A stretch of 64,000 nt of DNA, from positions 1 through 64,000 of the forward strand of contig JAQSCW010000050.1 in the NCBI GenBank assembly GCA_029945625.1, in the 5' to 3' direction. Position 1 is the stretch's first letter, and each line of letters opens with the position of its first letter. The notes under the pieces are model-generated. The model did no database searches. It was given only the letters and a program-made list of their open reading frames with translations, and was not told the origin of the DNA. Below are positions 1 through 64,000 of the stretch, piece after piece. Made by a program: the position numbers and the translations under genes. Source of the stretch: a bacterium. Its GTDB lineage: Bacteria > Bacteroidota > Bacteroidia > B-17B0 > Aurantibacillaceae.

Positions 1-63
1 CGTTCGGGCGGGCCCGCCCGACCGAACGACGCAATAAGATACAATTCGGTCGTTCGGGCGGGG
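1..63. repeat. GC-rich palindromic repeat, left copy
   Basis: Arms at 13-29 and 45-62 are inverted complements, pairing at 15 of 17 positions around a 15-nt AT-rich loop. Bases 1-12 are identical to 51-62, so the window seems to open inside the end of a further copy. The 17-nt left arm recurs exactly at 451-467. The hairpin has no T-run after it, so it is not a terminator. It directly abuts a tRNA-Arg fragment. Confidence 0.75.
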
Positions 64-75
64 ATAGAACGGAAG
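62..75 (+). pseudogene. tRNA-Arg internal fragment (D-arm/anticodon-stem side)
   Basis: These 14 bases are identical to 117-130 of the intact tRNA-Arg just downstream. The fragment begins immediately after the palindrome arm. It starts at the same tRNA position where the other fragment (430-446) stops, so both breaks lie at one point in the D loop. Confidence 0.6.
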
Positions 76-100
76 AATGTACTTATAATTATATAATATT

Positions 101-172
101 GGCACCATAGTTCAATGGATAGAACGGAAGTTTCCTAAACTTCAGATCTAGGTTCGATTCCTAGTGGAGCCA
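101..172 (+). tRNA. tRNA-Arg, anticodon CCT
   Basis: A full cloverleaf can be folded. D stem 110-113/122-125. Anticodon stem 127-131/139-143, with a seven-base loop and CCT at 134-136. T stem 148-152/160-164, with loop TTCGATT. Acceptor 101-107/165-171. A172 is the discriminator, followed by CA. The fourth acceptor pair is an A-A mismatch (104/168). The anticodon reads AGG. The gene is followed 21 nt later by a GIY-YIG nuclease gene. Confidence 0.9.
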
Positions 173-193
173 CAAAGATTTATTCATACCCAA

Positions 194-439
194 ATGTACT
201 ATGCATACGTACTGCGAAGCATTAAGGACCCCCATTATCATTACAAGGGACATTGCGAGAATTTAGAAAAGCGTCTAATTCAACACAATTCGGGATATAC
301 TATTTCAATAAGAAACTATGTCCCGTTCAAAATTGTCTATTTCGAAGAATTCGAAAACAAAGAAGATGCCATTAGTCGTGAACGATATTTTAAGACTTCT
401 GCAGGCAGAAGGTTCCTGAAATCGAAACTGGCACCGTAG
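194..439 (+). CDS. Small GIY-YIG family nuclease
   Basis: This 81-residue protein matches the single-domain GIY-YIG endonucleases (YhbQ/UPF0213-like) in length and layout. It opens MYYAYVLRS. The second half of the signature reads YKG instead of YIG. The conserved Arg and His follow in NLEKRLIQH, and the probable catalytic Glu lies in the FENKEDAISRERYF helix. The C-terminal GRRFLKSKL is typical. ATG 194 is preferred; an in-frame GTG at 164 would overlap the tRNA. The last three residues (LAP) and the stop are encoded by a tRNA-Arg 5' fragment, so the reading frame ends inside tRNA-derived sequence. Such proteins are thought to cleave DNA, but the cellular role is unknown. The family assignment is secure; activity is uncertain because of the altered motif. 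Confidence 0.85.
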   Translation: MYYAYVLRSIKDPHYHYKGHCENLEKRLIQHNSGYTISIRNYVPFKIVYFEEFENKEDAISRERYFKTSAGRRFLKSKLAP

Positions 440-446
440 TTCAATG
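430..446 (+). pseudogene. tRNA-Arg 5' fragment
   Basis: It matches tRNA positions 101-117 with one difference (A107 is G here). It contains the stop codon of the GIY-YIG gene at 437-439, and four bases later the second palindrome begins. Together with 62-75 it would rebuild the tRNA 5' half up to position 130. Confidence 0.65.
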
Positions 447-450
447 CTTG

Positions 451-498
451 CCCGCCCGACCGAACGAGAGAGTAATTTTTTGTTCGGTCGTTCGAGCG
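451..498. repeat. GC-rich palindromic repeat, right copy
   Basis: The left arm 451-467 is identical to 13-29. The right arm 483-498 differs by one base from the corresponding arm of the left copy. The loop is AT-rich and unrelated to the first, so the arms rather than the loop are conserved. The rest of the gap to 712 is AT-rich with no supported gene. Confidence 0.75.
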
Positions 499-712
499 AA
501 ATAAACATTAAAAAAGCAAGTATTTAGTGTTTTGCCTGATTTTTGACAATAAATTTTGTTGACATGAAGGGGGTAAACATCAAAAAAACGAATTATTTTG
601 ATGTTTATTATAAAGGCACGTTTCCCCATTAAGTTATATTAATTAACTTAAACGCTTAGAGCAGCAATGTGGAAGACTCCGGCCTTTTACCTTTAACTGA
701 ACTAAACTTCAA

Positions 713-1498
713 ATGATATTAAAACCGATCTTTCCAACTGCTCTACATCAAGATTCAGCCGAGTTGATTAGGGACTACTTTATACATATTCCGAATGTTG
801 ACACAGTTTTAGTTGTAAATTCTTGTGCCCGTGGACAGGCAGCTCCGGAGAGCGACCTTGACTTTGCAATTTTGGTAAATCCTAACACGGCGCCGGCTGA
901 GATAAAAAAAATTGAGATGGCATGGCAACAGTATTCTAATTCTCAACCTACATTTCTAAAATACAAAAAATCAAATCCATTTGCCCATTTACATCTAGAC
1001 ATCATTGACGGTAATTACACGCCAGGGATTTTCGAAATTGGTGGTGCTTCCGACTTCTTTGAAATTGAAGTAGGGAATCACATCTGTTATTCCGCACCAA
1101 TTAGCAATGCAGGAAATTACTTCAAAGAGCTTCAGGATAAATGGCTTCCGTATTATGATGAAGATCTTCGTTTGCAACGACTGGCACTGTCAACAAAGGC
1201 TTGCGCCTACGACCTGGCCCATATTCCTTATTTTATTAGAAGAGGATTGTACTTTCACGCATTCGATAGCTTGTGTAAAGCATTTCAAGAATATCTGCAA
1301 ACACTTTTTATTGCTAACAAAACTTATCCAATTGCTTACAATAAATGGATTAAGGAGCAGGTTGTGAAATGGTTAAACAAGCCGGATTTATATCCAAAAC
1401 TTTCTCCTATTTTATCAATTAGTAACATTGAAAGTGAAGAGATAAATGACAAGGCACAAATGCTGCAAGCACTGTTAAATAATTTGACAAATGAATAA
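713..1498 (+). CDS. Nucleotidyltransferase-domain protein
   Basis: This is a 261-residue soluble protein. Residues about 10-100 form a Pol-beta-type nucleotidyltransferase domain. A variant of the G-S-x(n)-D-x-D signature is visible: NSCARGQAAPESDLDFAIL, in which the two metal-binding Asp residues are kept and the usual GS is CARG. A third acidic residue may be in LHLDIIDG. The C-terminal half (about 155-260) is helical (CAYDLAHIPYF, AFDSLCKAFQEYLQTLF) and resembles the helical substrate domain of aminoglycoside- or MNT-type enzymes. The family moves nucleotide groups onto small molecules, RNA or proteins; the substrate here cannot be read. It stands alone, with no HEPN toxin partner next to it. 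Confidence 0.7.
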   Translation: MILKPIFPTALHQDSAELIRDYFIHIPNVDTVLVVNSCARGQAAPESDLDFAILVNPNTAPAEIKKIEMAWQQYSNSQPTFLKYKKSNPFAHLHLDIIDGNYTPGIFEIGGASDFFEIEVGNHICYSAPISNAGNYFKELQDKWLPYYDEDLRLQRLALSTKACAYDLAHIPYFIRRGLYFHAFDSLCKAFQEYLQTLFIANKTYPIAYNKWIKEQVVKWLNKPDLYPKLSPILSISNIESEEINDKAQMLQALLNNLTNE

Positions 1499-1700
1499 AA
1501 TAAAAGTAGGTTAATCTAGTATCTTGAAAAAGATTCAGTAAATCAGATAGTATTTGAAGATCTTTTGGTACATAAATGGTTCGAGTTTGTTGCTGTGACT
1601 TTCTCAATTACTTACCCGAATCCAAGCGCAATAAGCCACGTACCCAAATTTTCAATCTTAAAGAATTCACAATTAATATTTGGTAAGTGGAAATCCGAAA

Positions 1701-3395
1701 CTACTCTTTAATAAATTTCTTTTCTAGAATGCCATCAGGCATTTTGACTCGCAGAAAATAGACACCCGCCGGCAGTATTGAAATGTCAATCCTTTCAATA
1801 CCTGTACCGGCACATTTCCCATTAATTATTTCCTTGCCTAAAACATCAATTACAGAATATGTTTGAATTGTGTTTTTGCCATTTATTTGTAGTAACAATA
1901 CTGTACTTCCCGGATTTGGATAAACAATCAGCTCATCTATTACCGCAACTGATTTTTGAATGCCAAGCGCATTGGACGATACAATAAACTGTCCCATCAT
2001 ACCGGCGTCTTCATGCATTAAAATATGGCAGTGGTACATATACGGAATTTGCTCATCGGTGAAATCTTCAAATTTGGTAATAAAACGAACAGAATCTTCG
2101 GGCGCCACCAACACAACATCTTTTCTGCCTTTTTCCTGCGGGTCCACGGCAATACCGTTTCTATCCAACAAGAAAAACTGAACGTCATGCATATGAAAGG
2201 GATGTGCCACCATGGTTTTATTCACGAGTGTCCATATTTCAGTGCTATTTAAAGGAATTCTATAATCAATGCGTTTTATATCAAACGTGCTGTCGTTAAA
2301 ATAGAAGGGCCCGTCCATCACCATGGCACTGTCGGCTGTAAATCTAATTTTCCTTTTTGCATTGGCACTTGATTCAGATAAAGGTGTATTAAGCGTTAGT
2401 GAATTTGGAATTGAAGTAATAGAACCCGTGGTGGGGGATACCACATTTATTTTCATAATGTTGTAATCAATACCGTTCAATGGGCTATCCATGGGCGGCG
2501 AACCCGGAGGCATGGGCATGGTGGGACCACCCTGAATTCCCATGGGGAGCTCGGATCCGTAACACATCAAACTCAACGTTTGGGTCGCCATTGCTGTTAG
2601 GTTCAGTAAAATTTCGCCGCGCTCACCGGGTGAAAGTCTGAGTCTTGTCGTATTAATGGGTGCATTTAACAAGCCGCCATCGCTCGCAATTTGATAAAAT
2701 TGTTTGTTTGCCGAAAATCCAAAATTAAAAGTACGTTCACCCGATGCGTTGAGTAATCTTAATCGTACAACCTGAGCAGGCGCATTTAAATAGGGGTTCA
2801 TGGTGCCATTCACCAATAGAGTGCTATCTCTCATGCCAAGCGGCATGGCCTGGTTCAGCGAATCGTACTGCTGACATTGAACCACCAATGGAAAATCATC
2901 AATGCCGTATTTCCTTGGAAGAAGCAAAGTGGCCTCGGCGCTGTCACGCACAATGATCAAGCCTGCCGCTCCTTTGATTGCCTGCTCTGCTGTTTTCATG
3001 TGCATGTGCGGGTGGTACCAAAACGTTGCCGCATGATCCATCACTTTAAATTGCGGGTTCCAGCCGGCATTTGGTAAAACAGGACTATGCGGGCCTCCAT
3101 CCCATTTGGCGGGCAAATGAATTCCATGCCAGTGAACGGTAGTGGTATCATTCACTAAATTCTTTACATTAATGGTGACGAGTGTTCCTTTTTTAAAAAG
3201 CAGGGTAGGCCCCAGGTACTTATTAGTATTGTAAGCAAAGGTGTGGGATTTTTTGCCCGGAAAAAACTGCACGCTGTCCGGATGCATGGTGATGCTGTAT
3301 ATTGGACCTGATAAAGTATCCGGAATAAAAACTGCATTTTGAGCCTCCGTGGCAAAAGTACAGATGCAAAGAAAAACCTTAAGGAAGTGTTTCAT
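1701..3395 (-). CDS. T9SS-exported multicopper oxidase
   Basis: This 564-residue protein has a signal peptide (MKHFLKVFLCICTF) and three cupredoxin domains. All four copper-binding motifs are present: HWHG, WYHPHMH, HPFHMHD and the C-terminal YHCHILMHEDAGMM, which supplies the type 1 Cys. A Met-rich stretch near residues 282-303 (repeated MP/MG) recalls the Met-rich segment of CueO-like cuprous oxidases. The last 75 or so residues (YPNPGS...GVYFLRV...KKFIKE) are a T9SS type A sorting domain. ATG 3395 is chosen over an in-frame TTG nine bases upstream. The likely role is Cu(I) oxidation or detoxification at the cell surface, fitting the copper genes that follow. The substrate is inferred, not shown. 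Confidence 0.9.
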   Translation of the reverse strand: MKHFLKVFLCICTFATEAQNAVFIPDTLSGPIYSITMHPDSVQFFPGKKSHTFAYNTNKYLGPTLLFKKGTLVTINVKNLVNDTTTVHWHGIHLPAKWDGGPHSPVLPNAGWNPQFKVMDHAATFWYHPHMHMKTAEQAIKGAAGLIIVRDSAEATLLLPRKYGIDDFPLVVQCQQYDSLNQAMPLGMRDSTLLVNGTMNPYLNAPAQVVRLRLLNASGERTFNFGFSANKQFYQIASDGGLLNAPINTTRLRLSPGERGEILLNLTAMATQTLSLMCYGSELPMGIQGGPTMPMPPGSPPMDSPLNGIDYNIMKINVVSPTTGSITSIPNSLTLNTPLSESSANAKRKIRFTADSAMVMDGPFYFNDSTFDIKRIDYRIPLNSTEIWTLVNKTMVAHPFHMHDVQFFLLDRNGIAVDPQEKGRKDVVLVAPEDSVRFITKFEDFTDEQIPYMYHCHILMHEDAGMMGQFIVSSNALGIQKSVAVIDELIVYPNPGSTVLLLQINGKNTIQTYSVIDVLGKEIINGKCAGTGIERIDISILPAGVYFLRVKMPDGILEKKFIKE

Positions 3396-3426
3396 TAAAA
3401 ACAAATTGGATTTCGAGATGTGATTT

Positions 3427-4356
3427 TTATTCGATCACCAGTTTGGTTCGCCCAATCATGCCATTTGCATCCATGAAAATGGTATATATTCCTTTACTGA
3501 GTCCTGACGAATCCAAAAGCACCGAGTTAGTTCCAATGAACGAATCTGTAGGAGAAATTCGTTTTACGATCTTACCGCTCAGATCCATAATTTGAACATC
3601 TATTTTTTCTTTTGAGCTAAGCTCGTAGCTCAGCGTAAAATGGCCTTTGGCTGGACAAGGATAAATTCTCATTTCAAACGGACCTTGAATATTCTCGTTG
3701 ATCCCTACCGGATTAGGCGGTGGAGGAGGAGGAGGCATGGTTAAACTTCCGGTAAAAGCCAGATTGTCGACCCACAAATAATCGTTATTGGTAGGATTAG
3801 CGCCACTTGCCTTCAACACAATTAAGCAGCTATCGGGGTAAATGGAATCCACATAATTAATACCAATTGCAAAATTTGCCCAGCTCATCGCCATCCCCGA
3901 AAGGGTGACACCGCCGAAAGCAACAGTATCACGTTTACTCAGCATAGGATTCCATTTAGAGAGTAGAATCATGATCGAACCTTGACTACTGCCATAAATC
4001 ATGTGCTGCCAGGAGCCGGTAAAATACAATGGAGCTTGTGTATATGAAAACCCGCAAATCGGTTTCTTTGCCACTGTATCAATTCTTCCACACACTGCTA
4101 TTCCGCCAACCACTCCGGGCCCTATAGTTCTGGATGTGATTTTCATATAGGAGGTCCCAGGATTGCCGGGAGTGCCTTTTGTAACGGTATAAATACCGGA
4201 TTGTGCCGTGGTGTTGTTTAAAGTGGACCATGAATTAGGAACCTGGTAAGCACCTACTGTTGTCCAATTTTCAAATCCGTTATTTGGTATTTGAGCAAAA
4301 AGGGAAAGACATAGGGACATACAACCCGCAAATAAATATATTATTGTTTTTTTCAT
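3427..4356 (-). CDS. T9SS cargo with an N-terminal carbohydrate-binding-like domain
   Basis: The protein is 309 residues from the ATG at 4356; an upstream extension to 4467 lacks signal-peptide character. A signal peptide ends near LSLFAQ. The first domain begins NGFENWT and contains PNSWSTLNN and DYLWVDNLAF, the pattern of the beta-sandwich PCMD/carbohydrate-binding-like domain found in many Bacteroidota secreted proteins. A seven-Pro linker leads to a C-terminal sorting domain (YPCPAKGHF...KGIYTIFM...TKLVIE). It lies 31 bp upstream of the oxidase gene on the same strand, so the two may be co-transcribed. The ligand is unknown, and no metal-binding motif is visible. Confidence 0.75.
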   Translation of the reverse strand: MKKTIIYLFAGCMSLCLSLFAQIPNNGFENWTTVGAYQVPNSWSTLNNTTAQSGIYTVTKGTPGNPGTSYMKITSRTIGPGVVGGIAVCGRIDTVAKKPICGFSYTQAPLYFTGSWQHMIYGSSQGSIMILLSKWNPMLSKRDTVAFGGVTLSGMAMSWANFAIGINYVDSIYPDSCLIVLKASGANPTNNDYLWVDNLAFTGSLTMPPPPPPPNPVGINENIQGPFEMRIYPCPAKGHFTLSYELSSKEKIDVQIMDLSGKIVKRISPTDSFIGTNSVLLDSSGLSKGIYTIFMDANGMIGRTKLVIE

Positions 4357-4906
4357 GCTACTTTTTTTGATAAACATACGAAAATTATTAAATAAAGGCA
4401 ATATAATTTTTGTCGCGGAGCAAGAATCGTTACTAAATAAGAAATTTTTAATGGCGTTGGTAGACAATTGTTAATTTTAAGAGGTTTGATCTCGTTTTTT
4501 CTTCAAAGTAGAAAGGCCTAGTATTTAGATACAATGTGCGCGCACGTATTGCTTATAGCGGCCATATATTGAAAGACTTTTTTGAAGGAAGCATTACGTA
4601 TGACAATCTTTTTGAATTGAAATTTTATTCTTTTCAAAGAATCTCCCTTTGAAGAATAAAGGTTACCGTAACTTTTTAACGTGGAAGAAAAGAATAAAAC
4701 AAAAAATAGTATCTAATTTAAGATAACTCTCAATAACAAGCTTTATCTGTTTTTTTTAGTTTAAAATAATTATAGGGTACTACAACCAAAAAGGAACTAA
4801 TTAAAACGGATATTGATATAATTGTGGTTTTTAGATCCTTAAAGTAATCTAAGGAATGCATGATTTGCATTATATTTCCATGGGATTGAATTGCAAGTAT
4901 AACTAT
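4357..4906. other. AT-rich gap
   Basis: No gene is supported. A weak hairpin lies at 4627-4657 (ATTCTT..CAAAG against CTTTGAAGAAT, two-base bulge) without a terminator T-run. The promoter of the 4356 gene should lie at the left edge, but no clear TAnnTTTG box is seen on the minus strand. Confidence 0.5.
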
Positions 4907-5296
4907 CTATTCAGTGGCCATCATTATAAGCATTGACATAAAACTCATGCCAAAGTACGCTTTAAAAGCCACACCCCATGCCGTCCTTAGTTGAAGATTT
5001 ATTATGACACCAACAAATGCGATGCTAGCAATCAAACCCACAAGCATGCCCAGAGCAACAATGTAAAACAATTGATACTGTAAGGAATTTGTAGCCACAT
5101 CCATCGTATAGCGCTCTGTATTTTTCATCGATTCGTGAGCAATTTGAAAAACAGCCAAAGTGCCCCAATTTCCAATAGCGCAACTTAACAAACAAGTAAA
5201 GGTAGAAATGGATGACTTTAAAAGGTATGATTTATTGCTAATTGGTATGGTAGTCGTAACTCGCGGATGGATATTTATTTTTTGTTCATGCTCCAT
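4907..5296 (-). CDS. Small membrane protein, possibly DUF4396-like
   Basis: This 129-residue protein has a hydrophilic N-terminus and three probable membrane segments: about residues 30-50 (FTCLLSCAIGNWGTLAVFQ), 73-97 (FYIVALGMLVGLIASIAFVGVI) and 108-127. The CLLSCAIG segment and the final MSFMSMLIMMATE resemble, by eye, the HCLLGCAIGE and DTLSIxxME motifs of DUF4396 membrane proteins, which often sit beside copper genes. Here the chain stops where that family continues for two more helices, so it would be truncated. ATG 5296 is used; an in-frame TTG lies three codons earlier. The gene is certain only as an open frame with membrane character, and the family link is tentative. Confidence 0.5.
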   Translation of the reverse strand: MEHEQKINIHPRVTTTIPISNKSYLLKSSISTFTCLLSCAIGNWGTLAVFQIAHESMKNTERYTMDVATNSLQYQLFYIVALGMLVGLIASIAFVGVIINLQLRTAWGVAFKAYFGMSFMSMLIMMATE

Positions 5297-5640
5297 CCTT
5301 GACAAAATATGTTTGAAAGAAGTTTAACGCTAGCGGAATTACTCAAGGAATTGCCAATGCTGATAGAATCCATTTCAATAATGAAAGCTGGATAGAATTT
5401 ATTCTTACTATGCATCTAACATAAGTGATCCCTATAATTTGTTCAATTACAATTGGGATTGAAGTCCACGTCCCGAAGGAAGTTCGCGCCATAAAACTTA
5501 TTTGAAGGCCGTTAAATAAAATTTATCACCTCATTCCCCAAAATGCTTTTTGAAGACATGACCAAAAATTTTAGTTTATAAAAATAGAGGGGGCGTAATT
5601 ATTTCGATTTCCCACTCCTTATTTTCGCGGATTAATTTTT
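5297..5640. other. Gap without recognised features
   Basis: Between the small membrane protein and the Cys-rich protein I see no open frame, tRNA, strong hairpin or repeat. It may hold the terminator of the Cys-rich gene, but none is obvious. Confidence 0.4.
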
Positions 5641-5976
5641 TTAGTTTGTGTTCACGTGACTCATTGATTCACATTCCGCAGCACATTTCTTACTGGCTTC
5701 TGCGCATTTTTTACAACAAGCATGTGCTGACAGTTTTTCACATTCAGCCGCACATTTTTTACAAAGATCTGCGCACAATTTGCAAAGTGCTTCTGAAAAA
5801 GAAGAGCCTCTTGCTGAAAATCTTGCGCACAAAGCACAAATATCAGCACAATCACGGCAATTTGCTATACAAACCAAATGAGCCTTGTCATTTAATTTAA
5901 TACAATCTGTAGCGCATGCTTCGCATTCTACACAACACGCTAAACAAGCGTCGATGCAACTTTTTGAATTTCTCAT
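5641..5976 (-). CDS. Cytosolic four-helix-bundle copper-storage protein (Csp3-like)
   Basis: This 111-residue protein has 22 cysteines, mostly in CxxC, CxxxC and CC spacings along four predicted helices (IDACLACCVECEAC, CIANCRDCADICALC, CKLCADLCKKCAAEC, CCKKCAEASKKCAAEC). This is the pattern of the DUF326/Csp family, whose bundle is lined with thiolates that bind many Cu(I) ions. There is no signal peptide, so it should act in the cytoplasm like Csp3. It lies next to an exported paralogue at 6150-6575 on the same strand. Histidines in the AHLVC and SAHACC segments could guard the bundle mouth. The family is clear; copper as the metal is inferred from the family and the neighbours. Confidence 0.9.
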   Translation of the reverse strand: MRNSKSCIDACLACCVECEACATDCIKLNDKAHLVCIANCRDCADICALCARFSARGSSFSEALCKLCADLCKKCAAECEKLSAHACCKKCAEASKKCAAECESMSHVNTN

Positions 5977-5996
5977 TTAATCTATTTTAATTCACT

Positions 5997-6068
5997 GCTC
6001 TTCAGTTCCGCTGTTGCTCGGCTCTTCAGTTCCGCTGTCAACCGGTTCTTCAGCTATGCTGTCGCCCT
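5997..6068. repeat. Three tandem 24-bp repeats
   Basis: Units start at 5997, 6021 and 6045. The first 18 bases of units one and two are identical (GCTCTTCAGTTCCGCTGT), and unit three is diverged (GTTCTTCAGCTATGCTGT). The array lies between the two copper-storage genes, 20 bp upstream of the first. It is too short and has no spacers, so it is not a CRISPR array. Confidence 0.7.
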
Positions 6069-6149
6069 AAATTTACTTTTTTTACAGACCAATCTAAAAA
6101 AAGAGCAAAGAATTGTTAAGCCCTTTTTCAAAATAAAAACTTCCGAGTA

Positions 6150-6575
6150 CTACATTTCATTGCAATGTTTTGTAGCAGCGCGGCAATCGGTTGCACACTT
6201 TCTACAATCGGCCATATCAAACTTATCACATTCAGTTGCGCATTTTTCGCATATTTTTGCGCAATCTAAACAAACGCTCTTGCAATCTTTGCTTTCTGAA
6301 CTCATAGCATTAACTGCTTTTGTGCAAGCGGTAACACATTCTTTGCAAAGCTTTTCACACTCTGCCATTTTACCACTTTTGTCTTTTGAACACATCCCCA
6401 CTACTTTGTTACAGGAAGCAATACAGGCATTGCATGCATCAATACTAGCTTTGTGCTTGTCTGACTTTAATTCGCATTTTACTTTGATGCTTTTTGCCGG
6501 CGATAAAGTTGTTGCGGCCATTGCAATAAAACCAATGGTGGCAAATACTAAGATTAATTTTTTCATTTTTTTCAT
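6150..6575 (-). CDS. Exported four-helix-bundle copper-storage protein (Csp1-like)
   Basis: This 141-residue protein has a signal peptide (KKLILVFATIGFIAMAAT) followed by a Cys-rich helical domain with 19 cysteines (DACNACIASC, CEKLCKECVTAC, CKSVCLDCAKICEKCATEC, CRKCATDC). It belongs to the same DUF326/Csp family as its downstream neighbour but is exported, like Csp1. Placed together, the pair could store Cu(I) on both sides of the inner membrane. A second in-frame ATG lies three codons downstream (6566). A TATATTTG promoter box precedes it at 6605-6612. Metal identity is inferred from the family. Confidence 0.88.
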   Translation of the reverse strand: MKKMKKLILVFATIGFIAMAATTLSPAKSIKVKCELKSDKHKASIDACNACIASCNKVVGMCSKDKSGKMAECEKLCKECVTACTKAVNAMSSESKDCKSVCLDCAKICEKCATECDKFDMADCRKCATDCRAATKHCNEM

Positions 6576-6604
6576 TTTAAATTGTTAATAATAATAAGGA
6601 GAAG

Positions 6605-6612
6605 CAAATATA
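6605..6612 (-). promoter_or_regulatory. Bacteroidota -7 promoter box for the exported Csp gene
   Basis: On the minus strand the sequence reads TATATTTG, an exact TAnnTTTG match about 30 nt before the start codon. No clear -33 TTG box is present at the expected distance. Confidence 0.5.
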
Positions 6613-6814
6613 CGGCCTCTAAATTTTTTGACACCTGAGGTATTTTGATACATGTATAACATCAGTCCGTGTTAAGCAATTACGGGAGCAAAGATGGAAA
6701 AGTTGTATTTTAGTATTATTACAAAACACTTTGAATATTATGTATAATTCACATATCGTGTAAATTGGCATTAAGATCTGAAGGTATTTCAATTATTAAA
6801 GATTATCTTTCCCA

Positions 6815-6822
6815 TATGTTTG
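6815..6822 (+). promoter_or_regulatory. Bacteroidota -7 promoter box for the TlpA-like gene
   Basis: TATGTTTG matches TAnnTTTG and ends 14 nt before the TTG start codon at 6837, giving a very short leader. The -33 box is not obvious. Confidence 0.45.
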
Positions 6823-6836
6823 TAACACAGTTTTGA

Positions 6837-7349
6837 TTGAAATTAATTGCATCAATAATGCTATTGGTTGGATGGGTTGTTTTGCCCCAATCGGATCAAA
6901 ATAAAATCCCTTCGGTTGTTGTGAAAACATTGGATGGAAATGCAATTCGCACAGAAACAATCTCTAATAATAAAAAGCCAATTATTTTGTGTTTTTGGGC
7001 CACATGGTGCCGCTCTTCCATAAAAGAATTAGATGCGATCTCTGAACAATACGCAGATTGGCAAAAAGAGACCGGCGTAAAATTGGTCGCAGTTTCTTTT
7101 GATGATGCAAGAAGTTTAGCGCGTGTGACGACGATGGTAAAGACGAAGGGATGGGATTATGAAAATTATGTGGATGCCAATCAGGAATTTAAGCGTGCTA
7201 TGAATGTTAATTTATGCCCACACACATTTTTAATAGATAATTCGGGAAATATCGTTTGGCAGAGCACCTCCTATTTGAATGGCAGCGAAGATGAGCTATT
7301 TGAATTGGTAAAGAAGCTCGCCCTCGGTCTGAAAATCGATCAGAAATAG
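6837..7349 (+). CDS. TlpA-like thioredoxin-fold protein with a CxxS active site
   Basis: This 170-residue exported protein (MKLIASIMLLVGWVVL signal) has a thioredoxin fold typical of the TlpA/ResA group. The active-site region reads FWATWCRSSIKELD: the first Cys is kept, but the second of the usual WCxxC is Ser. The cis-Pro loop is LCPHTFLID, with a Cys directly before the Pro. A CxxS site cannot run a normal dithiol reduction cycle; related proteins act as isomerases or trap mixed disulfides. A TTG start at 6837 gives the full signal peptide; ATG 6858 is the alternative. It precedes HYC_CC_PP and the Cus genes, so a part in maturing Cys- or copper-containing envelope proteins is plausible but inferred. 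Confidence 0.8.
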   Translation: MKLIASIMLLVGWVVLPQSDQNKIPSVVVKTLDGNAIRTETISNNKKPIILCFWATWCRSSIKELDAISEQYADWQKETGVKLVAVSFDDARSLARVTTMVKTKGWDYENYVDANQEFKRAMNVNLCPHTFLIDNSGNIVWQSTSYLNGSEDELFELVKKLALGLKIDQK

Positions 7350-7389
7350 AAAAAATTCTAATTTTACATCTTTTCATGCATTTTATCGT

Positions 7390-7397
7390 TAAATTTG
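7390..7397 (+). promoter_or_regulatory. Bacteroidota -7 promoter box, probably leaderless transcript
   Basis: TAAATTTG is an exact TAnnTTTG match ending only five bases before the GTG start at 7402. Transcription should begin at or next to the start codon. Confidence 0.5.
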
Positions 7398-7401
7398 TTT
7401 A

Positions 7402-7806
7402 GTGAAAAAAGCAGCGTTGATATTATTTGCACTTTATTTTCTGGTAAGTTCGGTAGGAGTATTATACGAAACGCATACTTGTGGTACTACGCAGACAAGC
7501 TCCATTTGGGGCCTACCGGCAGATCACGTAAAAGCTTGTACCTGTAACCACGAAGCTGAAAGAGCACACAAGAAGAAATGCTGTAAAAATACTTCACAGT
7601 GGTTTAAGGCTGGCGTTGAAAGTACAACACTAAAAGGTTATGTTAAAAGCCTAAAGTTCGAACTTGCTGCAATTTGTTGGTTTCGTACTTATTATGTAAC
7701 CAGTGAGTCTTTTAAGGAAGATGCCTTTTTAGCTTATGAGGTCTCACATTCACCTCCTATCTCAAAAAATCCACATTTTATTACTTTCCGCTCCCTTCTA
7801 ATTTGA
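7402..7806 (+). CDS. HYC_CC_PP family protein
   Basis: This 134-residue exported protein has an N-terminal hydrophobic segment (AALILFALYFLVSSVGVLY). It shows the three hallmarks that name this Bacteroidota family: an H-x-C motif (ETHTCG, Tyr replaced by Thr), a CC pair (KKKCCKN) and a PP pair near the C-terminus (HSPPIS). It also has CTCNHE. The Cys and His residues suggest metal binding, and such genes commonly sit beside heavy-metal efflux genes, as here. The function is not established. GTG 7402 is the first start after the promoter box; the protein reads MKKAALI from there. Confidence 0.75.
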   Translation: MKKAALILFALYFLVSSVGVLYETHTCGTTQTSSIWGLPADHVKACTCNHEAERAHKKKCCKNTSQWFKAGVESTTLKGYVKSLKFELAAICWFRTYYVTSESFKEDAFLAYEVSHSPPISKNPHFITFRSLLI

Positions 7807-7818
7807 TGTAACGATACT

Positions 7819-7833
7819 GAAGCAACTTGCTTC
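7819..7833. other. Short perfect inverted repeat
   Basis: GAAGCAA and TTGCTTC face each other across one base, 13 nt after the HYC_CC_PP stop. A second small hairpin (TCTTC-CGA-GAAGA) follows at about 7840-7852. There is no strong T-run, so it may be a weak terminator or an operator. The rest of the gap to 8059 holds no gene. Confidence 0.3.
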
Positions 7834-8059
7834 TGTTCTCTTCCGAGAAGATCTTTCTTTGTCTATTAAAAAAAATCCTTTTCAATAACAATAAGACCAT
7901 TTGCTTTGCTGCGCAAGGAAAACCTTTTTGTTTTGAAATTTTAAATCAAGTTTAAAAGATGATTATATGATTGTAGATACTATCCGTTTAGAGACGTAGT
8001 AAGCAAATAATCACTACATAATTAACCAGAATTTTTTATTTTAAAAAAAACCAAACATC

Positions 8060-8287
8060 ATGAATTACAAAAATTACATCCTGAGCTTGATTGCTATCGC
8101 CCTCATTGCGGCTTGCAGTTCAAACGAGAAAAAGGGGGCTTCCGCTTCTGTGCAGGCAAGCCCTGCGGCACAAACCACACAAACTACTCGGGTACAATAC
8201 ACCTGTCCTATGCATCCCGAAGTTGTGAGCGATAAGCCGGGTCAGTGTCCTAAATGCGGCATGGACCTTGAGAAGAAAGCATCGTAG
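8060..8287 (+). CDS. Heavy-metal-binding-domain lipoprotein
   Basis: The 75-residue precursor has a lipobox LIAAC, so the mature protein is a lipid-anchored peptide of about 56 residues. After a low-complexity Ser/Ala/Gln/Thr linker it carries one heavy-metal-binding domain: [10 protein letters not shown]...[11 protein letters not shown], with the CPMHP and CPxCGM motifs complete. The same domain is fused to the N-termini of both CusB-type adaptors downstream. It probably binds copper or silver in the periplasm and may hand it to the efflux pump. It opens the cus cluster, 76 bp before cusA. Confidence 0.88.
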
Positions 8288-8363
8288 AAACGTGAAGAGA
8301 TGTTGACGACTTGCTATCGTAACATGACAGAAATGTAAACATAATTTAAGTATTAACTATAAA

Positions 8364-11300
8364 ATGGTAAAGTACCTGATTTCCATTTCACTTCGCAACA
8401 GATTTGTAGTTCTGTTAATTTCTGCCATGTTATTTGCATGGGGGATTTATTCTGTAAAACAAAATCCTATTGATGCTATACCTGATCTTTCTGAAAATCA
8501 GGTGATCGTGTTCACTGAATGGATGGGGCGCAGTCCACAGGTGATTGAAGATCAAATAACGTATCCACTGGTTACAAATCTGCAGGGCATCCCAAAAATT
8601 AAAAACATTCGCGGGTCTTCCATGTTTGGGATGAGTTTTGTGTATATCATTTTTGAAGACAATGTTGATATTTATTGGGCGCGTACAAGGGTGATGGAAC
8701 GGTTGAATTATGCACAACGTTTATTACCTCAAAATGTAAGTCCCACTCTAGGACCCGACGGAACCGGCGTTGGTCATGTATTTTGGTATACGCTGGATGC
8801 CAAAAGCATGGATCTTGGCGAGCAAAGAGCCCTACAGGATTGGTATGTCAAATTTGCACTTCAAAATGTACCGGGCGTAAGTGAAGTGGCATCATTTGGA
8901 GGTTTTGAAAAACAATATCAGGTGATCATAGATCCGGACAAACTTAACTACTATAAAGTATCACTTATGGATGTCCTCAAATCCATTCGCGCCAATAACA
9001 ACGATGTTGGAGGCCGAAAATTTGAGATGAGCCAGATGGGTTATATTGTGAGAGGTCAGGGTTACATTAAGGGCAGCACTGATATTGAGAACATTGCAGT
9101 GAGTACAGCAAATTCCATTCCCATTAAAATAAAAGATATTGCCGCCGTGCAAATGGGTGGTGACTTACGTTTGGGCATATTTGATCAAAATGGCGAGGGT
9201 GAGGTGGTGGGGGGCATTGTGGTAATGCGCTACGGTGAAAATGCTGATAAAGTAATTCATGCTATCAAAGAAAAAATAAAGGACGTGGAAAAGGGTCTTC
9301 CAGATGGTGTAAAGATCAAAACCGCTTATGACAGAAGTTCACTTATTGAGGAAGCGATAGATTCGGTAAAAGGAACATTGACGGAGGAAATGATCACAGT
9401 CTCTATTGTTGTATTAATTTTTCTTTTTCACTGGCGCAGTGCTCTAATTATTCTTATTCAACTTCCTATTTCTGTAGCCACCAGTTTTATTTTACTGCAA
9501 GCATTTAATGTGTCATCTAATATTATGTCCTTAACCGGCATTGCTTTAGCTGTTGGTGTTGTTGTAGATGATGGCATTGTGATGGTAGAAAATGCCTATC
9601 GACATTTGTCGGAAAAAAACAAGAACACTAAAATAGAAAAGGCAGATCATTTAAGAATCATTGAAGAATCATCCAATCAGGTTGGTCCCGGCGTTTTCTT
9701 TTCAACTCTGGTTGTCATCGCTTCCTTTTTACCTGTGTTCATGCTCACGGGGATGGAAGGAAAATTATTTTCACCGTTGGCTTGGACAAAAACATTTATT
9801 CTTTTGGTCGATGCAGTTCTCGCCATCACCCTTGCACCGGTTTTAATTTCCTTTTTCTTGAAGGGAAGGTTGAAACCCGAAAATCAAAATCCCGTGACCC
9901 GCATTCTTGAAAAGTTCTACACACCAATTCTAGTATGGTGTTTAAACTGGCGCAAAACAACCATCGGTATCAATATCATCGCTCTTGCGCTAAGTGTTCC
10001 TATTATGATGGGACTCGGCACCGAATTTATGCCACCTTTGGATGAGGGTTCTATTTTATTTATGCCCGTTACACTTCCCGATGTTTCTAATTCGGAAGTA
10101 AAGCGGATCCTTCAAGTGCAGGATAATCTCATAAAAGCTGTTCCCGAAGTCGAAAATGTGCTCGGTAAGGCCGGTAGGGCCAGCACGGCCACTGATAACT
10201 CACCCATCAGTATGATCGAGACCATCGTTTTACTGAAACCAAAATCAACGTGGCGCAAGGGTCTTTCAAAAAATGATATTGTAAATGAGCTTAATTCAAA
10301 ATTGCAGATTCCCGGTGTCATTAATGGCTTTACGCAGCCAATTATTAATCGCATCAATATGCTTTCAACCGGAATCAGAACTGATGTGGGTATTAAAGTA
10401 TACGGACAACAGATTGACACTATCTATCAACTGGCTGAAAGAATAAAAAAACAATTGGTCGGTATTGATGGGGTTAAGGACTTATACGTGGAGCCGATTA
10501 CCGGCGGAAAATACCTTGATGTGAAAATCAACAGAGACGAGATTGCTCGGTACGGATTAAGCGTTGATGATGTGAACATGGTTGTTGAAAGTGCTTTAGG
10601 CGGGATGAATATTGGTACAACCATAGAAGGCAGGCAACGTTTCAAAATAAATGCCCGTTACGGTCAAGATTTCAGGAACGATCTCTCTAAATTAGAGCGA
10701 CTGCAAATTCAAACACTCAAATTCGGTACTATCCCCTTGTCATCTGTTGCAGACATCGTGATCTCTGAAGGGCCGCCAATGATCAACTCCGAAAACGCCA
10801 TGTTACGCGGCACCGTATTGTTTAATGTGAGAGAACGAGATCTGGGCGGAACTGTTGCCGATGCGCGGAGCAAGTTGGACAAGTTGATGAAAAAATTGCC
10901 TAAGGGCTATTATATTGAATGGAGCGGCCAATATGAAAATCAGATCCGCGCAAATCACACCTTACTCATGATCTTGCCAATTGTGATCATCATTATTCTC
11001 ATGGTCCTTTATTTTACTTATCATTCCCTCAAGGAGGCGCTTATTACCATGATCACCGTGCCTTTTGCATTAATTGGCGGAGTATTCATGGTGTATTTTT
11101 ACGGTGTAAATCTTTCCGTGGCCGTTGCAGTAGGATTCATTGCTCTTTTTGGGATTGCCATTGAAACAGCCATGCTGATGACCATATACCTAAACCAGGC
11201 TATGCGGGAACTAGTTGACTTACGTGGGAATTCAATTGATACTATCAGTAATGCCAATATTAGGGAGTACGTAATAGAAGGCGCAGCAAAAAGGCTCCGG

Positions 11301-11513
11301 CCCAAATTAATGACGGTGTGCGTTTCATTATTTGGCCTTATACCCATTCTTTGGGCAAAAGGGGTGGGAAGTGATGTCATGTTGCCCATTACTATTCCCC
11401 TGATAGGTGGACTTATTACCTCTACGATCTATGTATTATTTGTAACTCCTGTAGTTTTTGAAATACAAAAACAACAAGAATTAAAACGGAATGGAAAAAT
11501 TGATTTAATCTAA
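8364..11513 (+). CDS. cusA: CusA-type heavy-metal RND efflux pump
   Basis: This 1049-residue inner-membrane proton-driven pump exports metal ions through a CusCBA-type tripartite channel. The three pore methionines of E. coli CusA (573, 623, 672) have counterparts at 567 (LFMPV), 617 (SMIET) and 666 (NMLSTGI), with the same 50- and 49-residue spacing, which points to Cu(I)/Ag(I) rather than Zn/Co. Proton-relay residues are also kept: VVVDDGIVMVENA (TM4), GIAIETAMLM and RLRPKLMTV. The length is normal for the HME family. It heads cusA-cusC-cusB-cusB. No copper regulator is present in the window. Confidence 0.96.
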   Translation: MVKYLISISLRNRFVVLLISAMLFAWGIYSVKQNPIDAIPDLSENQVIVFTEWMGRSPQVIEDQITYPLVTNLQGIPKIKNIRGSSMFGMSFVYIIFEDNVDIYWARTRVMERLNYAQRLLPQNVSPTLGPDGTGVGHVFWYTLDAKSMDLGEQRALQDWYVKFALQNVPGVSEVASFGGFEKQYQVIIDPDKLNYYKVSLMDVLKSIRANNNDVGGRKFEMSQMGYIVRGQGYIKGSTDIENIAVSTANSIPIKIKDIAAVQMGGDLRLGIFDQNGEGEVVGGIVVMRYGENADKVIHAIKEKIKDVEKGLPDGVKIKTAYDRSSLIEEAIDSVKGTLTEEMITVSIVVLIFLFHWRSALIILIQLPISVATSFILLQAFNVSSNIMSLTGIALAVGVVVDDGIVMVENAYRHLSEKNKNTKIEKADHLRIIEESSNQVGPGVFFSTLVVIASFLPVFMLTGMEGKLFSPLAWTKTFILLVDAVLAITLAPVLISFFLKGRLKPENQNPVTRILEKFYTPILVWCLNWRKTTIGINIIALALSVPIMMGLGTEFMPPLDEGSILFMPVTLPDVSNSEVKRILQVQDNLIKAVPEVENVLGKAGRASTATDNSPISMIETIVLLKPKSTWRKGLSKNDIVNELNSKLQIPGVINGFTQPIINRINMLSTGIRTDVGIKVYGQQIDTIYQLAERIKKQLVGIDGVKDLYVEPITGGKYLDVKINRDEIARYGLSVDDVNMVVESALGGMNIGTTIEGRQRFKINARYGQDFRNDLSKLERLQIQTLKFGTIPLSSVADIVISEGPPMINSENAMLRGTVLFNVRERDLGGTVADARSKLDKLMKKLPKGYYIEWSGQYENQIRANHTLLMILPIVIIIILMVLYFTYHSLKEALITMITVPFALIGGVFMVYFYGVNLSVAVAVGFIALFGIAIETAMLMTIYLNQAMRELVDLRGNSIDTISNANIREYVIEGAAKRLRPKLMTVCVSLFGLIPILWAKGVGSDVMLPITIPLIGGLITSTIYVLFVTPVVFEIQKQQELKRNGKIDLI

Positions 11514-11524
11514 GAAATAATAAG

Positions 11525-12793
11525 ATGAAGCTTGCAAAACGAAGTCAACTTACCTTGTTCCTGATTAGCCCTCTTTTTTTGAGTTCAGTGTTTGCACAGA
11601 TATTGCCGCTGGATAGTGTTCTTGCGGCCATTGAAAGCAGAAATCCGGAAATAAAAATGTTCGATGCGCAGATTAAGGCCATGAATTCGTATGCCACGGG
11701 AGCGAAAAGCTGGGACGCACCACAAGTGGCTACAGGATTTTTTATGACACCCTACAATAGGAGTATGTGGCAACCTGACCCTTCTATGTATAGTTCGGGA
11801 ATGGGCTCGTACATGATTTCAGTTCAACAAATGATTCCCAACGCAGGAAAACTCAATGCTAACAAAACTTACATGGAAAGCATGAGCACTGTGGAAACTC
11901 AAAATAAATTGTTTGTTCGAAACAAATTGTTTGCTGATGCAAAAACGAGTTATTACGAACTAGTGGTCCTCCTGAAAAAACAAAAAGTACTTAGCGAATC
12001 GGAAACCCTGTTAAAATTTGTGATTCAAACCACCGAATTGAGATACCCGTATAATCAGGAAAAATTGGGAAGCATTTACAAGGGAAAGGCGCAGTTGGCA
12101 GAAATTCAATCTATGCTCCTAATGATTCGTAACGAAGCGAATCAAAAAGAAGTGATGCTAAATACTCTGATGAACAGAAATAAAACTGCGGCCATGAATC
12201 CGGATACTTCATATGTTATTAAAAATTACGAATTGGATTTAGCTGACACCACGATGATCTCAACTCAGCGAAGTGACTTGAAAGCCATTGATAATACCAT
12301 CACTTCTCTAAAAGCCAAACAAAAGTTCGAGGATGCTAAGCGACTCCCTGATTTTGGATTGAAGTATGATCACATGTTTACTTTTGGTAATCAGCCTCAA
12401 TTGTTTTCGTTGATGGGTATGATCACTATTCCTATTGCTCCCTGGTCGAGCAAGATGTACAAATCGTCGGTAACTGGCTTAGGTTATGAAATGCAGGCCC
12501 TGCAAAGCCAAAAGCAAAGTATTGTGAATGAAGCTAACGGCCAATTACAGGCCTTAAAAATTAAAATAGGTTTTCAAAAACAGCAATTGATCCTATATGA
12601 AAAGAGTATATTGCCGGCTTTGCGTAAGAACTATCAGGTACTTTTACTGTCGTATGAACAAAACACGGAAGACCTATTTATGGTGCTCGATGCGATTCAA
12701 ATGCTAAAAATGAATCAGCTCGCTTACCTTGATCAGTTGGAACAACTCTTAACGCTACAAACTGAATATGAAAAAGAAATTGAACGCCGCTAG
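11525..12793 (+). CDS. TolC-family outer-membrane efflux protein (CusC role)
   Basis: The 422-residue protein has a signal peptide ending near SSVFAQ and long helices typical of OEP proteins. It forms the outer-membrane channel for the CusA pump encoded 11 bp upstream. Residues 74-103 hold six methionines (positions 74, 81, 88, 93, 97, 103) in a Tyr/Ser/Pro-rich context, likely in an early beta-strand or loop, and could contact Cu(I). It overlaps the next gene by 26 bp, implying translational coupling. The family is secure and copper specificity is inferred. Confidence 0.9.
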   Translation: MKLAKRSQLTLFLISPLFLSSVFAQILPLDSVLAAIESRNPEIKMFDAQIKAMNSYATGAKSWDAPQVATGFFMTPYNRSMWQPDPSMYSSGMGSYMISVQQMIPNAGKLNANKTYMESMSTVETQNKLFVRNKLFADAKTSYYELVVLLKKQKVLSESETLLKFVIQTTELRYPYNQEKLGSIYKGKAQLAEIQSMLLMIRNEANQKEVMLNTLMNRNKTAAMNPDTSYVIKNYELDLADTTMISTQRSDLKAIDNTITSLKAKQKFEDAKRLPDFGLKYDHMFTFGNQPQLFSLMGMITIPIAPWSSKMYKSSVTGLGYEMQALQSQKQSIVNEANGQLQALKIKIGFQKQQLILYEKSILPALRKNYQVLLLSYEQNTEDLFMVLDAIQMLKMNQLAYLDQLEQLLTLQTEYEKEIERR

Positions 12794-14051
12794 GCTTATC
12801 CTTGTTTTTCTTTCAGTGATCCTGAATTTTGTTTCTTGCACAGATTCGGGGAAAGATAGCGCAAAAGAACGCGAACAAATAATTGACGGAAAAGGGAAAA
12901 CCTATACTTGTCCCATGCATCCCGAAATTATACGTTCAGAGCCGGGCAGGTGCCCTATTTGTCATATGTTTCTTGTGGAAATTCCGTCTCCCTCCAATAC
13001 AATTCTTCAATTGCAAATTGATGATCTGATAAAACCTACCGACGAATTTGTGATTTCAGAAATTAAGACGGTTAGTCCCGAGCAATTAGAATTACCGGTC
13101 ACTTTTAGGGCCAATGGGTACATTAGTTATGATATGCAAAATGTTTATTCTATTTCATCGCGTTATGAAGGAAGGATAGAAAAACTTTATATCAAATACA
13201 ATTTCCAAAAAATAGAAAAGGGCCAAGTTATTTTTGAGATTTACAGTCCTGAATTAGTGACTGCGCAACAAGATTTTATTTTTATACTTAAAAACGATAA
13301 AGATAATCAGACTCTTATTGATGCTGCTAAAAAAAAGTTAGAACTCATGGGTATGGTTGAAAATCAAATAGCACAAGTTGCCGCTCTTAAATTGGTCCAA
13401 TATAAGATGCCTGTATATAGTCAAGTTTCCGGTTACATTATCGAAGAAAGTCAAGGTAGAAAAATGGCTACACGGGCTGATAAAGAAATGGGAGGGCAAA
13501 GCACCCTTCCATCAAACCCCGGGAATAAAGATCTTCTCACCAAAGAAGGGCAATACCTAGAAAAAGGCAGCACGGTGTTTAAAGTAATATCTAATAAAAC
13601 TGTTTGGGCAGAACTAAAACTATTTAATGCCGGGCTCAACGTTATTAGAAAGGGAAATGATGTTACTGTATACGTGGATGGGTCAACTCACTCTATTGTT
13701 TCCACTGTTGATCAAATCTTGCCAATATTTACCGAATCAGAAGCCTATCTGACGGCAAGAGTCATTCTTGAGAATAAAGGGGGCGAAATCAAAATTGGAG
13801 CACTTGTTAAATCTGAAATAGTGAGCAGACAGAAATCGGCATTGTGGCTTAAAAAGGAAGCTATTATTGATCTTGGTATTGAAAAAGTGGTGTTCCAAGT
13901 GACCTCTAAAAATTTATTGAAAGTGAAACGAATCCACATCGGTCAGGTTTCCGCTGATATGGTTGAGATTAGAGAGGGTCTCAATAAAGATGACCGGGTT
14001 GCGGCGAATGCAGAATTCTTAATGGATAGTGAAAGTTTTATAAAACAATAA
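12768..14051 (+). CDS. cusB: CusB-type periplasmic adaptor 1 with metal-binding domain
   Basis: This is a 427-residue membrane-fusion protein. A lipobox-like LNFVSC ends the signal, suggesting a lipoprotein. Residues about 44-70 form a heavy-metal-binding domain ([10 protein letters not shown]...PGRCPICHM), in which the usual CGM is CHM. Barrel, lipoyl and hairpin regions of an HlyD/CusB fold follow (GRIEKLYIKYNFQKIEKGQ, SGYIIEESQGR, WAELKLFNAG). It bridges CusA and the outer-membrane channel. The start overlaps the TolC-family gene, and a second adaptor follows after 4 bp, so the two may form mixed hexamers or serve different states of the pump. Confidence 0.92.
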   Translation: MKKKLNAARLILVFLSVILNFVSCTDSGKDSAKEREQIIDGKGKTYTCPMHPEIIRSEPGRCPICHMFLVEIPSPSNTILQLQIDDLIKPTDEFVISEIKTVSPEQLELPVTFRANGYISYDMQNVYSISSRYEGRIEKLYIKYNFQKIEKGQVIFEIYSPELVTAQQDFIFILKNDKDNQTLIDAAKKKLELMGMVENQIAQVAALKLVQYKMPVYSQVSGYIIEESQGRKMATRADKEMGGQSTLPSNPGNKDLLTKEGQYLEKGSTVFKVISNKTVWAELKLFNAGLNVIRKGNDVTVYVDGSTHSIVSTVDQILPIFTESEAYLTARVILENKGGEIKIGALVKSEIVSRQKSALWLKKEAIIDLGIEKVVFQVTSKNLLKVKRIHIGQVSADMVEIREGLNKDDRVAANAEFLMDSESFIKQ

Positions 14052-14055
14052 GAAA

Positions 14056-15276
14056 ATGAAATATATTGCATCAGTAATTCTATTTTCGTTCCTGAGTGGC
14101 ATTGTTCAGATTTCCTGCAAAACAAAGGGGGCAGGGGATTCTATTGAAGAGAACATTTTTTACACATGCTCGATGGATCCGCAGGTCATGGAAAAGAAGC
14201 CCGGCAAATGTCCCATCTGCAAGATGGAACTCACCCGCGTAGAAGTTAGAAAAGAAAATAAGAACACACTTCGGTTTAGTGATTCGCAACTTAAGTTGGC
14301 AAATATCGTTGTTGACACCATCAAACTCATCAGTCTTGTTGATGAAAAGCGGTATACTGCCAAAGTGGTACTGGATGAAAACGAGACTTCAGTAATCAGT
14401 GCCCGGCTGATGGGTAGAATTGACAAATTGAAATTTAAAAGTACGGGAGAGTATATCAAGCAAGGTGATTTGATTTACGAAATGTATAGCGAAGAGCTTA
14501 GTGCCGCACAAAAGGATTATCTGATTGCTAATCAAAGAGTAGCACAATTTAGAGACAAGGCCATTGATTACATTCAACTCTTACAATCAGCTAAACAAAA
14601 ATTACTCCTTTGGGGGATGAATGAGGCGCAAATTGAAAAGCTGGCAAAAGAAAACAAGGTCCCGATTGTCACTCCCTTTTTCAGCCCTGAGCATGGGTAC
14701 ATAATAGAGGTGCTTGCAAAGGAGGGTGACTATGTGGCGCAGGGGCAGAGTTTATTTAAAATCAATTCATTGAAGTCGGTGTGGATCGAAGCGCAATTAT
14801 ACTCCTCTGAAATAAAAGGTATTCACGAAAATCAAGAGGCCATCGTAGAATTTGAAGCCCTTCCTTCGATTGCAAAAAGAAGTAAAATTGATTTTATAAG
14901 TCCGGAGTTACAGCAAGAAAGCAAAGTCAATCTGGTGAGAATTCAACTGAGTAATGAAGATCTCGCCATTGTTCCCGGAATGCTCTCCTCAATTCTGCTC
15001 TCAAGTGCTCAAAAGCAGGCAATAGTACTTCCAATAGATGCAGTTTTGCAAGAGGCGCAGGGAAATACGGTCTGGGTTCAAAATGCTGATAGTACTTTTG
15101 AAAGTCGCATGGTTGTTGTTGGCATTCAGAATAGCAGACAAATTGAGGTCAAAGAAGGTTTAAGAGTAGGAGAAAGAGTGGTGATTTCGGGGGCGTACTT
15201 GATTAACAGTGAATATCATTTAAAAAAAGGAGCAAGTCCAATGGAAGGGCATGATATGAAAGATATGAAAATGTGA
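14056..15276 (+). CDS. cusB: CusB-type periplasmic adaptor 2 with metal-binding domain
   Basis: This is a 406-residue lipoprotein-type adaptor (IVQISC lipobox). The N-terminal heavy-metal-binding domain is altered: YTCSMDPQVM...PGKCPICKMEL, where the His of CPMHP is Asp and CGM is CKM. The adaptor body shows GRIDKLKFKSTGEYIKQGD, HGYIIEVLAKEGDYVAQGQ and GERVVISGAYLINSEYHLKKG. The chain ends in a Met/His tail, EGHDMKDMKM, absent from adaptor 1. It is the last gene of the cus cluster; a convergent cytochrome gene begins 29 bp beyond. The two adaptors differ in their metal sites, which suggests divided labour rather than simple redundancy. Confidence 0.92.
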   Translation: MKYIASVILFSFLSGIVQISCKTKGAGDSIEENIFYTCSMDPQVMEKKPGKCPICKMELTRVEVRKENKNTLRFSDSQLKLANIVVDTIKLISLVDEKRYTAKVVLDENETSVISARLMGRIDKLKFKSTGEYIKQGDLIYEMYSEELSAAQKDYLIANQRVAQFRDKAIDYIQLLQSAKQKLLLWGMNEAQIEKLAKENKVPIVTPFFSPEHGYIIEVLAKEGDYVAQGQSLFKINSLKSVWIEAQLYSSEIKGIHENQEAIVEFEALPSIAKRSKIDFISPELQQESKVNLVRIQLSNEDLAIVPGMLSSILLSSAQKQAIVLPIDAVLQEAQGNTVWVQNADSTFESRMVVVGIQNSRQIEVKEGLRVGERVVISGAYLINSEYHLKKGASPMEGHDMKDMKM

Positions 15277-15305
15277 TTGGCGAATTGTCAACTATATCGG
15301 AGGGC

Positions 15306-15578
15306 TTAATTTGCAGATTGCAAAAATGTAACAATTTTATCTGCTTCATCTTTTGTAAGATTTGCTCTGTCTTGCATGTGCAAGCCAATTGTTTTCCATT
15401 GCGTATCATTAAAATCCGTAGGAGAAGGCGTGTTATGGCAGCGCAAACAATTTTCGCCCCAGAGCTGAGCGCCTGATTTATTGGCAATAGCTTCTTTGGA
15501 GGCAGTACAATTTTGAAAAAACAGCATACATACAAAAAGCGTAAAAACGAAGATGGAGGGTATAATAAATTTTTTCAT
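15306..15578 (-). CDS. Small monoheme c-type cytochrome lipoprotein
   Basis: The 90-residue precursor has a signal ending in a lipobox-like FFQNC. One heme-binding motif, CLRCH, is present, and the likely distal Met is in GLHMQDRANLT. The C-terminal helix (KDEADKIVTFLQ) is typical of class I cytochromes. It should carry single electrons in the periplasm. It is the last gene of a four-gene minus-strand cluster (PKD lipoprotein, cytochrome, porin, cytochrome) with gaps of 4-17 bp. Confidence 0.85.
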   Translation of the reverse strand: MKKFIIPSIFVFTLFVCMLFFQNCTASKEAIANKSGAQLWGENCLRCHNTPSPTDFNDTQWKTIGLHMQDRANLTKDEADKIVTFLQSAN

Positions 15579-15595
15579 GGTTTGATACTTTAAGT

Positions 15596-16825
15596 TTAAA
15601 ATCCCGTAGCTATATGAAAAAGAATGACGTTTGCCGACATCCCTGCCATGCCTGCCATCGATGACATTCCTGATCCACCCATCGTACCGTTATTTATTTG
15701 GTAACTCACTTTAATAACGGTTCTCCATGTAAACCAATAGTCTAATCCAAACTGTATTTGTGATTGTTCACTTTCCCAAAGAGATTTTTTTGGTGTATTA
15801 TAAACACTATATCTTCCTACCAATTCGAAATTTTTTAGTACCTTATTATCTAGCAGGGAGGGTCTGAAGGCCACTTGTATATAGTATGAACTTGCGTTGT
15901 TCTGAAAGGTATAACGTGCAGTGTCTGAAGGATTGAAGTAGGTCGCGTTGCTAATTTTTGAAACATTGTATTGGCCCTTTATGTCCAATACCCCGCTTAG
16001 CGGCTGGATAATTTTGACAAAACACAAATCTAATGCTGTTAGCAGAGCTGTTACGTTGTTATAATTGAGATCCTTTAATTTTGGATCGCCCGCAAAGGGA
16101 GACTTAAACGAACCCGGCAACGCATAGTAGACGGATCCGCCTAATTCAAGGGAAGAATTTTGCAAAGGTAATATACCGAGCCTGGCTCCAAATGCCTTAT
16201 TTCGATTATTGTCATTCATGTTTTCAAACGACAGCATTCCAGCCTCAGTGGGTTCTTCCGTGCCGTCTTTAATCCTTGGCCCATTAACGGCATATGCGGC
16301 ATAACTTAATTTTGCACTTCCAACCTGAACACCACCTTTTACTTCAACTCCAACATCAGCCATTGGAACCATGCCGTCGTGGCCAAAACCTAGCGGAGCC
16401 GAAGCCAGCTTATTGGACCAGGAAGGATGGAATTTTTCACCAAAGGTTCCAAATGGAATTAGGATCTTTCCTCCTTTTATTACCAGGCCTTTTGTAACCA
16501 AATAGGATGCACTTGCATACCCGAGATTAAGACTGAAGATATTGGACATATATTCCATTTCTAACTCACTTTCAAATAGAAAACGATCGCCGTGTCGCCA
16601 TAAAATAATGGGGTTAAAGGAAGTCATATTAAAACTTAAATCTTCGGAAGACGCATCCAGTCCGAATTGAGTAAACCCCCTTATCATAAAATGTGATTTT
16701 TCTATTTTCTTCAAATCAGTGATTTCACTTTTTACCGCATCTAACTGACTTTGAATACTGTCCTGGGCATAACTTTTGCTTAGACCCAGCAGCAGCCAAA
16801 TCAAAATAAAACGATTAAAATTCAT
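15596..16825 (-). CDS. Outer-membrane porin with a short coiled coil and a Met-rich C-terminus
   Basis: This 409-residue protein has a signal peptide (ending KSYAQ), a short coiled coil (SQLDAVKSEITDLKKIEKS) and then alternating strands ending in a Phe (FHIATGF), as in OprO/P-like barrels. Near the end, methionines at 382, 387, 390, 393 and 396 form an MGGSGMSSMAGMAGM run in the last loop, a pattern that could bind Cu(I). It is packed between two cytochrome c genes (4 and 17 bp). It may pass small ions or copper linked to cytochrome or oxidase assembly. The barrel call is firm; the solute is inferred. Confidence 0.75.
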   Translation of the reverse strand: MNFNRFILIWLLLGLSKSYAQDSIQSQLDAVKSEITDLKKIEKSHFMIRGFTQFGLDASSEDLSFNMTSFNPIILWRHGDRFLFESELEMEYMSNIFSLNLGYASASYLVTKGLVIKGGKILIPFGTFGEKFHPSWSNKLASAPLGFGHDGMVPMADVGVEVKGGVQVGSAKLSYAAYAVNGPRIKDGTEEPTEAGMLSFENMNDNNRNKAFGARLGILPLQNSSLELGGSVYYALPGSFKSPFAGDPKLKDLNYNNVTALLTALDLCFVKIIQPLSGVLDIKGQYNVSKISNATYFNPSDTARYTFQNNASSYYIQVAFRPSLLDNKVLKNFELVGRYSVYNTPKKSLWESEQSQIQFGLDYWFTWRTVIKVSYQINNGTMGGSGMSSMAGMAGMSANVILFHIATGF

Positions 16826-16829
16826 AGTA

Positions 16830-17225
16830 TTACTTTTTGAATGTTCGTATAAAATTCACCAGTTGCCACCTTTGTGTGACCGTGAGTGTGGCTTTGTAGC
16901 TTGCCATAGGGGCGCGGCCCTCGGTCATTTTCCAGAATAATGCACCATCCGTTTGTTGCTGCGTAACCGGCAGAGTAAAATTTCGCGGCTTCGGACTGAG
17001 CGCTAACCCTCCTATGCCGTCTCCTTTTCCTTTTTCACCGTGACAAACGGCACATAATTTGTAGAAGGTTTTTTTTCCTTCTGCCGTAGCCATAACATCT
17101 CCCTTTAGCGGGTTTATGTCCTTATTTGTGCATTCAGGGGCTTTCCACTCGCCGGCAATACCGCTTTGCATCATTTTAAAACCGGAAGCAAGAAAAATTG
17201 CTGTCAGAATTAAAACCTTTTTCAT
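16830..17225 (-). CDS. Monoheme c-type cytochrome
   Basis: This 131-residue protein has a signal peptide (KKVLILTAIFLASG) and one class I cytochrome c domain. The heme motif is CAVCH, followed by GEKGKGDGIGGLAL and PKPRNFT. The distal Met is probably in EGRAPMASYK, and the last helix is WQLVNFIRTF. This form (GxxxYxxxCxxCHGxxGxGDGxGGxxLxPxPRxF) is common among periplasmic electron carriers that feed oxidases or reductases. It lies between the porin and the PKD lipoprotein genes in the same transcript. Confidence 0.9.
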   Translation of the reverse strand: MKKVLILTAIFLASGFKMMQSGIAGEWKAPECTNKDINPLKGDVMATAEGKKTFYKLCAVCHGEKGKGDGIGGLALSPKPRNFTLPVTQQQTDGALFWKMTEGRAPMASYKATLTVTQRWQLVNFIRTFKK

Positions 17226-17236
17226 ATTCCAACGAA

Positions 17237-17551
17237 TTAATTAATACTTATGGATTGTGAGGCATTATCCATGTTCTTCCCTTTCTTATCCATTGTCATT
17301 AGTTTTACCGTATAAGTGCCGGCAGAATTATACACATGTGTACAACTCGCTTCCGTAGATGTAGCTGAACCATCACCAAAATCCCATTCATACTTGTTCG
17401 CATTCATACTGCAACTGCTACTAAAAGGTACTGGCTGCCCGTGTGTGCCAGTTGCCGGAACCTCACAGCACGCCATTGGTTTTTTCATGCATGCTTCCAC
17501 AATAAAAAAGGTGAGTAGAAGCACTGCGAACATATTGATCTTTGTTTTCAT
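17237..17551 (-). CDS. PKD-domain lipoprotein
   Basis: The 104-residue precursor has a lipobox IVEAC, so the protein is lipid-anchored. The remainder is a single PKD (Ig-like) domain: YEWDFGDGSATSTE, then THVYNSAGTYTVKL, ending in SISIN. An unusual CC pair (MACCEVP) and two further cysteines (SSCSMN, ASCTH) could form disulfides or bind metal. It is the first gene of the cytochrome/porin cluster and lies 86 nt downstream of a Crp/Fnr-like palindrome. It may scaffold the cytochromes at the outer membrane; this is inferred from position only. Confidence 0.75.
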   Translation of the reverse strand: MKTKINMFAVLLLTFFIVEACMKKPMACCEVPATGTHGQPVPFSSSCSMNANKYEWDFGDGSATSTEASCTHVYNSAGTYTVKLMTMDKKGKNMDNASQSISIN

Positions 17552-17605
17552 GATTATTTTTTTAGATTATATAATTATATTTTTTACAGAAAAAATTCTT
17601 TCAAT

Positions 17606-17650
17606 ACAAAATACATCAATCATACGAACAATGACAATGACTTAGGTCAT
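17606..17650 (-). promoter_or_regulatory. Crp/Fnr-like operator and weak -7 box of the cytochrome cluster
   Basis: ATGAC-TTAG-GTCAT at 17637-17650 is a perfect 5+5 inverted repeat with a four-base centre, the TGAC-N4-GTCA form used by Crp/Fnr-family regulators. On the minus strand a near-match to the -7 box (GTATTTTG, 17606-17613) follows. The operator centre then lies about 44 bases upstream of the inferred transcript start, a position suited to activation. Confidence 0.5.
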
Positions 17651-17944
17651 GCACATATTGCCAAGGTATTGCTTGCGCCGTTTTTTCAGAATACCGTTAA
17701 ATCTCAAAAATTCCACTTCTCTAATTTTCTAAAATCAGCACATTAGAATCAGAATTTGACTCGTATTCTGAAATAATCGTATCACATTTCTTAAAAAAAT
17801 CGGTCACGGAGAGAGAAAAAGCCTGTTTATATGTCAACGCTATGTTTTCTCAGGGAAGTTATTTTCTTACCTATCCGGGACACAAGATTCTCCAAAGACT
17901 CTAAAAGACGACTTAAATCCCTAAAAAACCTGACTCAAATCATA

Positions 17945-17973
17945 TTTGCATAAATTCAATTTTCCTATTTTTG
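17945..17973 (+). promoter_or_regulatory. Bacteroidota promoter for the thioredoxin-like cargo gene
   Basis: TTTG at 17945-17948 and TATTTTTG at 17966-17973 (exact TAnnTTTG) are separated by 17 bases. The predicted leader to ATG 18074 is about 95 nt. The rest of the gap 17651-18073 shows no gene. Confidence 0.5.
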
Positions 17974-18073
17974 ATTGAGGAAGGTATTTTGAAATCAGCG
18001 ACAAGGAAGATGGCAGATGATTTCGGTTTGAATTTGTTTGGCATTAGATAGATCATCATTAAACATAACAGGA

Positions 18074-18862
18074 ATGAAAAAGATAGTAGCAGTGGGAATG
18101 GCCTTTATTTTCGGACTATTTTCATTAAACAGTCAAACTGCAGTGAATTTCAATGCCAACGATTGTGCGGGCAACAATCATGATCTTTTTACTGAATTGG
18201 ATGCCGGCAAAATTATTGTTTTGGTATGGGTGATGCCCTGCGCTGTGTGCATTGGACCTGCCATTGGAGCAGGAAACACAGTAAAAACGTATACTGCATC
18301 ACACCCCGAAGTGAAATATTATTTGGCAGACGATTTGGCAAACACCACCTGTGCTACACTTGGCAGTTGGGCTACTACGAATGGGATTGCCAATGCCACC
18401 AAATTTTCTGATGCAGGTGTAAATGAAACCGGTTACGGTGCCACGGGTATGCCGCACATAGTTGTGCTATCCGGCAAGAACCATCTGGTTTACGGAAATC
18501 AGCGCGATGTATTGGATGTCAATTTGCTCAAGCAGTCGATTGACGCAGCCATTGCGGCCAATTCAAGTACGGTAACAGGATTAAAAGCTCTGGGATCCTT
18601 AGCAAATGGTGCTCGCTTATTTCCCAATCCCTCTAATAATTTAATTCATATTAATTTTGAGCTCTCACAGATTTCGCCAATCAGTATAGAGATCATCAAT
18701 GAATTGGGAATAACCGTCAAGTCTATTTTGGCGGAATCTCCGCAAAACGGAACAAACACGTATGATATTTCACTTGACGACATTTCAATAAATGGAATTT
18801 ATTTTCTAAGTCTAAATATAGGTGACGAAAAAACACTTTTAAAATTTGCGATCCAACAGTAA
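18074..18862 (+). CDS. T9SS cargo with a thioredoxin-like domain
   Basis: The protein is 262 residues from ATG 18074; twelve upstream in-frame codons lack a signal. The signal peptide ends near LNSQ. A thioredoxin-like domain follows, with the redox pair in VWVMPCAVCIGPA and the cis-Pro loop in GATGMPHIVVLSG. Two further cysteines (NDCAG, TTCATL) may form a structural disulfide. From LFPNPSNN to LLKFAIQQ the chain is a T9SS sorting domain, so the redox domain is sent to the cell surface or medium. A barrel gene and an Omp28-like gene, also with surface CxxC-type motifs, follow on the same strand. Confidence 0.8.
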   Translation: MKKIVAVGMAFIFGLFSLNSQTAVNFNANDCAGNNHDLFTELDAGKIIVLVWVMPCAVCIGPAIGAGNTVKTYTASHPEVKYYLADDLANTTCATLGSWATTNGIANATKFSDAGVNETGYGATGMPHIVVLSGKNHLVYGNQRDVLDVNLLKQSIDAAIAANSSTVTGLKALGSLANGARLFPNPSNNLIHINFELSQISPISIEIINELGITVKSILAESPQNGTNTYDISLDDISINGIYFLSLNIGDEKTLLKFAIQQ

Positions 18863-18904
18863 AATAATCTATTAATCTCAACTCCTTAAAGGCAAGAGAA
18901 ATTC

Positions 18905-19912
18905 ATGAAGTCGGCACGTATCCTTCCCCTTTGTTTTTTTGTTTTTGGAATTCCAGGTTTCATTTTTTCCCAGGGTTGCTGTTCCGGTGGCGGGGGAAGT
19001 CCAATTGCAGGTGGGGCCTCACAGGGGGTTTTGCTTGATAGACAAATGGAGGTAATGGTGAATCACCAGTATTTGCAGTCAGACAAATTTTATTCCGGAG
19101 ACAAAGACACAGCAAAACTCTTCGACAAGTTGTACAGTAATTATCTTTACTTCAGGGTGGCTTATGGCATAACCAAAGACCTTACCATGTCGGTTGAAAC
19201 AGGCTATTTTATTAATAAATCACTGATCAGTCTGGAGCACCGTGACACGATTAGTTCATCCGGCATTGCAGATTTAATTTTATTTCCGCGTTACGATATC
19301 ATTAATCGTACAACGGAAACTCATCGCACGGAATGGACGGTTGGTCTTGGGTATAAAATTCCCCTGGGAAAACACAATGACTCAACGGTGTCATATATAG
19401 ATCCCACAACCGCCCAAAAATATTATACTACCTCGCCCCCTACCGTTCAACCCACCAATGGATCCAATGATTATATTTTTTATACATTCCTCTCGCGCAA
19501 TTATACGCAGAAGAATTTCCGTGTTTTTGGAAATGCCCTCTACATCAGAAAAGGCTGGAATTCTTTAGGTGAGAAGTTTGGCGATTATGCCAGCATGAGT
19601 GTTTTTGTGAGTAAAACGTATTTGAAACACTGGGGGGTAACCCTGCAATTAAAGGGAGAGCACATTGCCAAAATGCAGGCGGCAAAAAATGTAGATTTGG
19701 TTGCCAGTTATAATGTGTATACACAATCTACAGGCGGAAAAACGGTGTATCTGGTGCCCCAGTTAAGTTATTCAAAAAAAGCTCTTACTATTTTTGCTTT
19801 GGCGAACCTGCCAGTATACCAGTATTTAAATGGCGTGCAAATAGGCACCCAGTATTTTATTACCAGCGGTTTGTCTTATCGCTTCTACATGAAGAAACCT
19901 ATCGGGGAATAA
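18905..19912 (+). CDS. Outer-membrane barrel protein with N-terminal CCSGGGGSP motif
   Basis: This 335-residue protein has a signal peptide ending at FSQ, directly followed by GCCSGGGGSPIAGGASQG, a motif shared by a Bacteroidota group usually annotated as transporter or hypothetical. The rest alternates in strand patterns (YFRVAYGITKDLTMSVETGYF, WTVGLGYKIPLGKHN, YFITSGLSYRFYMKK), consistent with a beta-barrel of about 12-14 strands. The exposed CC after the signal could bind metal or be oxidised. It is 42 bp after the thioredoxin-like cargo gene and probably co-transcribed. The substrate is unknown. Confidence 0.65.
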   Translation: MKSARILPLCFFVFGIPGFIFSQGCCSGGGGSPIAGGASQGVLLDRQMEVMVNHQYLQSDKFYSGDKDTAKLFDKLYSNYLYFRVAYGITKDLTMSVETGYFINKSLISLEHRDTISSSGIADLILFPRYDIINRTTETHRTEWTVGLGYKIPLGKHNDSTVSYIDPTTAQKYYTTSPPTVQPTNGSNDYIFYTFLSRNYTQKNFRVFGNALYIRKGWNSLGEKFGDYASMSVFVSKTYLKHWGVTLQLKGEHIAKMQAAKNVDLVASYNVYTQSTGGKTVYLVPQLSYSKKALTIFALANLPVYQYLNGVQIGTQYFITSGLSYRFYMKKPIGE

Positions 19913-20078
19913 ACTTGCACCTGCAGAAAGTTAATTGTCTATCAAACAAGCCCTTAAACGAGCATATTTACCTTCACTATACGGCAAGACTCAATTTTAA
20001 CATTTTAATTTGAACTTAATCTCAATAATTGCTTACTTTTAGTTACTCACGATTTTAACCCGCTAACAATTTATTCTC

Positions 20079-22022
20079 ATGTTAAAATTCCAACTGGGCC
20101 TAAGTTTGTTTTTTTTGTGTTTTCAGTCGATTTCGCAGTCAACGCGGATGTCACTCTATGAATCATTTTGTGGTGAAACTTGTCCGCCCTGCTATCCTTC
20201 GAATATTCTGTTACACACTTTACTCACCGCTCCCACCAATACCTCCAAAGCAGTAGGAATCAGCTGGCACACTCCAATTCCTTCAGCACCCAGCAATACC
20301 TGGTCCCTTTATCAAACGAATAAGATAGAAAATGATTGGCGCTGGAAGCAAAACCCTCTTGGTTATGGATATAATATCAATTCAGTTCCCAATGGCAGGC
20401 TCGACGGGCAAAGCTCTATAGTGTTTGGCGCTCTTAGTGATCATACAGCGAATATGACCAATACGGTAATTGCTACCGCTCAATCGTATACCACTCCATT
20501 TTCCATTTACACTAATCGTACTTGGGATGCCACATACAGTTCCATAAACCTGAATATGATTATATTTTCTTCATCAAGTTTCACGGCTGTTGGAAATTTA
20601 ATTTGCCGCGTGGTGATGATTGAAAGGGAGATTCATTTTCCAATACAACCCGGTACCAACGGCGAAAAAGACTTTTACAACGTAGCCATTCGTTCTTTTC
20701 CAACACTGCAAGCGGGCACCCCCATGAGTGCGAATTGGATATCTGGACAAGGTCAATCTTTTCTTCTGAATTGTCCTCTGCCTTCCTACGTGAGAAGCTT
20801 AAATGAGGTGGCATTTGTTGTGTTCATTCAGGACGACGGCGATAAAAAAATCTGGCAAACCACATTAGTTGAAAAAACCAGTGAAGTTCTTAACGATGCA
20901 GAAGCGCTCCGCGGGGTGCCGACAGGTAATTATTGCAGCTCCTTCTCAACTAATTTATGGGTGAAAAATAAAGGACTCAATACAATTACCAATATGACCA
21001 TTGTTCCAAGCGTTGATAACAACATAGTGGCTCCTGTATCAGTAACGTGTAATATTTTTGCAGGAGACTCGGCCCTAGTTCCAGTATGGTCGCAATCGAT
21101 AACTCAAGGCCCGCATACGCTCGGCTTTAACATTAGCAATATAAACAATGGGGATTATTACCCGGGAAATAATCAAACAATTTCCACCATTCATGTGTTT
21201 CAGAATTTTCAGGGGAATCCTGTGGTGGAAGGTTTTGCCGGCGTCTTTCCCCCTCTCAATTGGTCGCTAGGTATATCTGCCGGCAATAGTTCGGTAAATT
21301 GGGTAAAAATAAATGGTTGTGGCGGCTACCAACTCTCGTCAGAGTGTTGTGGAGTTACCTTAAATAATGTTCAATTGGGAAAAACGAGAGAACTTTTTTT
21401 GCCCTCTGTAAATTTATTAGGTGCAAGCACTCCCAGTTTAACTTTTGATCTCTCTTATGGCTTAGATTTAAAACATGTCACCTTTGATTCTCTAAAAGTT
21501 TATGCATCAACCGATTGTGGTTTATCCTGGTTTTCTTGCTATTCAAAGTACGGTCAGCAATTAGCAACAGCCCTCGATTCACTCGGAAATTTTGTACCAA
21601 GTTCAAAATACCAATGGCGCACAGAAACAGTTCCTCTCAATATGTTGAATAATGCTACAGTTGCCCTTAAATTTGTCGCTATTTCGGGCACCGGAAATCG
21701 TTTATATATTGACAATATAAATCTTTCGCAAAAAAATAGCGTCGGAATTTCAAACACGAGGTTATCGACACAGAATGTAGATCTTTACCCAAATCCGGGA
21801 AGTGGAATATTCACTTTGAAGATTCTTGAACAGGGATCTGAACAGGTACACGTAACGGTTGTGAACCAAATTGGACAAAAGATCATGTCTAAGACATATC
21901 AGGTAAACGATAACATAGGAGAATTTAGTATTGACCTTAGCTCATGCAGTTCTGGATTGTATCAAGTAATTATTGAAATGAATACCGAAACAATAATTAA
22001 GAAATTGAATCTTTCCAATTAA
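20079..22022 (+). CDS. Omp28-like T9SS cargo with a choice-of-anchor J-type domain
   Basis: This 647-residue protein has a signal peptide (LGLSLFFLCFQSISQ), then an Omp28-like region opening with LYESFCGETCPPCYPSN, a thioredoxin-like start with a CxxxCxxC arrangement. A beta-sandwich middle follows, and a region about 390-555 resembles the choice-of-anchor J/MAM-like fold (VVEGFAGVFPPLNWS, LTFDLSYG, YIDNINLS). The end (LYPNPGSGIFTLKI...SGLYQVII...KKLNLSN) is a T9SS sorting domain. It is likely a cell-surface protein. It is the third gene in a row here with an exposed Cys motif. No enzyme activity can be assigned. Confidence 0.8.
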   Translation: MLKFQLGLSLFFLCFQSISQSTRMSLYESFCGETCPPCYPSNILLHTLLTAPTNTSKAVGISWHTPIPSAPSNTWSLYQTNKIENDWRWKQNPLGYGYNINSVPNGRLDGQSSIVFGALSDHTANMTNTVIATAQSYTTPFSIYTNRTWDATYSSINLNMIIFSSSSFTAVGNLICRVVMIEREIHFPIQPGTNGEKDFYNVAIRSFPTLQAGTPMSANWISGQGQSFLLNCPLPSYVRSLNEVAFVVFIQDDGDKKIWQTTLVEKTSEVLNDAEALRGVPTGNYCSSFSTNLWVKNKGLNTITNMTIVPSVDNNIVAPVSVTCNIFAGDSALVPVWSQSITQGPHTLGFNISNINNGDYYPGNNQTISTIHVFQNFQGNPVVEGFAGVFPPLNWSLGISAGNSSVNWVKINGCGGYQLSSECCGVTLNNVQLGKTRELFLPSVNLLGASTPSLTFDLSYGLDLKHVTFDSLKVYASTDCGLSWFSCYSKYGQQLATALDSLGNFVPSSKYQWRTETVPLNMLNNATVALKFVAISGTGNRLYIDNINLSQKNSVGISNTRLSTQNVDLYPNPGSGIFTLKILEQGSEQVHVTVVNQIGQKIMSKTYQVNDNIGEFSIDLSSCSSGLYQVIIEMNTETIIKKLNLSN

Positions 22023-22047
22023 CTTTCTAGGTATTGATTTCCGCGAT

Positions 22048-22959
22048 CTACTTATGCTCCGCCCCTTCCATCACCGCAAAAATATGGAGGATAGAGGGAA
22101 ACAAAGCGTCCATGGTTTCAGCGGCGCCCTTGGTAGAACCAGGTACAGCGAGAATAAGAGTATTGCCCTTCATGCCGGCCACACTTCGAGAGAGCATGGC
22201 ATAAGGCGTTCGGTTTTGCCCATAACTTCTGGCTGCCTCCATAATGCCCGGAATTTCACGGTCAAACATCGGACGAATAGCCTCCGGAGTTACGTCACGA
22301 CGTGAAAGTCCGGTGCCACCGGTGAAAATAATCAAGTCAGTTTTTAATTCGTAAAGAGCATTTACCTTGTTTTGGATGTCTTTGATTTCATCAGGAATTA
22401 CAGAATAATCTGAAATAGAAATGGCAAAGGCTTCTAGTTTTTTAATGATTGTTTTGCCGGCCTTGTCTTCTTTTTTGCCGGCAGAAATAGTGTCTGAACA
22501 TACCACCACGGCCGCTTTAAGACCTTTCGGAAGCGCATCTTTATAATCTGATTTGCCACCTTTTTTTGCAAGTAATTTTATAGAGCTTATCTCAATGCCT
22601 TTATCAATGGGTTTCAACATATCGTACATGGTGAGTGCCACTACCGAGACCCCGTGCATGGCTTCTACTTCCACGCCTGTTTTATATACAGTGCGCACTT
22701 CCATATTGATGAAGATCTGCAAACCTTTGATTTCATAACTTACGGCCGTGTATTCAATGGGCAAGGGGTGACAATCGGGGATCATCTCGCTGGTACGTTT
22801 TACGGCAAATAAACCTGCTGTTTTCGCCATTTCAAATACCTCGCCTTTTGGTACCGTTTTATTTACAAGGGCATCAATGGTTTCTTGTTTGCTCACCGAA
22901 ACAATTGCTTGCGCGGTGGCTATGCGAAGTGTATTGGATTTAAAAGTTATATCAACCAT
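22048..22959 (-). CDS. moaCB: MoaC-MoaB fusion for molybdenum cofactor synthesis
   Basis: The protein is 303 residues. Residues 1-145 are MoaC (cyclic pyranopterin monophosphate synthase), with [24 protein letters not shown] and KKGGKSD. Residues 148-303 are a MoaB/MogA-type molybdopterin adenylyltransferase, with [27 protein letters not shown] and [13 protein letters not shown]. The fusion joins an early and a late step of the pathway and is common in Bacteroidota. It is the last gene of the minus-strand cofactor operon, 115 bp after moaE. No moaA, which provides the MoaC substrate, is in the window. Confidence 0.94.
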
Positions 22960-23074
22960 ATTCTGTGTTCGAAAATTTATACTATAAAATTAATATTCAT
23001 TTTTTAACGCCTTCACAAGTGAACAAGGTTTTAAATTTGGTTTATTGGCTTCTCTTCATTCTTGAAGGAAAGAG

Positions 23075-23518
23075 CTAGGTATTTGTTTTCCACACATGCG
23101 TCTCGTCCTCAAACATTTCCTTTCCCCAAACAGGAACCTCTTTTTTAATTTGTTCTACAATTTCGCGGCAGGCCTCAAAGGCAGCAGCGCGGTGCGCCGA
23201 TGATACAAAAACAAAAAGACTCATTTCGCCGGCCTTCACAACACCAACACTGTGATAGATATGCATGCAGATGAGATCGTATTTTTTAAAGGCGGATTCA
23301 CGAATGTGGTAAAATTTTTCCTCCGCCATCTCAGCATAAGCTGAATACTCAATAGCAAGTACTGTTTTATTTTCTACCACATCAGTTCTTACCTGACCCA
23401 AAAATATGGAATGGGCGCCAATGTTTGTTTTGCTGCTGTGTTTGGCAATGCTATTGGCGATAAAGGAAGCCGGGATGGGCCCCTGCATCAGTACCGTTTG
23501 TTTTTTCTTTTCCGCCAT
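23075..23518 (-). CDS. moaE: Molybdopterin synthase large subunit MoaE
   Basis: The protein is 147 residues from ATG 23518; an upstream TTG would overlap moeB. MoaE family motifs are visible: GAHSIFLGQVRTDV, AIEYSAYAEMAEEKF, the catalytic-lobe VGVVKAGEMSLFVFVSSAHR and EVPVWGKEMF. With MoaD it inserts the dithiolene sulfurs into precursor Z. It starts 5 bp after moeB, implying coupled translation. Confidence 0.94.
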   Translation of the reverse strand: MAEKKKQTVLMQGPIPASFIANSIAKHSSKTNIGAHSIFLGQVRTDVVENKTVLAIEYSAYAEMAEEKFYHIRESAFKKYDLICMHIYHSVGVVKAGEMSLFVFVSSAHRAAAFEACREIVEQIKKEVPVWGKEMFEDETHVWKTNT

Positions 23519-23523
23519 TGTTC

Positions 23524-24645
23524 TTATAGATCTGAGTTCTTTTTCCAATTTTCAATCCCACCTTCTAAACTATAGGCGGTGCACGTCGCAAAGGTATTCT
23601 TTAAGATTTGAACTGCTTGTGCACTTCGTTTTCCGGAAGTACAAAATACAATAAAAGTTCGTTCAGGCGTAAGGCGCTTCATCTCTTCCTTAAATATACT
23701 AAAAGGGATCTTTACATGTTCAAATTCATGTACTCCCGGAATTTCACCATACTCTCGTACGTCAATGATATTAAGAGGTTCGCGGCTTCTCAAGGCATTA
23801 AAATCTAGCACTGAGATCTGATGCCTGCCTGCTGAAGGATCACAGTGTAAGGCATAATCAAATGCTAAAAACTCCGGTTTGTTTTTTGGAAATTCTACTT
23901 TTGTCAGCATGGCCGGCCTTATTTCAAAGTCATAAAATGAATTGTTGAGTGCGTTGTAACTCACAATTTTATTGCTGAGGGGATTTCCAATCCTTGTTAT
24001 GATTTTGATGGCCTCGGTAGCCTGCATGGTGCCAATGATGCCGGGTATTACACCCAAAACGCCGGCTTCGTTGCAGGAGGGAATAGAACCTGAATCAGGG
24101 GGCAATGGAAAAAGATCACGGTAATTTGCTTTTTGTTTGGTGTCCTTCGTTTCGAGATTAAACACTCCCACTTGTCCTTCAAATCGCACTACAGCGCCGT
24201 AAACCATGGGTTTGTTCAAAATAACGCAGGCATCATTGACGAGGTAGCGTGTGGGAAAATTATCAGAACCGTCTATCACCAAATCGTAATTTGAAATGAG
24301 CTCCAATGCATTATTTGTGTTAATGGCGTATTGGTAGGCATCTATTGAAATCTCGGGATTTAATAATCTCAGTTTTTTGGCGGCTATTTCTGCCTTAAAT
24401 AGACCGATATCGTCGATGGTGTACAAAATCTGCCTGTGGAGATTGGACAATTCCACCCGGTCGAAATCGACGATGCCAATTCTCCCTATTCCTGCAGCGG
24501 CTAGGTACTGTAAGGCGGGACAACCAAGGCCGCCGGCACCGATCACCAGCACTTTTGCATTCAATAATTTATCCTGCGCGCCTTTACCAAATTCCTTTAA
24601 TTGAATTTGTCGTTGATAGCGCGCGTATTTATCCTGTGCACTCAT
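23524..24645 (-). CDS. moeB: MoeB/ThiF-like E1 enzyme with C-terminal rhodanese domain
   Basis: The protein has 373 residues. Residues 1-240 form the adenylation domain: VLVIGAGGLGCPALQYL binds ATP, with DFDRVELSNLHRQILY, IDGSDNFPTRYLVND and SCNEAGVLGVIPG. Residues 270-373 are a rhodanese domain whose likely active Cys is in FIVFCTSGKRS. It activates the MoaD C-terminus and, through the rhodanese, can supply sulfur. The two CxxC pairs that hold structural zinc in E. coli MoeB are not visible: the first site reads NYRDLFP. The gene is 25 bp after moaD and 5 bp before moaE. Confidence 0.9.
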   Translation of the reverse strand: MSAQDKYARYQRQIQLKEFGKGAQDKLLNAKVLVIGAGGLGCPALQYLAAAGIGRIGIVDFDRVELSNLHRQILYTIDDIGLFKAEIAAKKLRLLNPEISIDAYQYAINTNNALELISNYDLVIDGSDNFPTRYLVNDACVILNKPMVYGAVVRFEGQVGVFNLETKDTKQKANYRDLFPLPPDSGSIPSCNEAGVLGVIPGIIGTMQATEAIKIITRIGNPLSNKIVSYNALNNSFYDFEIRPAMLTKVEFPKNKPEFLAFDYALHCDPSAGRHQISVLDFNALRSREPLNIIDVREYGEIPGVHEFEHVKIPFSIFKEEMKRLTPERTFIVFCTSGKRSAQAVQILKNTFATCTAYSLEGGIENWKKNSDL

Positions 24646-24670
24646 TCAAAAACTATTTTCATCTCAACAT

Positions 24671-24904
24671 CTATCCTCCCGAAAAAGGAGGCAATAAGGC
24701 CACCACATCTGCGTCTTTTAATACCGTATTACCTTCTGTCAAAACTTTATTCACCGCCAGTTTGTAATTTGCCAACGCTAAGTTAGGAAATTGTTTGTGC
24801 AGTACTTGCACTAATTCCACAGTGCTACTCGCTTTTGTGACAGTTAATTTGTCTGCTCCGGTAATCTCGCTAAGCTGTCCGAATAGTAATACTTCAATTG
24901 CCAT
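24671..24904 (-). CDS. moaD: Molybdopterin synthase sulfur carrier MoaD
   Basis: This 77-residue ubiquitin-like protein ends in PPFSGG; the terminal Gly-Gly is adenylated by MoeB and thiocarboxylated. LLFGQLSEITG at the start and DVVALLPPFSGG at the end match the family, and the length is normal. The start codon lies inside the end of mobA (11-bp overlap). Confidence 0.93.
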   Translation of the reverse strand: MAIEVLLFGQLSEITGADKLTVTKASSTVELVQVLHKQFPNLALANYKLAVNKVLTEGNTVLKDADVVALLPPFSGG

Positions 24905-25496
24905 GCTGTGCTATATTTAGTGCCTTATTCAAATCGTATTTCGTATTGATATTGGTAAATAATTTTTCATTAAAAAGCGAATTTTCATCCACTCGGAGCG
25001 TATTGGTTTTAAAATGATCAATAAGAAGCTGAAGTTTAAAAATATTTTTTTTGATCAAGTTCTGCCATTCAGGAGCACATGCTGTGTCGTAAATTCCAAA
25101 AAGGGGTTCTAATTTATCTTTGAAAAGCGGAACGGTGATCTGTGAATGGTGTGACTGTTCAATTAGATACTCAATTGCATCCGTGGTCACAAAGGGCATG
25201 TCGCAACTAACTATAAAATTACTTTCGGCGTCACTGTGGGCCAATGCCGCGTGAATACCTCCGGCCGGACCCGCATCTTTGATTTGGTCGCAGATTACCG
25301 GATAACCAAAGACATTGTAATTGGAATTGTTTGCCACAATCACCAAGTTATTGACTGTGGGCCTAAGTTGTGCGATCACGTGTTCGATAATGGCTTTGCC
25401 TTTAAATTCAAGCAGCCCTTTATCGCTTCCCATGCGCGAACTTCTTCCTCCCGCCAGAATGTATCCGTTTATTTTCTTATGAGTATTTCCAGTCAT
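24894..25496 (-). CDS. mobA: Molybdenum cofactor guanylyltransferase MobA
   Basis: This 200-residue protein has the signature loop LAGGRSSRMGSDKGLLEFKGK near the N-terminus, which binds GTP, and the metal-binding region FIVSCDMPFV. It adds GMP to the cofactor to give the guanine-dinucleotide form used by DMSO-reductase-family enzymes. Overlaps and abutting ends with moaD and the TSUP gene show an operon. Its presence suggests the cell has a bis-MGD enzyme, none of which is in this window. Confidence 0.92.
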   Translation of the reverse strand: MTGNTHKKINGYILAGGRSSRMGSDKGLLEFKGKAIIEHVIAQLRPTVNNLVIVANNSNYNVFGYPVICDQIKDAGPAGGIHAALAHSDAESNFIVSCDMPFVTTDAIEYLIEQSHHSQITVPLFKDKLEPLFGIYDTACAPEWQNLIKKNIFKLQLLIDHFKTNTLRVDENSLFNEKLFTNINTKYDLNKALNIAQHGN

Positions 25497-26231
25497 TTAT
25501 GTAAAGAGTAATTTTACCGACGCGAGAATCAGTACCAAAGCTAAAAATTTATTAAGCAAGGCATTTTCAAATTTCTTCGCCCCAAAGTAGGCCCCCAGAC
25601 TTCCACCCAGAACAGCAATGATGATCATGAGGGCGGTTTCTGATTTGTAGGCAAAACCTTGGATAAAAAGTCCACCCAAACCTGCCACTGAATTTACGAA
25701 AATAAAAAGAGCCGATACTGCGGCTGTTTTTTTCATGTCGGCCCAATGCAGAAGTAAAATAACCGGACTCAAAATAATTCCTCCGCCAATTCCTATTAAA
25801 CCCGAAAACAGACCTATTAAAGCACCGATAAATAATGAAAGCAAAAGTTGCTGTTTTGCGATGAGGTGTTTTGCGCGAAATTCAACTCCCAGAAGCCGGA
25901 TAACGGAAAACAGTAAAAGAACTGCCAGAATCTTTTTATAAAGTCCGGCATCGATCGTAATTAAACCCCCAATGAATGCAGCAGGAACAGATGCCAAGGC
26001 AAATGGCCAAAACAAGGTCCACACAAAATGACCGTTTCTATAATATTGAACAAAGGCGATGAAAGAAACCACAATATTTAAGAGAAGCGCTGTAGAGCGC
26101 ATGGTTTCAGGCACAAACGAAAAAAAGGCCATCAAGGCCAGATAGCCGCTTGCCCCGCCGTGCCCCACCGTGGAATAAAGAAAGGCGATGACAAAAAGAA
26201 AAAAATAAAAAAGCAAAAGCGAAGCGGACAT
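25497..26231 (-). CDS. TSUP-family (TauE/SafE) anion exporter or importer
   Basis: This 244-residue integral membrane protein has about eight hydrophobic segments and the two-fold repeat of TSUP proteins (STVGHGGASGYLALMAFF in the first half, GLFSGLIGIGGGIILSPVIL in the second). Family members move sulfite, sulfonates or other sulfur-containing anions. It abuts mobA with no gap and lies 57 bp after moeA. Placement inside a cofactor operon suggests sulfur-anion traffic tied to a molybdoenzyme such as a sulfite-oxidising one; molybdate is a less likely substrate. ATG 26231 is preferred over an in-frame TTG at 26240. Confidence 0.82.
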   Translation of the reverse strand: MSASLLLFYFFLFVIAFLYSTVGHGGASGYLALMAFFSFVPETMRSTALLLNIVVSFIAFVQYYRNGHFVWTLFWPFALASVPAAFIGGLITIDAGLYKKILAVLLLFSVIRLLGVEFRAKHLIAKQQLLLSLFIGALIGLFSGLIGIGGGIILSPVILLLHWADMKKTAAVSALFIFVNSVAGLGGLFIQGFAYKSETALMIIIAVLGGSLGAYFGAKKFENALLNKFLALVLILASVKLLFT

Positions 26232-26288
26232 AAGAACCAATTTATATAAACTAAAGGTACATTATTGGTAGTCGAGATGTGTGAAAAT

Positions 26289-27494
26289 TTATTTTTGAAT
26301 AAGTAGTGGTTGGAATAGTGGATGAACTTCAACAAGTGATCCTCTTTCAAATTCGTTTTTTTCTTCCTCAAGTTGGATGATACAGTCGGCTGCCGCAAAT
26401 GAATTCATTAAGTAAGATTCTTGTGCGGGAAGCACTTCTACTTCGTGCCCATGAATTTTTCCTTTTAAAAAATGTGTAAGGCCGGGTTTTTTACTGTATG
26501 CCTTACGGAGTGGAAGAAGAATTTTTGACCTCGTATTTACCGGGATGCCCATGAGTTGCAGAAGACTAGGCATTACGTATTCGTAATAGCATGTTAATAC
26601 TGCAGCGGGGTTGCCGGGCAAACCAAAAAAAAGACGCTTCCCTTTCCTTCCAAAATATAAGGGCTTTCCGGGCTTCTGTTTTACCTTGTGAAAGATCTTC
26701 TCTACGCCGCAATTTTTCAAGGACTGTTCAACATAATCGTGATCGCCAACAGAAACGCCGCCAGAGAGGAGCATCACGTCGCAGTGCGAAAGATGTTCTT
26801 GAATAAGTTTCGTGGTCTGCGCTTCATCGTCATCTACGCATACCATAAAGGCGGGCTTGATATGTAATTCCCTTAGGGCCGCATTTAAACTGTAGGAATT
26901 ACTTTCATAAATTTTACCGGGAAGAAGCGCCAGACCGGGGGAGCTGAGTTCTTTACCTGTATTAATGATGCCAACTCTGGGTACGCGGAACGTCATCACC
27001 TGCGAAACCCCCAGTCCCGCCATAAATCCTGCAATTCCCGGGCTAATTCTTGTTCCGGCTTTTAATACCAGCTCACCTTTTTTTGTTTGAGAACCTTTCA
27101 GCCGGATGTTTGCGCCCACTTTCAGTTGCGAGTCTTCAATATAGATATGACCTTCTTTTACCCGTACTTTTTCCTGCATCACTATGGTATCGCATCCTTT
27201 GGGCACTTGTGCACCGGTGTAAATGCGAAATGCTGTTTGGGGCAACAGTTTATGTTGAGGAAAAACTCCGGCGGCAATTTCACCCATAATAGCAAGAGAA
27301 GTGTTTGCATTGAAGTCTGCATAGTTAAAGGCGTAACCATCCATGGCCGATTGATCAAAGGGAGGCACATCAGTAGTTGACTCCAGATCTTCTGCCATAA
27401 CGCGTCCATTTGCCTCATAAAGGGGAGTGGAAATGGGTTCAAGCAGGGAGGTATTTGCCTGTATCAATTGCCTGGCTTCTGAAACGGAGATCAC
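26289..27494 (-). CDS. moeA: Molybdopterin molybdotransferase MoeA
   Basis: This 401-residue protein has the normal MoeA domain order. N-terminal ISVSEARQLI is followed by ESTTDVPPFDQSAMDGYAF and TGAQVPKGCDTIVMQE. The molybdopterin-binding domain carries LLSGGVSVGDHDYVE and FGLPGNPAAVLTCYYEYV. A C-terminal barrel completes it. It inserts molybdate into adenylylated molybdopterin. As the first gene of the minus-strand cofactor operon, it has a TATATTTG promoter box 42 nt upstream. Confidence 0.94.
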   Translation of the reverse strand: MISVSEARQLIQANTSLLEPISTPLYEANGRVMAEDLESTTDVPPFDQSAMDGYAFNYADFNANTSLAIMGEIAAGVFPQHKLLPQTAFRIYTGAQVPKGCDTIVMQEKVRVKEGHIYIEDSQLKVGANIRLKGSQTKKGELVLKAGTRISPGIAGFMAGLGVSQVMTFRVPRVGIINTGKELSSPGLALLPGKIYESNSYSLNAALRELHIKPAFMVCVDDDEAQTTKLIQEHLSHCDVMLLSGGVSVGDHDYVEQSLKNCGVEKIFHKVKQKPGKPLYFGRKGKRLFFGLPGNPAAVLTCYYEYVMPSLLQLMGIPVNTRSKILLPLRKAYSKKPGLTHFLKGKIHGHEVEVLPAQESYLMNSFAAADCIIQLEEEKNEFERGSLVEVHPLFQPLLIQK

Positions 27495-27535
27495 GAGGTT
27501 CTATTTTGTATAATGAAATTCTTCAATAAAGAATA

Positions 27536-27543
27536 CAAATATA
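27536..27543 (-). promoter_or_regulatory. Bacteroidota -7 promoter box of the molybdenum-cofactor operon
   Basis: On the minus strand it reads TATATTTG, an exact TAnnTTTG match, 42 nt before the moeA start. The remainder of the 216-bp gap to the peroxidase gene has no sure feature; a plus-strand frame at 27545-27751 is doubtful. Confidence 0.45.
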
Positions 27544-27710
27544 GGTGTTGAAGGGGATATTGCTGAACAATCCTACAGATCCTGCGGGTAAAAAAAGGCG
27601 AGTAATTTGTGGCGGGGGACGTTACGGCAAATGGAAATTGCCAGGAAATCCAATCGCCATGTTCGCAGCCATTTCAATAGAGCACCTCTTAAGAAGAATG
27701 AACAAGGAAT

Positions 27711-28805
27711 TTACCTTGGCACAAAGGGGTTACTATAATTTACGTCGGTAAGCACGGTTGGATCACTTAGCGTTTTTAAGAAATCTACCAGGCTCTTTTT
27801 TTCAGCAGCACTCAAATTTAATTGTTGAGGTGCGCCGCCCGTGCCGTTAGTTGATCTTAAAATAAAATCAAGATTGGGATTATTTTTTATACCCGAGTCG
27901 TAATGATCTACCACTTCTTCCAGCGTTTTAAACCTGCCGTCATGCATATAGGGAGACGTAAATTCAATGTTTAGGAGAACAGGCATCATAAATGCGCCTT
28001 CGTCTTTTGCATTATGGGAGATGGCTCCGACACCTAAATCGGAGTTAGTAACATCTAAGCCAATGTTATGACTTTCGTTGGTACTGCCGTAACCCCCGGT
28101 ATTAGAAGCGAACTTATCATTTTCAACATGATGGCATTGCGAACATTTGGCTTTCCCAAAAAACAAGGTTTTTCCAAGAGTCTCCGATTCGCTCAAAAAT
28201 GCAGCTCCTTGCTGACTCATTTTAAACTTGCTATTAGAGAAATTAAAGTTCTTGAGGAATTCGGCAAGCGCCATTTTGATCATGGAGCTGTCTATTTTTT
28301 TTGCATTTGGAAACGCATACGGAAAGAGGTGAACGTAGTAATCGGTTCGTGCAATGCGATCAATTAGCAAGGGAACGTCTTGTGTATTCATTTCCACTTT
28401 ATCTCTCACAGGTCTGAACACCAAATCCTGCAAAGAATTGGAGCGTCCGTCCCAAAAAAGACGGCTGTTTCTGGCAAAGATAGAAGGCGTATTGCGTTTG
28501 GTATGAAGGTTATTGGTACCGGGACTGAATTGTAAATTATCGCAAAACGCATGCTCCTGCTGGTGGCAACTTCCGCACGCAATATTTTTATTGGACGAAA
28601 GGTCTTTGTCGTAGAAAAGCACTCGTCCCAATGCCGCCAGGTAATCGTTTTGCGAAGCAGGGTAATCCACCGGCTTTTCAGGAAGCAGAGGCACTTCGTT
28701 TGAATCACTAATCAAAGGATTAACTACAGTGGGTTTTTTGCAAAAAGTAAAGGAGAGTGCCACTAGACAAACTGCAATGAGTGAAAATGCATTTTTTAGT
28801 TTCAT
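27711..28805 (-). CDS. Di-heme cytochrome c peroxidase (CcpA/MauG family)
   Basis: This 364-residue exported protein may be a lipoprotein (LSFTFC). Two heme c motifs mark the two cytochrome domains: CGSCHQQEH near residue 78 and CSQCHHVEN near 220. It also has GRVLFYDKDLSSNKN, LFWDGRSNSLQDLV and YMHDGRFKTLEEVVDHYD, all typical of bacterial di-heme peroxidases. Such enzymes reduce hydrogen peroxide in the periplasm using electrons from small cytochromes or cupredoxins. Small c-type cytochromes are encoded at 15.3-17.2 kb. It lies upstream of moeA on the same strand. Confidence 0.93.
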   Translation of the reverse strand: MKLKNAFSLIAVCLVALSFTFCKKPTVVNPLISDSNEVPLLPEKPVDYPASQNDYLAALGRVLFYDKDLSSNKNIACGSCHQQEHAFCDNLQFSPGTNNLHTKRNTPSIFARNSRLFWDGRSNSLQDLVFRPVRDKVEMNTQDVPLLIDRIARTDYYVHLFPYAFPNAKKIDSSMIKMALAEFLKNFNFSNSKFKMSQQGAAFLSESETLGKTLFFGKAKCSQCHHVENDKFASNTGGYGSTNESHNIGLDVTNSDLGVGAISHNAKDEGAFMMPVLLNIEFTSPYMHDGRFKTLEEVVDHYDSGIKNNPNLDFILRSTNGTGGAPQQLNLSAAEKKSLVDFLKTLSDPTVLTDVNYSNPFVPR

Positions 28806-29006
28806 GGTGGTTTTGCTTTAAAATTAATTCTATTAGTAGAACCTAAATTTTGTTTGAGGGCAGGGTCATTTCTTTCTTACAACTAAAATTAAGGGTTTTT
28901 AGTGTAATAACAAGTAAAAACATATGTTAAATCTGCGAATGATGTCGAATTTATAACGGAAAACAAAAGCCCTCCCAAATTAACGGAAAGGCTTTTTCTA
29001 CTTCAT

Positions 29007-29184
29007 TGTGACCCCGAGAGGATTAGCTCCGCTGTTCCTCTCTAGTACGAGTTGCAAATTCAAAATGTGTCCTCCTACGGAGGTCATTTTTGATGTATAT
29101 CCCTGCGCTCAAAAGCGAGCTTTTTCGCTTAGAGATACACATCAAAAAGCCTACGCTAGCGCGTAGGCCATTTTGCATTCACCC
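29007..29184. repeat. Palindrome-rich element bounded by a tRNA 3'-end duplication
   Basis: Bases 29007-29024 repeat exactly the 18 bases 29185-29202, which are the 3' end of tRNA-Arg(CCG) plus flank. The 160 bases between hold nested inverted repeats: 29087-29100 with 29135-29148, an inner AAGCGA/TCGCTT hairpin, and CCTACGC/GCGTAGG at 29150-29167. No frame of note is inside. The layout resembles a tiny tRNA-targeted insertion with att-like ends. The gap 28806-29006 has no recognised feature. Confidence 0.65.
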
Positions 29185-29186
29185 TG

Positions 29187-29260
29187 TGACCCCGAGAGGA
29201 TTCGAACCTCCAACCAACAGAACCGGAATCTGTCATTCTATCCAGTTGAACTACGGAGCC
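29187..29260 (-). tRNA. tRNA-Arg, anticodon CCG
   Basis: Read on the minus strand, it has acceptor GGCTCCG pairing with CGGGGTC (two G-T pairs), D arm GTTC..GAAT, an anticodon loop TTCCGGT with CCG at the centre, T arm GGAGG-TTCGAAT-CCTCT and discriminator A. It is 74 nt without CCA. It decodes CGG. Its 3' end is duplicated 178 bp away at 29007-29024. Confidence 0.92.
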
Positions 29261-29350
29261 AAATGTCCCGCAAATATAGCACCATTATTTGTGTTGAGAA
29301 TGTAATATTGTAGTAAATTTAGCGTTAGTATTCTTTGTGAATCTTGCTAT

Positions 29351-31714
29351 ATGACTAAACTGCTCTTTTTTGTTTTCACACTTTGTTCTATTGGACTTTT
29401 TGCCCAAATCGGTCCCAGAGGCTGGGAAGATCATCTGAGCATTAATTCCAGTAATACCTTGTGTAAAGCCGGCTCAAAAATTTATGCCTCCAATTACGCA
29501 GGCATCATTACTTTCGATGAAAAAGAATGGAGTCCAAGAGCCATCACTAAAATAAACGGACTCAGTGACGTGGGTATTCGCTTGTTACGCAGCAATCCCT
29601 ATGATCAAAAGGTGTTAGTGATCTACGACAATTGTAATATTGATGTGATCGATGGCAATGGTAACATTAAAAATTATCCCGACTTCAAACTCAAAGCACT
29701 TAACGGTAAAAAATTGGTGAATGAAGTTACCTTTAATAAACAGCTCGCGTATTTGGCGTGCGGCTTTGGAATTGTATTGTTTGATACCGATAAGATGGAG
29801 ATCAAAGACACCTATATCATCGGGCCAAATGCATCTAATATGGAGATCTTTCAAGTGGCACTCAACGACTCCCTTATTTTTGCTGCCACTCCCAATGGCA
29901 TCTACCGCTCAAACTATAAATCGAAAGCGCTTAATAATTATCAAAACTGGAAATACGATACCCTTCAGCTTCCGCGCGGACACTATGCCGGAATTGTGAA
30001 TGCCGCAGGAAGAATCTTAACGCCTTACACTCCCAGTAATGTTGATGCAAGCAAGAAGGGGAAGGACACCCTATATGCTTTGAATGAGCAGAATTTATGG
30101 GAAAAATATAAACCCATGGCAACGGTGGGCCAAACCATCGTTCGAATGGGACCTACTTTTCAAGACATGTTTTCTACGGTTGACATGCTTGGCCTAGTAG
30201 TGAATAAAGTGGCGGATGGGTCTATTGTGACGCATATAAATAGTTTTAACGGAGAAGTTGATTACGGAACCTTGCGTGATGCCGTAATTGGGAAAGACTA
30301 CACCGGAAACATTTCCTACTGGCTCTCCGATTACCATTTTGGTTTGTTTCAAACGTACGGGGTATACCCGTATTTTCTTCAAAATAAGGTGACCCGAAAC
30401 GGCACCAACAGAAGCGCGATAGGAAACATTGATGTGTATAAAGGCAAAGTGGCCGTATCGCCATCGCTGATGGAAAATGCCGGTATCGGACGCTACCTCA
30501 CCGAAGGCATTAATCTTCTCGTGAATAAAGAATGGGGCTATTTGCCAACCTTGGATCAAAACGGAAAGGCGATGACAGACGTAACTTCTGTCTTGTTTGA
30601 CCGAAAAGATGTCAGCAAAATGTGGGTCTGTTCCTGGAACAACGGCGTGGCACTTTACAAAGATAATAAACAAGTGAAACTGTATATCCCTTCCAATACC
30701 CCGGGCATGCCCATTGCAGCCGATGGGCTTCCACGCTGCCAAGGATTAAGTATGGATAAGGATGGCAATGTGTGGTTCGCTCATAGCGATCAAAAAGTAA
30801 ATTTGGGAGTTATAAAAAAAGATGGCTCTTATCAGAGTTTTGAATTTAGTTCGGGAAGCTTTACACGCAAAACCTATGTGGACAAAAACGGATATGTGTG
30901 GCTGCTCCATGAACGTGACGGTGGTATCACAGTGTTTAAACCTGAGTTGAAAGGAAACACATTTTCAAGTCCTACCGCCACTGTTAATTATAAAATACTT
31001 GATAATTCGCCGGGCACCGGAAATCTTCAATCTAACTCCGTAAGAGCTTATGCCGAAGATCAGGATGGGAGAATATGGATAGGAACCAATGAAGGAATTA
31101 GTGTTTTCTATAATTCGAGCGCTATTTTTAGCGGAGGCGATTACGATTCTCAACCCATCAAAATTGTGCAGGATGGAAACGTAGAGTTGCTATTGAGCAA
31201 GGAAGCGGTTACTTCTATTGTGGTGGATGGTGCAAACAATAAATGGGTAGGTACGCTTAACGGGGGAGTGTATTGTTTCAGTCCCGATGGCATCACTCAG
31301 ATTTATCATTTTACAGAGGAAAATAGTTCCTTGTATTCAAACACCATCATTGATCTTAATTACGACGAGCTCACCGGCGATGTGTTTATTGGCACCGATG
31401 TTTGTCTCCAGTCGTTCAGAAGTATTATTGTGGCGGGCGAACAGGAATACAGCAATGTGTATGCTTATCCCAACCCCGTGAAACCCGGCTATCAGGGCAC
31501 TGTACTGGTGCGGGGGTTGGTCGATAATTCCATTGTGAAGGTCACCGATGAAAGCGGCAACTTGGTGTGGGAAGTCAAATCCAACGGCGGCCAGATTGAA
31601 TGGCCTGTTACCACCTTAAACGGAACCCGCGTGGTCTCGGGCGTTTACGTGATATATGCCTCTTCTACCAACGGCGAATTGAAGGCGTTAACAAAAGTGC
31701 TGGTGGTGAATTAA
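29351..31714 (+). CDS. porZ: Type IX secretion factor PorZ
   Basis: This 787-residue exported protein has a signal peptide ending LFAQIG. The N-terminal segment GPRGWEDHLSINSSN is followed by two seven-bladed propeller regions, the second built from two-component-regulator-type blades (VWFAHSDQKV, IWIGTNEGISVFYNSS, KWVGTLNGGVYCF, VFIGTDVCLQSF). A T9SS-type C-terminal domain completes it (YAYPNPVKPGY...GVYVIYAS...KVLVVN). PorZ sits at the cell surface and takes part in attaching cargo to anionic LPS. The stop codon shares one base with the recO start. It provides machinery for the seven T9SS-tailed proteins here, PorZ included. Confidence 0.88.
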   Translation: MTKLLFFVFTLCSIGLFAQIGPRGWEDHLSINSSNTLCKAGSKIYASNYAGIITFDEKEWSPRAITKINGLSDVGIRLLRSNPYDQKVLVIYDNCNIDVIDGNGNIKNYPDFKLKALNGKKLVNEVTFNKQLAYLACGFGIVLFDTDKMEIKDTYIIGPNASNMEIFQVALNDSLIFAATPNGIYRSNYKSKALNNYQNWKYDTLQLPRGHYAGIVNAAGRILTPYTPSNVDASKKGKDTLYALNEQNLWEKYKPMATVGQTIVRMGPTFQDMFSTVDMLGLVVNKVADGSIVTHINSFNGEVDYGTLRDAVIGKDYTGNISYWLSDYHFGLFQTYGVYPYFLQNKVTRNGTNRSAIGNIDVYKGKVAVSPSLMENAGIGRYLTEGINLLVNKEWGYLPTLDQNGKAMTDVTSVLFDRKDVSKMWVCSWNNGVALYKDNKQVKLYIPSNTPGMPIAADGLPRCQGLSMDKDGNVWFAHSDQKVNLGVIKKDGSYQSFEFSSGSFTRKTYVDKNGYVWLLHERDGGITVFKPELKGNTFSSPTATVNYKILDNSPGTGNLQSNSVRAYAEDQDGRIWIGTNEGISVFYNSSAIFSGGDYDSQPIKIVQDGNVELLLSKEAVTSIVVDGANNKWVGTLNGGVYCFSPDGITQIYHFTEENSSLYSNTIIDLNYDELTGDVFIGTDVCLQSFRSIIVAGEQEYSNVYAYPNPVKPGYQGTVLVRGLVDNSIVKVTDESGNLVWEVKSNGGQIEWPVTTLNGTRVVSGVYVIYASSTNGELKALTKVLVVN

Positions 31715-32433
31715 TGCGGGTGTCAGACAAAGCCATCGTGCTACAATCCATTAAACACGGTGATCATAAATACCTCCTCAAATTATTTACTTCTCATCAT
31801 GGCTTGGTCACTGCGGCCGTTTCGGTGAGCAAAAGCCTTACCTCCAAAATTCGCCCGGGCAGCATTCAGGTGCTTCATCTGTTGGATGTGGAATTGATCT
31901 TAAAACAAAACAAAGAAATTTGTCAGCTTACCGAGGCAAGTTGTTATTATTCGGCAACCGGCATCTCGGGCTCCATGATCAAACTCAGCATCGCACAATT
32001 CTTAAATGAAGTGATGATAAAGTCATTGAAAGAACAAGGCCCTAATGCACATCTTTATGAATTTATTGAACACGTGATCCGTTACTTGAGCGAGGCCGAA
32101 GACGAGTACCTGAATCTGCACCTGTATTTTATGCTGGAATTGTGCACCTATCTCGGCTTTGAACCGCAAAATAATTATGATCTCAAAGACCGCTATTTTG
32201 ATTGCCGTGAAGGTAAATTTTCAAACTTTGAACTTGCTTTTCCCCTTGGCCTGAGTTCGGGCGATTCGGAAGTATTTTCGGGCTTTCTCAAAACCAATAG
32301 CCTCACCACCAAAATAAGCACCGCGCAGCGACAAATGTTGCTCGACATTCTGTTGGCATACTACCGCCTACACGTGCCCGGCTTTAACGAGGTAAAGAGT
32401 CTGGAAGTGCTGAAAGAGGTAACCAGGGCTTAG
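31714..32433 (+). CDS. recO: DNA repair protein RecO
   Basis: This 239-residue protein has an N-terminal OB-fold (VSDKAIVLQSIKHGDHKYLLKLFTSHHGLVTA) followed by a helical domain with LHLYFMLELCTYLGFEPQNN. It helps load RecA at gaps by working with RecR. ATG 31714 overlaps the porZ stop by one base; the longer in-frame extension upstream is only an alternate reading of porZ. As in many Bacteroidota, the zinc-finger cysteines of other RecO proteins are missing, replaced by DLKDRYFDCREGKF. Confidence 0.92.
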   Translation: MRVSDKAIVLQSIKHGDHKYLLKLFTSHHGLVTAAVSVSKSLTSKIRPGSIQVLHLLDVELILKQNKEICQLTEASCYYSATGISGSMIKLSIAQFLNEVMIKSLKEQGPNAHLYEFIEHVIRYLSEAEDEYLNLHLYFMLELCTYLGFEPQNNYDLKDRYFDCREGKFSNFELAFPLGLSSGDSEVFSGFLKTNSLTTKISTAQRQMLLDILLAYYRLHVPGFNEVKSLEVLKEVTRA

Positions 32434-32436
32434 GGC

Positions 32437-32469
32437 AAAAAAAAACCGTTCGGGTTTCCCAAAACGGCT
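32437..32469 (-). terminator. Rho-independent terminator of rpmH
   Basis: On the minus strand CCGTT pairs with AACGG around an inner GGG/CCC pairing, followed by a run of nine T. It lies 20 bp beyond the rpmH stop and directly after the recO stop, so it may also attenuate recO read-through from the other side. Confidence 0.8.
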
Positions 32470-32488
32470 TCACATCTGTTAGAAATTT

Positions 32489-32644
32489 CTATTTATGGGT
32501 GCTTTCGCTGCTCACAGTTAATCGCGTGCGACCTTTTGCACGACGCGATGCTAATACCCGACGGCCATTTGCTGTAGCCATGCGCTCTCTGAACCCGTGT
32601 TTGTTCTTTCTCTTGCGTTGCGATGGTTGGAAGGTACGTTTCAT
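32489..32644 (-). CDS. rpmH: 50S ribosomal protein L34
   Basis: This 51-residue basic protein begins [18 protein letters not shown], followed by [21 protein letters not shown], the unmistakable L34 signature, and ends [12 protein letters not shown]34 is a small structural protein of the large ribosomal subunit. The gene stands alone here, away from rnpA and dnaA, and has its own complete promoter and terminator. Confidence 0.97.
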
Positions 32645-32687
32645 AGTCGTTTATATTAAAATTGTTCTTGTTCTTAAAAATGGAGTG

Positions 32688-32718
32688 CAAATATAGGGGT
32701 AATTTTTGTTTCCCCAAA
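32688..32718 (-). promoter_or_regulatory. Complete Bacteroidota promoter of rpmH
   Basis: On the minus strand TTTG (32715-32718) is followed after 19 bases by TATATTTG (32688-32695), matching the housekeeping sigma consensus TTTG-N19-TAnnTTTG. The predicted leader is about 40 nt. Confidence 0.7.
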
Positions 32719-32790
32719 TATTATTTCCCGAAAAAGGCTTTTTTGGCCTCCAAAATTACATTTAAATGACATAAAAAGGAATTAATCATC

Positions 32791-32798
32791 TAATTTTG
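32791..32798 (+). promoter_or_regulatory. Bacteroidota -7 promoter box of the ABC exporter gene
   Basis: TAATTTTG fits TAnnTTTG and ends eight bases before ATG 32807, so the message is leaderless or nearly so. Confidence 0.5.
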
Positions 32799-32806
32799 TG
32801 GCCTCT

Positions 32807-34645
32807 ATGGCAAAACACGAAAGATCGTCACCCGGAGCGGGACCCACCAACAAAAGCGACCTCCCAAAAGCGAAGCTCAATCTTAAGAATCTGAAGAAAT
32901 CTTTGCGTCTTTTTTCCTATTTGGGTAAGAACCGCTGGAAATTTGTGGTAGGCATGTTTTTTTTGATCGGAACGGCTGCTGTGGGCCTCTTATTCCCTCT
33001 AAAAGCCGGTTCATTATTCAGCTTTTTGGGAAAAACCGAGCAACCCGCCGAAATTGTTACGGGTCAGCTGCAGGACTTAGGCTTACTGTTGCTGATCATT
33101 CTGGTCATTCAATCCGTTTTTTCGTTCGGGCGTACTTATTTCTTTTCGCAAGTCACCGAAAATATACTCAAGGGAGTGAGGGACGACGTATTCAAAAAGA
33201 TTGTGCAAATGCCCATGAGTTTTTTTACCAAAAACCAATCTTCTGAATTAAGCAGCCGCATGGCTACCGACGTAAATGTAATTTCAGAAGCTTTCACTTT
33301 TAATATTGCCGAATTAATCCGTCAAACCATTGTTGGCATTGGAGGCTTAATACTCATGATAAAATTGACGCCCTTTAAAATCGCGATGTGGTTTCTGGCT
33401 ATTATTCCTGCGTTAACTGTTATCACGCTCATCTTCGCAAGAAAAATCCGATTCTACAGCAAAAAATTTCAAGATAAGATCGCCGAACTAAGTGTGATTG
33501 TGGGAGAAGCCATTACCGGCATTGTGAATGTAAAAGTATTTACCAACGAAGCTTATGAAGTAAAACGGTACAGTGATAAAACAAATGAGATTCGAATTTT
33601 TGGATTTAAATACGGCCTGTTTAGAGGTACATTTTTTGCCTTTGTGATTGCCTTTATTTTTGGAGCAGTTTTTTTCATCTTGTATTTAATGGTGAAATTG
33701 TATTTACAAAAAGAACTTACCGGCGAACAATTTGGACAGTTCTTAATGCTTTCGTTATTTGTCGCCGCCTCTTTGGGCGGACTTCCCGAGCAAATCGCCT
33801 CCATACAACGCGCGCTAGGCGCAACCGACAGGGTGTTTGAACTCATTGACGGGGAAGTAGAAAGCATCGACCTCACCCGAAAGGTGGGTCAGGCCAAACA
33901 CACCAAAGGTGAGATCGATTTTAAAGGCGTCTCCTTTAATTATCCCTCGCGTGCCGATTTCACCGTTTTAAAAAACATAAACTTTAAAGTGGGTTCGGGC
34001 CAAACTGTTGCTCTTGTGGGGTCCAGTGGTTCGGGCAAAACAACCATTGCCTCACTAATTTTACGATTTTACGATCCATCCAACGGCACTATTACCATTG
34101 ATGGTATTGACAGCAAAAGTGTTTCTCTCACCGAATTGCGTCAACAAATTGCCTTGGTACCTCAGGATGTAATTTTATTTGCAGGCACCATTAAAGATAA
34201 TATTGCATACGGTCGGCCCAATGCTACCGATGAAGAGATCAACGAAGCAGCCCGTCAGGCCAATGCCTATGATTTTATTGAATCTTTTCCCGATAAGTTT
34301 AATACCCTTGTGGGGGAACGCGGCATTCAGCTTTCGGGCGGACAACGCCAGCGGATTGCCATTGCCCGCGCGGTATTAAAGAACCCAAGCATCTTAATTT
34401 TAGATGAGGCCACCAGTAGTCTCGACAGTGAAAGTGAACAATTGGTGCAGGAAGCCCTTGATAAACTGATGCAAGGCCGCACTAGCGTGGTGATTGCCCA
34501 CCGATTGGCAACCGTGAAGAATGCCGATAGAATAATCGTGTTGCAAGAAGGAACTGTGCAAGAAACCGGTACACATCAGGAATTGATATTAAACGAAAAA
34601 GGGCTCTATTACCGTCTCTGCAAAATGCAGTTCGAATTGACGTAA
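32807..34645 (+). CDS. MsbA-like ABC exporter (TMD-NBD fusion)
   Basis: This 612-residue half-transporter has six membrane helices in residues about 35-330, then an ATPase domain with Walker A GSSGSGKTT, Q-loop, signature LSGGQRQRIAIARA, Walker B ILILDEATSSLD and switch VIAHRLATV. It works as a homodimer moving lipid-like or hydrophobic compounds outward; MsbA (lipid A flippase) is the closest well-known type, but the substrate cannot be set by sequence alone. ATG 32807 is used; a GTG three codons upstream overlaps the promoter box. It is followed 36 bp later by an AsmA-like gene, consistent with an envelope-lipid role. Confidence 0.9.
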   Translation: MAKHERSSPGAGPTNKSDLPKAKLNLKNLKKSLRLFSYLGKNRWKFVVGMFFLIGTAAVGLLFPLKAGSLFSFLGKTEQPAEIVTGQLQDLGLLLLIILVIQSVFSFGRTYFFSQVTENILKGVRDDVFKKIVQMPMSFFTKNQSSELSSRMATDVNVISEAFTFNIAELIRQTIVGIGGLILMIKLTPFKIAMWFLAIIPALTVITLIFARKIRFYSKKFQDKIAELSVIVGEAITGIVNVKVFTNEAYEVKRYSDKTNEIRIFGFKYGLFRGTFFAFVIAFIFGAVFFILYLMVKLYLQKELTGEQFGQFLMLSLFVAASLGGLPEQIASIQRALGATDRVFELIDGEVESIDLTRKVGQAKHTKGEIDFKGVSFNYPSRADFTVLKNINFKVGSGQTVALVGSSGSGKTTIASLILRFYDPSNGTITIDGIDSKSVSLTELRQQIALVPQDVILFAGTIKDNIAYGRPNATDEEINEAARQANAYDFIESFPDKFNTLVGERGIQLSGGQRQRIAIARAVLKNPSILILDEATSSLDSESEQLVQEALDKLMQGRTSVVIAHRLATVKNADRIIVLQEGTVQETGTHQELILNEKGLYYRLCKMQFELT

Positions 34646-34681
34646 TTCTTATTAATTTTAACACTCAAAATTACCAACCTC

Positions 34682-37498
34682 ATGACAACTCAAGGAGCAA
34701 AAAAAAGTACAGTGGCACGGATCCTGAAATGGACCGGGATTTCATTATTGGTGATCATTTTGTTATTAGTGGCGGCGCCTTTTATTTTTAAAGGCAAGAT
34801 CGTTGCCCTAGTGAAAGAACAAGCAAATGCTAATTTAAATGCCAAGGTTGACTTTGGAGATTTTGATTTGAGTTTGATTTCTTCTTTTCCTGATTTTAGA
34901 TTTAAAATTCAAAACGTGAGTATTATTGGTGTGGATGAATTTAAAGAAGACACCCTTGCTTTTATTAAAGAATTAAAAACAGATATTGATTTGAAAAGTG
35001 TCATTGGCGGCGATCAATACAAGATCAATTCAATTGTGATTGACAAAGCGCGCATCAACGCCGTGGTACTAAAAAGCGGGAAGGCCAATTGGGACATTTC
35101 CAAACCAAGCACCGATTCAACAGGCGCAGTGACGGATACAGCTGCAACAAAATTTGCCATGAAGCTAAAAGAACTGAAGATTATGGATGCGTTTATTGTA
35201 TACGACGATCGGCAGGGGAATATGTATTCGAAGCTGGAGAGTTTTAACTATACTTTAAAAGGCGACTTCACACAAGATATTTTTGTGATGAGTAATTTAT
35301 TGGACATTGCCAAAACCACTTATAAAATGGATGGTATTACTTATCTAAATGCGGTACATACCACCGCCAAGATGGATCTCGACATGGATATGCCCAAAAT
35401 GAAATTCACTTTTAAAGAAAATGAATTTAGTCTGAACGACTTGTCGATGGGTTTTGACGGGTATGTATTGATGCCCGATACCAATATTGATATGGACCTG
35501 AAATTCAAAGCCAATAAAGCCGAATTCAAATCTATTTTATCGTTGATTCCAAGTGTGTACAGCAAAGACTTTGCCTCGGTGCAAACATCGGGTAAACTCG
35601 CGCTGGATGGCTATGCCAAAGGACGCTACAACGCTTCTGAAATGCCCGCATTTGCGTTGAACTTATTGATTGAGAACGCGATGTTCAAATATCCTTCACT
35701 TCCAAAATCGGTGAATAATATTAACGTGGATGTAAAAGTGGTAAATCCAACCGGGGTAATGGATGCGACGTTAATCGACGTTCACAAATTCCATGTGGAG
35801 ATGGCCGGCAATCCTGTGGATATTACAGCACATATTAAAACACCCATCTCTGATCCCGGAATTAAAGCCAATGTAAAAGGGGTGATAGATCTTGCTTCGG
35901 TGAAAGACATTGTGCCCATGGAGAAGGGGGATGATATGAGTGGCGTGCTCAAGGCAAACATCAGTATGGATGGCCACATGAGCGCCATTGAGAAAAAAGA
36001 GTTTGATAAATTTAATGCAAGTGGTTCTTTTGAAATTGATAAGATCGTTTATAAAACTGCAACTCTTCCTTATACCGTGCTCTTAAATACCATGAAGTTA
36101 AATTTCACCACACAATATGTGGAGCTCACTGCATTTGATGCTCTTATGGGTAAAAGTGATATTAAGGCCAGCGGAAGAATCGACAATTTATTGCAATTTG
36201 TATTTAAAGATGAACTCATCAAAGGATCCTTTGCGTTGACGAGTAATTTAATGGATCTGAACGAATTGATGGGTCCGGAAACGACTACTGCCGCTACAAC
36301 CGATACAGCAGCCGCTGCCAGTGCAACAACCGAAGCCACTGCGGTGCCGGCTAATTTTGACTTTAATTTGGATGCTCACATTGCAAAAATGTTGTATACG
36401 AATTTGGTATTGGAGAACATGGCAGGAAACATTGTGGTGCGCGATCAAAAAGTAGATATGACAGATCTTCACATGAATGTGATTGGAGGAGCGCTCACCC
36501 TCAATGGATATTACGAAACCACCAATATTAAAAAACCTACGGTGGCCATGAATATGAAGATGGACAATTTCGACATTCAAAAAACCTTTAGCACTTTTAA
36601 TACCATTCAAAAACTGGCCCCTATAGGCCAATACGCGAAGGGTATGTTTAGCGCAAGCATCGAAAACTTTAACACCTCATTGAATGCCTTAATGGAACCC
36701 GATCTCAATGCCGTAGATGCACATGGGGCATTTAAAACAAATAAAGTAAGTGTGGGAGGCTTTCCGCCTTTTGTAAAATTGGGTGAAGCCTTAAAAATTG
36801 AACAATTAAAAAACATGGACATTGATAATGTGAATGCGAAGTATCAGATCAAAGGTGGCAGACTTATTCTTGAGCCATTTGATGTGAAGGTAAACGATAT
36901 CAAAACAAATATCAGCGGCAGTACCGGATTAGATCAAACGATAGACTATACGTATAAAATGGAAATTCCACGCGCCATGTTTGGAAGCTCCGCCAATTCG
37001 GCTCTTCAGGGCTTAATGAACCAGGCCAATCAAAAAGCAGGAACAAACATTGCTTTGGGAGATAAGATCAATGTTACGGTGCTTATGGGTGGCACTGTTA
37101 CCAAACCCACCATTAAAACAGGATTAAAAGATGCCACCAGTTCAAATGCCATCAGCACGGTTACCACACAAGCATTGAATACTGCCATCGACAAGGCAAA
37201 TGAAGAGGCACAGAAAATTTTAGCCGATGCGCAAAAACAAGTTGAGCAAATAAAAGCGGAGGCTCAGGCTCTGGCAGATAAAACGCGCCAGGAAGGTTAC
37301 GCGCAGGCCGATCAGGCAGTGGCGCAAACCTCTAACCCTATTGCAAAAGTTGCGGCCCAGCGGGCTGCGGTAATTGCCAAGAAGGAGGTTGACAAAAAAG
37401 CTCAGGCAATTTTAGATGATGGTGACAAGCGCTGCAATAAGATTCTGGAAGACGCGAAAATAAAAGCGGATGCAAAGGCGGCAGAAGGGAAGAGATAA
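34682..37498 (+). CDS. AsmA-family envelope protein
   Basis: This 938-residue protein has one N-terminal membrane anchor (ILKWTGISLLVIILLLVAAPFIF), then the AsmA N-terminal domain (ANANLNAKVDFGDFDLSLISSFPDFRF) and a long beta-rich, repeat-like body ending in an AsmA_2-like region (GMFSASIENFNTSLNALMEPDLNAVDAHG). AsmA/TamB-type proteins form bridge-like grooves linked to phospholipid movement and outer-membrane upkeep. The final ~110 residues (from NTAIDKANEEAQKI) are an Ala/Lys/Glu-rich coiled coil resembling an ATP-synthase b stalk. It probably shares a transcript with the exporter gene upstream. Confidence 0.85.
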   Translation: MTTQGAKKSTVARILKWTGISLLVIILLLVAAPFIFKGKIVALVKEQANANLNAKVDFGDFDLSLISSFPDFRFKIQNVSIIGVDEFKEDTLAFIKELKTDIDLKSVIGGDQYKINSIVIDKARINAVVLKSGKANWDISKPSTDSTGAVTDTAATKFAMKLKELKIMDAFIVYDDRQGNMYSKLESFNYTLKGDFTQDIFVMSNLLDIAKTTYKMDGITYLNAVHTTAKMDLDMDMPKMKFTFKENEFSLNDLSMGFDGYVLMPDTNIDMDLKFKANKAEFKSILSLIPSVYSKDFASVQTSGKLALDGYAKGRYNASEMPAFALNLLIENAMFKYPSLPKSVNNINVDVKVVNPTGVMDATLIDVHKFHVEMAGNPVDITAHIKTPISDPGIKANVKGVIDLASVKDIVPMEKGDDMSGVLKANISMDGHMSAIEKKEFDKFNASGSFEIDKIVYKTATLPYTVLLNTMKLNFTTQYVELTAFDALMGKSDIKASGRIDNLLQFVFKDELIKGSFALTSNLMDLNELMGPETTTAATTDTAAAASATTEATAVPANFDFNLDAHIAKMLYTNLVLENMAGNIVVRDQKVDMTDLHMNVIGGALTLNGYYETTNIKKPTVAMNMKMDNFDIQKTFSTFNTIQKLAPIGQYAKGMFSASIENFNTSLNALMEPDLNAVDAHGAFKTNKVSVGGFPPFVKLGEALKIEQLKNMDIDNVNAKYQIKGGRLILEPFDVKVNDIKTNISGSTGLDQTIDYTYKMEIPRAMFGSSANSALQGLMNQANQKAGTNIALGDKINVTVLMGGTVTKPTIKTGLKDATSSNAISTVTTQALNTAIDKANEEAQKILADAQKQVEQIKAEAQALADKTRQEGYAQADQAVAQTSNPIAKVAAQRAAVIAKKEVDKKAQAILDDGDKRCNKILEDAKIKADAKAAEGKR

Positions 37499-37621
37499 CA
37501 AAGACAGATGGTTTAAGAGTTTTGATCGGCCTTTTGCGAATAAATAGGTGCAGCAATATTCCCAATGGCACTCTTAATAAGCAATATGTAAAGTCTTCAT
37601 CCCATAAGAGGAAAATTGAAT

Positions 37622-37629
37622 TACCTTTG
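37622..37629 (+). promoter_or_regulatory. Bacteroidota -7 promoter box of the LamG cargo gene
   Basis: TACCTTTG matches TAnnTTTG and ends 17 nt before ATG 37647. No -33 TTG is seen at the usual distance. Confidence 0.4.
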
Positions 37630-37646
37630 ATCTAAACTCAAATCCC

Positions 37647-38627
37647 ATGAAAACAATTACTGCATCTTTACTTCTCTCGTGCATGGTTATGAGCTTTAGA
37701 GCTCAAATCCCAAATTACGTTCCTACCTCCGGCTTAATGGGCTATTGGCCATTTACCGGAAACGCAAATGATATTACACTGAATAATTATGTAAGCACTA
37801 TATTTGGGGCTGTCCCAACCACCGATAGATTTGGGATTGCCAACCGGGCTTACAGCTTTAACGGCACCAGCGATTATATCCTCACTAATTTTGCCGGAAT
37901 AATGGGGGCCGGCTCAAGGGCAGTTTCATTTTGGGCCAAAACCACTCAGGGTACCACGGAAATGAATTGTGTTTCCTGGGGCGATAACGCTAAGGGTAAC
38001 AGATTTGGGTGTATGTTTAATTATTCCAGCATTGGCGCATGCGTTGAAGGTGCTTATTGTGCCATCACTTATTCCACGCCGGCTCCATTCGCCAATGGAC
38101 AATGGCACCATTACGTTTTTCAATTTAGCCTGCCCTACTTAAATCAAGTGCAAGTTTATCAGGATGCGGTACTGCTTTCCCAAACCACCTCAGTTTATAA
38201 TCCCACCACTGCGCTCTATACAGCGACGGGGTATAGTGTCACGTTTGGAAGGCTCTATGTCCCGGGCAGCCCTATTTTTATGAATGGGCAACTGGACGAT
38301 ATTGGTATTTGGAACAGGACCCTTACCTTATGCGAGATACAGCAATTGTATTCCTCGTCACTCTGTGTGATGATTAAGGATAATGGGCCGGAAGAGAAAT
38401 TGATTTTATCGCCAAATCCCACTGGCGGAAAAGTAGAACTTCAAGGCACTGATGCTTACTCAGGCATAGAGGTTTTTGACGGTGCCGGAAAACTCATTTA
38501 TAAAACCACGTCAAGTCCGGAAAAAACCACTCTTGATTTAAGTAATTTTTCGAACGGAGTATATTTGGTAAAATTAACCAATACAAAGGGGCTCAATCTC
38601 AGGTCCAAGCTCATCATCATGAAGTAA
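37647..38627 (+). CDS. LamG-domain T9SS cargo
   Basis: This 326-residue protein has a signal peptide (TASLLLSCMVMSFRAQ). Residues about 30-240 are a concanavalin A-like LamG domain: GLMGYWPFTGNANDI, AYSFNGTSDYI, WHHYVFQFS, and the closing LDDIGIWNRTLTLCEIQQLY. The last 75 residues form a T9SS sorting domain (LSPNPTGGKVEL...NGVYLVKLTN...SKLIIMK). LamG domains bind sugars or proteins at the surface. It stands alone with its own promoter box. Confidence 0.82.
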   Translation: MKTITASLLLSCMVMSFRAQIPNYVPTSGLMGYWPFTGNANDITLNNYVSTIFGAVPTTDRFGIANRAYSFNGTSDYILTNFAGIMGAGSRAVSFWAKTTQGTTEMNCVSWGDNAKGNRFGCMFNYSSIGACVEGAYCAITYSTPAPFANGQWHHYVFQFSLPYLNQVQVYQDAVLLSQTTSVYNPTTALYTATGYSVTFGRLYVPGSPIFMNGQLDDIGIWNRTLTLCEIQQLYSSSLCVMIKDNGPEEKLILSPNPTGGKVELQGTDAYSGIEVFDGAGKLIYKTTSSPEKTTLDLSNFSNGVYLVKLTNTKGLNLRSKLIIMK

Positions 38628-38999
38628 AATTGCTTTTTGAGGGATTTAGTTTTGTTATCTCAATACTTTTTTCAGGTCATTCCAGTTAAGAAATGAACCA
38701 TAATCATTAATCCCGAAAAGTAAAATTCAAAAATTCCTTCTAGATTAGATAAATGCCGCGCCTGTCATAATTAATTCCCAATAAGCATTCGTGGAGCCTC
38801 AATATAAACCGGAAATAATTAGTAGGCATCAGAGGCACTGACCTAAAAAAAATGCTGAAAAAAACAGTGATCATAATCAAAGCTTAGTGCTGAAGAGGAT
38901 TAGAAAGGCGCTGCAAGATCTGATCTATTATCGGTTTACCATCAAAGATAGGGCTCAAGATAACTTTCGATCTCTAATTCGAGACACGAAGAAATGGCC
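38628..38999. other. Gap without recognised features
   Basis: Between the LamG gene and the murI stop, 372 bases hold only very short frames and AT-rich sequence. There is no tRNA, and neither converging gene has a clear terminator hairpin here. Confidence 0.4.
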
Positions 39000-39833
39000 T
39001 CACAAAGCCAAATGCTCCGATTTCACTTCTTTCCCATAAAACAGCGTAGCCGCCTTATCAAATGTTTCCGGCAAATCGGTCGTGTAGAATCTAACTGTTT
39101 TGGACTTGCTGCAATGCGCATCCATTTCCGGATGACGGTTCAAATAATCTCTTAAACTTTTGGCTACAATTTTTCCTTGTGAGATGAGGGTGATGTTGGA
39201 ACCCAGGTGTTTTCTAATCTGATCTTCAATGAGGGGGTAATGTGTACATCCCAGAATTACTGCGTCAATGGAAGGATCTTGCGCCATCAATAACTGCGTG
39301 TCTTTCTTAATAAAATACTCGGCCCCGGCATTGTTAAATTCATTGTTCTCGATGAGTGGCACCCACATGGGGCAGGCCTGTTGGTGAACCTGAAGGTGAG
39401 GATAAAAATGATGGATCTCCACCGGATAAGAATCTGAACTCACGGTTCCGTTTGTTCCTAAAACACCCACATGTCCCGTTTTACTGTATTTACCAATGAT
39501 TTCGGTAGTGGGACGGATGACACCCAATACGCGTTTAGTCGGGGCCAGAAGTGGAAGATCTTTTTGTTGGATGGTACGCAGCGCTTTTGCCGAGGCAGTA
39601 TTGCAGGCAAGAACAACAAGGGGGCAGCCTTTATCAAATAAGTGTTTCACACATTCAAGGGTGTATTCGTACACAGTTTCAAAACTACGTGGCCCATAAG
39701 GTGCACGGGCATTATCACCCAAATACAGATAATCATAGTCAGGTAATTCTGCGATAATTTCTTTCAGCACGGTGAGTCCGCCGAAGCCGCTGTCGAAAAC
39801 GCCTATGGGTTGATTTGTGGGGGAAGGGGTCAA
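39000..39833 (-). CDS. murI: Glutamate racemase
   Basis: This 277-residue enzyme makes D-glutamate for peptidoglycan. Both catalytic cysteines are in family motifs: VVLACNTASAKALR and VILGCTHYPLIEDQI. The N-terminus carries IGVFDSGFGGLTVLKEI and YLGDNARAPYGPRS. The only start upstream of this motif is TTG 39833, because no ATG or GTG lies before IGVFDSG; part of a TAATTTTG promoter-like box overlaps that codon, so the true start is slightly uncertain. The gene is monocistronic here. Confidence 0.95.
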   Translation of the reverse strand: MTPSPTNQPIGVFDSGFGGLTVLKEIIAELPDYDYLYLGDNARAPYGPRSFETVYEYTLECVKHLFDKGCPLVVLACNTASAKALRTIQQKDLPLLAPTKRVLGVIRPTTEIIGKYSKTGHVGVLGTNGTVSSDSYPVEIHHFYPHLQVHQQACPMWVPLIENNEFNNAGAEYFIKKDTQLLMAQDPSIDAVILGCTHYPLIEDQIRKHLGSNITLISQGKIVAKSLRDYLNRHPEMDAHCSKSKTVRFYTTDLPETFDKAATLFYGKEVKSEHLAL

Positions 39834-39963
39834 AATTATTTTCTTTCTGGTAATGAATTCAAAACGTATTCAAATGTTACAAATGACTCTTCATGCGCGC
39901 CATCAAAGTTAATGTAATGTTTTGAGGTTTGTAATTTTTAAGCCGCGAAGCAATTGTTCCACG

Positions 39964-41340
39964 CTACAACCTAAACAAAACTGCAAAAATGATTCTCTCT
40001 TCCGATTTCACGAGATCGGGTGTCCAGCCCGGACTAAGAGCTGCTGTTGAATAACCGGTGGGAGATGTAACACCGCCATGCCCGGCAAAATAGTTTACAC
40101 TTGATTGGCGGTGTACATATTCTAAACGAAACAAAATGTGTTGATTCGGCATCCAATCAACATTCGTTGAACAATCAAATCCTTCAAACTTATCACCCGG
40201 ATTTGCAGAATAAGGGAAGGCTCCGGCCGTGCTTGTTGGCGTATTCGGATTTGGCAGATTACTTGCCTGCCCCGTTGGCACTAATACCAGATAACGACCG
40301 GGATTGGTCATATAACCGCCACCAAAAGTCCAGGCGAATTTATTTTTTGCAAACCAGGTGCGGTTATAGAACATCACACTACCGAAATACTGTGCGGGGC
40401 CCTGAGTAGAGTTGCCATCTGTAAACCCGTTAACTCCACCACCTTTTTCAAAACCAATATCGGCGGTAAGCGAAAATGCCATTTTGCTTATTCCCCTCGA
40501 TTTGGCCCTGTTAAAATACCTCACGAGTAAACTATTGTCTGAGTGAAATCTATGTCTTTGAGGAATTCCCGCCGCATCGGCTCCATAATAATCATTGGTA
40601 AGCATCTTTACATTTTCATTGGGGCACCAAGTGATATTTCCTCCCACGCCGGGTTGTTTATTGAACATGCCATAACTTTGCCAGCCATTAATGATCCAGG
40701 GTTCGATTTTTAATTTTTTGGTAGCGAAGATTTGCACCCTAATGCCGCTAAAGAACCAGGGCGTATTATCGGAAGTAAAAGAAGCTTGATATTCCCAGTT
40801 CTCACATTGATAGTAGGAATTGAGTCCCAGATAAGACATAAAAAGTCCCGCATCAACATTGATTCCGTAAAGAGCTTTAAAATGATAACCCGCATTCGCC
40901 TCTGACAGGTAGCGGTATGCATTATCCAATTGGTATTGCCCTTTATAAACACTGTAATCGTTCCGAGCAATAATGGTGGATCGTGTTCCAAACTGTGTTA
41001 CGATATGTCCACGTGCCCCTTTGTAATAAAAATCCCCTCCCAAATGCGCTGCCGACACCTGCATTTCATTATTTCGGGCCAGTGCGGTTGATCCCACAAC
41101 GGTATTGTCGATGGGGTCGTTAAACGAATGCGAATAATTGGCATCTACCATCACGGTAGGTGTAAAATACTTGCCGGCCATGGTAGGGGTCGATCGCCTG
41201 TCGCCGCCATTCCACCAGGTGAGGTCCATGCCTTCAAGCGGCTCTCCCTTTTGGCGGTCTATTTGATCCGTGCTATCTTCTTGCGAGTTTGCTACGTTAA
41301 TCAGGCTCAGGAATGCCAGGGGGAGTAATATTTTCTTCAT
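39964..41340 (-). CDS. Beta-barrel porin-2-like outer-membrane protein
   Basis: This 458-residue protein has a signal peptide (KKILLPLAFLSLINVANSQ). A barrel follows with AAHLGGDFYYKGARGHIVTQFGTRS, PEITE-like charged strands, IEPWIINGWQSYGMFN and WCPNENVKMLTNDYYGAD, the pattern of the bbp2 (OmpL-like) family, and it ends SEERIIFAVLFRL. The final aromatic/Leu strand is usual for outer-membrane insertion. The solute is unknown. ATG 41340 is chosen because nine upstream in-frame codons precede the signal peptide. The gene diverges from the PorG-like gene. Confidence 0.72.
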   Translation of the reverse strand: MKKILLPLAFLSLINVANSQEDSTDQIDRQKGEPLEGMDLTWWNGGDRRSTPTMAGKYFTPTVMVDANYSHSFNDPIDNTVVGSTALARNNEMQVSAAHLGGDFYYKGARGHIVTQFGTRSTIIARNDYSVYKGQYQLDNAYRYLSEANAGYHFKALYGINVDAGLFMSYLGLNSYYQCENWEYQASFTSDNTPWFFSGIRVQIFATKKLKIEPWIINGWQSYGMFNKQPGVGGNITWCPNENVKMLTNDYYGADAAGIPQRHRFHSDNSLLVRYFNRAKSRGISKMAFSLTADIGFEKGGGVNGFTDGNSTQGPAQYFGSVMFYNRTWFAKNKFAWTFGGGYMTNPGRYLVLVPTGQASNLPNPNTPTSTAGAFPYSANPGDKFEGFDCSTNVDWMPNQHILFRLEYVHRQSSVNYFAGHGGVTSPTGYSTAALSPGWTPDLVKSEERIIFAVLFRL

Positions 41341-41379
41341 AGTTTCATGTGTTAAAAACGATTCCAATGCAGTATTTAC

Positions 41380-41398
41380 GCCCTGAGCCCACCAGGGC
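41380..41398. other. GC-rich hairpin in the divergent promoter region
   Basis: GCCCTG and CAGGGC pair across a seven-base loop, 40 bp upstream of the porin gene start. It could shape that gene's leader or serve as an operator; there is no T-run. Confidence 0.35.
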
Positions 41399-41485
41399 AG
41401 CGGGGCTGTTGATCTGACAGGATAAGGCGTTAATTCTCTTGTTCATTTTATGAATTCTTATGCAATTTGAGCACAATATTAGGGT

Positions 41486-41493
41486 TAAATTTG
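41486..41493 (+). promoter_or_regulatory. Bacteroidota -7 promoter box of the PorG-like gene
   Basis: TAAATTTG fits TAnnTTTG, with a TTG 16 bases upstream at 41467-41469, slightly short of usual spacing. It lies 15 nt before the TTG start codon. Confidence 0.5.
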
Positions 41494-41508
41494 CGTTTCT
41501 AATATCTA

Positions 41509-42285
41509 TTGTCAAAAAGGGTCCTTTTATATTTTTTCTGCATTCTGTTTATTTCGGGAATAGCGCAAACCAGGAGACGTAATTTCCGTCAGGGAGAATT
41601 AGGTTTTTACGGAGGAGGATCCTATTATATTGGGGATTTAAACACCCGCACACATTTTTTAAATTCTCACCCTGCCGGTGGAATTTTCTTTCGCTATTCG
41701 AGCAATTACCGTTTTGCCTTCAGGTTTGGATTGAATGTGGGACAAATAAGTGCCAACGATGCGGCCAGCGGCCAGCCCGATCAAATGGAGCGAAATCTCA
41801 ATTTTACCTCAAAATTATACGAATTGCAGTCCACCGCCGAATTTAATTTTGTGGAATACCGAATCGGTCACAGCCGGTATAAATTCACCTTGTTTATTTT
41901 TGGAGGCTTAGGGGTGTTTTATTTTGATCCCCAAAACAACAATGGCACCTATTTAAGAGGTCAATACACTGAAGGGCAAACAACGAGCTATCCCAGAGTT
42001 CAAATGAGTATTCCTTTTGGTTTGGGGCTAAAATGGAACATTGGAAAAAAAGTGGGTCTGGGAATAGAGTGGGGCCCCAGAAGAACCTTTACCGACTACT
42101 TGGATGATGTAAAAGGCAAGAACCCTGAAACCATGGTTCCAATTGATACTAATGGGGGCACATCAACGACTCCTGCCCCGGGCAGCATGAGAGGCAATCC
42201 TAGTACCAAAGATTGGTATTTCTTTTACGGTGTTACCCTTAACATCAAACTTCCCGGTCGTCGTCCCTGCCACAAAGAGCCTTAA
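41509..42285 (+). CDS. porG: PorG-like / DUF6089 outer-membrane barrel
   Basis: This 258-residue protein has a signal peptide (LLYFFCILFISGIAQ), followed by ELGFYGGGSYYIGDLNT, RYSSNYRFAFRFGLNVGQISANDA, FGGLGVFYFDPQ and GLGIEWGPRRTFTDYLDDV. These match the DUF6089 family, which includes the T9SS outer-membrane protein PorG. PorG is thought to anchor the PorK/PorN ring to the outer membrane. A TTG start is needed, since no ATG precedes the signal peptide. PorZ at 29-32 kb is the other T9SS factor in the window; the core genes are elsewhere. Paralogues of DUF6089 exist, so PorG identity is likely but not certain. Confidence 0.65.
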   Translation: MSKRVLLYFFCILFISGIAQTRRRNFRQGELGFYGGGSYYIGDLNTRTHFLNSHPAGGIFFRYSSNYRFAFRFGLNVGQISANDAASGQPDQMERNLNFTSKLYELQSTAEFNFVEYRIGHSRYKFTLFIFGGLGVFYFDPQNNNGTYLRGQYTEGQTTSYPRVQMSIPFGLGLKWNIGKKVGLGIEWGPRRTFTDYLDDVKGKNPETMVPIDTNGGTSTTPAPGSMRGNPSTKDWYFFYGVTLNIKLPGRRPCHKEP

Positions 42286-42296
42286 ACTCCCCAAAC

Positions 42297-45200
42297 TTAT
42301 TCTTTGATGATGCGCAGTACTTCTGTGCGGTCGTTATCAAAACTCAATTTTAAGAAATAGGTTCCTGCTGAGAGTTGGCTGATAGTTAGTTCAGCTGTTT
42401 GATCTGCAGGGTTGAACTGAAGCATCTGATCGAGGATTACTTTTGAATGAAGATCCAGCACCCTGGCACGCACTTGAGTGGTGCCGATTTTAGAGTCTTT
42501 AATGGTGATCTTTCCTTTTGTAGGATTCGGAAACACCGAAACACCAATGCCATTTAGGCCTTGAAATTTAGCTATATTCTCGCAAGAGGCAACGCTTACC
42601 GAAATGGCGGCACTATTCATACAGCCGTTAACATCTACTCCTGTGCAGGAATACGTGGCGTTTCCGGTGGGAATAAAGGTGAGGGTTGGGCCATTAAGAC
42701 CGCTTGGCATCCATAAATAGAAGACAGCTCCGGAGGAATTTAAGGTAACGGGCTGCTCCGGACAAACCACTGTGTCGCTGGCCAGGATCTTAAGTGCCGG
42801 CAACGGGAAAACCAAAACGAGTTGAGATGCGGCAGATTGACAACCGTTATTATCTGTTCCTACTACTGAATAGGTGGTTGTAATAGTGGGAGAGGTTGAA
42901 ATTACGGGTCCGGTCAACAAATTACTCCAGGTATAACTGACGGCACCGTTACCGGTGAGGGCCACGGGATCACCTGAACATGACTGATTAGTGCCGGTAA
43001 TACTTACTATGGGAAGTGGAAGCGTACTAGCGGTAACCGTTATAATACTTGTGCAACTGTTGGTGATGCCGCTCACGGTATATACGGCGTTTGACAAAGG
43101 GAAATAGGTGGAGGTAGGAGCAGTGCCTCCTCCATTACTCCAGTTATAGGCAGCAGCGCCGGAGGCAGAAAAAACTACCTGAGAACCGCTGCATACCGTT
43201 TTAGATGGAACAGTAACGATGAGATTGGGGGCTGCGTAAATGGTTGCTACTTGTGCATAAACAGTACCTTGCCCAATGGAATTGGCAGCCACAAGGTTCA
43301 CCGTATAGGTTCCGGGATTTAAAAATGTAAAGGTTGGATTTTGTAAAGTAGCGGAGGAGATACTCACCCCTGCATTAGGCGCCACACTCCAAGTCCAGGC
43401 ATTGGGAGTGTTTGAAGATTGATCGGAAAAAGTAATGGCAGATCCGGTACATAATCCGGCAGAAGGCAGCGCGAAAGAAGTGAGAGGAGAACCGGGAGGA
43501 GAGTTGACGCTCGCAACCCATACGCCTCTACCATACGTAGCCGCGTAGAGCAAGTATGGAGATGCTGGTGAGATTTCCATGTCGGCAATTGGTACATTGG
43601 GTAAACCGGTAGTGTAGAGGGTCCATTGTGCTGAGATATTATCTCTGTAATAAATTCCAACATCCATGCCTACGTATATTACATCGTTGGTTCCGGGTTG
43701 GTACACGCTGCAATTGGCAGGAATATTTGGAAGATTGGCTGAAAAATTGGTCCAGGTCGCGCCGCCATTGCTGGTTACAAATATTTTGTTTCCTGCGGAG
43801 TAACCACCCAGAACAACCCAGGCATTATTTGGATCAGTGGGATCGATGGTAATGAACTCTGGTAACGCGGAGGCGATTGGAACAGTGCCGGTGACATTAC
43901 TCCAGGTAACACCCCCATCGGTTGTTTTATAAATACCGGTACTTTTTAACACGTAGATTACCTGATTGTTTGACGGCGCAATAGCAAATTCTCTGATGGT
44001 AACCGTTCCGGGTACCGGTGTGAGCGTGCCCCAGGCAGAAGCCGCCTGATTGGTGGATTTAAATAAGTTAACGCGACCTACATAAATGGTTCCCGCAACT
44101 TGGGGGTCTTGCTTCCAAATGGTGACCCAAGGCGTGGAGCCACTCAGCCCACTGGTGCAACTCGACCAAGAGGCGCCGCCGTTTGTTGAACGCATCAGGG
44201 AACCATTTTGATATTCTCCAAAACAGTTTTGATCATTGGTTCGGTCAATAAAACAATCCATGCCATCTCCACCGAGCGAGGCGTTATAGGAAATGGGTGT
44301 ATGAATGCTGGTCCCGTTGTCCTGATGCCCTGTAATCCATCTATTCGTATTTAAGGAAGAAAGGCCAATTTTGTAAATCTGAGAAATGTTCATTTGACCT
44401 GAAATTTCGAGCCAACTTGTTGAGGTACGCTGGTAAACGGTGCCATCATTACAACCGAAGAGCGTGCCGTTTGTTGCATATTCAAGATCGTGTTGATCGG
44501 CATGCGCAAAAGGAGCACCGCCACCCACCCAATGTCCGTAGAGCGTCCAATTGGTTCCACCATTCACCGACCGCCAGATGTTTACGCCTCCTACCACAAT
44601 CTCGTCTTTATTAAGCGGTGATGCCGCTAAGGCTAGATCGTACCAACCCTGTCCACCCACGTCGCCACCATTGCTGTTCCAGCCCAAGGGGTTAAGGGTG
44701 GTGGTTGTAGTGGCCGACATTACTGCAAAAGTGGTGCCGCTAACCGTGGAACGGTATAAGCCCAAAAAGCCACTGTTGCTGCTATTGGAAGCCAGCAGGT
44801 AAACGTAGTTGACATCGGCAGGAGTTACCGCAACGGCAATTCGTTGTACACCTGTTGTGGGTAATCCGCTGGTAATTTGATTAAACGTGGCCCCGCCATC
44901 GGTTGACAATCGGAAATTTGTGCCGCCTGCATAAATGGTATTGGGATCGCCGGGTTTAAATTCGAGATCATACGTATTTTGATTATTCACCAGTGTCCAA
45001 TTGGTACCGCCATTAATAGTGCGATAGATGCCGACATTAGTAGCCGCTAGAACAATTTGAGTATTGGCAGGATTGATCAGCAATCTTCTGATCAGAAAAT
45101 TAGTTGAGACCACGTTGGTAAGGCCCGTCGCCGACCAGGTTGCACCTGCATTGGTGGATTTTAAAACTCCGATGCTGCGTGTATCTCCTGCATCACCGTC

Positions 45201-45809
45201 GCCGGTGGCAAGGTACATAATGTTAGTATTGTTGGGATCTATTGCCAAATCAGAACAGCCAATAACACCCAGTTGATCGGTGTTGGTTGTCCAGCTCGCA
45301 CCGCCATTTGTTGAACCCCATAGTCCTCCCGCGGGAGCACCTACCCATAAGTTGAGTGTATTGGTGGGATCAATGGTAATAAAACCGAGTCGGCCCGATT
45401 TCAATAACTGCCCTCCAGCTGTGCCCGATAAGGCTCCAAAGGGTCCCATGGGGGTCCAGGTAGCAGAAGCAATAAGGTTATTTCCGCTTCCAATTATTTT
45501 TCCGGGCCCATGACCGGAAGTGTTTTGCGTTTGAAGAAATGCCGCATAATTAACCGCCGTGAGATTGAGGAGCGACAAGTCACCGGAAGGGAACACACGA
45601 CGTTCTACGAAGTTTTCCCAGCGCTTAAACGCTTTGTAACCCTTTCCTTTTTCATCACGGTCGCGGGTCGACCAATACTGTTCAAAGTCGGACTGAATTT
45701 CATAAAAATTTCCATCCGATTTTTGCATTCCTTCCACCCATTTTTGAGAAAAGGAGAATTGCGATAGCAGCAGCAGAATGAAGCTAGTTATTACAGGGCG
45801 TGATTTCAT
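42297..45809 (-). CDS. Large BNR/sortilin-like and PKD T9SS cargo
   Basis: This 1170-residue protein has a signal peptide (ITSFILLLLSQFSFSQ). Residues about 110-780 contain many BNR/Asp-box-type blades of a VPS10/sortilin propeller (STNGGASWTTN, KSTNAGATWSA, RSVNGGTNWTLY, KTTDGGVTWSN). About 795-1080 follows as PKD/Ig-like repeats (FLNPGTYTVNLVAAN). The C-terminus is a T9SS sorting domain (VFPNPTKGKITI...GTYFLKLSF...LRIIKE). Such proteins are large cell-surface adhesins or glycosyl-hydrolase-like propellers; no catalytic residue set is visible. It converges with the PorG-like gene after 11 bp. Confidence 0.85.
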   Translation of the reverse strand: MKSRPVITSFILLLLSQFSFSQKWVEGMQKSDGNFYEIQSDFEQYWSTRDRDEKGKGYKAFKRWENFVERRVFPSGDLSLLNLTAVNYAAFLQTQNTSGHGPGKIIGSGNNLIASATWTPMGPFGALSGTAGGQLLKSGRLGFITIDPTNTLNLWVGAPAGGLWGSTNGGASWTTNTDQLGVIGCSDLAIDPNNTNIMYLATGDGDAGDTRSIGVLKSTNAGATWSATGLTNVVSTNFLIRRLLINPANTQIVLAATNVGIYRTINGGTNWTLVNNQNTYDLEFKPGDPNTIYAGGTNFRLSTDGGATFNQITSGLPTTGVQRIAVAVTPADVNYVYLLASNSSNSGFLGLYRSTVSGTTFAVMSATTTTTLNPLGWNSNGGDVGGQGWYDLALAASPLNKDEIVVGGVNIWRSVNGGTNWTLYGHWVGGGAPFAHADQHDLEYATNGTLFGCNDGTVYQRTSTSWLEISGQMNISQIYKIGLSSLNTNRWITGHQDNGTSIHTPISYNASLGGDGMDCFIDRTNDQNCFGEYQNGSLMRSTNGGASWSSCTSGLSGSTPWVTIWKQDPQVAGTIYVGRVNLFKSTNQAASAWGTLTPVPGTVTIREFAIAPSNNQVIYVLKSTGIYKTTDGGVTWSNVTGTVPIASALPEFITIDPTDPNNAWVVLGGYSAGNKIFVTSNGGATWTNFSANLPNIPANCSVYQPGTNDVIYVGMDVGIYYRDNISAQWTLYTTGLPNVPIADMEISPASPYLLYAATYGRGVWVASVNSPPGSPLTSFALPSAGLCTGSAITFSDQSSNTPNAWTWSVAPNAGVSISSATLQNPTFTFLNPGTYTVNLVAANSIGQGTVYAQVATIYAAPNLIVTVPSKTVCSGSQVVFSASGAAAYNWSNGGGTAPTSTYFPLSNAVYTVSGITNSCTSIITVTASTLPLPIVSITGTNQSCSGDPVALTGNGAVSYTWSNLLTGPVISTSPTITTTYSVVGTDNNGCQSAASQLVLVFPLPALKILASDTVVCPEQPVTLNSSGAVFYLWMPSGLNGPTLTFIPTGNATYSCTGVDVNGCMNSAAISVSVASCENIAKFQGLNGIGVSVFPNPTKGKITIKDSKIGTTQVRARVLDLHSKVILDQMLQFNPADQTAELTISQLSAGTYFLKLSFDNDRTEVLRIIKE

Positions 45810-45916
45810 GTGAGCGTAAATTGTGCGTAGGTATAAAAAGAATAAATTTAAGACAAAAAACTCGAATAGTAAGAATCTGAGCGGGGGGAAGCGTGTATTT
45901 AACTTTTGTCAATCGA

Positions 45917-47131
45917 TCAGCCATTAGTTTGATCGGGACTTTTTAAGGCGCTCAGGCCCAATGAGGTTATTAGCAGGGTGATGCCAAGCACCAGAAACAT
46001 CACGCTGAAATTAGTGGCTTCGATCAATTGCGCACAAAGGGCGGGACCAAGCGTTTGACCAATTCCCCAGGCAATGGTGTACAAGGCAGCATATTGTCCG
46101 CGGTTGCTTGATGTTGAGCGCATGATCCAAAACGAGTTCATAAATGGCATAGACATGATCTCACCAAGCGTAATTAAAAGGATCATACTAAGAGTAATGA
46201 CTTTTCCGTTACCGGGCAATAGTAAACTAAAAAAAGCAAATGCACACAGTACCAAACCCATGACGATGAAACGCATGTTCTTTTTTTTCTTTTCCAAAGA
46301 GTAAATGATCACCATCTCAAAACACACTATCAGGAGCCCATTGAGGGCCATGATTAGTCCGATGTATTGCTCTGAAAGAAAAAGATTATCTCTAAAGTAT
46401 TTGGGAACGGTAGTGAACAATTGAAAAAAACACATGCCAAAGAGGGTCACGTAAAAAATGAACAAGAGGTAAGTTTTATCGCGGTATGCCGATTGTTCAA
46501 TTGGTACTTTTACTTCCTGCCGCTGAGGAGGTAGTTTTCTTTTTTCAGATCCTAAAAAAACAAAAAGCAAGATACACGCCAGAATGTTTGTAATGCCATC
46601 CACCCAAAATAACAGTTCGTAGTTATAAGAAGCGATGATTCCCCCCATAGATGCGCCGATGGCCCATCCCAAATTAATAGAAAGCCGGTTCAGAGAAAAA
46701 GAACGGGTTCGGTTTTCTTCGCTGCTGTAGCCGGCAATAGCAGAAGAATTGGCCGGGCGAAACGCCTCATTAACGGTGCTTAGCAAAAAGGTAAATAGGC
46801 AAATGAGGGGATAAGATTTTATTTGTCCCAACACTATGAACAAAATACCTCCAAAGAAGAGGGTGAATAATTGCACTTTCAAAAAGCCGATCTTATCACT
46901 CAACTTTCCGCCAAAATAAGCCCCAATTACCGAACCTAAACCAAACAATCCCATTACGGTTCCTGCTTCTCCTATGGTTCGGTTCATTTCTTTGCCTGTG
47001 AGATACAGTGTCATGAAGGGCACCACCATGGTTCCGCTTCTGTTAATAAGCATGATGAGCGATAACAACCAGGTTTGAGAGGAGAGACCTCCAAAAGAAG
47101 TTTTATAAAGTGATCCGAGGCGAACTAACAT
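45917..47131 (-). CDS. Major facilitator superfamily transporter
   Basis: This 404-residue membrane protein has about twelve hydrophobic segments. The loop GAYFGGKLSDKIGFLKV carries the MFS motif A between helices 2 and 3, and RPANSSAIAGYSSEENRTRSFSLNRLSINLGWAIG resembles drug- or sugar-efflux MFS members (MdtH/YfcJ-like). The substrate cannot be predicted. It lies between the large cargo gene and acs, all on the minus strand, with gaps of about 107 bp. Confidence 0.85.
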   Translation of the reverse strand: MLVRLGSLYKTSFGGLSSQTWLLSLIMLINRSGTMVVPFMTLYLTGKEMNRTIGEAGTVMGLFGLGSVIGAYFGGKLSDKIGFLKVQLFTLFFGGILFIVLGQIKSYPLICLFTFLLSTVNEAFRPANSSAIAGYSSEENRTRSFSLNRLSINLGWAIGASMGGIIASYNYELLFWVDGITNILACILLFVFLGSEKRKLPPQRQEVKVPIEQSAYRDKTYLLFIFYVTLFGMCFFQLFTTVPKYFRDNLFLSEQYIGLIMALNGLLIVCFEMVIIYSLEKKKKNMRFIVMGLVLCAFAFFSLLLPGNGKVITLSMILLITLGEIMSMPFMNSFWIMRSTSSNRGQYAALYTIAWGIGQTLGPALCAQLIEATNFSVMFLVLGITLLITSLGLSALKSPDQTNG

Positions 47132-47237
47132 AAAAAAATGAAAGCAAGAATTACAAATTTTGTACCAAACAAATTCTTCGGCAATAGCTGAGGAAATGCA
47201 TTAATTCAAAACGCATATTGGTAGTGAATAAAAAGTT

Positions 47238-49130
47238 TTATACGATCCGATCGCGAATAATGTCTTCAACAACAGAAGGATCGATGAGGGTAGAAGTGTC
47301 GCCTAAATTCGATAATTCCCCTTCAGCAATTTTTCTGAGGATCCGCCGCATGATTTTACCGCTGCGTGTTTTGGGCAATCCTTTTACCAATTGAACCTTG
47401 TCGGGTTTTGCGAAAGAACCCAGCAGGCGGGTCACATTTTCATAAATATCCTTAATGATCTCCTCCTTTGGTTTTTGAGTTTTGCCAACGATGCAAAAGG
47501 CGTAGATCCCCTGGCCTTTTATGTCGTGAGGATAACCCACCACGGCACTTTCGGCCACTTCATCATGCAGGTCGATAGCACTTTCTACTTCTGCGGTGCC
47601 AATGCGGTGCCCGCTAACATTCAACACATCATCCACACGGCCGGTGATGCGATAATAGCCATCTTCATCACGTTTGCAGCCATCGCCGGTAAAATATAAA
47701 TTTGGATAGGTGGCGAAATAAGCGGTGCGGCAACGTTCGTGATCTCCATAAGTGGTGCGAATAATAGAAGGCCATGGAAATTTGATACACAGATTTCCTT
47801 CAACCCCATTTCCTTTAATTTCTTTCCCTTTTTCATTCACAATCATTAATTGAATGCCGGGCAGAGGAAGACTCGCAAAGCCGGGTTTAAGCGGAGTGAT
47901 GCCGGCCAGAGGAGAAATGGCAATACCCCCTGTTTCGGTTTGCCACCAGGTATCTACAATGGGACAGTTGCCTTTGCCAATATTGGTATGGTACCAGTGC
48001 CAGGCCTCTTCATTAATGGGTTCCCCCACACTTCCCAAAAGTCGCAAACTATCCAGTTTGTAAGGAGTTACAAACTCTAATCCGGCGGCCTCCAATGCCC
48101 TAATGGCTGTGGGAGCCGTGTAAAAAATGTTCACGCGGTGTTTGTCTATCACCTGCCAGAATCTTCCCTGATCGGGATAACTTGGAACTCCTTCAAAAAT
48201 AAGGGTGCTTGCTCCTGCGAGAAGGGGTCCGTAGGCAATGTACGAATGGCCGGTGATCCAGCCCACATCGGCGGTGCACCAAAAAAGTTCGCCCGCCTTG
48301 TATTGAAACACATTTTGAAAAGTATACGCTGTGTACACCATGTATCCTCCGCAGGTATGCACCACGCCTTTAGGTTTGCCGGTGCTTCCCGAGGTATAGA
48401 GAATAAAAAGAGGATCTTCACTGTCCATTAGTTCGGGTGCACATACAACAGATCTTTTTTCGCATTCTTCTTCCCACACAAGATCTCTTCCTTTCACCCT
48501 ATTTACGTGTTGTTTGGTGCGCGACAATACGAGCACATGTGAAACCGAGGGGCATTCGAGCAACGCTTCGTCTACCGTGGCTTTCATAGGAATTTGTTTG
48601 GCTCCGCGGTAGGCGCCGTCGCTGGTGAGCACCACTTTGCATTGGCTGTCGGTAATACGATCTTTGATCGACTGCGCGCTAAATCCCCCGAAAATTACCG
48701 AGTGAATAGCACCTATGCGTGCGCAGGCTAACATGGCATAAATGGTTTCGGGCAACATGGGCAAATAGATGCACACACGATCGCCTTTTTTTACGCCCAG
48801 ATCTTTAAGTACATTCGCCAAACGATTCACCTCTTGCGACAGTTCCAAATACGTAATGTGTCTGGCCTCTCCCAATGGTTCATTGGGTTCCCATATAAAG
48901 GCGAGATCTTTTGCTTTTAGCGGAAGGTGACGATCAATACAATTTTCGGTGATGTTTAATTTACCCTTGATAAACCATTTTACATCGGGCTTCTTAAAAT
49001 CCCATTCTAGTACTTTTTCCCATTTCTTTTTCCAACTAAATTCAGAAGCGATGCCGGCCCAAAATCCTTCCGGATCTTGCACACTGAACCTGTATGCTTC
49101 TTCGTAATCATTGTAATTATTGATTTTCAT
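47238..49130 (-). CDS. acs: Acetyl-CoA synthetase
   Basis: This 630-residue AMP-forming enzyme turns acetate, ATP and CoA into acetyl-CoA. Motifs are complete: the P-loop YTSGSTGKPKGVVHT, the acetate pocket and VDTWWQTETGG, the hinge YYRITGRVDDVLNVSGHR, and the acetylation site KTRSGKIMRRIL with the regulatory Lys. The length is close to E. coli Acs. A CAACTAA-AA-TTAGTTG inverted repeat lies 63 bp upstream of the start. Acetate use fits an aerobic heterotroph. Confidence 0.96.
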   Translation of the reverse strand: MKINNYNDYEEAYRFSVQDPEGFWAGIASEFSWKKKWEKVLEWDFKKPDVKWFIKGKLNITENCIDRHLPLKAKDLAFIWEPNEPLGEARHITYLELSQEVNRLANVLKDLGVKKGDRVCIYLPMLPETIYAMLACARIGAIHSVIFGGFSAQSIKDRITDSQCKVVLTSDGAYRGAKQIPMKATVDEALLECPSVSHVLVLSRTKQHVNRVKGRDLVWEEECEKRSVVCAPELMDSEDPLFILYTSGSTGKPKGVVHTCGGYMVYTAYTFQNVFQYKAGELFWCTADVGWITGHSYIAYGPLLAGASTLIFEGVPSYPDQGRFWQVIDKHRVNIFYTAPTAIRALEAAGLEFVTPYKLDSLRLLGSVGEPINEEAWHWYHTNIGKGNCPIVDTWWQTETGGIAISPLAGITPLKPGFASLPLPGIQLMIVNEKGKEIKGNGVEGNLCIKFPWPSIIRTTYGDHERCRTAYFATYPNLYFTGDGCKRDEDGYYRITGRVDDVLNVSGHRIGTAEVESAIDLHDEVAESAVVGYPHDIKGQGIYAFCIVGKTQKPKEEIIKDIYENVTRLLGSFAKPDKVQLVKGLPKTRSGKIMRRILRKIAEGELSNLGDTSTLIDPSVVEDIIRDRIV

Positions 49131-49192
49131 AGTTGTCGTTTTAATGGAAATGGAATATGGAGATAAGATCTCCTCTCTAAATATAATACTTT

Positions 49193-49208
49193 CAACTAAA
49201 ATTAGTTG
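49193..49208. promoter_or_regulatory. Inverted repeat between acs and the OmpA gene
   Basis: CAACTAA and TTAGTTG face each other around two bases, within the 234-bp divergent gap. Its position suits an operator for acs or the OmpA-family gene. The protein that might bind is unknown. Confidence 0.35.
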
Positions 49209-49364
49209 GGCGGTTTAAAAAAAATCAAGTCGCCAAAGAATAAAGCACTTTCACCTACAGTGCCGTACCATTCTAACACGACCAGCACCAATAAGTTAAT
49301 TTCCTTGTTAATAAACATTTGGAGGAGCGCCAAAGCGCGCAACCATTATTCATATTTTTAAAGC

Positions 49365-50363
49365 ATGAATCGTAACTCTCTTATTTATTTGAGTCTTGTT
49401 TTGCTTGTGTCGTGTGTGCCGCAAAGGATTTTGGACGAAACAAAGGAAAAACAAAAGAATTGTGAAACCGAATTGTCGGCGCTAAAAAAAACCGCTCAGG
49501 ACAATGAAAACAAACTAGCTGAATTAAGGGAAAGGGCGATCCGAGACAAAAAGTCAATTGACAACTTATGCAGTGATACAACGGTGAATGGCAACCACAC
49601 GAGGAACTTAACCGCCAAATACGATAAGCTCAATGATTTAAATGTGCAGTTGATGGATCGTTTGAGTAAATTGATAAGTGGCACTGAAAAAGACAATGCC
49701 AAACTGAGCGGAGATCTTCAATTGACCACAGAGCAGTTGCTTAAAAAACAGGACGAGTTAAAACTTCTCGAGATCCAACTCAACAAACAAAAGTTAGATT
49801 TGGAGTTTCTGAGTGCCGAACTTAGCAAACGCGAAGCACGGGTGAATGAACTCGAAGCCATTTTGAAGAAAAAAGACCAGGCGACGGCCGACCTCTTGGC
49901 CAAGTTGCGAGCCGCCCTGATTGGATTTGAAAACAAGGGTCTTACCATCACACAAAAAAACGGCAAAGTGTATGTGAGTATGGATGAGAGCCTGCTCTTT
50001 GCTAGTGGAAAAACCAATGTGGAAGCCAAAGGGGTGGAAGCCCTTAAAAAGGTGGCGGTGGTGATGCAGGAAAATGCTGATATAAATATTATGGTAGAAG
50101 GACATACTGATGATGTGCCCATGCATGGTGCGGGAGATATTAAGGATAATTGGGACCTGAGTGTAATGCGCGCGACTTCGGTTACCAAGATCTTATTGAG
50201 CAGTGCCAACATTGATGCCAAACGTATTACCTCGGCGGGCCGCGGAGAGTTCTTTCCACTTGATAATGCAAAAACTGCCGAAGCACGGAAGAAAAACCGT
50301 CGGACCGAAATCATTTTAACGCCAAAGCTTGACGAGCTGTTGAAGGTGTTGGGAAGCAATTAG
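49365..50363 (+). CDS. OmpA-family lipoprotein with long coiled coil
   Basis: This 332-residue lipoprotein (LVSCVPQ lipobox) has residues about 25-180 as an almost unbroken coiled coil rich in Lys, Glu and Leu. Residues 190-325 form an OmpA/MotB-type peptidoglycan-binding domain: ESLLFASGKTNVEAKG, VEGHTDDVPMHG, NWDLSVMRATSV and RITSAGRGEFFPLDNAKTAEARKKNRRTEI. It ties the outer membrane to the wall; the coil probably spans the periplasm or pairs with a partner. The gene diverges from acs. Confidence 0.92.
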   Translation: MNRNSLIYLSLVLLVSCVPQRILDETKEKQKNCETELSALKKTAQDNENKLAELRERAIRDKKSIDNLCSDTTVNGNHTRNLTAKYDKLNDLNVQLMDRLSKLISGTEKDNAKLSGDLQLTTEQLLKKQDELKLLEIQLNKQKLDLEFLSAELSKREARVNELEAILKKKDQATADLLAKLRAALIGFENKGLTITQKNGKVYVSMDESLLFASGKTNVEAKGVEALKKVAVVMQENADINIMVEGHTDDVPMHGAGDIKDNWDLSVMRATSVTKILLSSANIDAKRITSAGRGEFFPLDNAKTAEARKKNRRTEIILTPKLDELLKVLGSN

Positions 50364-50859
50364 AAAAGGCTGGATTGTAATCAAAGAATTTAGGAAACCT
50401 TGAGACGAGTTGCCTAACGGGTACAATAATCCTGAAAACAATGATAAGACAGAAAGGTCGATTAAAAATGGTATGGCCGCTAATTTCCTAACAAAAAAAG
50501 TGAAAGTGGTGAGTCTCTTTTCTTTTGATTATCTCAATATTCCTAAGACGTTTATGATTGAAGCTTTGGAAGCAACGAAAAAGTAGCCGCCGAGTTTCTT
50601 TCTTCTTAAAGCCAAGGAATGATTCCCCTTAATTTCAAAATTTGCCGTTTATTTTTTAATTAATGATAGAAGATAGTTCCGTAGCCCTTATCATTTTTTT
50701 CGCAAAAGCTGGCTAAATTGGTGATTCTGGGTCACTATTTTTCCAAACGGACTCTTCTAAATGGCAGAACAGTGAAGAATTTGCCAAAGCGGGACCGCGC
50801 AGTCTTTAGATGGTAATTATGACTAAAATCACGCGCTGTTAATAAGTGAAGTACATGGC
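50364..50859. other. Gap with a possible gene remnant
   Basis: A TTG-started frame at 50410-50586 (58 codons) is the only notable open stretch; its C-terminal SFDYLNIPKTFMIEALEATKK looks protein-like but I do not recognise it. It may be a decayed gene end. No terminator hairpin is clear after the OmpA gene. Confidence 0.35.
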
Positions 50860-50876
50860 TTAACAATTCCTTAACG
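50860..50876 (+). promoter_or_regulatory. Candidate Pho box of the porin-pst operon
   Basis: TTAACA (50860-50865) is repeated as TTAACG (50871-50876) with an 11-bp period, the spacing of PhoB/PhoP direct-repeat sites. More TTAA-containing words flank it (50838-50844, 50887-50891). It ends 63 bp before the porin start. The same pattern occurs before the Pit gene at 56859-56875. Confidence 0.55.
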
Positions 50877-50939
50877 TTAAAAACGTGTTAAATTCACATT
50901 TCTCCATTTAATTTGCGATCGCATTAACACAGTGATTAC

Positions 50940-52229
50940 ATGAAGGCAATAATTACTTTACTTGGAGTTCTCCTAATAGTTTCAAAACCCCTGCAAGCGC
51001 AAGAGAGCACAGAAACTCCTTTGGATACGTTGACAAGAAGTGTATCTAGTCTATTAGATGACTATAACAAATCTAAACGTTTAAAAATCACCGGTTATTT
51101 GCAGCCGCAGTACCAGTATTGTGATTCGGCCGGAGCCCCGTCATTTGCAGGAGGCGACTTTGCCACTACAGCCGGAAGCCCCTATTATAGTAGGTTCATG
51201 ATGCGCAGGGGCCGTTTCAAATTTGAATATAACCATGAAAATGTTCAATATTTGTGCAACATTGATGTGACAGAAAAAGCAATGGCCATGCGAGAGACTT
51301 ACGTGAGAGTGATTGACCCTTGGTTAAATATGTTTAGCCTCACCATGGGTCTGTTGCAGGACCAGTTTGGTTTTGAATTAACGCAGTCCTCCAGTGTTCG
51401 TGAAACCCCCGAGCGGGCCAGATACACCCAAACGTTGTTTCCCGTTGAACGTGACCTGGGAGCATTCCTATCGATGTTGATGCCAAGATCTTCGCCCTTA
51501 TTTGGGTTAAAGGTAGATGTGGCGGTGATGAATGGCGTTGCGGGAGTTAATCCCGAATTTGATTCAAATAAAGATTATACCGGAAGGGTGCAGTACTCCA
51601 AAACCACTAAGAATGAAAAAGTTCAGTTTGCCATGGGGGTGTCGGGCTATTATGGTGGGTACAGGATTGGAAAAGTAAAGGACTATAACTTAACTCAAGT
51701 ATCAAATGGCGATATGGTTTTTAAAACATCTTCTGACACCGGATTCGTTAACCGATTGGCAAAAAGGGTATACGGTGCTGTGGATGCACAGTTTTCAATT
51801 GATTGGCCTATGGGCATCACCACTCTGCGCGCCGAGTATATTCAGGGCCAGCAGCCGGGAACCGACGCTTCCAACAAAAGCCCCTCGGTTCCACCCACCT
51901 CAGGCATCTATCATCGTTTGTTTAACGGAAGTTATTTCTATTTTATTCAGAACATTGGCCAAAGCAGATTTCAGGTTGTGTTTAAATACGATTTTTATGA
52001 TCCAAATGTAAAAATTGCCGGCACTGAAGTTGGGAAAGCAGGCTCCAACACCAAGATGTCGGATATCAGATTCGACACTTATGGATTTGGGGTAACCGCT
52101 CGCATTAACACGAATGTTAAGTTGGTGCTCTACTACGACCTTGTTAAAAATGAAAAAACGCTTGTAACTGGTTACACCAGCGATATAAAGGATAATGTGT
52201 TCACTTGCCGATTACAATTCAGATTTTAA
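50940..52229 (+). CDS. OprO/OprP-type phosphate porin
   Basis: This 429-residue outer-membrane protein has a signal peptide ending KPLQAQ. A short helical segment (LDTLTRSVSSLLDDYNKSK) precedes barrel strands (ITGYLQPQYQYCDSAG, RFMMRRGRFKFEYNHENVQ, VFTCRLQFRF), fitting the Porin_O_P family. Its place ahead of pstS and behind a Pho-box-like repeat suggests it admits phosphate under starvation. The gap to pstS is 47 bp. The family is well supported and selectivity is inferred from context. Confidence 0.85.
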   Translation: MKAIITLLGVLLIVSKPLQAQESTETPLDTLTRSVSSLLDDYNKSKRLKITGYLQPQYQYCDSAGAPSFAGGDFATTAGSPYYSRFMMRRGRFKFEYNHENVQYLCNIDVTEKAMAMRETYVRVIDPWLNMFSLTMGLLQDQFGFELTQSSSVRETPERARYTQTLFPVERDLGAFLSMLMPRSSPLFGLKVDVAVMNGVAGVNPEFDSNKDYTGRVQYSKTTKNEKVQFAMGVSGYYGGYRIGKVKDYNLTQVSNGDMVFKTSSDTGFVNRLAKRVYGAVDAQFSIDWPMGITTLRAEYIQGQQPGTDASNKSPSVPPTSGIYHRLFNGSYFYFIQNIGQSRFQVVFKYDFYDPNVKIAGTEVGKAGSNTKMSDIRFDTYGFGVTARINTNVKLVLYYDLVKNEKTLVTGYTSDIKDNVFTCRLQFRF

Positions 52230-52276
52230 GGTTTAATAATTAAATTAATAACTAGCTTTGCAAAATATTTAAAAAA

Positions 52277-53092
52277 ATGAAAAATACATCAATTATTCTG
52301 GCCTTTGTTCTGTGTGCAAACTTTACCTATTCGCAGAAATTAAAAGGAAGTGATACTGTATTGCCGCTCGCCCAAAAAGAGGCAGAAAGTTATATGAAGG
52401 CCAACAAGAACGCCAAGATCAATGTTACCGGAGGGGGAAGCGGTGTCGGAATTTCGGCGCTGGTTGATGGCACAACCGATATTGCCATGTCGTCGCGTAA
52501 AATTAAATTAACTGAAAAAATGAAGTTGGCAGATGCCGGTAAATCTTTCAAGGAAGCGACCATTGCGTTTGATGCATTGGCTGTAGTTGTTAATCCTGCC
52601 AACAAGGTGTCGCAACTTACCCGTGAGCAGATGGAGGGTATTTTTACAGGAAAAATAAAAAACTGGAAGGAAGTTGGCGGAGAAGACCTACAAATTGTAG
52701 TGTATTCCAGAGAATCAAGCTCAGGCACTTACGACTTTTTTAAAGAACATGTCATGAACAACAAAAATTATGCCACCTCAGTATTAAGTATGCCTGCTAC
52801 CGGATCAATTATTCAGTCAATTAGTCAAACAAAAGGCGCAATTGGTTATGTGGGTCTTGCCTACGTTGAAAAAGAGGTGAAGGCACTCAATGTATCATTC
52901 GACAAAGGCAAGAAATTTGTTGGTCCATCAATGGCTACCGCCAAAGATAAGTCGTATCCAATCATTCGACCTTTGTTCTACTATTATTTAGCTACTGTTG
53001 AAAAAACCGTTAGACCATTTGTTGATTATTGTCTCTCGGTAGAAGGACAGAAAATTGTTGAAACAATTGGGTACGTGCCTCTGACCAAATAA
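52277..53092 (+). CDS. pstS: Phosphate-binding protein PstS
   Basis: This 271-residue exported protein has a signal peptide ending TYSQ. Phosphate-contact regions are clear: KGSDTVLPLAQ, TGGGSGVGISAL, TDIAMSSRKIK and YSRESSSGTYDFF, which supplies the Arg and Ser-Gly-Thr cluster. It is shorter than E. coli PstS, as is common in this phylum. It delivers phosphate to PstCA. Its second lobe (residues 101-195) aligns with an insertion in the downstream PstC. Confidence 0.95.
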   Translation: MKNTSIILAFVLCANFTYSQKLKGSDTVLPLAQKEAESYMKANKNAKINVTGGGSGVGISALVDGTTDIAMSSRKIKLTEKMKLADAGKSFKEATIAFDALAVVVNPANKVSQLTREQMEGIFTGKIKNWKEVGGEDLQIVVYSRESSSGTYDFFKEHVMNNKNYATSVLSMPATGSIIQSISQTKGAIGYVGLAYVEKEVKALNVSFDKGKKFVGPSMATAKDKSYPIIRPLFYYYLATVEKTVRPFVDYCLSVEGQKIVETIGYVPLTK

Positions 53093-53152
53093 TTGTTATT
53101 GGAGGAAATTAGCATTAGGGCTGCGGTAAGAGACGACAGTTAATAGAAGAAA

Positions 53153-54361
53153 TTGAAAGCATTCGTAAAAAAGTTTTCTGAGAAATTGATTGTGGGGCTA
53201 TTGATGCTAAGTAGCACCATTACGAGCCTTACCGTTGTTTTGATTGTTTTCTTTTTGTTCAAAGAAGGGGTCGCTGTTTTTGAGAAAAAGCCCGTGGAAG
53301 ACGGGTACACGATCGTTATCAACAAAAACAACAAGGTACGAAAGTTAACCTCCGAAGAAATCAAGAACATTTATGATCAAAAAACTACTTTTTGGAGTCA
53401 ACTCGGAGCAAAACATGATTCTATCATTCTTTTCAGAGTGGAAGACATTGCAAATTTCTACACCGAAGATCAAATAGGGGCAAACTTTGAAAATTTACCG
53501 AGTTGCCTGAGTAGCATTGTTGACAGTATTCCGGGGATTATCGCTTTTTTTCCTGAAAAATATTTGGCAAAAAATTTTAAGGGGAAACAACTCGATATAG
53601 ATAAAGTTTCACTGAAAGAATTTTTTGGAGGAGAAGAATGGTATCCCACGGCTCAGCCTTCGGCGCAATTAGGAGTTAAGCCTCTCATATTAGGAACACT
53701 TTGGGTAAGCTTTGGCGCTATTCTCCTAGCCCTGCCACTAGGACTGGCGGCTGCCATTTACATGAGCGAAATTGCCGACGAACGGATAAGGAGGATCATG
53801 AAGCCCCTTATTGAATTATTGGCAGGAATACCTTCTGTTGTATATGGTTTTTTTGGTTTGGTGATCATTGTTCCTATCATTCAAAAAATATTTAATCTCC
53901 CCGTTGGCGAAACTGGTTTAGCGGGCAGTATTGTCCTTGGAATTATGGCCCTACCAACCATCATCACCATTTCTGAAGATGCTATGCGTAATACGCCTCG
54001 CGAAATGAAAGAGGCAAGTTTAGCCTTGGGGGCGAGTAAGTGGCAAACGATCTACAAAATAGTAATACCCTATTCCATTTCAGGGATTTCGGCCGCCGCC
54101 ATTTTAGGAATAGGAAGGGCGGTAGGAGAAACTATGGCTGTACTGATGGTTACCGGGAACGCGGCAGTAATCCCGCACAGTATTTTAGAACCCATGCGCA
54201 CCATTCCTGCCACAATAGCTGCCGAGCTGGGAGAGGCGCCTTCGGGAGGCTTACACTATAAAGCGTTATTTGCATTAGGGTGTATTTTATTTGTTATTAC
54301 GCTGGTAATAAATTTAACAGTTGAATTTGTTAGTAGCAGAAGAAAGGGAGGCAATCATTGA
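53153..54361 (+). CDS. pstC: Phosphate permease PstC with a PstS-like periplasmic insertion
   Basis: The protein has 402 residues, longer than the usual 300-340. After TM1 (residues about 12-39), residues 51-143 form a soluble insertion that aligns with PstS 101-195: TIVINKNNKVRKLTSEEIKNIY against AVVVNPANKVSQLTREQMEGIF, then a Trp-x(3)-Gly pattern in both, then SIVDSIPGIIAF against SISQTKGAIGYV. The PstS phosphate ligands (SRESSSGT) are replaced by RVEDIANF. From 176 on it is a normal permease, with the EAA loop MKEASLALGASKWQTIYKIV. TTG 53153 is used as the start because no ATG precedes TM1. The stop shares one base with pstA. Confidence 0.92.
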   Translation: MKAFVKKFSEKLIVGLLMLSSTITSLTVVLIVFFLFKEGVAVFEKKPVEDGYTIVINKNNKVRKLTSEEIKNIYDQKTTFWSQLGAKHDSIILFRVEDIANFYTEDQIGANFENLPSCLSSIVDSIPGIIAFFPEKYLAKNFKGKQLDIDKVSLKEFFGGEEWYPTAQPSAQLGVKPLILGTLWVSFGAILLALPLGLAAAIYMSEIADERIRRIMKPLIELLAGIPSVVYGFFGLVIIVPIIQKIFNLPVGETGLAGSIVLGIMALPTIITISEDAMRNTPREMKEASLALGASKWQTIYKIVIPYSISGISAAAILGIGRAVGETMAVLMVTGNAAVIPHSILEPMRTIPATIAAELGEAPSGGLHYKALFALGCILFVITLVINLTVEFVSSRRKGGNH

Positions 54362-55245
54362 TGGAAACTACTAACGAAAATAGGATTTCAAAAAGTAAGG
54401 ATCGCCATCAAAAAGCTGCATTTTTTGTATTTGCCGTTTTAGGATATTTTATCGTTACGATATTGATTGCCATTCTTTCTTTTATTGTTATAAAGGGGGC
54501 ATCTGTTATTAGTTGGGATTTTATAACTAAAATGCCCGAGGAGGGGATGACCAAGGGAGGAATTTACCCGGCCATCATTGGCACCTTGTATTTAGTAGCG
54601 GGTAGTATGCTTTTTGCTTTTCCTATTGGTGTTTTGGCCGCCATCTATATGAATGAATATGTGAGTGACGGTGTAGCTAAGAAATTTATCAGGCTGATGA
54701 CTAATAATTTATCGGGGATCCCCTCCATCGTTTTTGGTCTGTTTGGCATGGCCCTGTTCGTTAATAAATTAGGGTTTGGCGACTCTATTTTGGCAGGATC
54801 TCTCACGCTGGGCTTACTTGCTTTACCGGTTGTTATTAGAACCACCGAAGAAGCATTGAAGGCAGTAAACGACACGTTTAGGCACGCCAGTTATGGATTA
54901 GGTGCAACAAAATGGCAAACCATTCGCAGAGTGGTTTTACCAATGGCTTTTCCTAATATCATCACAGGTCTAATTTTATCAATTGGTAGAGTGTCGGGAG
55001 AAACTGCTCCAATCTTATTTACTGTTGCTGCTTACTTTCTGCCTAAATTACCGACCAGTATCTTTGATCAAGCAATGGCATTGCCCTACCATTTATATGT
55101 TATTTCAACAAGCGGTACGAATATCGAGGAGTCGAGGCCCATTGCTTATGGTACGGCATTAATTCTCATCATCATTGTTTTAGTGTGCAATCTTCTGGCA
55201 AACGCGTTACGCAAGTATTTCAACAATAAAGTTAAAATGAGCTAA
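54361..55245 (+). CDS. pstA: Phosphate permease PstA
   Basis: This 294-residue protein has six membrane helices and is the partner of PstC in the inner membrane. The cytoplasmic coupling loop is [22 protein letters not shown], and [11 protein letters not shown] is the typical PstA helix. ATG 54361 overlaps the pstC TGA by one base; an upstream TTG is in the pstC end. It contains no PstS-like insertion, unlike PstC. It is followed directly by pstB. Confidence 0.94.
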
Positions 55246-55246
55246 T

Positions 55247-55999
55247 ATGTATAAATTAGAGTCTAAACATGTTGACTTCTTTTATGGTGCATCTCAGGCG
55301 CTGAAAGATATTAATATTTCGATTGAAGAGAACACTGTGACGGCATTGATAGGCCCTTCCGGTTGTGGCAAATCAACATACCTTCGCCTCTTCAACCGCA
55401 TGAATGATTTAATTAGCAATACAACCATTAAGGGCGAAGTGCTGATAGACGGATTAGACGTTTATGCAAAAGGAGTAAATGTAGACAGCTTGCGGAAAAA
55501 AACCGGAATGGTATTTCAAAAACCAAATCCGTTTCCTAAAACCATTTTTGAAAATGTGGCATACGGCTTGCGGGTGAATGGAATTACCGATGAAAAACTC
55601 ATTCAAGAGAGAGTTGAATCTTCTATTAAAAAGGTGGTGCTCTGGGACGAAGTAAAAGATAAACTGAAAAAATCAGCCTTTGAACTTTCGGGAGGGCAAC
55701 AACAACGTTTGTGCATTGCACGGGCCCTGGCAATTCAACCTTCCGTGATACTGATGGATGAACCCACTTCAGCCCTTGACCCAATCTCTACCGCAAAGAT
55801 CGAAGAACTTGTTTACGAACTAAAATCAAAATATACTATAGTAATAGTTACCCACAATATGCAGCAGGCTGCCCGCGTAAGTGATAAAACTGCCTTTTTC
55901 TATTTGGGAGAATTAATTGAGTTTAATATTACACGCGAGCTTTTCACCAATCCCATGGTGGAAAGAACTCAAAATTATATTACAGGACGGTTTGGTTAG
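55247..55999 (+). CDS. pstB: Phosphate ABC transporter ATPase PstB
   Basis: This 250-residue ATPase has Walker [10 protein letters not shown] followed by [11 protein letters not shown] (the PstB hallmark), [21 protein letters not shown], signature [15 protein letters not shown] and Walker [14 protein letters not shown]. It powers PstSCA uptake and with PhoU links transport to signalling. The start is one base after the pstA stop, and the length is typical. Confidence 0.97.
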
Positions 56000-56040
56000 T
56001 CGTTTTTTTTATTGAAATTTATGAATAATTTAATACAAAT

Positions 56041-56715
56041 ATGAGTCCGATAGAGGTTGAAATGCAGCAGCTCAAATCAGAAATTGTAGCGATGTGGCGC
56101 ATGGTTTCTGTTCAAATGAAAACTGCTATGGTTGCACTTGCCACTATGGACAAGGAGATGTCGCAAAAGGTTTCCGAATCAGAGAAAAAGGTAAATTCTT
56201 TGGAATTACGAATTGACAGAGATTGCGAAAATATTTTTGCTTTGTTTAATCCAGTAGCGAATGATCTGAGATTGGTTCTTGCTTTGCTTCGAATTAATGC
56301 CAATTTAGAGCGGATAGGAGATATTGCTGCCAGTGTCGCCAAATTTGTATTAAGGGCCGAGAAGTTTAATTATCTCGAATTAGTTGCAAAAACACATACG
56401 CTCGAGATGTTTGAAGAAGCCTGTGATCTTTTAGATGACGTCCTTGTTTCTTTTGAAACGGAAAACGCGTATATATCCGAAGGTATTTTTAAGAGAGATC
56501 GCACCTTAAACGAATTTAATAAGAGCGCCAGAGGAATAATTATCGAGCAAATTAAGAAAGACCCTGAAAAGGTTGAATCCTACTTAAGTCTTTTATCTGT
56601 TATCAGAAAGCTTGAGAGGTCAGGAGATCACAGTAAAAGCATTGCAGAAGAGATAATTTTTTTCATCGAAGCAAAAGTATTGAAGCATGCCCCCAAGGGT
56701 ACTGATAACAACTAA
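56041..56715 (+). CDS. phoU: Phosphate signalling protein PhoU
   Basis: This 224-residue protein is built of two three-helix repeats with the metal-binding E/DxxxD motifs (DRDCENIFALFNPVANDLR, RINANLERIGDIAASVAKF, RKLERSGDHSKSIAEEI). It restrains Pho regulon activation through PstB and the sensor kinase. It closes the pst operon, 41 bp after pstB. No phoR/phoB pair is in the window. Confidence 0.94.
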   Translation: MSPIEVEMQQLKSEIVAMWRMVSVQMKTAMVALATMDKEMSQKVSESEKKVNSLELRIDRDCENIFALFNPVANDLRLVLALLRINANLERIGDIAASVAKFVLRAEKFNYLELVAKTHTLEMFEEACDLLDDVLVSFETENAYISEGIFKRDRTLNEFNKSARGIIIEQIKKDPEKVESYLSLLSVIRKLERSGDHSKSIAEEIIFFIEAKVLKHAPKGTDNN

Positions 56716-56858
56716 ATCTCACCTTGGGTTACTGCTTTGACGCTTTCTAATTCCATAGCCTTAATAGATGCAATTAGATGAAAGATTCAAAGAAATGGTT
56801 AACGGTACTAGGTTTTACATCGAATTATTTTAATTTTAAAAAGGTATAAATTTACTAG

Positions 56859-56875
56859 TTAATATATACTTAACA
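56859..56875 (+). promoter_or_regulatory. Candidate Pho box of the Pit permease gene
   Basis: TTAATA (56859-56864) and TTAACA (56870-56875) repeat at an exact 11-bp period, 42 bp before the start codon, mirroring the layout at 50860-50876. This links the Pit gene to the same likely regulator. Confidence 0.5.
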
Positions 56876-56917
56876 CTGGGTTTCTAATTTTCAATTAATA
56901 TTGCAAAAAGAAAAATT

Positions 56918-58321
56918 ATGTTTGGACTAGATGCGACCTTAACAATAGTGCTGATATTGTGTCTGCTATTAGCTTGTTTTTTCGAATTCATCAATGGATT
57001 TCATGATACTGCAAATGCCGTTGCTACAGTTATCTATACCAATTCCATGAAACCGACCGTGGCGGTGGTGTACAGCGGCTTGCTCAACTTTACAGGCGTT
57101 ATGCTTGGTGGTATTGCCGTTGCGATGGGTATCGTCAACTTATTGCCCATGGATGTATTGGTAGACAGCAATCCTTATCACGGCATTGCTATGGTATTGG
57201 CTCTGTTATTGAGTGCCATCATTTGGAACTTTGGTACATGGTATTTTGGTATTCCTTCTTCCAGTTCTCATACCATGATTGGCTCCATCTTGGGAATCGG
57301 CCTCGCCTTTTACTTTTTACCCGGCGATCTGGGAGTGTCGGCCATTAACTGGGGCAAAGCGCAAGATACAGGCCTTGCACTTTTACTTTCACCCCTGCTC
57401 GGATTTTCAATGGCCATTATTGTGATGTTCATTTTTAAGCGCCTCATCCGAAATGAAACTATTTATAAAGAACCCATTTCGGGAAAAATGCCCCCTATCT
57501 GGATTAGGATGCTGTTATGGCTCACCTGTGGGATGGTAAGTTTTTTCCACGGTCAAAACGACGGACAAAAAGGAGTGGGCTTGATCATGATCATCCTAAT
57601 ATCCATACTTCCGCACCAATTCTCGGTCGATTCCAGTGTTAATCTTCAAAGCATTAACGGTAACCTTGAAAAAATTGAATCCCTTATGTTAAAAGCGGAT
57701 ACCAATGTACTAGCTGCAAAGGAAAAAAGATTGCATTCGGAGTTGGTCAAACACGCAGAATTATTTCGCGCGACGACTGCCGGAAAATTTAGTTCAAACG
57801 AGGTGCCAGTTGGAGATCGCTTTGGACTGAGAAAGGACATTATTAAAGTAACAAAGGGGGCTGAAAAATTAATCTCGGGCGGAAACCTAACCTTAAGTCA
57901 AAATGAAATAAAATCACTGGGAAAGGAAATAAAAGCAGGAAAGAAACTGGTGGAGTTTGCACCTTCATGGGTGATGATTCTTATTTCAGTTTCACTGGGC
58001 CTCGGCACCATGATTGGCTGGAAGCGGATTGTTAAGACGGTAGGAGAAAAGATCGGAAAACAACACATGAGTTATGCTCAAGGTGCCAGTGCCGAGATTG
58101 TTGCCTCAATCGGCATCGGACTTGCCAGCTGGAAAGGGCTCCCTGTAAGCACCACACATATGCTCTCCTCCGGAGTCGCGGGTTCGATGGTTGCTAAAAA
58201 AGGACTTAAAAACCTTCAGAAGGGAACTATTAAAACCATTGCACTCACGTGGATCTTGACATTGCCGGTGACCATCATTTTATCTGCCGGGTTATTCTTG
58301 TTATTTAGAGCTATTTTGTAA
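56918..58321 (+). CDS. Pit-family inorganic phosphate permease
   Basis: This 467-residue membrane protein has the PHO4 repeat signatures in both halves: FINGFHDTANAVATVIYTNSMKP near the N-terminus, and SFFHGQNDGQKGVG plus KGLPVSTTHMLSSGVAGSM further on. About 110 polar residues (roughly 235-345) form a cytoplasmic, helix-rich insertion between the two halves, longer than in compact Pit proteins. It imports metal-phosphate by proton symport. It is a low-affinity counterpart to PstSCAB and follows phoU after 202 bp with its own upstream repeat. Confidence 0.92.
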   Translation: MFGLDATLTIVLILCLLLACFFEFINGFHDTANAVATVIYTNSMKPTVAVVYSGLLNFTGVMLGGIAVAMGIVNLLPMDVLVDSNPYHGIAMVLALLLSAIIWNFGTWYFGIPSSSSHTMIGSILGIGLAFYFLPGDLGVSAINWGKAQDTGLALLLSPLLGFSMAIIVMFIFKRLIRNETIYKEPISGKMPPIWIRMLLWLTCGMVSFFHGQNDGQKGVGLIMIILISILPHQFSVDSSVNLQSINGNLEKIESLMLKADTNVLAAKEKRLHSELVKHAELFRATTAGKFSSNEVPVGDRFGLRKDIIKVTKGAEKLISGGNLTLSQNEIKSLGKEIKAGKKLVEFAPSWVMILISVSLGLGTMIGWKRIVKTVGEKIGKQHMSYAQGASAEIVASIGIGLASWKGLPVSTTHMLSSGVAGSMVAKKGLKNLQKGTIKTIALTWILTLPVTIILSAGLFLLFRAIL

Positions 58322-58344
58322 GTAACATCCCCCAATATAAATTT

Positions 58345-58371
58345 AAGCGCGGTTGTTTCCGCGCTTTTTTT
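58345..58371 (+). terminator. Rho-independent terminator after the Pit gene
   Basis: AAGCGCGG pairs perfectly with CCGCGCTT around a six-base loop, followed by a seven-base T-run. It lies 24 bp after the stop codon and marks the end of the phosphate region. Confidence 0.9.
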
Positions 58372-58462
58372 ATGGTTACTTGCAGAGGTCCCCAATTCCG
58401 AAAAATTAATTCTAATTTAGGGGATCGGTTCAAAACTAAAAATAGCGTTTGTTCTCACGGGC

Positions 58463-58951
58463 ATGTTTGTGCTTAGCCTTCATTTTTTTTTGCTTTTAGT
58501 TTACCGTCAGGGAATTGCACCTAAATCAAAATTAGATTTTTATTCATTGGCCTACGTCTATCCTTTCTTTCAACAAAGCTGGCAACTTTTTGCGCCGCCA
58601 CCCAATTCAAATTATCATCTGTATGTGGCTTTTGAAAAGGATGCACTTATGCAGGAAGCAGATATCTATGAAGAGATTCTCAGTCAACACCAATCAAACC
58701 GATGTAAAGGCTACGAGCCGCTTCTGATCGCCTTTACCAATAGCATTCATTATTTTGAAAAGAATACACCTTTGCTTGAAGCGCTCAATGGGCCCCTCAA
58801 AGACGATCTCTATTTTAATATGCTTAAGCATTCAACGCTTAATTATTTAAAATATAAGTATGGGAGCAAGGTGAACATGAAACAACTAATCCTGCTGGTA
58901 GAGAATGTGAAAACCAAAGAACGCAGAGCCTACTTTGATCAATTCTTTTGA
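58463..58951 (+). CDS. Membrane-anchored protein, DUF5819-like
   Basis: This 162-residue protein has one N-terminal membrane helix (FVLSLHFFLLLVY) and a soluble remainder. The segment FFQQSWQLFAPPPNSNYHLY recalls the W-x-LFAP-x-P motif of DUF5819 proteins. The C-terminal half is helical with many Lys and Glu. The open frame and the hydrophobic stretch continue seven codons upstream of the ATG (IAFVLTG), but no ATG, GTG or TTG is available there, so the start could be a rare ATA at 58442. It lies 92 bp after a strong terminator and 71 bp before the peptidase gene. Function unknown. Confidence 0.65.
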   Translation: MFVLSLHFFLLLVYRQGIAPKSKLDFYSLAYVYPFFQQSWQLFAPPPNSNYHLYVAFEKDALMQEADIYEEILSQHQSNRCKGYEPLLIAFTNSIHYFEKNTPLLEALNGPLKDDLYFNMLKHSTLNYLKYKYGSKVNMKQLILLVENVKTKERRAYFDQFF

Positions 58952-59022
58952 AACAGCAACAGCTTTCGATCCAATGAAAACCGAATTCAACTTTTCAAAT
59001 CATTGTAGAATAACTAATTTTA

Positions 59023-60747
59023 ATGAATACCTTCACAGTAATAAATAGCCCTATGACCAACCGACATTTTGTAAAACCCGATTTTGCCGTTACCACTTGG
59101 GAATTGTTGAAACCTTATTTTGATGATTTATTGAACCGAGAGCTGAGCTCGCCCACTGAATTGGAACAATGGCTCAAAGACTCCAGCGAATTGGGAGCAG
59201 TGGTGAGTGAAGACATGGCCTGGCGCTACATAAAAATGACTTGCGATACGGCTAATACGGTTTTGCGTGATCGCTACAATGATTTTGTACAGAACATTGA
59301 GCCCATGATGGCTCCGCCAACTAACGACCTGAATAAAAAACTAATGGCAAGTCCCTTCGCTAATCAGCTCACAAAGGCGGGATACGCTATTTATTTAAGA
59401 GGCATCAAAAATAGCATAGAATTGTTTAGAGAAGAGAACATTCCCCTGACGACACAATTGCAGGAAATGGAGCAACGTTACGGAGAAATTAGTGGAGCAC
59501 AAAGCATTGAGCATGGAGGAGAAAAAATGACTCTGCAAAAAGCGGGCATCTTTTTAAAGAACCTGAACCGCGAGATCAGAAAGGACGTGTATGTTAAGAT
59601 CCAAACGCGAAGAGCCATCGACGAGCAGGCGCTAAACGACCTGTTTACAAAATTAATCGCGCTCAGGCATCAGGTGGCTTTGAATGCCGGATTTAAGAAT
59701 TTTCGTGACTTCAAACATCAATCCTTAGCTCGTTTTGATTATACCGTTCAGGATTGTTTGAATTTTCATGAAGCCGTAAAACTACACGCTGTGCCATTGG
59801 TGAATGCCCATGATGAGGTTCGTAAACGAAAACTAAAATTAGAAGAGTACCGGCCCTGGGATACTTCGGTGGACGAAGAAGGATTGCCTCCTCTAAAACC
59901 TTTTGCAAATGCGGAAGAGTTGATTGAGAACACGGTGGCTTGTTTTAATCGTCTGGATCCCTTTTTTGGAGAATGCATTACCACTATGAAGAAAATGGGC
60001 CGACTCGATCTCGACAGTCGCTTGGGAAAAGCACCGGGAGGTTATCAGTATCCCTTGTATGAAACCAATGTGCCTTTTATTTTTATGAATTCGGTGGGTT
60101 TGCACCGAGATTTGGTAACCATGGTTCATGAAGGCGGACATGCCATTCATTCGTTTTTGGATTTTGATCTGGAATTGGTGGATTTTAAATCGCCGCCCAG
60201 TGAAGTGGCCGAATTGGCAAGTATGAGCATGGAACTCATGAGCATGGAGCATTGGGAAGTGTTTTTTAAAACGGAAGAAGAATTAAAACGTGCCAAACGT
60301 CAACAACTCGAAAGTGTGATGGATACGTTGCCCTGGATTGCGGCTATTGATAAATTTCAACATTGGCTGTATCTGAATCCTACCCATTCCGTTGAAGAGC
60401 GTTATGCTGAATGGCGCAAAATCATCTCAGATTTTGGAAGTAGCGTGATTAACTACAAAGGGCTGGAAGATCATTTAAACCGTCGCTGGCAAGTGCAATT
60501 GCATTTGTACGAAGTGCCGTTTTATTATATTGAATACGGTTTTGCCCAATTAGGGGCCATAGCCGTTTGGAGAAATTACAAAACAAATCCTAAGCTGGCA
60601 ATTGAAAAATACAAGAAGGCATTGGCATTGGGTTATACTGTTTCTATTCCCAAAATTTACGAGGCCGCCGGTATAAAATTTGATTTCAGTCCGGCCTACA
60701 TCAAAGAACTCATGGACTTTGTGAAAACCGAATACAACAAGATTTAA
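59023..60747 (+). CDS. M3-family oligoendopeptidase
   Basis: This 574-residue cytosolic zinc peptidase of the PepF type has the zinc motif MVHEGGHAIHSFLD and the downstream ligand Glu in PPSEVAELASMSMELM. FMNSVGLHRDLVTM precedes it, and FYYIEYGFAQLGAIAVWRNY forms the late active-site region. It cleaves short peptides, probably in peptide turnover. An in-frame ATG ten codons later (59053) is a possible alternative start. Its 3' end overlaps the convergent ATPase gene by 4 bp. Confidence 0.94.
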   Translation: MNTFTVINSPMTNRHFVKPDFAVTTWELLKPYFDDLLNRELSSPTELEQWLKDSSELGAVVSEDMAWRYIKMTCDTANTVLRDRYNDFVQNIEPMMAPPTNDLNKKLMASPFANQLTKAGYAIYLRGIKNSIELFREENIPLTTQLQEMEQRYGEISGAQSIEHGGEKMTLQKAGIFLKNLNREIRKDVYVKIQTRRAIDEQALNDLFTKLIALRHQVALNAGFKNFRDFKHQSLARFDYTVQDCLNFHEAVKLHAVPLVNAHDEVRKRKLKLEEYRPWDTSVDEEGLPPLKPFANAEELIENTVACFNRLDPFFGECITTMKKMGRLDLDSRLGKAPGGYQYPLYETNVPFIFMNSVGLHRDLVTMVHEGGHAIHSFLDFDLELVDFKSPPSEVAELASMSMELMSMEHWEVFFKTEEELKRAKRQQLESVMDTLPWIAAIDKFQHWLYLNPTHSVEERYAEWRKIISDFGSSVINYKGLEDHLNRRWQVQLHLYEVPFYYIEYGFAQLGAIAVWRNYKTNPKLAIEKYKKALALGYTVSIPKIYEAAGIKFDFSPAYIKELMDFVKTEYNKI

Positions 60748-61412
60748 GCTTCTTCCCTAACTTTGCCGTTTTCGAAATTAAGCGTACGTGATCTAAATTT
60801 ATTATACACCATCATGTCGTGTGTAGCGAATAATACCGCGCGGCCGCTATCGCTGAGTTGTTTCAAGATCCGCAAAATTTCTTCGGAGGTTTCAGGATCG
60901 AGATTGCCCGTAGGCTCATCGGCCAGAATTACTTCGGGATCATTTACGAGGGCACGGGCAATGCTTACGCGTTGTTGCTCGCCGCCCGAAAGTTCATGAG
61001 GCATTTTCGTTTCTTTTCCGTCGAGATTCACTTTTCTAATTACTTCGTTGATGCGCTCCCTTATTTTTGTTTCATCTCTCCACCCTGTGGCCTGCATCAC
61101 AAACCTGAGGTTGTTGTATACGCTTCGGTCGCCCAGTAATTGAAAATCCTGAAATACGATCCCCAACTTTCTTCGTAAAAAAGGAATTTCGCGTTGCTTT
61201 AAATTCGTGAGGTCATAACCACACACAGAGCCGGTGCCGCCTACTATGGGAAGATCACCATACAGTGTTTTTAAGAAACTACTTTTACCACTTCCGGTCT
61301 TTCCAAGAAGGTAAACGAACTCACCCTTTTTTACTTCTACGCTCAGGTCGCCTATCACGAGACGTTCCTCCTGAAAAATGGTGACATTCAAAAATTTTAT
61401 TAGTTCATCCAT
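60744..61412 (-). CDS. ftsE: FtsE-like ABC ATPase
   Basis: This 222-residue ATPase has Walker [18 protein letters not shown], signature [15 protein letters not shown], Walker [16 protein letters not shown] and switch ATHD. The [20 protein letters not shown] segment is typical of FtsE. With FtsX (not in the window) it forms a complex at the division site that steers cell-wall hydrolases. The related LolD/MacB group is the main alternative, but the sequence and length fit FtsE best. Confidence 0.85.
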
Positions 61413-61570
61413 ACCAAACTTCTAAGTTAGATTTTATGTATCTTTTCTTCCGGCTGAACTTATACCAATATCAACATTGACGGGTTAATAACTGCATACC
61501 TGTGCTCCCCATACAGCCGAATAGAAAAGTACATTTAGTGAGATAAAATTTTACCTGATTTTTAGATTTA

Positions 61571-64000
61571 ATGAAGCACTTTTTGAAGTTTAGTACTGCC
61601 GCTTTCTTTTTGTTCGGTTGTTTGGTTTTGAACGCGCAACGCACCGCGATTTATGCCGACCCCGATGGGTTGTACAAAACAGGGCTGGATCTTTTCGACA
61701 AAAAGCAATATGTGAATGCGCAAAAGGACTTCGTAGAATTTATTCCAAAAACGAGATCTCTCCTTTTAAAGGCCGATGCAACATTTTACGCTGCGGCCTG
61801 TGGCATTGAATTGTTTAACAAAGACGCAGAATGGCTCATGCGCGAATTTATTAAGCACTATCCCGAGAGCCCAAAAGTTAATAGTGGCTACAATTATTTG
61901 GGGAAATCAAATTTTAGAAAAAAGAAATACTCCGAAACGCTGGAGTGTTTTGAGAAGGTTGACATCTATCAATTGAGTAAAGAAGAACTGGCTGAATTTT
62001 ATTTCAAGCGCGGCTATAGTTACCTGCAATTGAACAATGACGAAAAAGCGAAGACCGATTTTTACGAGATAAAAGACGTCGAAAATAAGTATGCATTCCC
62101 GGCAAACTATTATTTTTCGCATATCGCGTACAAGGAAACGAATTATGAAACAGCTTTGGTAGGATTTAACCGCCTTGCCGGCAACGAAACCTTTGGCAGC
62201 GTGGTGCCATACTACATTACGCAAATCTATTTCATACAGGGCAAGTTTGACAAGGTGGTTCAGGAAGCGCCGAAGCTGCTCAACGACAGCGCAAATATTC
62301 AAAAAGAGTCGGAGATCAACCGCATGATTGGTGAAAGTTATTTTAATTTGAAAAATTACACGGCCGCCTTGCCCTACCTTCAAAAAACCTTATTGAATGC
62401 GCAAGGGAGCTACGTGATTGGTTATTGTTACTACAAAACAAATGACTTTGCTGCTGCTGCTACTCAGTTTGAAAAAGCTACTGTTGAGAAGGACTCATTG
62501 GCTCAAAGCGCATGGTATCATTTGGCCGATTGTTATGTAAGACTGGGTGAAAAATCAAAAGCAAAGAACGCCTTTTTTGGGGCGTATCAACTGCCGTTTG
62601 ATCCTAAGATAAAAGAAGATGCCTTGTTTAGTTTTGCCAAATTGAGTTATGAATTAGACTTCAATCCATACAATGAAGCAGTGAAGGGATTTAGCAAATA
62701 CCTGAAAGAATATCCGAACTCGCCGCGCAGAGATGAATGTTATAATTTTTTAATCAATGTGTATTCCACTACCAAGAACTATGAAGAGGCTATAAAAAGC
62801 ATTGAAAGTTTGGAAAGCATTGACCCCATTTTAAAAGTTACTTACCAGAAATTACTTTACTTCCGCGGGGTAGAGTGTTTTAACAACAACGATCTGAGCA
62901 CTGCAGAAAGTTTTTTTAGGAAATCGCAGACTCAGAATTCCGATACAAAATTGAACTCGCTGAATCAGTACTGGCTGGGGGAGATTTCGTATTTGCGAAA
63001 GGATTATTCAACAGCTATTGAGTCTTGGAAAAAATTTCAGGTGATTCAGGGGTCGAGTATGCTCAACGAATATGATCTCAGTAACTATGCCTTGGGTTAT
63101 GCCTATTTTCAGCGTAAAGAGAAAGATGATTTCACGAATGCCAACATTTCATTTAGAAAATTTCTGCTCACCAAAAACACGTATGACAGTAAAAAGGTGG
63201 TGGATGCTAAAATAAGAGCGGCCGATTGTTATTTTATGAATCGCGATTTTGTGCAGGCAGCCGACTATTACCGAACTGCCATACAAGATAACAAACTGGA
63301 TGTGGATTATGCCCTTTATCAGAAGGCACTTTGTGACGGTCTCAATAAAAATTATTCAGAAAAGATTACCGAACTAAAAAAGATCGAATCGCGATTTCCG
63401 GGTTCCAATTATCTGGGAGCCGCGCTCAATGAAATTGCAGACACGTATTACAACAATCTCAAAGACGAAGACGATGCGATCCTATATTATGAGAAGATCC
63501 TGAAAAACTATTCTAATTCCTCATTCGTAAATAACTGTTATGCTCAAATGGGCAATATTTATTACGGTCGCAAACAAGATGACAAGGCCTTCGACTATTA
63601 TGATAAGTTTGTGAAGAGCGACACCAAGAGTGAGGCGGCAAAAGAGATTTTAGAATCGATTAAAAAAATATTTGAAGCCAAAGGAGACGTGGAAGGTATG
63701 ACCCGGTATTTTGAGTCGGTAGGAAATCCACTTTCGGAGAATCAAATCGAGAAAGCCACCTACAGCGCAGCATACGATGCTTTTTACACGCAAAAGAATT
63801 GTGATGACGCCATGATCAAATGGGAAGCGTATATGACAAAATTTCCCAATGGTAAATACATCAATGAGGCGTATTTTAACGATGCGGAATGCGCTTATAG
63901 TAAGGGTCTGTTCGAAAAGGCTATTGGGGGATACTTGTATGTGATTTCCAAACCTAGGGGAATGTATACCGAAGTAGCACTAACAAAAACTTCCTTTCAA
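61571..64000 (+). CDS. Tetratricopeptide-repeat protein, runs off the window end
   Basis: The frame is open from ATG 61571 to the last base (810 codons, no stop). A signal peptide (FSTAAFFLFGCLVLNAQ) is followed by at least twenty TPR-like helix pairs, for example SAWYHLADCYVRLGEKSKAKNAF, YWLGEISYLRKDYSTAIESW and NCYAQMGNIYYGRKQDDKAFDYY. Long periplasmic TPR proteins of this type scaffold envelope complexes in Bacteroidota. It diverges from the ftsE-like gene. The 3' end and any C-terminal domain lie outside the window. Confidence 0.88.
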   Translation, partial: MKHFLKFSTAAFFLFGCLVLNAQRTAIYADPDGLYKTGLDLFDKKQYVNAQKDFVEFIPKTRSLLLKADATFYAAACGIELFNKDAEWLMREFIKHYPESPKVNSGYNYLGKSNFRKKKYSETLECFEKVDIYQLSKEELAEFYFKRGYSYLQLNNDEKAKTDFYEIKDVENKYAFPANYYFSHIAYKETNYETALVGFNRLAGNETFGSVVPYYITQIYFIQGKFDKVVQEAPKLLNDSANIQKESEINRMIGESYFNLKNYTAALPYLQKTLLNAQGSYVIGYCYYKTNDFAAAATQFEKATVEKDSLAQSAWYHLADCYVRLGEKSKAKNAFFGAYQLPFDPKIKEDALFSFAKLSYELDFNPYNEAVKGFSKYLKEYPNSPRRDECYNFLINVYSTTKNYEEAIKSIESLESIDPILKVTYQKLLYFRGVECFNNNDLSTAESFFRKSQTQNSDTKLNSLNQYWLGEISYLRKDYSTAIESWKKFQVIQGSSMLNEYDLSNYALGYAYFQRKEKDDFTNANISFRKFLLTKNTYDSKKVVDAKIRAADCYFMNRDFVQAADYYRTAIQDNKLDVDYALYQKALCDGLNKNYSEKITELKKIESRFPGSNYLGAALNEIADTYYNNLKDEDDAILYYEKILKNYSNSSFVNNCYAQMGNIYYGRKQDDKAFDYYDKFVKSDTKSEAAKEILESIKKIFEAKGDVEGMTRYFESVGNPLSENQIEKATYSAAYDAFYTQKNCDDAMIKWEAYMTKFPNGKYINEAYFNDAECAYSKGLFEKAIGGYLYVISKPRGMYTEVALTKTSFQ

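Follow-up and report, generated by a model that had tools for sequence, protein, structure and literature searches.

What is the small element at the start of this contig, and which part of it moves? The window, a stretch of 64,000 nucleotides from a genome of the Aurantibacillaceae (G000), has its base 1 at the end of contig C50, and its first 500 positions hold an intact tRNA-Arg gene, a nuclease gene and broken pieces of the tRNA joined to palindromes. The original prediction was that a palindrome inserts at one fixed point in tRNA-Arg copies, with the nuclease gene belonging to a repeated or mobile unit. The features are as follows.

1..12, + strand: right arm of a further palindrome copy, truncated by the contig end; identical to 51-62
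13..62, + strand: left GC palindrome, CCCGCCCGACCGAACGA ... TCGGTCGTTCGGGCGGG, acting as a plug in the D loop of the broken tRNA-Arg copy on the left; 17-nt arms, 88% complementary
62..75, + strand: tRNA-Arg fragment, bases 17-30; exact match to 117-130
101..173, + strand: intact tRNA-Arg(CCT), called by ARAGORN
194..439, + strand: GIY-YIG nuclease, 81 aa; Pfam PF01541, E 8e-12; catalytic positions conserved; confident GIY-YIG model
430..446, + strand: tRNA-Arg fragment, bases 1-17; match with one mismatch
451..498, + strand: right GC palindrome, 3' of the tRNA fragment 430-446; a copy also ends contig C10, where a further tRNA 1-17 fragment precedes it

The two palindromes bracket the tRNA and the nuclease gene as originally described, and the Pfam match bears out the family given to that gene. 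An 18-nt arm, GCCCGCCCGACCGAACGA, lies at 12-29 and at 450-467; it has three matches in the window with up to 3 mismatches, versus 0 in 100 shuffles. Bases 17-30 of the tRNA come after the left palindrome and bases 1-17 come before the right one, and therefore both palindromes sit at the same point of the D loop, tRNA base 17. The fragments thus meet at one D-loop base as claimed; the left one matches the intact tRNA exactly, and the right one differs from it by a G for A at tRNA position 7. The nuclease probably starts at ATG 194, while its stop codon, TAG 437-439, and its last three codons (L-A-P) are tRNA sequence within the fragment 430-446. The intact tRNA-Arg(CCT) is the only one in G000, where the search for it gave a single match. 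Further into the window, at 8364-15276, there is a run of genes that, from their sequences only, resembles a heavy-metal efflux system (a CusA-like pump, an outer membrane factor and adaptor proteins).

The nuclease is a single GIY-YIG domain, for which AlphaFold2 gives a mean pLDDT of 92.8. It is a member of the GIY-YIG nuclease superfamily, as the domain carries the conserved Tyr, Tyr-x-Gly, Arg and Glu; Y5, Y17, G19, R27 and E63 are invariant in 21 sequences. The closest solved structures are UPF0213 proteins and Slx1. Because Slx1 cuts branched DNA, it is possible that the protein cuts cruciforms rather than a sequence.

Where is the rest of the left broken tRNA? Contig C10 of G000 ends in a third copy of the palindrome, preceded by the tRNA-Arg 5' fragment (bases 1-17) GGCACCGTAGTTGAATG, and this end adjoins an M1 peptidase gene. 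Since the M1 peptidase gene borders tRNA-Arg(CCT) in relatives (G012, G015, G016, G017, G024 and G028), C10 is the probable left neighbor of the window. The end of C10 is thus very probably the missing left part of the locus, and probably holds the 5' half of the left fragment 62-75. C10 is thus a candidate for the extension to the left of base 1, across a putative join.

G000 has a second locus of the same kind on contig C43, where two tandem, nearly identical units of about 412 bp each precede an intact tRNA-Ser(TGA). Each unit has tRNA-Ser bases 1-13 and 13-36 on either side of an 18-nt insert, as well as further palindromes and a GIY-YIG gene. Close relatives of the window arm are also found elsewhere in G000, scattered between genes and with no link to tRNAs. 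We considered a dispersed palindrome as the sole mobile unit and rejected it, as these relatives of the arm are not at tRNAs. G000 also has a dispersed intergenic palindrome family, AACCCCGCCCGACC-loop-GGTCGTTCGGGCGGGCAC, with arms similar to the window palindrome. Its copies, on contigs C4, C6, C25, C29, C31, C35, C40 and C45 (L026-L034), occur among low-complexity stretches of GGCAGT and CACTAAGG and at contig ends.

How general is the association of the nuclease with tRNA genes? Within the genus (40 genomes), 70 GIY-YIG loci were examined. An intact tRNA lies within 500 nt of 42 of them, in every case on the same strand and in 0 cases on the opposite one; from about 30 tRNAs in 4.1 Mb, the chance of such linkage is about 0.5% per locus. 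Some of the unlinked loci of the genus run into a contig end or have no more than tRNA fragments. Relatives of the nuclease were found in 263 of 392 genomes of Bacteroidota. Among the best 29 loci of the phylum, picked by nuclease score and not by tRNA, 25 have a same-strand tRNA no farther than 900 nt away, and partial copies of that tRNA are present at 24. The layout is also seen in Neomarinimicrobiota (tRNA-Leu) and some Patescibacteria (tRNA-Lys, Thr and others), and the linkage spans many isotypes. In other phyla, 21 of 60 loci are linked to a tRNA; the other 39 have no tRNA nearby, and therefore the tRNA habit is not common to the whole nuclease family. At 51 loci from all phyla with no intact tRNA nearby, a tRNA fragment was found on the same strand in 14 and on the reverse strand in none.

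Rfam, run on 60 loci where no tRNA was called, found two tmRNAs and two broken tRNAs; its few other matches included no intron family. The tmRNAs are about 130 nt (L064) and about 1 kb (L171) from the nuclease. At L064 (G029, contig C8), the GIY-YIG gene is at 1501-1740 and the tmRNA at 1871-2238, both on the minus strand; with this same-strand neighbor, the targets of the nuclease may extend beyond tRNAs. At L111 (Muricauda sp. CP2A), a tRNA-Arg-like copy with a D-loop palindrome comes after the nuclease, and the fetched flanks contain no intact tRNA. Searches of phages, plasmids and viral contigs gave no close homologue that would point to a carrier.

On long contigs, a single intact tRNA stands next to an array of three to five nearly identical units of nuclease plus broken tRNA, with periods of 315-450 bp; across loci, there are one to five units per intact tRNA. 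The prediction that the nuclease is part of a repeated unit is thus supported by the tandem arrays. The unit is a minimal GIY-YIG nuclease gene with a fragment of the putative target-tRNA gene interrupted by a palindrome, beside one intact tRNA, instead of a lone palindrome. Furthermore, the arrangement has a polarity. When the nuclease is downstream of the intact tRNA, 27 fragments beyond the nuclease keep only the 3' end versus 2 with only the 5' end, and when it is upstream, 19 keep only the 5' end versus 1 with only the 3' end (Fisher p 2e-10, which overstates independence, since related loci were counted apart). Such a polarity would be the expected trace of an element that enters a tRNA gene and rebuilds the tRNA. 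The window locus itself breaks the rule, as its right fragment keeps the 5' end of the tRNA only, and about one third of the linked loci have no recognizable far fragment.

The nuclease tree requires 33 changes of tRNA label, compared with 46-53 in 200 shuffles, and within the genus the 14 changes are the minimum for 15 types. The nuclease clades thus track tRNA identity; shared descent at the same locus contributes to this pattern, which alone is no proof of cutting specificity.

What are the palindromes? The palindrome is found in the D loop of tRNA-Arg copies in G010, G012, G014, G016, G022, G024, G028 and G032, and in genomes of other families. A fixed insertion point in tRNA-Arg is thus borne out by the same D-loop position in many species, but this is not a fixed sequence inserting alone. 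The sequence of the plug differs by tRNA and by lineage, and other tRNAs have other palindromes at other loops. In 20 of 22 cases, clean insertion junctions touch a hairpin loop of the tRNA, while the random mean is 11.7 and 2 of 20,000 random draws reach 20. In G001 and G002, all matches of one palindrome pattern are at the nuclease-tRNA locus. We considered whether the palindromes are REP-like mobile elements that enter tRNA loops, with the GIY-YIG protein either mobilizing them or cutting cruciforms formed by the tRNA gene and the palindrome. The preference of the junctions for hairpin loops fits this explanation, as do the similar palindromes scattered in G000 and the presence of Slx1, a branched-DNA nuclease, among the closest solved structures. 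However, those scattered copies are away from tRNAs, the palindrome type of G001 and G002 is restricted to the nuclease locus, and the palindromes vary between tRNAs while the nuclease-tRNA layout persists. We regard this explanation as unlikely.

The site of the element can be found both empty and occupied. In G015, a plain tRNA-Arg(CCT) follows the peptidase gene, while G028 is homologous with G015 up to tRNA base 17, where the palindrome begins. The element is near the peptidase or tRNA-Arg(CCT) gene, in different layouts, in G012, G016, G024, G028 and G032 and, by inference, in G000. The nuclease is decayed by stops, frameshifts or truncation in G038, G010, G024, G028 and G032. Presence and absence at the same locus, together with decay, are expected of a free-standing homing endonuclease gene, and both were found. 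Elsewhere in G015, about 30 bp separate a tRNA-Cys from a palindrome of the CCTGCCTGCCGAC type (L266, contig C24, 32604-33844), with no nuclease called; the palindrome is possibly a remnant.

Could the nuclease and the broken tRNAs with their hairpins instead serve the host, as a selected regulatory or defense module, such as a decoy or sensor of enzymes that cut tRNAs? Such a function would be in keeping with the wide distribution and the conserved catalytic residues, and the same-strand layout would permit shared transcription. It is at odds with the patchy presence at the same locus and the frequent decay of the nuclease, and with layouts and copy numbers that vary and plugs that differ between lineages, so that we consider it quite improbable. 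A simple duplication of the tRNA region, through replication slippage or recombination, would make the nuclease a passenger and the palindromes ordinary debris. It would be expected to produce tandem arrays and partial copies, but it is hardly credible, since one nuclease family recurs at many unrelated tRNAs in several phyla, without exception on the same strand, and since the polarity is fixed and the plugs sit at loops.

The tRNA itself may also have a history. The intact tRNA-Arg(CCT) genes of G000 and G021 are identical at 73 of 73 positions; in the genomes that acetyl-CoA synthetase (76-77%) places nearest to G000, identity in this tRNA is only about 88-90%. These nearest genomes share with the G000 5' fragments a G at tRNA position 7. 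This is only suggestive of import of the tRNA-Arg(CCT) together with the element, where the distance of G021 is taken from 68% peptidase identity, with no acetyl-CoA synthetase match. Recoding of the D loop of the intact tRNA as an escape from cutting was also considered, and rejected, since the D loop is unchanged in the Arg(CCT) copies.

We suggest that the unit is probably a tRNA-targeted selfish element of the homing type that rebuilds the tRNA it enters. From the features observed directly (the anatomy, tRNA linkage, one-intact-copy rule, polarity, tandem arrays, presence and absence, decay, and co-clustering of nuclease and tRNA) we infer cutting of tRNA-gene DNA, a recombination route and a role for the palindrome, in the following mechanism. 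The nuclease would cut the matching intact tRNA gene on a chromosome without the unit. Repair against the tRNA fragment of the unit, or crossover with it, would then insert the unit and rebuild one intact tRNA, leaving the displaced remainder of the tRNA beyond the nuclease gene. A viable product would come from crossover on one side of the plug, and a broken tRNA from crossover on the other; the viability of only one side would explain the polarity. The palindrome plug would keep the remainder nonfunctional, unprocessed as a tRNA and probably uncuttable. Renewed cutting or unequal exchange could subsequently lead to tandem amplification, with later decay of the nuclease. The weak point of this mechanism is how the rebuilt tRNA would be spared from cutting, given its unchanged D loop in the Arg(CCT) copies. 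The departure of the window locus from the polarity, the linked loci that have no far fragment and the failure to find a carrier also speak against it. Changed flanks or tight expression are possible, and weak cutting of the donor, reported for other free-standing GIY-YIG enzymes in work cited in PMC13096335, could have the same effect.

If this proposal is true, a small selfish element that ranks among the commonest in Bacteroidota has been overlooked, with relatives of its nuclease in about two thirds of the sampled genomes, because annotation shows its gene simply as a GIY-YIG nuclease and leaves its remnants unmarked. As a natural drive, it would threaten an essential gene while supplying its repair; it would also be a source of very small tRNA-specific nucleases, and an explanation for some of the tRNA debris and contig breaks in Bacteroidota genomes. 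The predicted target for each nuclease clade makes the specificity directly testable. No description of palindrome-plugged tRNA remnants with a chromosomal GIY-YIG gene was found among the open-access journal papers searched; this kind of element is very common in Bacteroidota and apparently undescribed. We tentatively raise the possibility, on which we stay somewhat doubtful, of a new class of bacterial mobile element, in which minimal nuclease units colonize tRNA genes (perhaps also tmRNA), rebuild the essential tRNA on entry, and use the plugged remnants as homology arms resistant to their own nuclease, as a natural cut-and-rescue drive.

How does the element compare with known systems? Tyrosine-integrase elements that enter tRNA genes leave one intact tRNA and a displaced remnant at the far end. 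The present element resembles them in its site in a tRNA gene, its one intact tRNA and its far remnant, but its unit of 315-450 bp has no integrase and holds only the nuclease and a tRNA fragment, its remnant is plugged by a palindrome, and the duplicated side is either the 5' or the 3' part. REP and REPIN sequences are short palindromes linked to one enzyme gene, RAYT, a Y1 transposase. The tie of short palindromes to one enzyme gene is similar, but here the enzyme is GIY-YIG, not a Y1 transposase, and the palindromes are in tRNA copies and do not form one family. Small UPF0213 (YhbQ-type) GIY-YIG proteins and Slx1, which acts with Slx4 on branched DNA, have the domain in common with the window protein; neither is known for tRNA linkage. 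The closest known system in behavior is SegB, with related free-standing GIY-YIG homing endonucleases of T-even phages. According to PMC13096335, the gene of this GIY-YIG enzyme neighbors tRNA genes of many isotypes, and the enzyme makes its cuts within tRNA genes and brings about tandem amplification through microhomology of the tRNA 5' end with the segB 3' end. The enzyme type, the tRNA-gene neighborhood and the tandem amplification are thus shared; SegB differs in being a phage gene, and its description as considered here mentions neither plugged tRNA remnants nor a one-intact-tRNA rule (PMC13096335). The window protein is, as a further difference, a single 81-aa GIY-YIG domain, and it gave no phage match (tblastn, 1e-3). 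In our own reading, the SegB motif RAWTSGAAC given there would resemble, on the other strand, the T-loop sequence GTTCSAWTY. The element would thus belong among the free-standing homing elements, with a fair chance of deserving its own class.
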